A program made the translations under genes and the position numbers. From contig PBOD01000050.1 of NCBI GenBank assembly GCA_002724215.1, positions 29,114 through 64,456 on the forward strand: DNA of 35,343 bases, given 5' to 3'. Positions within the stretch are counted from its first letter, which is position 1; each line of letters starts with the position of its first letter. This DNA is from Gemmatimonadota bacterium. GTDB lineage: Bacteria > Latescibacterota > UBA2968 > UBA8231. Below, in pieces: positions 1 through 35,343 of this stretch. A model generated the notes under the pieces. It made no database searches and had not been told where the DNA came from. It saw nothing but the letters and a program-made list of their open reading frames with translations.

Positions 1-681
1 ACCCGGCCGCACCTGCCGCATATTGGCCTCGCGCCCGCCCATCCACCAGTAGCTATAGCCGAAGATAATCACCTTCGCCGTGCGGTCGCTGAGATTGGGT
101 GCCGCGGTGTGATAGACGCGATTTTCGAAGAGGAAGGCATCGCCGGCCTCGAGGCAAAGATCGACCGCGTTGTGCGGGTCGCTCTCTCCTTGCGGAATCG
201 GCAGGGGCGTCGGCGTCCGATGCGACCCCGGTGCGAACATCGTAAAGCCCGACTGCGGCGCCGGAAAGTCGGTCAGACAATAGCCGACCTTGATCCCGGC
301 GCGGACGATATCGGCATGTCCGAGGTCTTCGGTCATACCGATATCGCGGTGCCAACCGCGCGCCGGCGCGGCATCTTTGGGCTCGGGAAATTTGTAAATA
401 ATCGCGGTGGTGTGGAGGTGGATTCGCGGCGACAGCAACTGCACCACCAGCGGCATTGTCGATGGATGCGCCAGCAAAGGGTGGAAGGCCGGATCCTCAA
501 CGATGCCGGGCCGGCGCTGGACGTAGTGCTGGCCTTCCTCGCGCTCAAAATCGTCGATCATGCGGTCGCTAGCAGCAGTTAGCGCGGCGATTTCATCGCC
601 GCTCAGTGCGCCGGGTACGACCAGATAGCCGTCGTCGTTGAAGGAGCAGCGCTGTTCTTCCTGTAATACCGTCGGTTCCAT
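1..681 (-). CDS. Phytanoyl-CoA dioxygenase (PhyH) family oxygenase, 3' end cut by window edge
   Basis: The reading frame opens at the ATG at 681 and runs without a stop to position 1, giving 227 residues with the C-terminus missing. It has the Fe(II)/2-oxoglutarate oxygenase layout of the PhyH family: an HxD iron motif (W-H-R-D-I-G, His111 and Asp113), a distal iron His191 in ENRVYHTAAPN, and Arg200 nine residues on, expected to hold 2-oxoglutarate. PhyH-family enzymes hydroxylate small organic substrates in the cytoplasm; the substrate cannot be read from the sequence. The gene is divergent from a second PhyH paralogue at 792, and each has its own good promoter in the 110-nt gap. AGAGG lies only 4 nt before the ATG and the predicted leader is very short. 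Confidence 0.9.
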   Translation of the reverse strand, partial: MEPTVLQEEQRCSFNDDGYLVVPGALSGDEIAALTAASDRMIDDFEREEGQHYVQRRPGIVEDPAFHPLLAHPSTMPLVVQLLSPRIHLHTTAIIYKFPEPKDAAPARGWHRDIGMTEDLGHADIVRAGIKVGYCLTDFPAPQSGFTMFAPGSHRTPTPLPIPQGESDPHNAVDLCLEAGDAFLFENRVYHTAAPNLSDRTAKVIIFGYSYWWMGGREANMRQVRPG

Positions 682-695
682 AGAGCCTCTATCGG

Positions 696-724
696 ATTAT
701 AGCCAATGGCCTGCCGCGCGGCAA
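696..724 (-). promoter_or_regulatory. σ70-type promoter for the leftward PhyH gene
   Basis: On the minus strand TTGCCG (719-724) is followed by a 17-nt spacer and a perfect TATAAT (696-701). The predicted start of transcription is near 689, only about 8 nt before the ATG at 681. Confidence 0.65.
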
Positions 725-732
725 TCGGCGCA

Positions 733-761
733 TTGCACCGGGCATCTGGCGCGCTTATAAT
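733..761 (+). promoter_or_regulatory. σ70-type promoter for the rightward PhyH gene
   Basis: TTGCAC (733-738), a 17-nt spacer and a perfect TATAAT (756-761) lie upstream of the ATG at 792, predicting a leader of roughly 23 nt containing the GGAG ribosome-binding site. It faces away from the promoter at 696-724, with 8 nt between the two -35 boxes. Confidence 0.7.
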
Positions 762-791
762 TAGCCCCGTCACCCCCTTATAGGAGCCGCA

Positions 792-1607
792 ATGCACATT
801 ACCGACAGCCAGCTCGATACCTACAGGGAACAGGGCTTCCTCATCGTCGAAAACTTCCTCACGCCAGACGAACGGGACGCTGCCCTCGACGGCTTTTTCT
901 CCCTATTCGCCCCGTCTTATGACCACTATATCGCCAACAACCACGAAAACGACACGCCCAGGGAGTTCCTGTTCCCCTGGGACCACTCCGGCCTCAACCA
1001 CGCGACTACCCATCCCGACCTCATCGACGCCGCCGAGCGGCTATTGGGCACCCGCGAGATCCGCCTCTGCGAGGGCCACCTCGGCATGAAATACGCCGGC
1101 GAGGACTACGGCACCGGTCTTCACATCGACTACGGCAACAACACCCTCGGCCCGATCATCGAGCCCGACGACTTCGCGCACGTGTGCTGCTTCTATTGCT
1201 TTGACGACGTCAAGGAGGGCATGGCTCCAATCTGCATGGTCCCCAACGGCCGACCCGACGACGAATTCGTGCCGATGATCGTCCCCGGCGGCTCGGTCTG
1301 CCTCTACAGCATCTTCACCCGCCACAGCGCCTCCGACTTCACCGCCCCGGAGGGCCATAGGCCCGTCGAGTGGGTCTGCTTCAGCCGCAAGGACCGCCCC
1401 TGGGACGGCGGGCGCACCTTTACCTACAAAAGCGGCGCCCGGGGTGCGGCGATGACCCGCTTTATGGCCGAGGCTACGCCGCGTCAGCGCGAGTTGCTGG
1501 GCTTCCCGCCTCCCGGTGATCCGCTGTGGACCGAGCCGTTCACCGAGGCCATGGCCACGCGCTATGCGGGTTTCGACCCGGCGCCGTATCACGCGGCGCG
1601 GCAGTAA
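792..1607 (+). CDS. Phytanoyl-CoA dioxygenase (PhyH) family oxygenase
   Basis: A 271-residue complete PhyH-family protein. The iron-binding HxD is His111/Asp113 (HIDYGNN), the distal histidine is His178 in FTRHSASD, and Arg190 in EGHRPVEW is placed to bind 2-oxoglutarate. The start is an ATG with AGGAG (782-786) 5 nt upstream. Family knowledge predicts a cytoplasmic Fe(II)/2-oxoglutarate-dependent oxygenase; substrate unknown. It is only distantly similar to the two other PhyH proteins in this window (1-681 and 7957-9075), so these are old paralogues rather than a recent duplication. It converges on the last gene of the ABC importer operon with 48 nt between the stop codons. Confidence 0.92.
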   Translation: MHITDSQLDTYREQGFLIVENFLTPDERDAALDGFFSLFAPSYDHYIANNHENDTPREFLFPWDHSGLNHATTHPDLIDAAERLLGTREIRLCEGHLGMKYAGEDYGTGLHIDYGNNTLGPIIEPDDFAHVCCFYCFDDVKEGMAPICMVPNGRPDDEFVPMIVPGGSVCLYSIFTRHSASDFTAPEGHRPVEWVCFSRKDRPWDGGRTFTYKSGARGAAMTRFMAEATPRQRELLGFPPPGDPLWTEPFTEAMATRYAGFDPAPYHAARQ

Positions 1608-1646
1608 ATCTGTTTTGTGGGGGTAAAATAGCTGACGGCGGCGGGT

Positions 1647-1670
1647 CTCAGGGGTTCAAACCCCTTTGAG
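1647..1670. terminator. Possible bidirectional hairpin between convergent genes
   Basis: AGGGGTT (1650-1656) and AACCCCT (1659-1665) are inverted repeats separated by 2 nt, with CTC/GAG able to extend the stem. The hairpin overlaps the stop codon of the importer ATPase and lies where two convergent genes end. There is no clear T-tract on either side, so it is only a candidate terminator. Confidence 0.35.
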
Positions 1671-2672
1671 TTCTACCTCGTCCTTGTGGTGGCACGCCGC
1701 GATATGCGCTCCGCCTGCATCTTCCAATCCCGGCACTTCGCTCCGGCAACGGTCGCTGGCGTAGCGGCAGCGACCCGCGAACGCGCATCCTTCCCCCACG
1801 TCGCCCGCCTCGCCCGCCTCGCTGGTATCGACATCCTCATCCATCCAGCTCGCGTGCGGATCGGGCGCCGGTGCCGCATTGAGTAGCATCGCCGTGTAGG
1901 GATGCCGCGGATTGGTAAATAGATCCTCGGTCTGCGCCTGCTCGACCAGCCGCCCCTGGTACATCACCGCCACCTCGTCGCACAAATAGCGCACCACGCT
2001 CAGGTCGTGCGCGACGAAGAGCAGCGTCAGGTTGAGGTCCTGCTGCAATTGCTGCAGCAAGTTGAGAATCTGCGCCTGCACCGACACATCGAGGGCGGAC
2101 ACCGGCTCGTCGGCGACGATCAGCGACGGGCTTAAGGCCAGCGCCCGCGCAATGCCGATGCGCTGCCGTTGCCCGCCGGAAAAGGCGTGCGGATAGCGGC
2201 GGATATAGCGCGGATCCAGACCCACCCGCTCCATCAGCTCGGTCACCCGCACCTCGCAGTCGCGAGAGGACCAGCCATGCGCCACCAGCGGCTCGGCGAT
2301 CAGATCGAGCACCGGCATGCGGGGATTGAGAGAGGAGTAGGGATCCTGAAAAATCATCTGCATCTCGCTGCGCACTTCCTTGATCTCCCGGTTGGACAAC
2401 TGCGCCATATCGACGATCGCGCCGCTCTCCTTGCGGAACAGGATCTCGCCCTCGGTCGGGTCCAGCGCGCGCAGCACCATCCGCCCGGTCGTGGTCTTGC
2501 CGCAGCCGCTCTCGCCGACCAGGCCCATGATCTTACCCTTCTCGAGCGTAAAGTCCACCCCATCGACGGCCTTGACCCAGCCGACCTGCCGCTGCAGCAA
2601 TCCGCGCCGCACCGGGAAATATTTCTTAAGGCCCCTGACCTCAAGCATCGCGTTTTTGGCCCGCTCAGCCAT
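1656..2672 (-). CDS. Peptide/solute ABC importer ATPase (OppF/DppF type)
   Basis: A 338-residue ATPase that energises uptake by the importer encoded just upstream. It has Walker [10 protein letters not shown], a Q-loop in [12 protein letters not shown], the ABC signature [10 protein letters not shown], Walker B LIVADEP with the D-loop SALDV, and the switch histidine in FVAHDLS. The C-terminal oligopeptide-type region (RHPYT, then [15 protein letters not shown]) marks the OppF/DppF branch. The frame is open for 50 codons further upstream, but the ATG at 2672 is chosen because it overlaps the preceding ATPase in ATGGCTGA (8 nt), as in translationally coupled genes, and places the family's normal N-terminus correctly. 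It is the last gene of a five-gene operon. Confidence 0.93.
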
Positions 2673-3678
2673 CAGCGCCCTCGTGGATAAAACAGCTCGC
2701 GCGATGACCCGGACCGACTTCGGCGTGGCCAGGCATCTGCTGGTGACAGACGTCGCCGACCTTCTGCGTGCAGCGCGTGTGGAAGGGACAGCCGGTCGGC
2801 AGCGCATACGCACTGGGCACACTGCCCTCGATCGGCTCGAGCCGATCGGCCTTGCTGGTCAGGCTCGGGATCGAATGCAGCAGCGCCTGGGTATAGGGAT
2901 GCGCCGGATGGTCGAAAATCTCGGCGACCGGACCTTCCTCGACCACCTGTCCCAGGTACATCACATAGACATATTCTACCGTGTGCGCGATCACCCCTAG
3001 ATCATGGGTGATCAGCATCAGCGCCAGGCCCAGTTCCCGCTGCAGTCGCTGGATCAGCTTGAGTACCCGGGCCTGCACCGTCACATCGAGCGCGGTGGTC
3101 GGCTCGTCGGCGATCAACAGCCGCGGGTTGCTCGCCAGCGCCATCGCGATCATCGCCCGCTGCCGCATGCCGCCCGACAGCTGAAAGGGATAGTCGTCGG
3201 CGCGGCCCTCCGGATCGGGTATGCCGACCAGGTCCAGCAGCTCGACCACCCTCCTTCTCGCCGCATCGTCGTCCATGTCGGAGTGCAACTGGATCATTTC
3301 GGCGATCTGATTGTGCACGCTGTGCACCGGCGAGAACGCGGTCATCGGCTCCTGAAAGATCATCGAGATATCACCGCCGCGAATCTGCCGCATCTCGTCG
3401 CTGTCGGCGTCGATGGTCGCCAGATCGACGATCTGTTCGTCGCTCTTGCGGCGATAGCGCATCTGGCCGCTGGTAATCTCTGCGGCCGGTGGCAGAATGC
3501 GCAGCAGCGCATTGGAGGTCATGGTCTTACCGCACCCGCTCTCGCCGACGATGCCCACCGCCTGGCCCTGCGCAATGCGGAAACTGACGCCGTTGAGCGG
3601 CCGCACTACCCCCTCGTCGCGGTCGATAACCACGCTGAGGTCCACAACATCAATCAGGGGTCCATCGCGCATAGCCAT
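2665..3678 (-). CDS. Peptide/solute ABC importer ATPase (OppD/DppD type)
   Basis: A 337-residue ATPase, partner of the OppF-type ATPase downstream. It shows Walker [10 protein letters not shown], a Q-loop in [13 protein letters not shown], the signature [10 protein letters not shown], Walker B LLIADEP with TTALDV, the switch His in LITHDLG, and the oligopeptide C-terminal region (HPYTQALL, then a GCPFHTRC cysteine motif). The frame extends upstream, but the ATG at 3678 shares its A with the TGA of the permease gene (TGATG), which argues for this start; a second ATG lies two codons later at 3672. The two ATPases are expected to form the heterodimeric motor of a dipeptide/oligopeptide-type importer. 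Confidence 0.93.
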
Positions 3679-4811
3679 CACCGGTGCGAGTAGGGGTCGG
3701 CCGCATCGCGCATGCCATCGCCCATCAGGTTGAAAGAGAGAACGGCGATCAGCACGAAGAGACCGGGCAGCAGCAACCACGGCGCCATCGCCACCGCCTG
3801 GAAGTTCTGCGCCGTCTGCATCAACACGCCCCAGCTGACCACCGGTGCCCGCAGGCCGATGCCGAGAAAACTCAGCGCGGTCTCGCCGAGGATCATCCCC
3901 GGCACCGACATCGTCGCCGAGGTGATCACGTGGCTCAAAAACGAGGGCAGCAAATGCTTGAAGATAATCTTGAGTTCGCCGGTGCCCGACAGCCGGGCCG
4001 CGACCACGAAGTCCTCCTCGCGCAGCGACAAAAAGCGCCCGCGCACCACGCGGGCCAGGCCGGCCCAGCCGATCAGCGACAGAATGAAGGTAACCCCGAA
4101 ATACACTCTCAGCGGCGGCCAGTGCGCCGGCAGCGCTGCGCTCAGCGCCATAAAGAGCGGCAGCGACGGCACCGACATCAGTACTTCGATCACCCGCTGC
4201 ACCGCGATGTCGACCCAGCCGCTATAATAGCCGGCTAGTCCGCCGAGCAGAATGCCGATAAAGAAGGTCATGGCCACGCCGATTAGCCCGATGGTCAGCG
4301 AGATCCGCGCCCCGTATACGATGCGACTAAACTGGTCGCGACCCAGTTCGTCGGTGCCAAAGATAAACAGCGGCCCCATCCCAGCGGTAAACAGGTGCGA
4401 ATCGGCGGCGAAGAGATTCCACATCTCGTAGGCGGGTCCGGCGGCGAAGAAGTAGACCGGATAGCGCTTCTCGAGATCGAGCAGATACCCGCGCTCCCAC
4501 ACGTCGGCCTCCGGGTCCTCGCGCAGTGCGTAGACGAAGGGCCGCAGATGAAAATTGCCCTCGTGGTCGAAAAAGCGGATCTCCTGCGGCGGGCACAGCA
4601 CGTACTCTGGATGGCGCTGGTTGGGGTCGTAGGGCGAGATGAACTCGCAGAACGCCGCCATGAAGTAGAGCACCACCAGCACCGCGCCGCCCACCAGCGC
4701 CAGACGGTGGCGGCGGAAGCGCATCCACATCAGCCGCCACTGCGAGGCAAAGGCCAGTTCCTGCTCTGCGGCGCCCTGTTGCTGGGGGGCTGCGGCCCGG
4801 GCTTCACTCAT
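3678..4811 (-). CDS. ABC importer permease (OppC/DppC type)
   Basis: A 377-residue inner-membrane permease. After a cytoplasmic N-terminus and the first membrane helix, an external region of about 90 residues, much longer than the short loop of E. coli DppC, precedes the family motif GTDELGRDQFSR. Five more hydrophobic segments follow, with the coupling region (EDFVVAARLSGTGELKIIFKHLLP) expected to touch the ATPases and the C-terminal LGIGLRAP region. The ATG at 4811 overlaps the upstream permease by 8 nt (ATGAGTGA). The enlarged external loop may shape docking of the unusually long binding protein. Confidence 0.93.
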   Translation of the reverse strand: MSEARAAAPQQQGAAEQELAFASQWRLMWMRFRRHRLALVGGAVLVVLYFMAAFCEFISPYDPNQRHPEYVLCPPQEIRFFDHEGNFHLRPFVYALREDPEADVWERGYLLDLEKRYPVYFFAAGPAYEMWNLFAADSHLFTAGMGPLFIFGTDELGRDQFSRIVYGARISLTIGLIGVAMTFFIGILLGGLAGYYSGWVDIAVQRVIEVLMSVPSLPLFMALSAALPAHWPPLRVYFGVTFILSLIGWAGLARVVRGRFLSLREEDFVVAARLSGTGELKIIFKHLLPSFLSHVITSATMSVPGMILGETALSFLGIGLRAPVVSWGVLMQTAQNFQAVAMAPWLLLPGLFVLIAVLSFNLMGDGMRDAADPYSHR

Positions 4812-5787
4812 AGCGGATCCGCGGGTCGGTAATGGCCAGCAGGATGTCCGACAGCAGCATGCCGATCACGGTCATCACGCTGAGCATCAGCAGGAAGCTG
4901 CCGGCCAGGTACATGTCCTGATTTTTCAGCGAGTCGAGCAACAGGGGACCGGTCGTCGGCAAGCTCAGCACCACGCTGGTGATCGCCGAGCCGGAAATCA
5001 GGTGCGGCAGTAACTGTCCGACCGAACTGATGAAGGGATTGATCGCAATGCGCAGCGGATATTTGATCACGAGACGGATAGGATGCAGGCCCTTGGCCAA
5101 CGCCGTCGTCACATAGGGCTTACCCAACTCGTCGAGCAGATTGGCGCGGATGATGCGCATCAGCCCCGCCATGCCCCCCAGGCCGATGACCAGCGCCGGA
5201 ATCCACAGATGCCCGAGCAGATCGGCGAACTTGCCCATGCTCCACTCGGCGCTGGCGTACTCGGGCGAAAAGAGCCCACCGACGGCGATCCCGAACCATT
5301 CGTAGCCCAGATACATCAGCACCAGCGCCAGCAGAAAATTAGGCGTCGCCATGCCGACAAAGGCGGTAAAGGTCGCGGCGTAGTCGAGCAGCGAATACTG
5401 CCGCAGCGCCGAATAGACGCCGACCGGAAAGGCCACCAGCCAGGTCAGAATGGTCGCCGAGAACGTGATCAATAGCGTAAAGCCCAGCCGCTCCCAGATC
5501 AGGTTGTTGACCGACTGACCCAGCATCACCGAATAGCCCATATTGCCAACTAGGAAGCCGCCCATCCACTTGAAATACTGGATGTGCATCGGGTCGTTGA
5601 GGTTGTAGCGGGCGCGCAACGCCAGGATCTGCTCCTCGGATACATCCTGTCCCTCCGCCTGCAGTTCCTGCAGGCGCGAGGTGATTATATCGCCGGGCGG
5701 CAATTGAATGATGATGAAGATCATGACCGAAATGATCGCCAGGGTCGGGATCATAATCAGCAAGCGGCGGACGATATAGTTCAGCAT
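4804..5787 (-). CDS. ABC importer permease (OppB/DppB type)
   Basis: A 327-residue inner-membrane permease starting MLNYIVRRLLIMIPTL, the typical OppB/DppB N-terminus, followed by an extracytoplasmic segment of about 80 residues and further membrane helices. The coupling helix region contains RANLLDELGKPYVTTALAKG. It starts 4 nt after the stop of the binding-protein gene and overlaps the next permease by 8 nt, so the five importer genes are almost certainly one transcript. It pairs with the OppC-type subunit to form the translocation path. Confidence 0.94.
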   Translation of the reverse strand: MLNYIVRRLLIMIPTLAIISVMIFIIIQLPPGDIITSRLQELQAEGQDVSEEQILALRARYNLNDPMHIQYFKWMGGFLVGNMGYSVMLGQSVNNLIWERLGFTLLITFSATILTWLVAFPVGVYSALRQYSLLDYAATFTAFVGMATPNFLLALVLMYLGYEWFGIAVGGLFSPEYASAEWSMGKFADLLGHLWIPALVIGLGGMAGLMRIIRANLLDELGKPYVTTALAKGLHPIRLVIKYPLRIAINPFISSVGQLLPHLISGSAITSVVLSLPTTGPLLLDSLKNQDMYLAGSFLLMLSVMTVIGMLLSDILLAITDPRIRYE

Positions 5788-5791
5788 CGGA

Positions 5792-7816
5792 CTAACCCTG
5801 CTTTAGATACCAGGTCTCGGGATAGTAGGGCCACGACCAGCGCGAGTCCCAGCCCCAGTAGCCATCGCGCGGCACATTGCGCAACCGATCGGAGACAATC
5901 ACCGGATGCGGCCCCAGCCCTATCACGCCGAGCACCCACAGATTCTCGGCCTGGCTGCGCAAAATCTTCTTACCCATCGCGACCCGCTCTTCGAGGTCGC
6001 TGGTGCGCCGGAGGACCTCCCACCAGGCGATGAGCTGCTTGACCTCGGGCGGCGGTTCCTCGCCGCGCGTGCCGTCGGTGCGGTACCACCGCGACCACTC
6101 CGGCCACTGCGTGACCTCCTGCCCAATGTGCATCGGCACAAACCAGAACGGCTCGATCGGAAACAGGATATCGGCGTTGCGGTCGGCGTGCCAGATGCTC
6201 ATATGCATCACCCCGCCGCGGGTGCGGATGCCCTGCAGCGCGCCGCTGATCTGCTTGAGGTTGATGTGCAGCCCCACCTCGCGCCAGTGCGCAGTAGCCA
6301 GATCCACCGTAACCTGCTTCGGCGTCTCGCCCAGCGTGTATTCGAGCGTGATCTCCAGCGCGCTACCGTCGGGCAGATCGCGCCGGCCGTCGCCGTCGCT
6401 GTCGATCACCCCGATCTCGTCGAGCAGAGCCATCGCCCGCTCCGGGTCATGCTCGGCGTAGGCGCTGGCGAATTCCGGCTCAAAGTAGCGGCTAGACTCC
6501 ACCACCGTCAACTGCCGCGGCACGCCCTGACCGTAATAGGCAATATCGTTGATCTCCTCGCGATCGAGCGCCAGCGATAGCGCGCGGCGGAAGCGCACGT
6601 CCTGGAACAGGGCGCGCAACTCGGGGTCGGGATGGGTCATATTGACCATCAGCGCCACATCCGAGCCGTAGGGCCTCGGCCACAGGTAGGTCGAGTAACC
6701 CTTTTCCTTCTCAAAGCGCTTGAACAGCGGAATATCGGCGGTCATAAATTGCCGTCCCGCAAAATCGACCTGACCGGTCGAGGCCTTGGCCGCCATGATT
6801 TCCGCACTGGCGACATTCTGAACTTCCAGCGAGTCGATATAGGGCAGCTGATTGCCCGCTGGGTCGATCTTCGGATAATAGGGATTGCGCACTAGGCTCA
6901 CCCGCGTCGAGGTGCGGCTGACCGTCACATAGGCCGTCAGGTCCGGACACGGGAAAACAATGAGATCGCGCGGATTGTGCACGGCAGAAAAATACGTCCG
7001 CCAGTCGGTCATCCCCAGTTCCTCGGCCTCGCGCTCGAGCTGCTCCTTCGGTGTAAAATTTGGATGATAGCGCTTCATATAGTGCGCCGGCATCGACAGC
7101 CGCGAGCTGTTGTGCGCCAGATGTTTGACGAATAACGGCATCGGCTGCGGGAAGTGGTAGCTGAAGGTGTGATCGTCGTGCTTTTCGAAGCGCGCACCCT
7201 TGAAGCGCGGTTCGACCACCGGTGTCATTTCCTTGTTCATCAGCACGTGGTCGAACCAGAACTTGAAGTCGTCGGCGCTCAGCGGATGGCCGTCCGACCA
7301 CTTGTGGCCGGGCCGCAGAAAGATCGTGATCGTCTTCGAACTATCGCTATATGCGTAGCGTTCGGCGAAATTGGGCAGCGTCAGCTGCAGTTGCGGACCG
7401 GGCCGCAATGTGCCCTCGGGCACGTTGAGCAACTGCTCGCCGGCGACGAAGAGCCGCGCGGTACCGCCATAGGCGCCGATCTCATCGATCGGCTCGACGA
7501 CGATGGGGTCGGCGGGCAGTCGCTCCTCGACCGGCGGCAACTCGCCAGCGGCGACCTGCACGTCGAGCACCGGCGACTGCTGAAAGACGGCCACCCCGGC
7601 CTCCGACGCCTTGCGCGGGGCGCTGAACCAACTCTCGGGCCAGGCGTCGCGGGAGATGTCGCGCGGCGTGCCGTTTGGTGCGGCGAGCTGGCGCAGCGCC
7701 GACTCGCCCGACGCGGGCGGCTGGTAGTGCCGGTCCTCGCCACAACCGAGCAGCCCCAGACCGGCCGCAAGCGCCAACAGGCACCCGCCCCTCTTTTGTA
7801 AAACGGCTATCGTCAT
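5792..7816 (-). CDS. Lipoprotein solute-binding protein of peptide/solute ABC importer (SBP family 5)
   Basis: A large family-5 binding protein, about 674 residues from the chosen start. It begins with a type II signal peptide (basic QKRGG, hydrophobic stretch, lipobox LLG-C), so it should be anchored outside the inner membrane. Typical family segments include the Y-S-D..KTITIFLRPGHKWSDG block, ADDFKFWFDHVL, and RALSLALDREEIND. The frame is open upstream to ATGs and a GTG between 7846 and 7861, but that stretch is a terminator-like hairpin and the ATG at 7816 yields a compact, classical signal peptide. It is longer than ordinary peptide-binding proteins (about 500-550 residues). The ligand could be peptides, glycosides or other oligomers. 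Confidence 0.88.
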   Translation of the reverse strand: MTIAVLQKRGGCLLALAAGLGLLGCGEDRHYQPPASGESALRQLAAPNGTPRDISRDAWPESWFSAPRKASEAGVAVFQQSPVLDVQVAAGELPPVEERLPADPIVVEPIDEIGAYGGTARLFVAGEQLLNVPEGTLRPGPQLQLTLPNFAERYAYSDSSKTITIFLRPGHKWSDGHPLSADDFKFWFDHVLMNKEMTPVVEPRFKGARFEKHDDHTFSYHFPQPMPLFVKHLAHNSSRLSMPAHYMKRYHPNFTPKEQLEREAEELGMTDWRTYFSAVHNPRDLIVFPCPDLTAYVTVSRTSTRVSLVRNPYYPKIDPAGNQLPYIDSLEVQNVASAEIMAAKASTGQVDFAGRQFMTADIPLFKRFEKEKGYSTYLWPRPYGSDVALMVNMTHPDPELRALFQDVRFRRALSLALDREEINDIAYYGQGVPRQLTVVESSRYFEPEFASAYAEHDPERAMALLDEIGVIDSDGDGRRDLPDGSALEITLEYTLGETPKQVTVDLATAHWREVGLHINLKQISGALQGIRTRGGVMHMSIWHADRNADILFPIEPFWFVPMHIGQEVTQWPEWSRWYRTDGTRGEEPPPEVKQLIAWWEVLRRTSDLEERVAMGKKILRSQAENLWVLGVIGLGPHPVIVSDRLRNVPRDGYWGWDSRWSWPYYPETWYLKQG

Positions 7817-7823
7817 CGGCCAG

Positions 7824-7858
7824 AAAAACAGGCGAGCCGCTGTCACGCCAGCTCGCCT
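7824..7858 (-). terminator. Intrinsic terminator-like hairpin at the 5' end of the importer operon
   Basis: On the minus strand AGGCGAGC (7858-7851) pairs perfectly with GCTCGCCT (7837-7830) across a 13-nt loop, followed by G and five T (7828-7824). It follows the PhyH gene that ends at 7957 and overlaps the longest possible start of the binding-protein gene, so it is either the terminator of the upstream unit or a leader attenuator of the importer operon. Confidence 0.6.
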
Positions 7859-7956
7859 CATATAATGTATAAATCGTTGAATTCAGCGTAGAAAGTCTAA
7901 GTAGATCTGGGCTAAAGCGCCAGAGTACGCGCTGCGGGTAAACCGCCACTACCCCG

Positions 7957-9075
7957 TCAGTTGCGCGGCTCGATCCGCACGTGGCTGTTGTCCGGCGGCC
8001 GCTGCTTCAGCTGCGAGGCGGCGCTTACAAACCACTTGGCGTCGGCGATCTCGTCGGCCTCGCCTTCGGCACGGTGGCGCACCAATGCCTGCACCGACGG
8101 CGGCAACTGTGCAAACGCCGCCCGCGGCATCCGTGCGGTATTGGCCCCAGCAAAACCCGTCTGCCCTCGCGAAAACTCCAGATTGAGCCACCAGGGCGCG
8201 TAGATCACCACCACCCCGACGCGCGTAATCGGGCCGGGATTGGCGGCGACCGAGTGCCAGCAGCGCGTGTCCTGCACGTAGACCGAGCCGGCGGGCGCGG
8301 TAATCTGCACCTCGCCAGGAATCGGCGCACTCTCGTCGATGGGGTCGAGAATTCCGCGCGGGTTGCGCGGGTCGCGGTGCGAGTGCGGCACCACCCACGT
8401 GCCACCGGTTTGGGGCGAGGCATCATTCAGATACCAGACGGTAGACAAGGCCATGGTCGCGTCGGGGAAGGGCTGGGCGATGGCGCCCGAATGCGCGCCC
8501 GCGGTCAGGTCGTGGGGCCAGTCGGAGTGCCACGCGCGAAAATGGGGCCGGTCGTCGTTGGGAGGGCGCATGGTGCCACCGACCGCCTCGCACTGCGCAA
8601 TGCGCACGTGCGGATCAAGCAACCCCCGCGCCACGCCCAGCATGCGTTCGTCGCCAAAGTAGGGGGCAAGCGACAACAGGTGGGCCATCTGCGAAACGCC
8701 GGGAGGCGCGCCGGGCGGGCAATCCTTCCAGCTCGGATCGCCCAGCGCGGCCCATTCCGCCCCAATCGCGTCCACCGCTGCCACCACGTCATCGCGGATG
8801 GCGGTCACCCGCTCGGGCGGAATCACGTTTTCGATTACCGTGTACCCCTGCTCCCTTACCCGGGCGATGTGTGCGGCGATCTCCTCGCGCACCGCAGCGG
8901 CAGGGCGCGGCCCCCCCGTCGGCAATAGCCCGCCGCCGGTATCGCCAGCCTCGCGTTGCGAAGCGGCAGACATGCCGCGCAAACGGTCGATAAAGGCGTC
9001 GGAGAGGGTGTCGCCGGCCCGGTCGATGAGTGCGCCTGGCCCCTCGTACGCGAGTTGTTGCTCCGGGTCTGTCAT
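7957..9075 (-). CDS. Phytanoyl-CoA dioxygenase (PhyH) family oxygenase, long form
   Basis: A 372-residue PhyH-family oxygenase. Iron ligands are His183 and Asp185 (AWHSDWPHD) and distal His274 (CWHSVAAN); Arg285 (PITRVGVV) is expected to bind 2-oxoglutarate. It carries an N-terminal extension of about 60 residues relative to the short PhyH proteins and a C-terminal tail without recognisable motifs. The ATG at 9075 has AGGAG about 7 nt upstream. It follows the Gfo/Idh oxidoreductase by 77 nt on the same strand with no terminator between, so the two are probably cotranscribed and may act in one catabolic route. Substrate not inferable. Confidence 0.92.
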   Translation of the reverse strand: MTDPEQQLAYEGPGALIDRAGDTLSDAFIDRLRGMSAASQREAGDTGGGLLPTGGPRPAAAVREEIAAHIARVREQGYTVIENVIPPERVTAIRDDVVAAVDAIGAEWAALGDPSWKDCPPGAPPGVSQMAHLLSLAPYFGDERMLGVARGLLDPHVRIAQCEAVGGTMRPPNDDRPHFRAWHSDWPHDLTAGAHSGAIAQPFPDATMALSTVWYLNDASPQTGGTWVVPHSHRDPRNPRGILDPIDESAPIPGEVQITAPAGSVYVQDTRCWHSVAANPGPITRVGVVVIYAPWWLNLEFSRGQTGFAGANTARMPRAAFAQLPPSVQALVRHRAEGEADEIADAKWFVSAASQLKQRPPDNSHVRIEPRN

Positions 9076-9152
9076 ACCTAGCTCCTTTGGCTCTGGTGGC
9101 CGGTCGGGAATCTCCGGCGCTACTTCAACACCTATCGCGGCGACATACGGAC

Positions 9153-10214
9153 CTACTTGATCGCCACCTCCCTGCCCTTCTCGGCAGACTGGTAAATCCC
9201 GTCGAGCATCTTCTGCACCATCAACCCATGGTCGCCCGGCGCCATGGTCGGCTGGCCGTAGAGCACGTGGTCAACGAAGTTGCGCATCTTTCTGGCAAAG
9301 GCATTGGCTTCGGGCCCACTGGGCAGCCAATCGGGCTTGGTGCTAACCATGTGGTCGTTGGCATCGTGGACCAATGCCGTCGGTTGCCAGGTCGCCCCGC
9401 CCTTCTCGCCCATCAGCGTGAAGTTCCACTGGTCCTCGGTATGCGCCGCGAAGCTGGCCTCGATGCTCAGCGTCGCCCCGTTGTCAAAGCGGATCTGTCC
9501 CACCGCCAGGTCTTCGACCGTATAGCTCTTGTGATCCCAGTCTGGCCACTGCGACAACACGTTCGACTTCTTGTCGCCGATATAGGTATAGGTACTACCG
9601 CTAGCCGCCACCGGCTTGGGCGAGCCCATCACGTAGTGCGTGGCTTCAAGGACGTGGACGCCGATATCGATCAGCGGTCCGCCGCCCTGCAAATCCTTGC
9701 GCCCGAATACACCCCAGTTGGGAATCCCGCGCCGGCGCAACGCCTGCACCCGCCCGTACAATATTTTGCCCAATTCCCCGTTGTCGACCGCCTTCTTGAT
9801 AAATTGCGTGCGCGGCTCGTAGCGATGCTGGAAGCCAATGACCAGCTTTTTGCGGTTCTTCCTCGCCGCATCGAGCATTTTCTGCCCCTCGCGCGCGCTC
9901 ATTGCCAGAGGTTTCTCGACGATCACGTGCGCCCCGGCATTCAATGCCGCAATGCTACAGGGCGCGTGCAGACCGTTGGGCGTGCAGACGCTGACCGCGT
10001 CGGGCTTGACCTGCTTGAGCATCTTCTTGTAATCGGGATACGCCTCGGGGATCTCGTATTCCTCGCAGCGGCGCTGAACGCTCGCAGCGACCAGGTCCGA
10101 AGCCGCTACCATTTCGACATCCTCCATATCTTTGTAATAGCCCATGTGCGTCCCGGCAATCCCGCCTGCCCCGATAAAGGCGACGCGTAACTTGTCCTCT
10201 TTCCGCTTAGCCAT
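9153..10214 (-). CDS. Gfo/Idh/MocA family NAD(P)-dependent oxidoreductase
   Basis: A 353-residue cytoplasmic dehydrogenase. The N-terminal Rossmann fold has GAGGIAG at residues 15-21; the family EKP motif is at 100-102, and the substrate-domain block GGGPLIDIGVH supplies Asp183 and His187, which line the active site in this family. Members oxidise or reduce sugars, inositols and related polyols. The ATG at 10214 has GGAG 5 nt upstream. The terminator of the upstream DUF6807 gene lies between the two, so this gene and the PhyH gene after it probably form their own transcript, although I found no convincing promoter in 10215-10286. Confidence 0.93.
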   Translation of the reverse strand: MAKRKEDKLRVAFIGAGGIAGTHMGYYKDMEDVEMVAASDLVAASVQRRCEEYEIPEAYPDYKKMLKQVKPDAVSVCTPNGLHAPCSIAALNAGAHVIVEKPLAMSAREGQKMLDAARKNRKKLVIGFQHRYEPRTQFIKKAVDNGELGKILYGRVQALRRRGIPNWGVFGRKDLQGGGPLIDIGVHVLEATHYVMGSPKPVAASGSTYTYIGDKKSNVLSQWPDWDHKSYTVEDLAVGQIRFDNGATLSIEASFAAHTEDQWNFTLMGEKGGATWQPTALVHDANDHMVSTKPDWLPSGPEANAFARKMRNFVDHVLYGQPTMAPGDHGLMVQKMLDGIYQSAEKGREVAIK

Positions 10215-10286
10215 TACTACTCCATTTGTTTGAAGTTATTTTCGATGTTAAAAAATCAGACGTTGAAACCTACCCGGCAAGGCACG

Positions 10287-10312
10287 AAAAAACCGGCCGA
10301 AACCGGTCCTTT
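10287..10312 (-). terminator. Intrinsic terminator of the DUF6807 gene
   Basis: On the minus strand ACCGG (10307-10303), a 6-nt loop and CCGGT (10296-10292) are followed by five T (10291-10287). Flanking CGAAA/TTTCG can extend the stem. It sits 24 nt after the stop at 10337. Confidence 0.7.
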
Positions 10313-10336
10313 CGCAAAAGCCTATCGCTGCGATGT

Positions 10337-11239
10337 CTAGCTCGCCTGGAACGCGTCGATCAGCGCCCGCACTCCCTCGTGCCCATCGACGCCGCGCCCG
10401 GGGTGGATGACCAACCGGTAGCGGAACACCGCCTTGTCGCCGTCGGGAATCGTCAAACTCTCGTCGATCTCCGCGTCGCCCTTGAAGTCGTGAACCCCAA
10501 AGGCATTGGCGGTAAACAGCCCGTAGCCGCGCACGTGCCAATACGTCGGGTACCGCGGGTTATCCTTGTGATCGACGACCGTGTGCCCCCATTGCTCCCC
10601 ATTGGCCAAAGGCCCCGAATAATCGACCCACGCCGCCTGCACGCCCCAGGTCGTCTCCTCGCCCTCCCCGTTTTCGAACACCTGCCCCGCCGAGTTCTCG
10701 ATCCGCCCCTTGTCCTTGGCGTCCATGGAGGTCGGCACCCGAATCGAAAACAACCCACCCTCCTTGGTGTCGCCAAAGGTCACGTCGCCGTAGTTGGCGC
10801 GAAACTCGCTGCGCTGGTCGATAATCCGCAAATCCCCCTCTACCCGAATAGAAATCGTCCGCCGCTCCTCCAGCAACTTCTCCCCCTCGGGGCCGTACCA
10901 ATCGACCATCCCGTCGATCTCCGCCGCGTCGCCATGCACCCCCACCACCGGTTCACCGCGCTGCAGCATCGCCCCGTGCCCGGTCCCCTCATCCCACAAA
11001 TTCTCGCCATTGACCAGCCCGTGCGCGGTATAGATCCCGCGGTGATGATAGTGGTCCTGGGTCTCCCCCTCCACTTCCTCCATCGGATAGGCCCGCGTCA
11101 AACCCTGTCCACCGGCTGTCAACACCGGATAGAAATAGGGCCGACACACATAGTGCCCATAGCGGTACTCGGTAAAAAGCTGGCCGTCTATAGTGACGAC
11201 GGCCTTATTGTCCTCGGATTGCAACTTGATATCAATCAT
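10337..11239 (-). CDS. DUF6807 (PmoA-like) family protein
   Basis: A 300-residue single-domain protein matching the family called DUF6807 or PmoA (not the methane monooxygenase subunit itself). Recognisable blocks are RPYFYPVL near residue 33, the histidine-rich DHYHHRGIY near 62, and NPRYPTYWHVRGYGLFTANAFG near 240 in the C-terminal half. There is no signal peptide or membrane segment. Biochemical function is not established; family members commonly sit beside Gfo/Idh oxidoreductases and sugar catabolism genes, as here. The ATG at 11239 follows an AGAGG. The gene is followed by a terminator, and upstream lies the nested inverted-repeat element at 11281-11412. Confidence 0.85.
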   Translation of the reverse strand: MIDIKLQSEDNKAVVTIDGQLFTEYRYGHYVCRPYFYPVLTAGGQGLTRAYPMEEVEGETQDHYHHRGIYTAHGLVNGENLWDEGTGHGAMLQRGEPVVGVHGDAAEIDGMVDWYGPEGEKLLEERRTISIRVEGDLRIIDQRSEFRANYGDVTFGDTKEGGLFSIRVPTSMDAKDKGRIENSAGQVFENGEGEETTWGVQAAWVDYSGPLANGEQWGHTVVDHKDNPRYPTYWHVRGYGLFTANAFGVHDFKGDAEIDESLTIPDGDKAVFRYRLVIHPGRGVDGHEGVRALIDAFQAS

Positions 11240-11280
11240 TATTCCCTCTCTTCTCCTTCTATAGGCTGATAGTTCCCAGA

Positions 11281-11412
11281 GGTTGGGTCGAGGGGAGAAT
11301 TCGTAGCGGTTGTGGCTCCGATTTCACAGGCTGTGAAATCGGTAAAGCCACCCCTCGGAGCGAGACAGGAACCGAGCGAGAATGAGCGAAGAGTCCTCCC
11401 CTCGACCTAACC
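11281..11412. repeat. 132-bp element of nested inverted repeats
   Basis: The outer arms GGTTGGGTCGAGGGGA (11281-11296) and TCCCCTCGACCTAACC (11397-11412) pair over 16 bp with one G·T position. Inside, GTGGCT (11312-11317) pairs with AGCCAC (11346-11351), and directly within that CCGATTTCACAG (11318-11329) pairs perfectly with CTGTGAAATCGG (11331-11342) around one central base. A third, short arm pair (CTCGG/CCGAG) lies in 11354-11376 amid repeated GAGCGA words. The layout looks like a three-way-junction RNA or a MITE-like element. No target-site duplication or gene was seen, and it fills most of the 198-nt gap between two minus-strand genes. Confidence 0.6.
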
Positions 11413-11437
11413 GCCCATCCTTGTCAGCACTACCCCC

Positions 11438-12781
11438 TCACACCGCCACTCCACAACACCGCTTGTACTTCTTCCCGCTCCCGCACGGACACGGATCATT
11501 CCGCCCCGGATCCTTCTTGCCGACCGCCGCCCTCACCGCATCTCGCTGCCGCGCCCACTCCATTACGCCCGTCGCCGGCCGCCCATGCCGCAATTCATCG
11601 GCCATAAAGCGCATATAGGGATCGACGTGCGCGAAGTACCGCTTGTAGCCCTTGCACAGATAATTGAGCCCGTCCTCGCCGCTCGGCGTCCGGTTGAATC
11701 GGTGCTTGGGACACCCCCCGTTGCAAGCGAAGCGAAAATCGCACTCGACGCAGTACTGCGGCAAAAGATCCTTCTTGTCCTGCCCGAACTTCTCCTGCTG
11801 CGGGCTGGCGACCATATCGCGAATACTCTCCTCGTGCACATTGCCGAGGCGGTAGTCAGAATAGACGAAGTGGTCGCACGAGTAGAGATCGCCGTTGTGC
11901 TCGATAATCAGCGCCGAGCCGCAAGTCTCGGCAAAAATGCACAAACTCGCGTCCTGCCCCAGCCACGAGCCCAGCGTCACGTCGAACATCTGCACGAAGA
12001 CCTCGCCGACGTCGTTGCGGACCCATTCGTCGAAGATTTTGCAGAGAAATTTGCCGTATTGCCCCGGCCCCACCGACCACCGCGCCACCGGCGCCTTGCC
12101 GTCGTAATCGGGATCGACCAGTTCCAGGCCGTCCTCATCTACCTCGTCGGCGATGCGCTCGACGATGGGAATAAACTGCATAAAGCTCGAGCCCTCGTCG
12201 CGCAGAAAACGGTAGATCTCAAGCGGGTGATCGGCATTGTGGTGCTGCAGCACGGTGAGGGTATTGAATTCGACCTGGTGCTTCTTAAGCATCTGCAAGC
12301 CGGCGTAGACCCGGTCGTAGGTCGGTTTCTGGCCCTTGTCGACGCGGTAGCGATCGTGGAATTCGCGCGGACCGTCGATCGACAGCCCGACCAGGAACTG
12401 GTGCGCGTGCAAGAACTCGCCCCAATCGTCGTCGAGCAGGATGCCATTGGTCTGGAAGGCGTTGGTGATGGCTTTGCCGTCGGCGTAGTGCTGCTGCAAC
12501 TCGACCGCGCGGCGGAAAAAATCCAGGCCCATCAGCGTCGGCTCGCCGCCCTGCCAGGCGAAGTTGACCTGCGGCACGTCCTGCGCCTCGATATACTGCT
12601 TGACGTAGAGTTCGAGCGTATCCTCGGCCATGCGCCAGTTTTTGCGCGCGTCTGGGTAGAGCCTCTCCTTCTCTAAGTAGAAGCAGTATTTACAGTCGAT
12701 ATTGCAGACCGAGCCCGAGGGCTTGGCCATCACGTGGCAGGCAGCAGGCTCTGCTGTTGGGGTCGATGTAGTTGCTTCCAT
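11438..12781 (-). CDS. Radical SAM anaerobic sulfatase-maturase-like enzyme with SPASM domain and SEC-C tail
   Basis: A 447-residue radical SAM enzyme of the anSME type. The [4Fe-4S]/SAM motif CX3CX2C is Cys26, Cys30 and Cys33 (CNIDCKYC). WQGGEPTL and LSIDGP follow, as in anSMEs. The second half has the SPASM auxiliary-cluster cysteines (SCDHF, YCVECDFRFACNGGC, YLCKGY). The last 20 or so residues form a SEC-C zinc motif (DPCPCGSGKKYKRCC). Known anSMEs convert a sulfatase Cys or Ser to formylglycine in the cytoplasm; no sulfatase is encoded in this window, so the client must lie elsewhere, or the enzyme modifies something else. It has its own promoter and is divergent from the phosphoesterase gene. 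Confidence 0.92.
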   Translation of the reverse strand: MEATTSTPTAEPAACHVMAKPSGSVCNIDCKYCFYLEKERLYPDARKNWRMAEDTLELYVKQYIEAQDVPQVNFAWQGGEPTLMGLDFFRRAVELQQHYADGKAITNAFQTNGILLDDDWGEFLHAHQFLVGLSIDGPREFHDRYRVDKGQKPTYDRVYAGLQMLKKHQVEFNTLTVLQHHNADHPLEIYRFLRDEGSSFMQFIPIVERIADEVDEDGLELVDPDYDGKAPVARWSVGPGQYGKFLCKIFDEWVRNDVGEVFVQMFDVTLGSWLGQDASLCIFAETCGSALIIEHNGDLYSCDHFVYSDYRLGNVHEESIRDMVASPQQEKFGQDKKDLLPQYCVECDFRFACNGGCPKHRFNRTPSGEDGLNYLCKGYKRYFAHVDPYMRFMADELRHGRPATGVMEWARQRDAVRAAVGKKDPGRNDPCPCGSGKKYKRCCGVAV

Positions 12782-12787
12782 ATCAGC

Positions 12788-12816
12788 TTGATTTCAGGTG
12801 GGGATTATGATAGTAT
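12788..12816 (+). promoter_or_regulatory. Promoter for the metallophosphoesterase gene
   Basis: TTGATT (12788-12793), a 17-nt spacer and TAGTAT (12811-12816) precede the ATG at 12852. Its -10 box overlaps the -10 box of the opposing promoter, so the two should exclude each other. Confidence 0.5.
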
Positions 12817-12835
12817 TTCCAACCCCTTAACGCAA
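12807..12835 (-). promoter_or_regulatory. Promoter for the radical SAM maturase gene
   Basis: On the minus strand TTGCGT (12835-12830), a 17-nt spacer and TATCAT (12812-12807) lie upstream of the ATG at 12781. Confidence 0.45.
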
Positions 12836-12851
12836 ATACCGGAAAGCTCCT

Positions 12852-13544
12852 ATGCGCACGATCTTCATCGGCGACACCCATGGCTGCGCCGCCGAACTGC
12901 AAGACCTGCTCACCGCCGTCGCCTACGACGGGGACCGCCTGTTGCTCGCCGGCGATGCCTTCGCCCGCGGCCCCGATCCGCTCGGGGTCTGGCGCTTGAT
13001 CGAAGAAACGGGCGCCGAAATGGTACTCGGCAACCACGACGCTCGCTTGCTCGAACAACTCGAGGATTGGGCCGCCGGCCGCGAACCCACACTGCAAAAA
13101 CCCGACCAGCGCTACACCTTCGCCCAGCTCGATCCGGTGCTGGCCGATATGCTCGCCTGGCTGCGGCGCGTTCCCCTCTATATAGAGGACAGTCGCTTCC
13201 TGCTGGTCCACGCTGGCATCAATCCCGAAAAGGGACTGGCCGGAACCAGCCGCGACGAATTCGTGAGCATCCGCACCTGGCCACCGACCAAAAGCCAAGC
13301 GGATCTGCGCTGGCACGACTACTACGAGCCGGCCCATCCGCTGCTGGTATTTGGCCACGACGCGCCCGGCCAGCTGGTCGTCAAGCGACGCGACGGCCGC
13401 CCCTATCTCCTGGGCCTCGATACGGGCTGCGTCTACGGCGAGCTCTTCGGCAACCAACTCACCGCCTATATCCTCGAGGAAGACCGTCTGGTCCACGTGC
13501 CCAGCCGCCAGCACAAAGACCAATGGCTCACTAGGGACGCCTAA
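12852..13544 (+). CDS. Metallophosphoesterase, ApaH/PrpE/PP1-like
   Basis: A 230-residue calcineurin-like phosphoesterase. The metal-binding motifs appear in order: GDTHG (residues 7-11), GDAFARGP, GNHD, LVHAGI and FGHDA, closing with LDTGCVYG as in diadenosine tetraphosphatase and Ser/Thr phosphatase-like enzymes. The usual GDxVDRGP reads GDAFARGP, so the second aspartate is replaced by alanine while the first Asp and the Arg remain. Likely a cytoplasmic phosphatase acting on nucleotides or phosphoproteins; the substrate is undecided. The ATG has GGAAAG upstream. Its stop overlaps that of the convergent amidotransferase gene by 4 nt. Confidence 0.88.
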   Translation: MRTIFIGDTHGCAAELQDLLTAVAYDGDRLLLAGDAFARGPDPLGVWRLIEETGAEMVLGNHDARLLEQLEDWAAGREPTLQKPDQRYTFAQLDPVLADMLAWLRRVPLYIEDSRFLLVHAGINPEKGLAGTSRDEFVSIRTWPPTKSQADLRWHDYYEPAHPLLVFGHDAPGQLVVKRRDGRPYLLGLDTGCVYGELFGNQLTAYILEEDRLVHVPSRQHKDQWLTRDA

Positions 13545-14230
13545 TCCCGCGCCCGCCGCACCAGATGCTCGAACACATGTCCCCATGCCCCACCCATCGC
13601 CTCGGGATGAAACTGCACCCCCACCAGCCGCCCGTCTTCGCTCTCGACGGCCTCCACCAGCCCGTCGTCGCTGCGCGCGCTAATTGCCAACCCCGCGCCC
13701 GGCCGATCCACCGCCTGTATATGCGACGAATTGACCCGCACTAGCCCGGCGCCGCCGATCCGGGCCAGCACCGTCCCCGACACCACCTCGATATCGTGCT
13801 CGACCGGCTGCTTGCCCGTCCGTTTGGGCGAGTGCGGCTCGGCGCCCAGTTGCGCCTCGACATCCGCCCAGATCGTGCCGCCGAGCTCTGCGCTGATAAA
13901 CTGCATGCCATAGCAGATGCCCAGCACGGGCAATTCGCGTCCCTGCGCCGCGGCGAAACTCCACTGGTCGGCCTGGACCCTGTGCCCAGCCGTCGGCGGC
14001 AGATCCTCAGGCAAGGCACCGATCAGCCCGCGCTCGATCCCGGGGCCGCCGGTGATCAGCAGGCCATCGATCCGCTCGAGTACCGCCGCGAGCGCCACCT
14101 GGTCCACCGTCATCGGCAGAATCAGGGGCGCGCCGCCCGCCCGCTCGACCGCCTCGACATAGCGCCGATCGAGCACCTGCTCGCCGGCGGCGTTGAGGCT
14201 GCTGGTGATGCCGATCAGCGGGCGGCTCAT
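13541..14230 (-). CDS. Class I glutamine amidotransferase-like hydrolase (peptidase C26, PuuD-like)
   Basis: A 229-residue single-domain protein of the gamma-glutamyl hydrolase family. The nucleophile is Cys106 in LGICYGMQ, and His208 and Glu210 in VQFHPEA complete the triad. ITGG (59-62) and VNSSHIQAV (166-174) are also typical. PuuD-like enzymes cleave gamma-glutamyl-GABA in putrescine breakdown, but no other Puu gene is present, so the substrate stays open. The frame allows a TTG at 14233, but the ATG at 14230 shares its A with the TGA of the upstream DUF5069 gene (TGATG), indicating translational coupling. Confidence 0.9.
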   Translation of the reverse strand: MSRPLIGITSSLNAAGEQVLDRRYVEAVERAGGAPLILPMTVDQVALAAVLERIDGLLITGGPGIERGLIGALPEDLPPTAGHRVQADQWSFAAAQGRELPVLGICYGMQFISAELGGTIWADVEAQLGAEPHSPKRTGKQPVEHDIEVVSGTVLARIGGAGLVRVNSSHIQAVDRPGAGLAISARSDDGLVEAVESEDGRLVGVQFHPEAMGGAWGHVFEHLVRRARD

Positions 14231-15528
14231 CAAACCCCGGCTTTGAGCCTGGCGAAGTAGACCGTGTCGTCGAGCACCGTCAGCGCAGTGAACGTCTCAA
14301 TATCGGTGCGCGATGGGTCGAGTTTGGCCACGACCTCGCGCAGAAAATCCCACTGCTGCTCGTTGCCGGGCCCGAAGTTGACCATCCGCTCATTGAACGC
14401 CGCCGTGTCCTCCGCGCTCTTGCCCGACAGCCGCGCGCCAAGCCACTCGACGACCGCGCTGTCGTCCTTACCCTCGATACCCGCCGCAAATTCGTCTGGC
14501 GTCAATCCCAGAAACTCCAGCACACCGCGGTCGAAACCCGAATCCTCGCCGCACCAGTACGGCCCCAGGCAGTTGCACGCCATTGCCCGAAACTTGTCGA
14601 TCATCCGCGCCAGGCAGGCCAGCCCGCCGACCGAGTCGTCGTAGGCACTGCGCGGCGGGCACCGGCGCAAGTCGGTAATGCCAAAGCTCAACTGGTCGTC
14701 GAGATCCTGCAGGTCGAAAAAGGTCTGTATATCGCCGCGCTCGGGCGCGACCTCCGCTCGCCGCTCCGCCAGCCGCTCCGCCATCGCGCCATCGCGCCCG
14801 ACATTGCAACGCGCGGCGTTGAAGACGCTCTTCTCCCCCGGGGATTTCTGGCAGCGCGCGGCGACCCACTCGGTCAATTCGTCGTCGTTGAGATTGTTAT
14901 AGGCGGCTTCGCGGAAGGCCTCCTGATCGACGCCGATAAATTCGAGAATCGCCGCGTCCTGACTCGAGTCGTCGCCGTAGCGGTAGGCGCCGAGTTGGCC
15001 GCAGCTGAGCGCCCGCGCCTTGTCGGCCATCCGCGCCGCGCCGACCAGCCCGAAAACGCTGCGCAACCAGGGGCTGCGCGGCGGCGCGGCGGTCAGATCG
15101 AGGTCGCGGAAGGCGCCCCAGTCGTCGAGCTCAATCGAGGCGAAGACCGTGGTGATATCGGTGCGCCCCGGCGCGTATTTGGCGATGCGCTCGACCAACA
15201 GCTTCTCGTGCAATTCGTCCTGCGGCGTGCGCTCGAGGTGTTCGGTGTTGAAGGCGTCGATCTCGTCCTGGCTCTTGTTGGCATTTTTTAACGCCAGTTC
15301 GCCCAGCGCCGCGTCGTCCAGTGCGGCGACGGCCGCAGCGAAATCGTCGGCGCTCATATTGATGAATTCGAGTACTTCGACATCGAGCCCGGAGCCCTCG
15401 CCATAGCGAAATTCGCCGATGGTCTCCTCGTTGTGGCCGCGCGCCTTGTCGATCATCCGCGCCAGCCCGGCAATACCGCCGACGATGGCATTGGAGGGTC
15501 TGCGGGGGGGTTGCCTAGTCAGATCCAT
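14230..15528 (-). CDS. Protein of three tandem DUF5069 domains
   Basis: A 432-residue protein that is almost entirely three copies of DUF5069, normally a single domain of about 140-150 residues. Copies run at about 2-140, 144-283 and 286-425. Each opens with DLxxxPPRxxx, has an ARMxDKxR motif (23-30, 165-172, 307-314), an acidic-turn-then-VLEF/ILEF segment (YGEGSGLD, YGDDSSQD, CGEDSGFD), and ends in a D-I-x-T-F-like strand followed by LDD or similar. There is no signal peptide or membrane helix. No function is established for the family. The ATG at 15528 has GGAG 7 nt upstream and a plausible promoter. It is coupled to the C26 hydrolase. Confidence 0.85.
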   Translation of the reverse strand: MDLTRQPPRRPSNAIVGGIAGLARMIDKARGHNEETIGEFRYGEGSGLDVEVLEFINMSADDFAAAVAALDDAALGELALKNANKSQDEIDAFNTEHLERTPQDELHEKLLVERIAKYAPGRTDITTVFASIELDDWGAFRDLDLTAAPPRSPWLRSVFGLVGAARMADKARALSCGQLGAYRYGDDSSQDAAILEFIGVDQEAFREAAYNNLNDDELTEWVAARCQKSPGEKSVFNAARCNVGRDGAMAERLAERRAEVAPERGDIQTFFDLQDLDDQLSFGITDLRRCPPRSAYDDSVGGLACLARMIDKFRAMACNCLGPYWCGEDSGFDRGVLEFLGLTPDEFAAGIEGKDDSAVVEWLGARLSGKSAEDTAAFNERMVNFGPGNEQQWDFLREVVAKLDPSRTDIETFTALTVLDDTVYFARLKAGV

Positions 15529-15574
15529 TTTTACACTCCCGGTCTTGGTAGATTATTTGGTTGCCGTCCTACTC

Positions 15575-15602
15575 AATATATGAGCCGCCCGCCCACCGGC
15601 AA
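15575..15602 (-). promoter_or_regulatory. Promoter for the DUF5069 gene
   Basis: On the minus strand TTGCCG (15602-15597), a 16-nt spacer and TATATT (15580-15575). Its -35 box lies 3 nt from the -35 box of the opposing mutM promoter. Confidence 0.5.
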
Positions 15603-15605
15603 TAT

Positions 15606-15634
15606 TTGACGCTACCGGAGGCCACGCCTATACT
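15606..15634 (+). promoter_or_regulatory. Promoter of mutM, predicting a leaderless transcript
   Basis: TTGACG (15606-15611), a 17-nt spacer and TATACT (15629-15634). Transcription should begin at about 15640-15643, that is at or within 3 nt of the mutM ATG at 15643. No ribosome-binding site stands at the usual distance from that ATG. Confidence 0.6.
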
Positions 15635-15642
15635 CAAGCCCC

Positions 15643-16452
15643 ATGCCCGAACTGCCCGAAGTGGAAACCGTCCGCGGCGCCATGCAGCGCCATCTCTCAG
15701 ACCAGCCCATCACCCACGTCCACGTCGGCGCCAAACCCCTGCGCGAGCCCCTGCCCGGCCCCGCGCTGCGCGCCCTTAGCGGCGACCGCTTTACCGCAGC
15801 ACGCCGCCGCGCCAAATTCCTGCTCCTCGACCTCGCCTCGGGCGGCACGCTGCTGGTCCACCTCGGCATGAGCGGCAATCTGCTATTCCGCACCCGCGGC
15901 GAAAAACACGATCACCTGGCCTTCGACTTTGCCGACGGCTCCACCCTGGTCTACAACGATCCGCGGCGCTTCGGCCTGGTGCTGGTGCTGCATTCCGCCG
16001 AAGCAGAGCGCGACTGTCGCTACCTGCGCCATCTCGGCCCCGAGCCCCTGTCCCGCGCCTTCAACGCCGCCTATCTCCAGGCCCGGTGCCACAGCCGCAA
16101 AACCCCGATAAAAATCGCTATCATGGACAATCCCGTAGTGGTCGGGGTCGGCAATATCTACGCCAGCGAGGCACTATTCGCCGCCGGCGTCCACCCGGCG
16201 ACCCCATCAGCCCAGGTCGCGCCGGAACAATTGTCGCAACTGGTCAAAGAAATCAAGAAGGTCCTGCGCGCAGCCATCAAAAAGGGCGGCACCACCATCA
16301 GCGACTACCGCGGCTCGGGCGACGGCGGGCGCTTCCAGCAGCAACTCAAGGTCTACGGCCGCGCCGGGACCGACTGCCGCGTCTGCCGAACGCCCATCGA
16401 AAACCTCTACCTCGGCGGCCGCAATACCTTCTACTGCCCGCGCTGCCAATAA
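15643..16452 (+). CDS. mutM: Formamidopyrimidine-DNA glycosylase (Fpg)
   Basis: A 269-residue base-excision repair enzyme that removes 8-oxoguanine and formamidopyrimidines and cleaves the abasic site. The mature N-terminus PELPEVE supplies the catalytic Pro and Glu. The conserved lysine lies in the RRAKFLL segment, the helix-two-turn-helix has VVGVGNIYASEALF, and the C-terminus is a zinc finger, CX2C-X16-CX2C. Length and motifs match the family throughout. The start must be this ATG because the Pro following it is the nucleophile. Promoter placement implies a leaderless or nearly leaderless mRNA. The stop overlaps the A-tract of the clpP terminator from the opposite strand. Confidence 0.97.
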   Translation: MPELPEVETVRGAMQRHLSDQPITHVHVGAKPLREPLPGPALRALSGDRFTAARRRAKFLLLDLASGGTLLVHLGMSGNLLFRTRGEKHDHLAFDFADGSTLVYNDPRRFGLVLVLHSAEAERDCRYLRHLGPEPLSRAFNAAYLQARCHSRKTPIKIAIMDNPVVVGVGNIYASEALFAAGVHPATPSAQVAPEQLSQLVKEIKKVLRAAIKKGGTTISDYRGSGDGGRFQQQLKVYGRAGTDCRVCRTPIENLYLGGRNTFYCPRCQ

Positions 16453-16480
16453 AAAAACCGGCCTCCGCGCAGGAGACCGG
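16451..16480 (-). terminator. Intrinsic terminator of clpP
   Basis: On the minus strand CCGGTCTCC (16480-16472), a 5-nt loop and GGAGGCCGG (16466-16458, one mismatch) are followed by seven T (16457-16451). It ends right at the mutM stop codon, which the opposite strand shares. Confidence 0.8.
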
Positions 16481-16501
16481 CATCGTACGGAAAGGCTGTA
16501 T

Positions 16502-17110
16502 TTACTTTTTGACGTGACCGTTGGGCGCGGGAGCCGTGGTGGTGATCACATCGTCGAGCAGACCGTATTCCTTGGCTTCTTCGGCCGACATGAAGAAGTC
16601 GCGATCGGTGTCGGCTTCAATTTTATCGACGTCCTGGCCAGTGTGCTGGGCGTAGAGCTCATTCAACTCGCCGCGCAGGCGGATGGTCTCTTTGGCGCGG
16701 ATGTCGAGGTCGGTGGCGGTACCGGTGATCGTGCCCATGATCAGCGGCTGGTGGATCATAATTCGCGCGTGCGGCCAGGCAAAACGCCGCCCCGGCTCTC
16801 CGGCCGCCAGCAGGAACGAGCCCATACTCATCGCCATGCCCATGCAGACGGTGGATACCGGCGCGGAGATCGCCTGCATCGCGTCGTAGATGGCCATGCC
16901 GTCAGAGACCGAGCCGCCGGGGCTATTGATATAGAGCACGATTTCTTCTTTGGGGTCTTCGGTATCCAGCGATAACAGGCGGGTGACCACCGCCTTAGCC
17001 GACTCGTCGTTGACATCGGACCACAGGAAAATCTTGCGGGCTTTGTACAGGCTTTGTTCCAGGTTTTTTTCCTGGAGGGACTTGATCAGATCTTCGTCTT
17101 TTTCGGCCAT
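16502..17110 (-). CDS. clpP: ClpP-family ATP-dependent protease subunit
   Basis: A 202-residue serine peptidase of the ClpP family, expected to form a cytoplasmic tetradecamer fed by a Clp ATPase. The catalytic triad is Ser95 (GMAMSMGS), His120 (IMIHQPL) and Asp171 (TDRDFFMSA). YINSPGGSVSDG near 60-71 is also canonical. The N-terminus (LEQSLYKARKIFLWSDVNDESA) differs from the classical E. coli type, suggesting a ClpP2-like variant. No clpX or tig gene is beside it. The ATG at 17110 has AGGAG 8-9 nt upstream, a strong promoter at 17161-17189 and a strong terminator, so it is a single-gene transcript. Confidence 0.95.
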   Translation of the reverse strand: MAEKDEDLIKSLQEKNLEQSLYKARKIFLWSDVNDESAKAVVTRLLSLDTEDPKEEIVLYINSPGGSVSDGMAIYDAMQAISAPVSTVCMGMAMSMGSFLLAAGEPGRRFAWPHARIMIHQPLIMGTITGTATDLDIRAKETIRLRGELNELYAQHTGQDVDKIEADTDRDFFMSAEEAKEYGLLDDVITTTAPAPNGHVKK

Positions 17111-17145
17111 TGGAGCGTCTCCTAATCGCGGCAGATCGTCTTATT

Positions 17146-18654
17146 TTGCACCGGTTTCAGAATATACGCGGTAGCCTGTACAACGTCAATCGGCGCTGGC
17201 ACTTAGCGCTCGGATTGTACGTCCTGGCCCGACTCTACCTGGCCTCCGGCGTCGAGTTGGGCAAAGACGAGGCAGTCTACTGGTATTGGGGCCAGCACCT
17301 CGACGCCTCCTACGCGCTCTTGCCCTTCGCAACGCTCAAGCTCGCCCACGCGCTTTGGCCGTATCAGGAGTGGTTTTTGCGGCTGCCCTCGATCCTGCTG
17401 GGCGCGCTGTCCGCCGTGCTGCTCTATCGCCTGTGCCGCAACCACGGCCTGGGCGAGCGCCCCGCTCTGTGGGCAACCGCCGCCTTCGCCCTGAGTCACT
17501 GGACCTGGCACACCAGTTCCTACCTGCACCCCGACGGCTTCCTGGTGCCCTGCTGGCTGCTGGCGCTCTGCGCGGCGCAACGGGCGACCGGCTCGATCGA
17601 CGTACGCCCCTACGCGCTGATGGGCTTGGCCGGCGGCGCCGCCGTTCTCTGCAAATACTCAGGCGCCTTCCTCGTCGGCGGCCTGTGTCTGTGGATCTTG
17701 CTCAGCCACGCGCATCGAGACCGCTGGCGCCTGCTCGCCGCCTTCCTGCTACCGGCCCTTGCCGTCACCCTGCCGCTGGTCTACGCGCAATTGGGCTCTG
17801 GCTTCTATCTGCCGCAGACGCTGAGTTCCCTCTCGCGCATCGAAGGCCTGGCCGACCCATTTTCGCGGCTGTTCTTTTTTCTGGTCAACCCGCTATTTTT
17901 CGTCTCGCCCTTCCTGCTATATCTACTGTACAGGGGCCTGGTACGGGCGGTGGCGCAGCGCGACCTGCTGCCCTTGCTCCCCGCGCTCTGCACCATCGGC
18001 GCCTTTTTGTTCTTCGCGCTCTATCGCGGCCAGATCAAGGGCAACTGGATCTTGCCGGGCTTGCTGAGCCTCTGGCCATTGGCCTTCGCTCCCCGCACCA
18101 AGCGCTGGCTGGTCCTCGCCGCCGTAGCCACGGGAACGCTGCAAGCCGCCGCCATCGGCAGCGGACTCAAACACCCGGGTCTCTACAGCGCGCTCTCCGG
18201 GCGCGGCGGCTTGGACAGATCCTATGTCGGCCTGGTCTCGCAAGAAGACCGGAGCCGCGAGCCATCTTATTCGTGGAGCGAGCGGCTCTGCGAATACGGC
18301 GGTTGGATGCGATTCGCCGGAGATTTCGAGCAAATACTGCGCAGGCAGCAGATCCACCCATCGCTGCCCGTCATCAGCACTCAATACAGCATTCCGTTTA
18401 CGCTGGCGTATTACGGATTGATTGAGCGACAGTACTATACCATCGACGACCCGCGGTTTCGCGATTTGACGGATTTCGTAGCGGGCGTGCAACCGAATTA
18501 CCCGGAGGAAGTATTATACGTCGTGCGAACTGGAGGTAGCATGCCCGATTTGTTGGGATCAATCTACTCCCGCCGCAGCATGGTCGAGGAGTTGTCCAGA
18601 CATCAGCCAGGCTGCACCGCGACGACCTATGAGATCTACCACTTGAAACCTTGA
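17146..18654 (+). CDS. GT39-like (PMT/ArnT-type) membrane glycosyltransferase
   Basis: About 500 residues with many hydrophobic helices, typical of the GT-C fold enzymes that move a sugar from a lipid-phosphate donor on the outer face of the inner membrane. After the first helix comes GKDEAVYWYWGQHL, the acidic loop motif of the PMT_2/ArnT group, then FLRLPSILLGALS and a HPDG segment. A soluble C-terminal domain starts near residue 365. Acceptor and donor are unknown. The start is uncertain: the frame has no ATG or GTG near its beginning, only TTG at 17110, 17146 and 17214, none with a clear ribosome-binding site. TTG 17146 is chosen as a compromise and overlaps the clpP promoter. Confidence 0.82.
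   Translation: MHRFQNIRGSLYNVNRRWHLALGLYVLARLYLASGVELGKDEAVYWYWGQHLDASYALLPFATLKLAHALWPYQEWFLRLPSILLGALSAVLLYRLCRNHGLGERPALWATAAFALSHWTWHTSSYLHPDGFLVPCWLLALCAAQRATGSIDVRPYALMGLAGGAAVLCKYSGAFLVGGLCLWILLSHAHRDRWRLLAAFLLPALAVTLPLVYAQLGSGFYLPQTLSSLSRIEGLADPFSRLFFFLVNPLFFVSPFLLYLLYRGLVRAVAQRDLLPLLPALCTIGAFLFFALYRGQIKGNWILPGLLSLWPLAFAPRTKRWLVLAAVATGTLQAAAIGSGLKHPGLYSALSGRGGLDRSYVGLVSQEDRSREPSYSWSERLCEYGGWMRFAGDFEQILRRQQIHPSLPVISTQYSIPFTLAYYGLIERQYYTIDDPRFRDLTDFVAGVQPNYPEEVLYVVRTGGSMPDLLGSIYSRRSMVEELSRHQPGCTATTYEIYHLKP
17161..17189 (-). promoter_or_regulatory. Promoter of clpP
   Basis: On the minus strand TTGACG (17189-17184), a 17-nt spacer and TATATT (17166-17161). Predicted start near 17154, giving a leader of about 44 nt with an AGGAG. 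It lies inside the first codons of the divergent glycosyltransferase reading frame. Confidence 0.7.
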
Positions 18655-18677
18655 TCTATTGTAATCGAAAGTCGTTT

Positions 18678-21600
18678 TCAAGACACCGTCGCTTCGCCGC
18701 CCTCCTTCCCTTCCTCCTTCTTCCCAAACGCCGACGCCATAATCCGATGCGACAAGTTCCTGCAATCGTCGAAGAAGGTGTAAAACAGCGGCACCAGCAT
18801 CAGCGTTAGCACCATCGACGCCAGCAAACCACCCGTCATCGTCCGGCCCAGCGGCGCGTAGGCGATGCCCACCATCTTGGAGTTGCCCGCCGCCATTGGT
18901 ATCAGCCCGAAGGCCGTGGTGAAGGTCGTCATCAAAATCGGCCGGAAGCGGTAGGTGCCGGCCTCGACCAGCGCATCGTAGCGCGACTTGCCCTCCGCCC
19001 GCAGGCGATTGGCCAGATCGATCAGCACGATCGCGTTGTTGACCACTACCCCGATCAGGATCACCGAGCCGATCATCGACATGATCTCGAAAGGCGTGTC
19101 GGTCAGATAGAGCATCCAGTAGACGCCCAAAAACGAAAACGGAATGGACACGATTACCGACAGCGGCAGCACGAACGACTCGAACAACACCCCCATCAGC
19201 AAGAAGACGAAAGTCACCGACATGATGATCGCAAACATCTGCGACTGGTCCTGCTCCTCCAGCCTGACGAAGCGCGCGCCCTTGTCCCAGCGGTAGCCGC
19301 GCGGCATTGCAAAGCCCTGCATCGCATCGTCGACCTGCGCGAAGAGCTCTCCGGCCATGTCCTGAGAAGCGCGGGCGCTGACGTTGAGCATGGTCTCCCG
19401 GTCTTCGCGGCGGATGCTGCCCAGCGTGCGCTCGACGTGGATCTGCGACACCGCCTCCAGCGAGATATCGCGGCCGTCGTCGGTGGGAAAGGTGAGATTG
19501 CGCAGGTCGTCGAGGCTCTGGTCGTCGTAGCGGGCCACTTGCACGCGGATATCGACCTCGCGGCCGTCGTCGGTGTGGAATTTGTTAATGTCGGTACCGC
19601 GCAAAGCGTAGGCGATACTACCCGAAACCAACTGGGGCTCGATGCCGAAACGCTGCAGCTGGTCGCGGTCGAGCTGGACCTGCAGCTCGCTACCGCCGCG
19701 GTCCATGTCGGTGTTGACCGATAGCAGGCCCGGGATGCTGTTGAGCCGCCGCTCGACCTCCTCGGCCAGGCCGATCAAGACCTGAGTGTCCTCGCCGTAG
19801 AGGCTGACGTTGACCCGGGCGTCCTGCTGGGTATTTTCCCAGTTGACCCGCAGGCTAATGCCCGGCGGCAGGTAGAGGCGTTTGCGCAGGTCCTGCTCGA
19901 CCTCCTTGTAGTCGAGGTGCTTCTTCTCCTGCAAACCCACCGCAGTGCTGAAATCCTCCCACGCCACCTGGTACCACTCCACATCCTGATTTTCGGCGAA
20001 AAACATCGTCACCCGCCCGTAGTCGCGGCGGAAGTAGGTCCGCATCATATCGATATTGTACTCGGCCTTGCGGGTCGTAATCGAATCCTCGACCCCGTCC
20101 ATAAACTGCTGCGCCTGCTCTAACGACTGGCCCGAGGGCATCTCGAAAGACAGGTCCAGGCGCGAGTTGTCGCGCTGCTGCTTGTCGCTGCGCTCCATGC
20201 CCTCCCGCGGGATCTGGATGCTGGCGAAGAGTACTATCGCAATGATGAAAGCATCGAGGCGATTGCGCAACACCCAGCCCAACGAGCGCACGTAGTACTT
20301 GCGAGACCACGCGATCACCCCCGGCTCGCCCTTCTCCTTGCCCGTCGATAGCTTGAGCGCCGCCAGCGGGATGAAGACCAGAGCGATGACCAGCGAGGCG
20401 ACCAGCCCCACGATCACCGGCAGACCGATCCTGAGCATCCAGAAGGAAAACTCCTGCTCGTCGCTCATCAGGATCAGCGGCAAAAAGACCACCACCGTCG
20501 TCAGCGTCGCCATCGTCACCGCCAGCCCGACCTCACCGGCGCCGTCGACAGAGGCTGCGCGCGCCGCGATGCCGGCCTGGCGCTTGCGGTAGATGTTTTC
20601 GACGATTACGATCGCGTTGTCGACCACCAGCCCCAGGCTCAACATCAAGCCCATCATCGTCGCCAGATTGAGCGACCAGCCCATGAAGTAGAGCGCGGTA
20701 ATCGTCGCCAGGATCGACAGCGGAATGGCCAGGGTAATGATCAGGGTGATGCGCACCGCGCGCAGGAAGAAAAACAGCACTATCACTGCGAAAAGTCCGC
20801 CCCACAGGCCGGAGTTTTGCAGGTTGCGCACCGAGTTGCGCACCTGGTCGCCCTGATTCCAAAACACCTTGAAGTCCAGGCCCTCGAGCTTGGGATGGTT
20901 TTTGAGCTGCTCCAGCGTCGCCGTGACCTCGTCGGTAACCTGCGCGACATTGGCGCCCGAAGCCTTGGTAATGCCGAATCCCAGCGACTCCTTGCCATCC
21001 ATGCGGTTGATCCAGTCCCTTTGGGGTCGCTTGTAGGACACCTCCGCGATGTCGTCGAGCTGCAGCTGATGCTCGCGATCGACGACCATATCGGCGATTT
21101 CGTCGACACTCTGGAAACGCCCCACCGAGCGCACGTAGATCTTCTTGCCGCCCTCGATTACATAACCGCCCGGCAGGGTAATATTCTGGTTGCGCAAACC
21201 CTCGACCGCCTCGAAGACATTGACCCCGTGGCCTTTTACCTTGCCCTGGTCCAGCTCGACCAGCACTCGCTTGCTGCGCGAGCCCCAGATCTCGACATTG
21301 CCCACCCCGTCGATGCGGCGCAGCGCTGGCTCGAGGTAGGTGTCGATGAGCAGGCGCGCATCGACGGGCGGCTCTGCGAAGCTGATATTGCCGGCCATGA
21401 TCTCGATATCCTCCTCGCTCCAGCGCCGCACCCAGAGCTGGTCGATCTCATCGGGCAGCTCGGGCATGATCCGGTCGAGGCGGTCCTTCATTTCGGCAAA
21501 GGCCAGTTGTAGGTCGGTGCCCTTCTGGAATTCGACCCGCACGTTGCCGCCGCCATTTGCGGCGCTGGATTGGATCCGCTTGACCCGCGGCACCTGGGCG

Positions 21601-21833
21601 ACGGCTTCCTCGAGGTGGTGAACCACCTTCTGCTCAACCTCGACCGCGCCGGCGTTGGGATAGCTGGCCCAGGCGAAAAGCCGGGGGTAGTCGAAGCCTT
21701 CGGGGAACAGCGTTAGCGGAATGCGGGTATAGGCGATATAGCCCACCACCAGCAACGCGGCCAGCGACATGACCACGGTCACCGGCCGGTTGACCGAAAA
21801 ACGCGGCAGCGGGTATTGCTTGCCTTCGCTCAT
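18678..21833 (-). CDS. RND efflux permease (AcrB/HAE1-like), second subunit of the operon
   Basis: A full-length 1051-residue RND transporter with the usual duplicated layout: TM1 near 17-37, a large periplasmic porter region, TM2-6 around 335-490, then the second half with TM7 near 530 and TM8-12 from about 870. The TM4 motif reads LVVDNAIVIVEN, keeping the first of the two proton-relay aspartates of AcrB but with Asn at the second. The second-half counterpart is VVVNNAIVLID. It should pump small molecules outward through a tripartite complex with the membrane-fusion lipoprotein encoded upstream. It starts 6 nt after the stop of the first RND gene. No outer-membrane channel gene is present nearby. 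Confidence 0.93.
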   Translation of the reverse strand: MSEGKQYPLPRFSVNRPVTVVMSLAALLVVGYIAYTRIPLTLFPEGFDYPRLFAWASYPNAGAVEVEQKVVHHLEEAVAQVPRVKRIQSSAANGGGNVRVEFQKGTDLQLAFAEMKDRLDRIMPELPDEIDQLWVRRWSEEDIEIMAGNISFAEPPVDARLLIDTYLEPALRRIDGVGNVEIWGSRSKRVLVELDQGKVKGHGVNVFEAVEGLRNQNITLPGGYVIEGGKKIYVRSVGRFQSVDEIADMVVDREHQLQLDDIAEVSYKRPQRDWINRMDGKESLGFGITKASGANVAQVTDEVTATLEQLKNHPKLEGLDFKVFWNQGDQVRNSVRNLQNSGLWGGLFAVIVLFFFLRAVRITLIITLAIPLSILATITALYFMGWSLNLATMMGLMLSLGLVVDNAIVIVENIYRKRQAGIAARAASVDGAGEVGLAVTMATLTTVVVFLPLILMSDEQEFSFWMLRIGLPVIVGLVASLVIALVFIPLAALKLSTGKEKGEPGVIAWSRKYYVRSLGWVLRNRLDAFIIAIVLFASIQIPREGMERSDKQQRDNSRLDLSFEMPSGQSLEQAQQFMDGVEDSITTRKAEYNIDMMRTYFRRDYGRVTMFFAENQDVEWYQVAWEDFSTAVGLQEKKHLDYKEVEQDLRKRLYLPPGISLRVNWENTQQDARVNVSLYGEDTQVLIGLAEEVERRLNSIPGLLSVNTDMDRGGSELQVQLDRDQLQRFGIEPQLVSGSIAYALRGTDINKFHTDDGREVDIRVQVARYDDQSLDDLRNLTFPTDDGRDISLEAVSQIHVERTLGSIRREDRETMLNVSARASQDMAGELFAQVDDAMQGFAMPRGYRWDKGARFVRLEEQDQSQMFAIIMSVTFVFLLMGVLFESFVLPLSVIVSIPFSFLGVYWMLYLTDTPFEIMSMIGSVILIGVVVNNAIVLIDLANRLRAEGKSRYDALVEAGTYRFRPILMTTFTTAFGLIPMAAGNSKMVGIAYAPLGRTMTGGLLASMVLTLMLVPLFYTFFDDCRNLSHRIMASAFGKKEEGKEGGEATVS

Positions 21834-21839
21834 CTTGGC

Positions 21840-24800
21840 CTAGGGACGGCGGTCGACCAGCGAGTAGACGGTCGGAATCACCACCAGGGTGAGAAAGGTG
21901 GAAGAGATCAGGCCGGCGATCACCGTCAGCGCCATCGGCGTGCGAATCTCCGCGCCCTCGCCCAGGCCCAGCGCCATCGGCAAGAGCCCCAGGACCGTGG
22001 TGGCGGTGGTCATGGTGATCGGGCGCAGCCGCACCGCGCCAGCCTGGACAATGGCCTCGGCTTTGGCCATGCCGGTGCGGCGCAGCGTGTTGATATAGTC
22101 GACGAGGACGATAGCGTTGTTGACGACGATGCCCGCTAGCATAATCAAGCCGATAAAGACCACCACGCTCAGCGGCACCTGCGCCACGTAGAGCGCCGCG
22201 ATCACCCCGATCAGCGCCAGCGGCACGGTGAACATGATGATGAAGGGGTGGACCATAGATTCGAACTGACTGGCCATCACCACGTAGACCAGAAAGATCG
22301 CCAGCGCCAGCGCGAAGTACAGACTCTGCAGCGAGGTTTTCATTTCTTCGTTCTGGCCGCTAATCAGAAAGTCAAAGCCGGCGGGAAAATCGATCCGGCC
22401 CAGTTCGTCGTGGATCAGCGCCGAGGCGGTGCCGAGATCGGTACCCTGGATATTGGCGGTGACCAGCGCGGCGCGCTGCTGGTCGATGCGGCGGATCTCG
22501 CTCGGTCCTTCGTTGACGCGGATCTCGGCCACCGCCGACAGCGGGATCGGCACCGGGGCGTTGGGGTTGATCACCAGCCGCCGCAGCTCGTCGAGCCCGA
22601 GGCGATCTTCTTCGCGCAGCCGCACCAGCACGTCGATCTGGCGCTCGTCCTGGCGGAAGTCGGTGGCAACCTTGCCCTGCACCTTGTGGCGCACCAGCTC
22701 CGCGACATTGCGCAGCGACAGGCCGTAGGCAGCGAGCCGGTCGCGCTTGTAGCTGATCTGCAACTCGGGATTGCCCGCCTGCAGCGATGACTTGACATCC
22801 ACCAGCCCCGGCAGGCCGGCCATCCGCGTCTCGGCCTCCAGACTCAACTGCCGCAGGCGACGCAGATCGTAGCCGCGGACCTCGACCTCGATTGGGGTCT
22901 TGAAGCTGAACAGCGCCGGATGCGAAACCTCGACTTCCATTTCGGGAATGTCGCGGACCTCGATGCGCAAACGCCGAATCAGCGCATCCTCGGCGGCGGC
23001 GGTCGAACCCTCGGGCATGCGGATCGTGACCTGAGCCGTGTGTTCACCTTCCTCCGCCGACGAACTAGCCGACCCGTCGGTGCCTACCGTCGTCGCCAGC
23101 CGCTCGACCTCGGGCTGCCGCTCGGCAATGGCCTCGATGCGGCGCACGATCTCCGCCGTTTTCTCCAGCGGAGTGCCCACCGGCAGGCTCAAGTCGAGGT
23201 TGAATTCGGCCTGGTGGACCTGGGGAATCAGCTCGGTGCCCAACTCGGGCAGGAGCTTGTGCCAGCAAAAGACCAGCGCGGCCAGCGCGCCGCCGATAAC
23301 CACCAGCCGCTGCCTGAGCGCCCAGCCCAACAATAGCGGATAGCCCCGCTGCACCAGACCGAAGCCCTTTTCAAAGAGGAATAGCAGTGGCAGAAAGAGC
23401 GGCACCAACACCATAGCCAAAAGCAATAGCAGTGTTACCAGCACCAGGCCAATGAGCATCAGCGCCACGTGCAGGACGATCCCCACCAGGCGGAAAGCCG
23501 TCGCCAGCACGAAGCGCACGGTCCCTAGGTAGACCACCGCCAACGGAAAAAGTAGACTCTTGAGGATCTTCCAGACCAGGCGCTTGGAATGGCCGATCCA
23601 GCGCCAGTAGCGCAACAGGGTCTCGCCGAGGTTGCGCGGCGACTCGAAGCCAAGGATGCCGGGCCACACGCGCTCGAAGAAGGTCCACTTGCCGATGCGG
23701 GTCTCAACCGCCCAACTACCGAGCCACTGCTGGAAGGTGCGCTCGCGCTTCACCCAGAAATGATCTATGGGTTTGATCAGCCACCACAGCAACTGGCAGA
23801 CGAGGATAAAGACCGCCTTGAGCACCGCCGCCAGCAAGGTCACCGCCGCCAACAGCAACCGCAAGATGATCTCGTAGATCAGGTAGGGCAGGGTCAGCAG
23901 AATTCTCGGCAGCTTGGCAATCAGGCTGCCCTCTTCGTCGTCCAGTAGCGCCCGCGTGCGCACCAGCGCCTGCAGTTTAAGGAAATCGCTGCGGCCAAGC
24001 TGCTCGGCGAGACCACCGCTGCGGTCGAGCTGGCGCGAGGCGAGCATCGGAATGAAAAACAGCGCCACGCCCAGCGAGGCCAAAAGCGAAAAAACCACCG
24101 TCAGCGCCATGTCGCCAAAGATCTGGCCGGCCACGCCCTCGACGAAGACAATCGGAAAAAACACGGTGATGGTCGTCAGCGTCGAGGCGAAGACCGCGGT
24201 GCCAACCTCACCGGTGCCGCGCACCGTGGCCTCAACCAGATCGTCGCCCTCTTCGCGGCAGCGGAAGATGCTCTCCAGCACCACAATCGAATTGTCGACC
24301 AGCATGCCGATCCCCAGCGCCAGCCCGCCCAGCGACATGATGTTGAGCGAAACGTCGAATATGAACATCGGCGCAAAGGTCGCCACGATCGACACCGGGA
24401 TGGTCAGGCCGATAATCAGGGTGTGCACCGCGTTGCGCAAAAACACCAGCAGCACCAGCACCGCCATCGCGCCGCCGATCAGCGCACTGGTCTGGACCTC
24501 GGCGATCGAATTCTCGATAAAGCCCGACTGGTCGGACAACAGCTCCAGTGCGGTGCCCGCGGGCAGGCGATGGCTGATAAAGTCGGTCATCTGCAGGTGC
24601 TCTATGGCCTTGCGCGCCGCCGCCTGCTTTTCGGCATTGAGGTCGTTATTTTCGTCCTCGCTTTCTTCTCCCCACCCGTCTTCCTCTACTTCCCGCTGCT
24701 CTTCCCCTGCACCCTCTTGCTCCGCCCTCTTCAGCCCCTCGACATAGGCCTGTTGCTGCGGCAGGCCGTAGAGCGCGCCGCGCACCCTTTCGGCCACGGC

Positions 24801-25694
24801 GACGATATTGGCGTCGGCCTCCTTGTAGATCTCGATCTCGACGCTCTCGCGCCCGTTGACCCGGGTGACGATCTCGCGGTCTTTGTGCGAGCGCACGACC
24901 TCGCCGATATCGCGCAGGTAGACATCGGCGTCGCCCTGCCTGGCCACGATCAGCTCGGCAATCTCCTCGACGGTCGCGAACTCATTGAGGGTGCGGATCA
25001 GATATTCGACCTGGCCCTCGCGCAGATTGCCGCCGGGCATATTGACATTGTTGGCGGCCAGGCGCTGGTTGATCTGCTCGATATCGAGGCCCATCACCGA
25101 GATCTGCCGCTCGTTGAGCGCGACGTGGATCTCCTCCTCCAACCCACCCTTGACCTTAACTGCCGCCACCCCGGCCAGCGCCTCGAGTTCGCGTTTGATC
25201 TAGTGCTCGGCCAGATAGCGCAGCGCGTAGAGGTCCTGTGGACCGTAGAGCCCGATGCGCATGATCGGATCGAGCGAGGGGTCGTAGCGCAGCAGCAGGG
25301 GCTTTCTGGCGCCGTCGGGCAAAAAGAGGCGGTCGGCTTTTTCGCGAACTTCCTGGGACATGACATTCATGTCGGTGTCCCATTCGAACTCAAGCACGAT
25401 ATCCGACTGTCCGGCCTTGGAGATCGAGCTGATATTGACCAGGTGTGGCACGATGCCCAGCTCCTGCTCGAGCGGGCGCGAGAGCAGAGTCTCGACCTCC
25501 TCCGGCGCGGTGCCCGGATACTCGGTGCGCACCGTGAGCGTCGGGTAGGAGATGTCGGGCATCAAGTTCAGCGAGAGGCGCTGATAGGAGACCCAGCCAA
25601 ACACGCAAACGGCCAGCACCACCATCAGGATGGCGACCGGCCGCCGGGTCGTAATTGCGAAGCGGGAGGTGCTGTCGGGCAGCTTGGCCAGCAT
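21840..25694 (-). pseudogene. RND efflux permease, first subunit, interrupted by an in-frame TAG and enlarged by inserts
   Basis: One continuous frame of 1284 sense codons plus stop, except for a TAG at 25202-25200 (codon 165). The alignable sequence runs straight through it (LRYLAEH, stop, IKRELEALAGVAAVKVKGGL), so a single base change such as CAG to TAG explains it. Two features exceed a normal RND (about 1040 residues). An acidic segment at residues about 324-353, rich in Glu and Asp, lies in the first porter region. About 200 residues near 570-785 form several extra hydrophobic helices between the two halves, before TM7. TM4 reads GMLVDNSIVVLES. It lies 8 nt after the membrane-fusion gene and 6 nt before the second RND gene. 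Possibly inactive, or a base-call error. Confidence 0.85.
25200..25694 (-). CDS. N-terminal fragment of the interrupted RND permease
   Basis: The 164 residues made before the in-frame TAG: TM1 (RRPVAILMVVLAVCVFGW) and the start of the porter domain, including LMPDISYPTLTVRTEYPG and PEEVETLLSRPLEQEL, standard for HAE-type RND pumps. Alone it cannot transport. The rest of the gene lacks TM1, and the first start in its frame is a GTG at 25169. Confidence 0.8.
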   Translation of the reverse strand: MLAKLPDSTSRFAITTRRPVAILMVVLAVCVFGWVSYQRLSLNLMPDISYPTLTVRTEYPGTAPEEVETLLSRPLEQELGIVPHLVNISSISKAGQSDIVLEFEWDTDMNVMSQEVREKADRLFLPDGARKPLLLRYDPSLDPIMRIGLYGPQDLYALRYLAEH

Positions 25695-25702
25695 GCGGGC
25701 GT

Positions 25703-26860
25703 TCAGCCCCCGGCGGCGCCGTCGAGCCCGGCGCTGGTTTCGGGCACTGGCTCCATGTTGACGACGCGGACCCGGGCCTTGTCCTTGAGGCCGTTCTGGC
25801 CGACGATGATGATCTGGTCGCCGGGCTCGATCTCGGTCAGCGACTCGATGTGGTCGGCGTCCTCGAAACCGGCTTGCAGCTCGATGCGCACCGCGGCGGT
25901 GTCGTCGACGGCAAATACGAACTTATCGCCGCCGTCGTAGACCACCGCCTGCTTGGGGATCAGTACCGCCTGCTCGTGGGTATCGGTGATGATCTGCACG
26001 TTGACAAAGAGCCCGGGCCGCAAAAACTCGAAGCGGTCGCGCAATCCCACCGTGACCTTGAAGGTGCCGCTGCGGGGATCGACCACCGGGCTGATCCGCT
26101 TGACCCAGCCGCTGAAGCGCTTGTCGGGCAAAAACTCCGAGGTAATCATCGCCCGCTGGTCGCCGACAATATTGACCAGGTACTGGCCGGGCACGTAGAC
26201 GCGGGCGATCATATCGTCGAGCTTGATCAGGTCGTAGAGCTTGCTGCTGGGGCCGACCCGGGCGCCGGCCTGCACGCTGCGCTCGGTAATCACCCCGGAA
26301 AAGGGCGCCAATACCGCCGCGTGCTCCAATTCCAGTTGCGCCCGCGCGAGGCGCAGTTTGGATTGTTCAAGCTCGAATTTGCGAGTCTCATACTCCTGGT
26401 CGCTGATGAGCTTGCGCTTAAACATCTCTTCGGTGCGCTCGTAGCCGGTCTGCTGATAATCGTGGTTGACCTGGGCCTCCCGCGCGGCGATGCGCAACTG
26501 CTCATCCTCTATGTAGAGCAACGTATCTCCCGCCCCGACCCGGTCGCCCTCCTCGACCGCCACTCGCTCGACCAAGCCGCTGATCTGGGGGTAGATCTCG
26601 ACGGCAGCCTCGGTTTCGATCGTCGAGTTGAAGAGCAAATAGGAGGAAATCGAGCCCGTGTAGGCCAGCGCCACCTCGACCGGCACGGCTTCGATTTTTT
26701 TGGCCGCCGTATCGGCCGCGGCGCTATCGACTGCCGTGCTACCTGTCGCCGTGCTGTCGGTTTGGGCCGCCTCTGCGCCGTTTTCTTGCCCCCCGCCGTC
26801 TCCGCCCTCACCACACGACCACACCAGCGCCGCCGCCAGGACCCAGACCCACCCTTTCAT
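25703..26860 (-). CDS. RND membrane-fusion (periplasmic adaptor) lipoprotein
   Basis: A 385-residue adaptor. A signal peptide ends in a lipobox (ALVWS-C, Cys16), followed by a low-complexity Gly/Ala/Thr linker to about residue 55. The barrel-sandwich half (IYPQISGLVERVAVEEGD), a coiled-coil hairpin around 120-175, the returning lipoyl half (LAPFSGVITERSVQAGARV), a beta-barrel and a membrane-proximal domain then follow in normal order. It bridges the RND pumps to an outer-membrane channel. The ATG at 26860 is preceded by a good GGAGG. It is the first gene of a three-gene operon with two RND subunits, recalling the MdtABC arrangement. Confidence 0.94.
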   Translation of the reverse strand: MKGWVWVLAAALVWSCGEGGDGGGQENGAEAAQTDSTATGSTAVDSAAADTAAKKIEAVPVEVALAYTGSISSYLLFNSTIETEAAVEIYPQISGLVERVAVEEGDRVGAGDTLLYIEDEQLRIAAREAQVNHDYQQTGYERTEEMFKRKLISDQEYETRKFELEQSKLRLARAQLELEHAAVLAPFSGVITERSVQAGARVGPSSKLYDLIKLDDMIARVYVPGQYLVNIVGDQRAMITSEFLPDKRFSGWVKRISPVVDPRSGTFKVTVGLRDRFEFLRPGLFVNVQIITDTHEQAVLIPKQAVVYDGGDKFVFAVDDTAAVRIELQAGFEDADHIESLTEIEPGDQIIIVGQNGLKDKARVRVVNMEPVPETSAGLDGAAGG

Positions 26861-26908
26861 GCGGTTCTCCCTCCAGATTTCCAGACTTGTCTATCTACCT
26901 GGAAATAA

Positions 26909-26922
26909 TACATTAGTATGTA
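26909..26922. promoter_or_regulatory. Palindrome in the divergent control region of the efflux and rhodanese operons
   Basis: TACAT (26909-26913) and ATGTA (26918-26922) are inverted arms around 4 nt in the only AT-rich stretch of this 128-nt gap. A TATTAT (minus strand, 26909-26904) overlaps it. The form resembles operators of TetR-type regulators that control RND pumps, but no regulator gene is in the window, so this is a suggestion only. Confidence 0.3.
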
Positions 26923-26988
26923 ATTATCAGTACGAAACAATGCCCCCAGGTGATCACTGTCAAGTTAAACACCTGAGAAAGTGCTTTT

Positions 26989-27903
26989 GTGCACGTCCAG
27001 CTCAACGCGATCTTAGCCACCGTCGCCTTTGTCGCTTTCGCCACCCGCTTTCTGCGGCGTGCGACCCTGACGGCTGGACTGCGCGCCTGGGCCGAAAACT
27101 TCTCGCCGCTCACGGCCAAGCTCTTCAGTTGCCCGCATTGCCTGGGCCTGTGGCTGTCGCTGCCCTGCGCCTGGCTGCTCCATGCCGACGCGCTCAATCT
27201 GGCGATTATGGTGCTCCTGGGTTGGCGCGGCAGCTACTTTCTCAACCGCCTGATCGACAATCTCATCGTGCGCCAGCACGCGGACGGGGATACGCGCCAG
27301 TGCCACATCTGCCAGCAGCCCTACCAGAAGGACTTTATGCAGCGGCTCAACCGCGATTTCTGTTCGTATCGCTGCTGGTTCCACTATCTGCGAGATCAGC
27401 GCCGCGCCGAGCGCCCCTTCATCAACCCGAACGGAGAATTTATCCGCCAGGAGGTCTACCCCATGAGTTACCATAATCTCAACCCCAGCGAAGCCAGCGC
27501 ATTGCTGGCGGGCGAGTCGGGCGCCGTCTACATCGACGTCCGCTCGGTGCCAGAATACGAAAACGGCCACCCCGCCGGCGCGCTCAATATACCGGTCATG
27601 CACCGCGAGGCCATGGGCATGGTACCCAACCCCGACTTCGTCCGCGTCGTCCAGTCGCATTTCACTCCCGATGCCAAGCTGCTCATCGGCTGTCAGTCGG
27701 GCGCGCGTTCGGTCCGCGCTGCCGAGGCGCTAATCGCCGCCGGCTTCACCGACATCACCAATGTCACCGGCGGCTTCGGCGGCGCCCGCAGCCAGACCGG
27801 CGAGGTCGTCGAACGCGGCTGGCTCGAGCTGGAACTGCCCGTCGAGCACGACGCCGAGGGCGACAACAGCTATCCCGCCCTGGTCGCCGGAGCCAACCTC
27901 TAA
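26989..27903 (+). CDS. Membrane/zinc-finger protein fused to a rhodanese domain
   Basis: A 304-residue frame opening with GTG. Residues 1-100 have hydrophobic segments and FSCPHCLGLWLS, resembling DUF1360-type membrane proteins. Residues 104-128 form a zinc-finger-like CX2C-X16-CX3C. Residues about 165-285 are a rhodanese domain (VYIDVRSVPEYENGHPAGA, catalytic Cys in LLIGCQSGARS, then NVTGGFGGA). Rhodaneses carry sulfane sulfur on the active-site Cys. Between the zinc finger and the rhodanese lies an ATG (27463) with a consensus ribosome-binding site, so a separate 146-residue rhodanese is likely made instead of, or besides, the fusion. The MoaB-like gene follows after 2 nt. Confidence 0.75.
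   Translation: MHVQLNAILATVAFVAFATRFLRRATLTAGLRAWAENFSPLTAKLFSCPHCLGLWLSLPCAWLLHADALNLAIMVLLGWRGSYFLNRLIDNLIVRQHADGDTRQCHICQQPYQKDFMQRLNRDFCSYRCWFHYLRDQRRAERPFINPNGEFIRQEVYPMSYHNLNPSEASALLAGESGAVYIDVRSVPEYENGHPAGALNIPVMHREAMGMVPNPDFVRVVQSHFTPDAKLLIGCQSGARSVRAAEALIAAGFTDITNVTGGFGGARSQTGEVVERGWLELELPVEHDAEGDNSYPALVAGANL
27449..27455 (+). promoter_or_regulatory. Consensus internal ribosome-binding site for the rhodanese domain
   Basis: AGGAGGT (27449-27455), a full match to the anti-Shine-Dalgarno consensus, ends 7 nt before an in-frame ATG at 27463 (MSYHNLNPSEAS). That ATG begins exactly at the domain boundary, so translation of a stand-alone rhodanese is well supported. Confidence 0.65.
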
Positions 27904-27905
27904 CC

Positions 27906-28379
27906 ATGGCGCGATCAATCGGCTGCGCCGTCATGGTCGTCGGCGACGAGCGCCAGGCGCAGAGTGGACAACTGCTCGTCAGATTGCTCGAGGAAGCCGG
28001 GCACAATATCACCCAGGACCGCACCATCAAACCCGACGGTCTACAGATCAAGGGCGAGTTGGCGATGCTGACCCAAAGCCAGTCGAGCCAGGCGATCTTC
28101 TTCACCGGTCGCACCGGCAACGCCCTGCGCGACCCGATCGGCGACGCGGTGCGCCAGCAGCTCGACCGGCGTCTCGACGGTTTCGGCGATTTGCTGCGCT
28201 CGCTGCTCTATCAGGAGCAGGGATCGCGCGCGATGCTGGCCCAGGGCGTGGCCGGCTCGATTAAGCGCAAGCTGGTGTTCTGCCTGCCCGGCGACCTCAA
28301 CACCATCGAGATCGCCATGGGCAAGCTGGTGCTGCCCGAGCTCGAATACCTACTCAACCAGCTCACCCCGCGCGCATGA
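27906..28379 (+). CDS. MoaB/MogA-like molybdopterin-binding protein
   Basis: A 157-residue single-domain protein of the MoCF/MPT-binding fold. The C-terminal half is recognisable: LDGFGDLLRSLLYQEQGSRA, MLAQGVAGS, and LVFCLPGDLN, matching the GFGELFR, AMLSRAxAG and LPG blocks of MoaB/MogA. The usual TGGTG is TGRTG, followed by LRDPIG with the conserved Asp, and the N-terminal DxSG region is weak. Family members adenylylate molybdopterin before metal insertion. The altered motif leaves open whether it is active on molybdopterin. It starts 2 nt after the rhodanese gene and overlaps the next gene in ATGA. Confidence 0.75.
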   Translation: MARSIGCAVMVVGDERQAQSGQLLVRLLEEAGHNITQDRTIKPDGLQIKGELAMLTQSQSSQAIFFTGRTGNALRDPIGDAVRQQLDRRLDGFGDLLRSLLYQEQGSRAMLAQGVAGSIKRKLVFCLPGDLNTIEIAMGKLVLPELEYLLNQLTPRA

Positions 28380-29083
28380 GCCACAAGCTCAACCCCTATT
28401 TCCAGGCCGGGCTCGATGTCATGGGCCAGCCCTGCCTGATCATCGGCGGCGGGCGCGAGGCGGAGGAAAAGTCGGGGCGACTGCTGGAAGCCGGAGCTAA
28501 CCTCACCATAGTCAGTACGACAGTGACGCCCCAGCTCGCTGCCTGGGCAGCGAAAAAACGCCTGACCCACCACCCACGCGACTTTGCCAACTCCGACCTC
28601 GACGGCATCTTCCTGGTGCTCAATACCGTTGACGACGACCCGGCACTGACCACTCGCGTCTACGATCTGGCGCGGGCGCAAAAACTCCTCATCAACTCCT
28701 ACGACAATCCCGCCTGCTCCAACTTCGGCATGGTCGCGCTGGTCCATCCGGGCCATTTGCGCCTGAGCATTTCCACGTCCAACGCCAGCCCGGCGCTGGC
28801 GAGCCGCTTGCGCAAAGATTTAGAGGGCCTGTTCGACGAGCAGTTCGTGGACTATCTGGATTTGCTAGCGCAGGCCCGGCAGCGGGTGCGCGAACGGGTC
28901 GAGGATCGCGAAACGCGCTTTGAATTATTGCGGGCGCTGGTGCGGGAGTTTCGGCTGGAGGGGCAGTTGTGCTATCCGGCGGAGTGGCGGCGACACGCGG
29001 AGGCGCTGCTCCGCTGTGAATTAGAGGCGTGCGGGACACAAGGGCGTTGTGCGGATTGTCCCTTATTCACATCCCTGCCATAA
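28376..29083 (+). CDS. Precorrin-2 dehydrogenase / sirohydrochlorin ferrochelatase-like protein with cysteine tail
   Basis: A 235-residue homologue of the CysG N-terminal part, SirC and Met8p, which oxidise precorrin-2 with NAD and can insert iron to make siroheme. The NAD-binding segment is CLIIGGGREAEEKSGRLL near residues 20-37; NSYDNPACSNFGMVALV and ISTSNASPALASRLRKDLE are the family's central motifs. The C-terminus adds CX4CX5CX2C (CELEACGTQGRCADC), not part of the standard enzyme and suited to bind a metal. The ATG overlaps the stop of the MoaB-like gene (ATGA), so the two are coupled. No methyltransferase or later haem gene is adjacent. Confidence 0.85.
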   Translation: MSHKLNPYFQAGLDVMGQPCLIIGGGREAEEKSGRLLEAGANLTIVSTTVTPQLAAWAAKKRLTHHPRDFANSDLDGIFLVLNTVDDDPALTTRVYDLARAQKLLINSYDNPACSNFGMVALVHPGHLRLSISTSNASPALASRLRKDLEGLFDEQFVDYLDLLAQARQRVRERVEDRETRFELLRALVREFRLEGQLCYPAEWRRHAEALLRCELEACGTQGRCADCPLFTSLP

Positions 29084-29252
29084 AATTGACAGACGGCGTA
29101 AACTTGGGGCTCCCGAGTGACGACGGCCTCGACGTGTGGTCACTGCAGGCATTTTTGTGCAAGCTCTGTGAAGATGAATTTTTTTGAGCTGGATGGGACG
29201 CATCGACCAACGCCCCTACTTCACATTTAAAACCTTCCACAACACCCGCTCT

Positions 29253-31325
29253 TCACCGCACCACCGCCACCTTGTCCTTGGCCAGCAATTCCCCGTCGCG
29301 CGAATGGATCGTGTAAACGTACACTCCGCTCCCTACCAGCGGCGCGCTCAAATCACTGGCCCCCGTCCGATTCACTCCGCGCCACAACACTTCATTGGCC
29401 CGCGCGTTCAAACGCCGCTGTAGCGAATTGTCCTCAGTAGCTTCCCAGACCAACTCGCCCGACGGCGAAAAGATCCGCACCTGCGCCTTGAGCGGCACGC
29501 CGCTAAAGCGCAAGAAGTCGTCAGCGCCCGGCCGAAAGGGATTGGGGAAAATCGCGATCTGCGACTGCGGCGCCAGCCACACCCGCTGAAAGGCGCTGTT
29601 GTCCGCCTCGCTGGCCTCGCCGACCGCACCATCTGGATCGACCTCAACCCAAAAGACCATCTCGCCATAGCGCTGCCACGGAATATCCAAATCCGCACCC
29701 GACCCCGGCGCCAGGCCCGCGCCCATCTGCGCGTCGTAAACCACCTCGCACCCCGTCGAATCCAGGGCACAATGCGACACCCGCACCCGAAAGTCATCCT
29801 CCACTGCGCCGAGCCCGATATTGCTGACGCGAATCCGCAGATCGTCGTCGCGATTACCGCGCAAATCACCGGTGAACACCGCCAGATTCGGCAGGCCCGC
29901 GCCCAGGCCGTACTGCGCCAGCGTCGCCACCGCCACCTGGGTCGTCTGGCGCACCAACTCCCAGTTGAGACTGTCGGGCACGTCGATCGTCGAATGATAT
30001 TGCGAGTTGACCCGGTAGATGCCCTCCTGCACGCCGAAGGTGCGCGGATCGGTCGGCAGGTAATTCTCGATGCCCAGTATCGCGTCGTAGCCGCGTGCCC
30101 AAAACGGCGCGTGATCGCTCAGCCGTGCGCCGCCGTCCTCTAGGATGTCGATGCTCAGGCCGATCTCGTAGCGCTCGGCCACCGCGCCCATTTCCTCGAC
30201 CATCCAGCGCGAGCCGGGGTTGGTCACCAATTCCAGGCGCTGTTTGAGATCGTTGAAACCGATCATGTCGAAGTTGAACACGCCTAAAATCTTGTCGTCG
30301 CGCGCCCCCGCTAGATCGGCATACGCCTGGCTGCCGAGCAGCCCCAATTCCTCGCCCGACCAGGCGATAAAGCGAATCGACCACGGGAAGCGCTGCCCGG
30401 CCAATAGCCGCGCGCTCTCCAGCACCAGCGCCACGCCGCTGGCGTTGTCATCGGCCCCCGGTGCCGGGTCGTGCACCCAATCCCACCCACCCGACGTGCG
30501 CACGCCGGTGGCATCGTAGTGAGCGCAGATGATATAGTAGCCGGCATCGGGATCAGTGCCTTGCAAGGTGCCTATTACATTGTAAGCCAGCGTATCCGCT
30601 GGCGCCTGGCCGACGCGACCGCCACGCGAAGTATAGGACACCACCCGCTGCGCGCCGATCGCGAAGGAGTGCAAAGCGACGGCCGGCTCGCCCAGCGCCG
30701 CTGCCAACTGCCCACGGATATATTCAGTGGACTCCAGCAGTTCGGGATTGACCGCAAAGCGGCTGCGCACATTGCCCGCAACGCTGCCCAGAGCCGGATC
30801 CTTCAGCGCCAGCGCCTCGACATCGGCCTGCAGCCGGGCCGCGTCGGCCTCGGCAATCAATGCAGCGACGGCTGGCGAGGCTACCTGGGCGGCTTTTGGC
30901 GCGCGCATGGACTTTCTTAACCATCCGTTTATACTATACTTATCGGGAAGAGGCCAGAAGAAATGGGTGATGTCATATAGCGCGCCGATCTCGCCCTCCG
31001 GCACCCGTAATAAAGCCCACTCTCCGCCGCCATCATAGACCAGTTCCGCCTCTTCGGGCACAGGCCAATGGATGTGGTCGGCGATGTAGTAACGATCCCC
31101 GGCCTCGGGGTCATCGACGCACAGCACCCGGAAGTTGCCCAGGGCTCGCAGGTCCCCCTCGACAAAGGCGATACCCCGCGCCACATAGCGCACCGACCCG
31201 ACCTGCGCCTCAATCGCCTGCAGCTCCTGTGGCGTGGTCCAGGCCAATCCGACCAGGGCCTGATTGGCAAAGGCGCTACCGATGAAAAAAAGAGAGGCGA
31301 TAAACGCCCCTCTGCCTATTCGCAT
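29253..31325 (-). CDS. Secreted M28-family metallopeptidase with C-terminal FlgD/type-IX-like module
   Basis: A 690-residue exported zinc peptidase. A signal peptide covers about 1-21. The M28 catalytic domain (about 180-475) has its metal and catalytic residues in order: His in CAHYDATG (about 269), Asp in GADDNASG (about 292), the Glu pair in SGEELGLLG (about 325), Asp in FNFDMIG (about 353), and the last His in QYHSTIDV (about 444). A CARDB-like beta domain follows (about 480-585). The final 90 residues (IFPNPFRPG, then VRIFSPSGELVWEA, ending SGVYVYTIHSRDGE) match FlgD-like or type IX sorting modules common in the FCB group. The ATG at 31325 is preferred to a GTG one codon earlier; no good ribosome-binding site is seen. 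Confidence 0.9.
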   Translation of the reverse strand: MRIGRGAFIASLFFIGSAFANQALVGLAWTTPQELQAIEAQVGSVRYVARGIAFVEGDLRALGNFRVLCVDDPEAGDRYYIADHIHWPVPEEAELVYDGGGEWALLRVPEGEIGALYDITHFFWPLPDKYSINGWLRKSMRAPKAAQVASPAVAALIAEADAARLQADVEALALKDPALGSVAGNVRSRFAVNPELLESTEYIRGQLAAALGEPAVALHSFAIGAQRVVSYTSRGGRVGQAPADTLAYNVIGTLQGTDPDAGYYIICAHYDATGVRTSGGWDWVHDPAPGADDNASGVALVLESARLLAGQRFPWSIRFIAWSGEELGLLGSQAYADLAGARDDKILGVFNFDMIGFNDLKQRLELVTNPGSRWMVEEMGAVAERYEIGLSIDILEDGGARLSDHAPFWARGYDAILGIENYLPTDPRTFGVQEGIYRVNSQYHSTIDVPDSLNWELVRQTTQVAVATLAQYGLGAGLPNLAVFTGDLRGNRDDDLRIRVSNIGLGAVEDDFRVRVSHCALDSTGCEVVYDAQMGAGLAPGSGADLDIPWQRYGEMVFWVEVDPDGAVGEASEADNSAFQRVWLAPQSQIAIFPNPFRPGADDFLRFSGVPLKAQVRIFSPSGELVWEATEDNSLQRRLNARANEVLWRGVNRTGASDLSAPLVGSGVYVYTIHSRDGELLAKDKVAVVR

Positions 31326-31357
31326 CACTTGTCTTAACTATCCGTGTGTATAAGAAG

Positions 31358-31741
31358 CTATACTGCGTTGGACTCTTCGCTGGGCGGGGACACCTGCGGC
31401 ATCGCGGCACCGGTCGCCGCAGCGCTGTCGCCGCCACCCGCCTCGGGCTCGCGCGCCTGATGCAGAGCTTCTTTGAGCAAGCGACCCGGCTTGAAATGCG
31501 TCTTGCGCCGAGCGGGCACGTAGATGATCTCGCCGGTGCGTGGATTGCGGGCGGCAGGCTTGGGCCGGGTGTCTTTGACTTGAAAAACCCCGAAGCCGCG
31601 GATCTCGATGCGATTGCCTTCGATGAGACTATCGCGCATGGTGGTAAAGAGACTGTCAACCAACTGGGCGGCGAGATTTTTTTTGCAGCCGGCGTGGTCA
31701 CTGACGAGGAGGGCCAGTTCTTTTTTGGTGATCGTAGACAA
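31358..31741 (-). CDS. HU/IHF-family DNA-binding protein
   Basis: A 127-residue histone-like protein. The HU core occupies residues 1-95: helix pair, GFGVFQV, the beta-arm segment ARNPRTGEIIYVPARRK with the intercalating Pro region, then THFKPGRLLKEAL. A Pro/Ala/Ser/Glu-rich tail of about 30 residues is an addition to the usual 90-100. Translation starts at TTG 31741, with GGAGGA ending 7 nt upstream (31749-31754 on the plus strand). A strong promoter lies 90 nt upstream. It bends and packages DNA. The M28 gene follows 32 nt downstream on the same strand and may share the transcript. Confidence 0.93.
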   Translation of the reverse strand: MSTITKKELALLVSDHAGCKKNLAAQLVDSLFTTMRDSLIEGNRIEIRGFGVFQVKDTRPKPAARNPRTGEIIYVPARRKTHFKPGRLLKEALHQAREPEAGGGDSAAATGAAMPQVSPPSEESNAV

Positions 31742-31759
31742 ATGCTGTTCCTCCGTGGG

Positions 31760-31794
31760 CGAGGTGGAACAAAGGAGCTTAGGGAACTACCTCG
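31760..31794 (-). promoter_or_regulatory. Inverted repeat in the HU mRNA leader
   Basis: CGAGGT (31760-31765) and ACCTCG (31789-31794) are 6-bp arms around 23 nt, in the predicted 80-nt leader just upstream of the ribosome-binding site. It could affect translation; the long loop keeps confidence low. Confidence 0.25.
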
Positions 31795-31829
31795 TTTTGC
31801 CTTACTTATTGGGAATTATGATGTTAGGG

Positions 31830-31858
31830 AAAGTACTTCGCGCTTGCGACCCTGTCAA
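31830..31858 (-). promoter_or_regulatory. Promoter of the HU gene
   Basis: On the minus strand a perfect TTGACA (31858-31853), a 17-nt spacer and TACTTT (31835-31830). Predicted start near 31823, giving a leader of about 80 nt before the TTG at 31741. Confidence 0.7.
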
Positions 31859-31974
31859 CAATAATTTGGACAATCCCAATGCCCCCCATATGCGCCAGAA
31901 AATCGCCCCTCGCGCACCTTTATTTCCTTAGTATATAAAGGTCGTTAATCGTCCTTTTATCGCCGAGCAATCCC

Positions 31975-32847
31975 TTGTCACAACTCATCGCCTTTCTGCT
32001 CCTGCCCCGGCCGCTCAACGGCCTGATTACCGCGCTATCAGTCGGCGTCGGTCTGTGGACGGCCAATGCGCCGCCGACCTGGGGACCCGGTTTGATCGCC
32101 GCGCTTTCCGCCGCGCTGATCAACGGAGCCGGAAATGCCTTTAACGACCTGATTGACATAGATATAGATCGAATTAACCGACCTGACCGCCCCCTGCCTT
32201 CGGGCCGCATCAGCCCCTGTGTCGCCGGCGTTCAAACCCTCGCGCTGACCCTCGCCGGTTGCCTGCTCGGCTTCTGGCTCAGCCCCTGGCACGGCTCGAT
32301 TGCGCTGGGGGTCGCGCTATTGCTCGCGCTCTATAGCATCTTCTTAAAAAACAGTCTCCTATGGGGTAATATTCTCGTCGCCTTTGTCGGCGCACTGGCC
32401 TTCCCATACGGCGCACTGGCCGCAGGCGACCTCGGCCGCTCGTGGATTCCGGCACTCTTTGCCCTGCTCTTCCATATCGGCCGCGAAATCGTCAAGGATA
32501 TCGAAGATGTCGCCGGCGATCGCCTGCGCGGCGACCACACCCTGCCGCTGCGCTGGGGGCGCAACCGCGCCGGCTGGATAGCCGCCGCAGTTTACCTGCT
32601 CTTGCTCGCGATTGCGTGGATTCCATTTTTCGCGGGCCTCTACGGCGCGGCTTATGCGCTCGCCCTCGCCCCGGTCAACGGGCTGGTCATCTACGTGCTC
32701 GTCCAGCTCTACAGCCGGCATGCGCACCCGGACAATGCGGCAAAGATTGCGGCGGGGCGCAACGACCACCGCCTTGGCCGCCTGCTCAAAATCGGCATGT
32801 TCTTAGGGCTGCTGGCGGTAGTACTGGGCGAGCTCGGTTTTGATTAG
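31975..32847 (+). CDS. UbiA-family prenyltransferase, resembling (di)geranylgeranylglyceryl phosphate synthase
   Basis: A 290-residue membrane enzyme with about eight hydrophobic segments. The first prenyl-diphosphate motif is NDLIDIDIDRINRPDRP (residues 57-73) with its metal-binding Asps; the second is REIVKDIEDVAGDR (170-183), followed by GDHTLP. This motif pair, with INRPDRPLPSGRIS, is closest to the archaeal-type DGGGP synthase branch rather than to UbiA or MenA. The usual role would be adding a prenyl chain to a glycerol-phosphate lipid, but another acceptor cannot be excluded. The only usable start is TTG 31975, without a clear ribosome-binding site; an AT-rich TATATAAAG lies at 31932-31940. 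Confidence 0.85.
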   Translation: MSQLIAFLLLPRPLNGLITALSVGVGLWTANAPPTWGPGLIAALSAALINGAGNAFNDLIDIDIDRINRPDRPLPSGRISPCVAGVQTLALTLAGCLLGFWLSPWHGSIALGVALLLALYSIFLKNSLLWGNILVAFVGALAFPYGALAAGDLGRSWIPALFALLFHIGREIVKDIEDVAGDRLRGDHTLPLRWGRNRAGWIAAAVYLLLLAIAWIPFFAGLYGAAYALALAPVNGLVIYVLVQLYSRHAHPDNAAKIAAGRNDHRLGRLLKIGMFLGLLAVVLGELGFD

Positions 32848-32892
32848 ATCGAGGCTTATCCTGATATTATATCCTTCGCCAAGGAGCACCAG

Positions 32893-34026
32893 ATGAAAAT
32901 AACCGATATAAAGACCTTTCCCATCTTCCACGGATCGCGCAACTACCTCTTCGTCAAGGTCGAAACCGACGCTGGCCTCTACGGTCTGGGAGAATTCGGC
33001 ATCACCTGGAAAGAGCAGGCCGGCATCGGCGCCATCGAGCACATGAAGCGCCACATCATTGGCCTCGATCCGCTCAACACCGAATACATCTGGCAATTGC
33101 TATTTCGCGCCGACTTCTTTCCCGGCGGTCGCATCAACGCCGCGGCGATGTCGGCCATCGATATCGCGCTGTGGGACATCAAGGGCAAAGCCCTCGACCA
33201 GCCGGTCTACATGCTCCTGGGCGGCAAGATGCGCGAGCGCATCTTCTGCTACACGGGCATCGGCGGCAAGACGCCCGCCGACTCCGCCCACGCCGGCCAG
33301 CAGCGGGTCGCCGAGGGCTGGAAGTACCTGCGCATGTCGGTCGATGACCGCAACGGTGTCCTCGAGCCGCGCACCGCCGTGCGCGATTCGATCGCCCACT
33401 TCGCCGCGGTGCGCGAGGCCGTCGGCCCCGAGATCGAGATCTGCATCGACTGCCACACCCGCCTCGACCCGCCCGACGCCATCCGCCTCGGCCGCGAGCT
33501 CGAGCAATACGACCCCTTCTTTATCGAGGATCCGCTGCGCTGCGAAAACCCGCAAAGCTACCGCCACCTGCGCAACCACGTCTCCTGCCCACTCGCCGTC
33601 GGCGAGCATTACGCCACCAAGTGGGAGTTCCGCCAGATGATCGAGGAAGAGCTCCTCGACTACGCGCGCATCGACCTCTGCATCGTCGGTGGGCTAACCG
33701 AGGCGCGCAAGGTCGCCAACTGGTGCGAAACTCACTATATAAAGATCGTCCCCCACAATCCGCTCGGCCCGGTATCAGCCGCCGCCTGCGCCCATCTCGA
33801 CATCGCCACCGACAACTTCGCAGTACAGGAGGGCGGGCTGGTCGGCCGCCCGGTGATGGAAGACCTGTTCCCGGTGCAATTGCCCTACGAAGCCGGCTGC
33901 CTGCTATTGCCGGACGCGCCCGGTCTGGGGATCGAATTCAACGAGGAAGCCGCCGCCAGCTACGAATTTAAATGGCTCAGCGGCCCGCAACTGCGCCGCG
34001 AAGACGGCTCGTTCACCAACTGGTAA
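32893..34026 (+). CDS. Enolase-superfamily dehydratase (mandelate racemase subgroup, galactonate dehydratase-like)
   Basis: A 377-residue acid-sugar dehydratase candidate. The metal ligands are Asp186 (CIDCHTR), Glu212 (FIEDPL) and Glu238 (AVGEHYA); His188 and His288 (VPHNPLGP) are placed like the acid/base pair of D-galactonate dehydratase. The N-terminal capping domain is intact. Such enzymes dehydrate aldonic acids to 2-keto-3-deoxy acids in the cytoplasm; the exact sugar acid is not readable. The ATG has AAGGAG 6-7 nt upstream. A TTGATT/TATTAT pair at 32840-32870 has a 19-nt spacer and is a weak promoter. hisS starts 4 nt after its stop. Confidence 0.9.
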   Translation: MKITDIKTFPIFHGSRNYLFVKVETDAGLYGLGEFGITWKEQAGIGAIEHMKRHIIGLDPLNTEYIWQLLFRADFFPGGRINAAAMSAIDIALWDIKGKALDQPVYMLLGGKMRERIFCYTGIGGKTPADSAHAGQQRVAEGWKYLRMSVDDRNGVLEPRTAVRDSIAHFAAVREAVGPEIEICIDCHTRLDPPDAIRLGRELEQYDPFFIEDPLRCENPQSYRHLRNHVSCPLAVGEHYATKWEFRQMIEEELLDYARIDLCIVGGLTEARKVANWCETHYIKIVPHNPLGPVSAAACAHLDIATDNFAVQEGGLVGRPVMEDLFPVQLPYEAGCLLLPDAPGLGIEFNEEAAASYEFKWLSGPQLRREDGSFTNW

Positions 34027-34030
34027 ATTC

Positions 34031-35343
34031 ATGTCCGGCAAAAAAAACCTGATCCAACCGCGCACCCTCAAGGGCTTCCGCGATTTCCCGCCCGCCCTCG
34101 CCATGCCGCGCGAGCAAATGATCGACACCGCCCGACAGGTGTTCCGCTCCTACGGCTTCGCTCCCATCGATACACCGGCATTGGAATACGCCGAGATCCT
34201 CACCGGCAAGGGCGGCGACGAATCCGATAAGCAGATGTACCGCTTCCACGACCACGGCCAGCGCGACGTGGCGCTGCGCTTCGATCTGACCGTGCCCTTC
34301 GCCCGCTTCGCCGCCCAGCACATCGGCCAGCTCGGCACGCCCTTTAAGCGCTACCACATCGGCCCGGTCTGGCGCGGCGAGAACACTCAGCACGGCCGCT
34401 ACCGCGAGTTTTACCAGTGCGACTGCGATACCATCGGCACCGATTCCAACGCCGCCGATATCGAAACCGCGCTGGTCATCCACGATATCCTGGCGGCCCT
34501 GGGCTTCGAACGCTTTGCCATTCACGTCAACAACCGCCTAGTGCTCAACGGCCTGCTCGAATCGCTGGGGCTGCAGGCGGGCACCGCCGCCATCCTGCGC
34601 GCACTCGACAAGCTCGCCAAAATCGGCGCCGAAAAAGTCGCTGCCGAAATGCAGGCAGCCGCGTCGGTCACTCCAGACCAGGCACGACAGATTCTCGACA
34701 CCGTCCAGGTCAAAGGCACCAATGGCGCCATTCTCGACCAACTTGAGGCCCAACTCGGCGGCCACGAGCGCGCCGCGCAAGGCGTGGCCAACCTGCGCCA
34801 GCTACTGGCCGCCTTTGCCGCCGCCGGCATTCCCGAAAATCGCCTGGCCATCGACGTATCGATCGCCCGCGGCCTCGACTACTACACCGGCACCGTCTAC
34901 GAAACCCTGCTCGACGACCTGCCCGGTATCGGCTCTATCTGCAGCGGCGGCCGCTACGACAACCTCGCCGGCCTCTACACCAAGCAACACCTGCCCGGCG
35001 TCGGCGCCTCGCTCGGTCTCGACCGATTGATGGCCGCGATGGAAGAATTGCATCTACTGGCAGCATCGACCACCCCCGCCGATGTGCTTATCGTCCAATT
35101 CGCGGAGGAAGCGCTCGGCCAATACATCGCCCTCTCGCGGCGCCTGCGCAACGCCGGATTCGGTGCCGAACTCTATCCCGAAGCCAGGGGTATGGGAAAA
35201 CAGCTCAAGTACGCCGACCGCAAGGGCTATACCCTCGCCATCATCGGCGGCCCGGACGAATTGGCGCAAGGCGTGTGGCAGGTCAAGGATCTCAGAGAGG
35301 GTTCCAGCGAGGAGATCCCAGATGGAGATCTGCTGGAGTATTT
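34031..35343 (+). CDS. hisS: Histidyl-tRNA synthetase, 3' end cut by window edge
   Basis: The frame opens at ATG 34031 and is still open at the window end, 437 codons, so only the extreme C-terminus is missing. Class II motifs are clear: RFDLTVPFARF (first strand block), motif 2 FKRYHIGPVWRGENTQHGRYREFYQCD, the histidine-specific signature RGLDYYTGTVYE and SGGRYDNL, motif 3 GVGASLGLDRL, then the anticodon-binding domain from about residue 350. It charges tRNA-His. It follows the dehydratase gene by 4 nt, so it is probably cotranscribed with an unrelated catabolic gene. No strong ribosome-binding site precedes it. Confidence 0.95.
   Translation, partial: MSGKKNLIQPRTLKGFRDFPPALAMPREQMIDTARQVFRSYGFAPIDTPALEYAEILTGKGGDESDKQMYRFHDHGQRDVALRFDLTVPFARFAAQHIGQLGTPFKRYHIGPVWRGENTQHGRYREFYQCDCDTIGTDSNAADIETALVIHDILAALGFERFAIHVNNRLVLNGLLESLGLQAGTAAILRALDKLAKIGAEKVAAEMQAAASVTPDQARQILDTVQVKGTNGAILDQLEAQLGGHERAAQGVANLRQLLAAFAAAGIPENRLAIDVSIARGLDYYTGTVYETLLDDLPGIGSICSGGRYDNLAGLYTKQHLPGVGASLGLDRLMAAMEELHLLAASTTPADVLIVQFAEEALGQYIALSRRLRNAGFGAELYPEARGMGKQLKYADRKGYTLAIIGGPDELAQGVWQVKDLREGSSEEIPDGDLLEY

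Follow-up and report, generated by a model that had tools for sequence, protein, structure and literature searches.

An intergenic element of nested inverted repeats

The stretch of DNA analyzed here, hereafter the window, is 35,343 nucleotides long and belongs to a Latescibacterota draft genome of 5.85 Mb (G000, 266 contigs, 93% complete). At positions 11281 to 11412 of the window, between a DUF6807 gene and a radical-SAM gene that both lie on the minus strand, is a 132-bp intergenic stretch made up of nested inverted repeats, which, as an earlier note on this DNA had stated, no gene explains. The outer arms (11281-11296 and 11397-11412) are complementary save for one position, where G stands opposite T on the plus strand. 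The sequence thus bears out the claim of 16-bp arms with a single position that would read G·U in a plus-strand RNA and A·C in a minus-strand RNA. The outer pairing runs further inward, to arms of 22 nt. The inner stem is exactly as had been claimed, with 6 bp plus a perfect 12 bp and a 3-nt bulge; here GTGGCT and CCGATTTCACAG (11312-11329) face CTGTGAAATCGG, TAA, and AGCCAC (11331-11351). The third short arm pair that the note had placed amid repeated words was located as CTCGG/CCGAG, amid two GAGCGAGA words. For simplicity, the outer, inner, and third helices are referred to as P1, P2, and P3 (Table 1).

The predicted folding energy of the 132 bp is -72.2 kcal/mol for the plus strand and -67.3 kcal/mol for the minus strand (z = -7.84 and -7.72, respectively), and none of 200 dinucleotide-preserving shuffles was equally stable. 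No Rfam family matched the 132-bp element at the gathering threshold, with chance matches only (E 0.35-1.3). Function as an intrinsic terminator was rejected, as neither end has a T-run.

Across the family of copies described below, P1 (20-23 bp) encloses, in order, GTAGCGG, P2 with its 3-nt asymmetric bulge, CCCTCGGAG, P3, and GAGAATGAGCGAAG. Conserved ends adjoin the outer stem, ACCGRAGG on the left and CCGTCCACC on the right. The P2 loop of the window copy is CACAGGCTGTG, and the family form is ACAGGATGT. In copies of both gene orientations, a pyrimidine-rich tract precedes P1, 30-60 nt to its left.

Table 1. Features of the element and its surroundings (positions in the window)
Feature	Position	Strand	Evidence
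Neighboring DUF6807 gene; start codon ~42 bp from the stem	10337-11239	-	PF14100, E 7.8e-65
Pyrimidine-rich tract; probably belongs to the mobile unit (left side)	11242-11261	+	T/C-rich, G-poor
Left end motif; family ACCGRA before GG, here CCCAGA	11275-11280	+	positional conservation, ~90 copies
P1 (outer stem), 5' arm; sequence specific to the locus	11281-11302	+	covaries
Junction strand GTAGCGG, conserved	11303-11309	+	near-invariant alignment columns
Helix P2; GTGGCT + CCGATTTCACAG / CTGTGAAATCGG + TAA bulge + AGCCAC	11312-11351	+	
Junction strand CCCTCGGAG, conserved	11352-11360	+	near-invariant alignment columns
Helix P3 region; degenerate in the window copy, loop CAGGA	11360-11377	+	P3 covaries family-wide; AGGA loop kept
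Junction strand GAGAATGAGCG, conserved	11378-11388	+	exact copies counted in genome
Outer stem P1, 3' arm	11391-11412	+	pairs with 11281-11302
Right end motif; family CCGTCCA, here CCGCCCA	11411-11417	+	positional conservation, ~90 copies
Neighboring radical SAM/SPASM/SEC-C gene; stop codon ~26 bp from the stem	11438-12781	-	PF04055, PF13186, PF02810

A dispersed, lineage-restricted family

When the element was searched against the DNA of G000, 36 other places were found, and the conserved junction strand GAGAATGAGCG occurs there in 53 exact copies as compared to none for a reversed control pattern. Together with the fold z scores, these counts rule out a single-copy or chance palindrome. All copies were then called with one covariance model, built from 30 copies of G000. 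The model finds 71 copies in G000 and 75 and 99 copies in two congeners (G005 and G006); most of the genomes compared are drafts, and these three are 84-93% complete. The density of copies is one per 60-80 kb. In each of eight genomes from other genera of the same family, 1-13 copies were called; eight further congeners and 35 genomes from outside the family gave none. Among named records, the nearest are Latescibacterota or 'Gemmatimonadetes' metagenome-assembled genomes, and our literature search returned nothing relevant on repeats in Latescibacteria. Two pattern matches fell in viral contigs, neither convincing as an element, and carriage by phage was rejected.

Several single loci stand apart. 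Three copies in the same orientation, spaced by ~1.2-1.3 kb, occupy 2.7 kb of G000 contig C104 (L234, 7436-10087). The element at L022 (472-654) has ~40 extra bp within the 3' junction strand. At the start of G000 contig C35 (L032, 1-145) lies a fold-back palindrome that probably reflects misassembly at an element. At L194, L196, and L197, GAGAATGAGCG is present with no full element.

Compensatory change in three helices

The earlier note had proposed that a covariance-model search would separate a MITE, expected as many dispersed copies, from a structured RNA, expected to show compensatory changes. The search returned both, and massively so for the latter. The covariation score is 0.497 (0.147 in shuffles; 0.05-0.15 when partners are slid), and changes on both sides were found in 34 of 44 base pairs. 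The stems vary freely yet stay paired in all three helices, and the unpaired junction strands are nearly invariant; the three-way junction that had been suggested is therefore real. Between genomes, the flanks are homologous for about a dozen pairs of copies. Ten comparisons at such orthologous sites gave 149 changed pairs, among them 83 full compensations, 24 one-sided changes to G·U, and 29 one-sided breaks. With 71 copies in G000 and covarying helices, neither of the outcomes that would have dismissed the structure, a single copy or unconserved pairing, was observed.

A helix selected as RNA should contain far more G·U than A·C on the transcribed strand. In an alignment that scores G·T and A·C alike, P1 of 85 copies contains 1756 Watson-Crick pairs, 72 G·T, and 53 A·C. 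The single G·U/A·C position from which a plus-strand RNA had been argued is thus not representative of the family. Over all three helices, the count is 235 G·U to 173 A·C in model-fitted alignments, which favor G·U, and in P3 the A·C mispairs outnumber G·T. Splitting the mispairs by gene context revealed no clear strand preference. The neighboring genes, called by a simple codon score, occur in all combinations of orientation (-|- 40, -|+ 29, +|+ 28, and +|- 13), and no promoter or terminator was found at a fixed position relative to the element. Because A·C is nearly as common as G·T, gene orientations are mixed, and no promoter or terminator is fixed, an RNA read from one strand is not supported, and the element is not an RNA in any simple way.

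The outer stem belongs to the locus and the core is exchanged

Within a genome, P1 identity is 0.65 between copies whose cores match at 95% or more and 0.59 for core identities of 75-80%, as compared to 0.49 for shuffled arms. Orthologous copies, in contrast, keep P1, with identities of 0.93, 0.81, and 0.86 at core identities of 0.91, 0.90, and 0.87, respectively. Two exceptions among the orthologues, both at a core identity of 0.80, are L080/L206 (P1 0.58) and L019/L198 (P1 0.53). Since P1 differs between paralogues with near-identical cores and is kept in orthologues, the core is swapped between copies or freshly inserted, and the outer stem is either left behind or rebuilt. Mosaic copies, in which the outer half GGGTCGAGGGG is common to copies with different cores, fit recombination between copies. 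Insertion into pre-existing hairpins was rejected as the source of P1, as no pool of empty P1-like hairpins was found in 790 kb.

The suggestion of a MITE-like repeat holds in that many dispersed copies exist and fails for the classical form. Conservation in a classical MITE is found in the terminal repeats. The present family shows the opposite pattern: its core is conserved and its outermost stem varies most (P1 identity between copies ~0.6; shuffled arms give 0.49).

Three copies carry inverted segments. In L040, inverted copying of a junction strand has produced a perfect 20-bp palindrome, and in L036 and L200 the tip of the P2 hairpin reads as its reverse complement. Intrastrand template switching within a hairpin, known from quasipalindrome mutagenesis, leaves such inverted copies, and the L040 palindrome and the flipped tips are the footprints expected of it.

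Gain, loss, and inversion of copies

The window site is empty in seven relatives, in which some 13-15 bp separate the same two genes and the pyrimidine-rich tract is missing from this short gap. Other empty sites are shorter by about 180-200 bp. Because of this length, the end motifs, and the pyrimidine tract on the left, the real unit exceeds 132 bp and is about 200 bp including the tract and end motifs. One copy in G005 lacks only the P2 hairpin, another lacks the whole interior, and another is half lost. Several G006 sites are empty in G000, one of them with a left-end footprint. One site (L076/L067) holds the element in inverted orientation between flanks that are ~95% identical, and another is common to different genera (L044/L207/L050). 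These empty, partly deleted, and inverted sites show that copies are gained, lost, and flipped. The intergenic flanks of empty sites are too diverged for an exact reading of the junctions, in which no target-site duplication was found. No autonomous copy was seen.

In relatives, at L090 (5254-5369) and L095 (3635-3760), a shortened element follows the DUF6807 gene, in the intergenic gap next to the one that holds the insertion in the window.

Orientation follows strand composition

The flanks of the element are G-poor on the model strand regardless of gene direction. Over 5 kb on each side, GC skew on the model strand is negative for 47 of 51 copies with 20-kb windows (p 2.4e-10 by a sign test in which orthologous copies across genomes are counted though they are not independent), including 25/26 in G000 and 22/25 in G006. 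With 1.5-kb flanks, the model strand is G-poor for 86 of 96 copies, and it is still so for 23 of the 24 that have both genes on the C-rich (model) strand. In other genera, 16 of 22 copies fit and the skews are weak. In a complete element-free congener, the skew is roughly two-armed but weak, with ~17 of 20 sampled windows fitting. One of only four copies against the skew is at 15695 (-) of L240 (G000 contig C175), 5.5 kb from a copy of opposite orientation at 10076 (+).

Replication polarity is preferred over transcription because orientation tracks strand composition whatever the gene direction. If strand composition is taken as a proxy for replication direction, the copies are most simply explained as oriented with replication, the strand complementary to the model strand presumably lying on the lagging-strand template. 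The near-uniform orientation probably arises as the element copies or folds during chromosome replication.

Interpretation and rival explanations

Our current hypothesis, in which we place about even confidence, is that the element belongs to a family of non-autonomous palindromic DNA repeats restricted to this lineage. Such repeats would most likely act and spread at the replication fork in the form of a folded single strand, by means of some enzyme, much as IS200/IS605 and REP elements do, so that movement would be by single-strand transposition. Complementarity of the arms may be maintained by DNA-level copying of one arm onto the other, through template switching in the hairpin, together with selection. 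A fuller version is more tentative: the conserved folded core would move or convert between loci, each locus would keep its own perfectly paired 21-bp stem through arm-from-arm copying at the fork, and the whole would be recognized by a lineage-specific protein. Several observations count against a DNA repeat. Neither a Y1 transposase/RAYT (PF01797) nor a reverse transcriptase (PF00078) was found in G000, G005, or G006, and the latter result also led us to reject a group II intron or retroelement. In the single complete congener that was sampled, GC skew is weak and resolves only roughly into two arms. Neither a target-site duplication nor an autonomous copy was found, and the conservation of junction and loop bases at old orthologous sites suggests some role besides mobility.

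The main rival, which we consider unlikely, is a CsrA/RsmA-binding RNA module, in which the plus strand would be transcribed and one CsrA dimer would bridge both loops, either regulating the adjacent gene or titrating CsrA together with other copies. The P2 and P3 loops (4-6 nt) keep AGGA or AGGGA across genera (ACAGGATGT, CCAGGGATGG) while their closing pairs change, and GGA, a feature of CsrA sites, is in the loop of P2 in 60/75 copies and of P3 in 67/75. These loops resemble known CsrA sites, for which the SELEX consensus is RUACARGGAUGU, the hexaloop ANGGAN, and the CsrB repeat CAGGA(U/A/C)G (PMC7652899). In a first search, csrA was present in 4/6 element-bearing and 0/20 element-free genomes; the association weakened when nine more genomes were followed up, to 7/11 element-bearing and 2/14 element-free genomes of the family (Fisher p 0.017, uncorrected for kinship). 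However, G000, a 93% complete draft with 71 copies, contains no csrA and no DNA match to the flgL-fliW-csrA locus. Many copies, in the -|- context, would be antisense to both genes, no promoter or terminator has a fixed position, the preference for G·U is weak, and two P2 loops are flipped to TCC. If the AGGA loops do bind CsrA, CsrA sites would be dispersed genome-wide in a little-studied phylum. Some other structured non-coding RNA or cis-regulatory leader read from one strand is, in our estimate, distinctly improbable. Compensatory changes in three helices with invariant unpaired bases are its usual signature and the right end is often 20-35 nt before a start codon, but the mispairs are symmetric, the genes are oriented in all combinations, Rfam has no match, and polarity tracks strand composition and not transcription. 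We rate as about equally improbable a chromosomal signal that, like KOPS, Chi, or a primosome/primase loading hairpin, is polar and under selection for the way it points relative to replication. Such a signal would account for the orientation bias of ~90%, the fold kept at old sites, and the disappearance of every copy from eight congeners, which would fit the loss of a trans-acting factor; against it are a density of only one copy per 60-80 kb, the deletion or half deletion of single copies between close relatives, the inverted copy at one site, and the lack of a known partner protein.

Strong covariation is normally taken as proof of a structured RNA. In this element it is joined with features that point to DNA, namely symmetric mispairs, strand-composition polarity, flipped loops, and copied arms. 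If the single-strand DNA reading is true, the family would be a natural counterexample, for which RNA covariation screens should control, and a natural system for studying palindrome arm copying at the replication fork.

Relation to known systems

The element is an undescribed variant of dispersed palindromic repeats. ERIC, BOX, and bcr1-type repeats are likewise imperfect palindromes of 100-200 bp dispersed near genes; compared by description only, we know of none among them with replication polarity or core-versus-stem exchange. REP/REPIN sequences and their RAYTs (IS200/IS605-like Y1) share with it dispersed intergenic palindromes at gene ends, long bulged hairpins, and, as proposed for the element, a folded single-strand substrate. 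REPINs show compensatory changes in the part between the REPs (PMC3116915), as this element does in its stems, and Y1 transposition is linked to the lagging strand (PMC6006769). Unlike REPs, the element is a three-helix unit of 132-200 bp and not of 20-40 bp, its outer stem is unique to each locus, and the copy-rich genomes have no Y1 transposase. The GTAG tag at the hairpin foot is not fixed (GTAG, GCAG, GGAG, or TGAG). Membership in the REP family was rejected on the variable tag, the unit of 132 bp or more, the only partly kept CGTC-like right end, and the absence of PF01797 in the genomes searched. CGTC-tagged palindromes (Di Nocera 2013, PMC3733652) likewise have no dedicated transposase known, and CGTC is found in the family consensus at the right end of the outer stem (CCGTCCA); their stems, however, are 8-9 bp of conserved sequence, whereas the element has an internal junction and a 21-bp stem whose sequence is free.

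Integron attC sites likewise have a free stem sequence and function as a folded single strand, as is proposed for the element. The attC core sites GTTRRRY and RYYYAAC fit the window copy (GTTGGGT/ACCTAAC) but not other copies such as L010 (GTCGGGT/ACCCGAC), which excludes the assignment, and the element is not accompanied by cassette arrays. CsrB/RsmZ-type RNAs have similar hairpins with AGGA loops, whereas the element has two loops per copy, is scattered over the genome, and is present in G000 without csrA.

Other repeated sequences were encountered near the element. A second dispersed repeat of ~190 bp (GTGCGTCTCACGCTGCGG...GCCACCTTAACGGGCAGCGGGAGTGGGGCGATA) is in the left flanks of L080, L219, L204, and L206, ~150-345 bp from the element; it has no Rfam match and is 77-87% identical between loci. 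A third repeated sequence (CTCCGGGCGTTTTTAGTCCCCCGGGCCGTCGCCCC...), likewise without an Rfam match and probably structured, is in the left flanks of L207, L090, and L213, where it is 71-79% identical.
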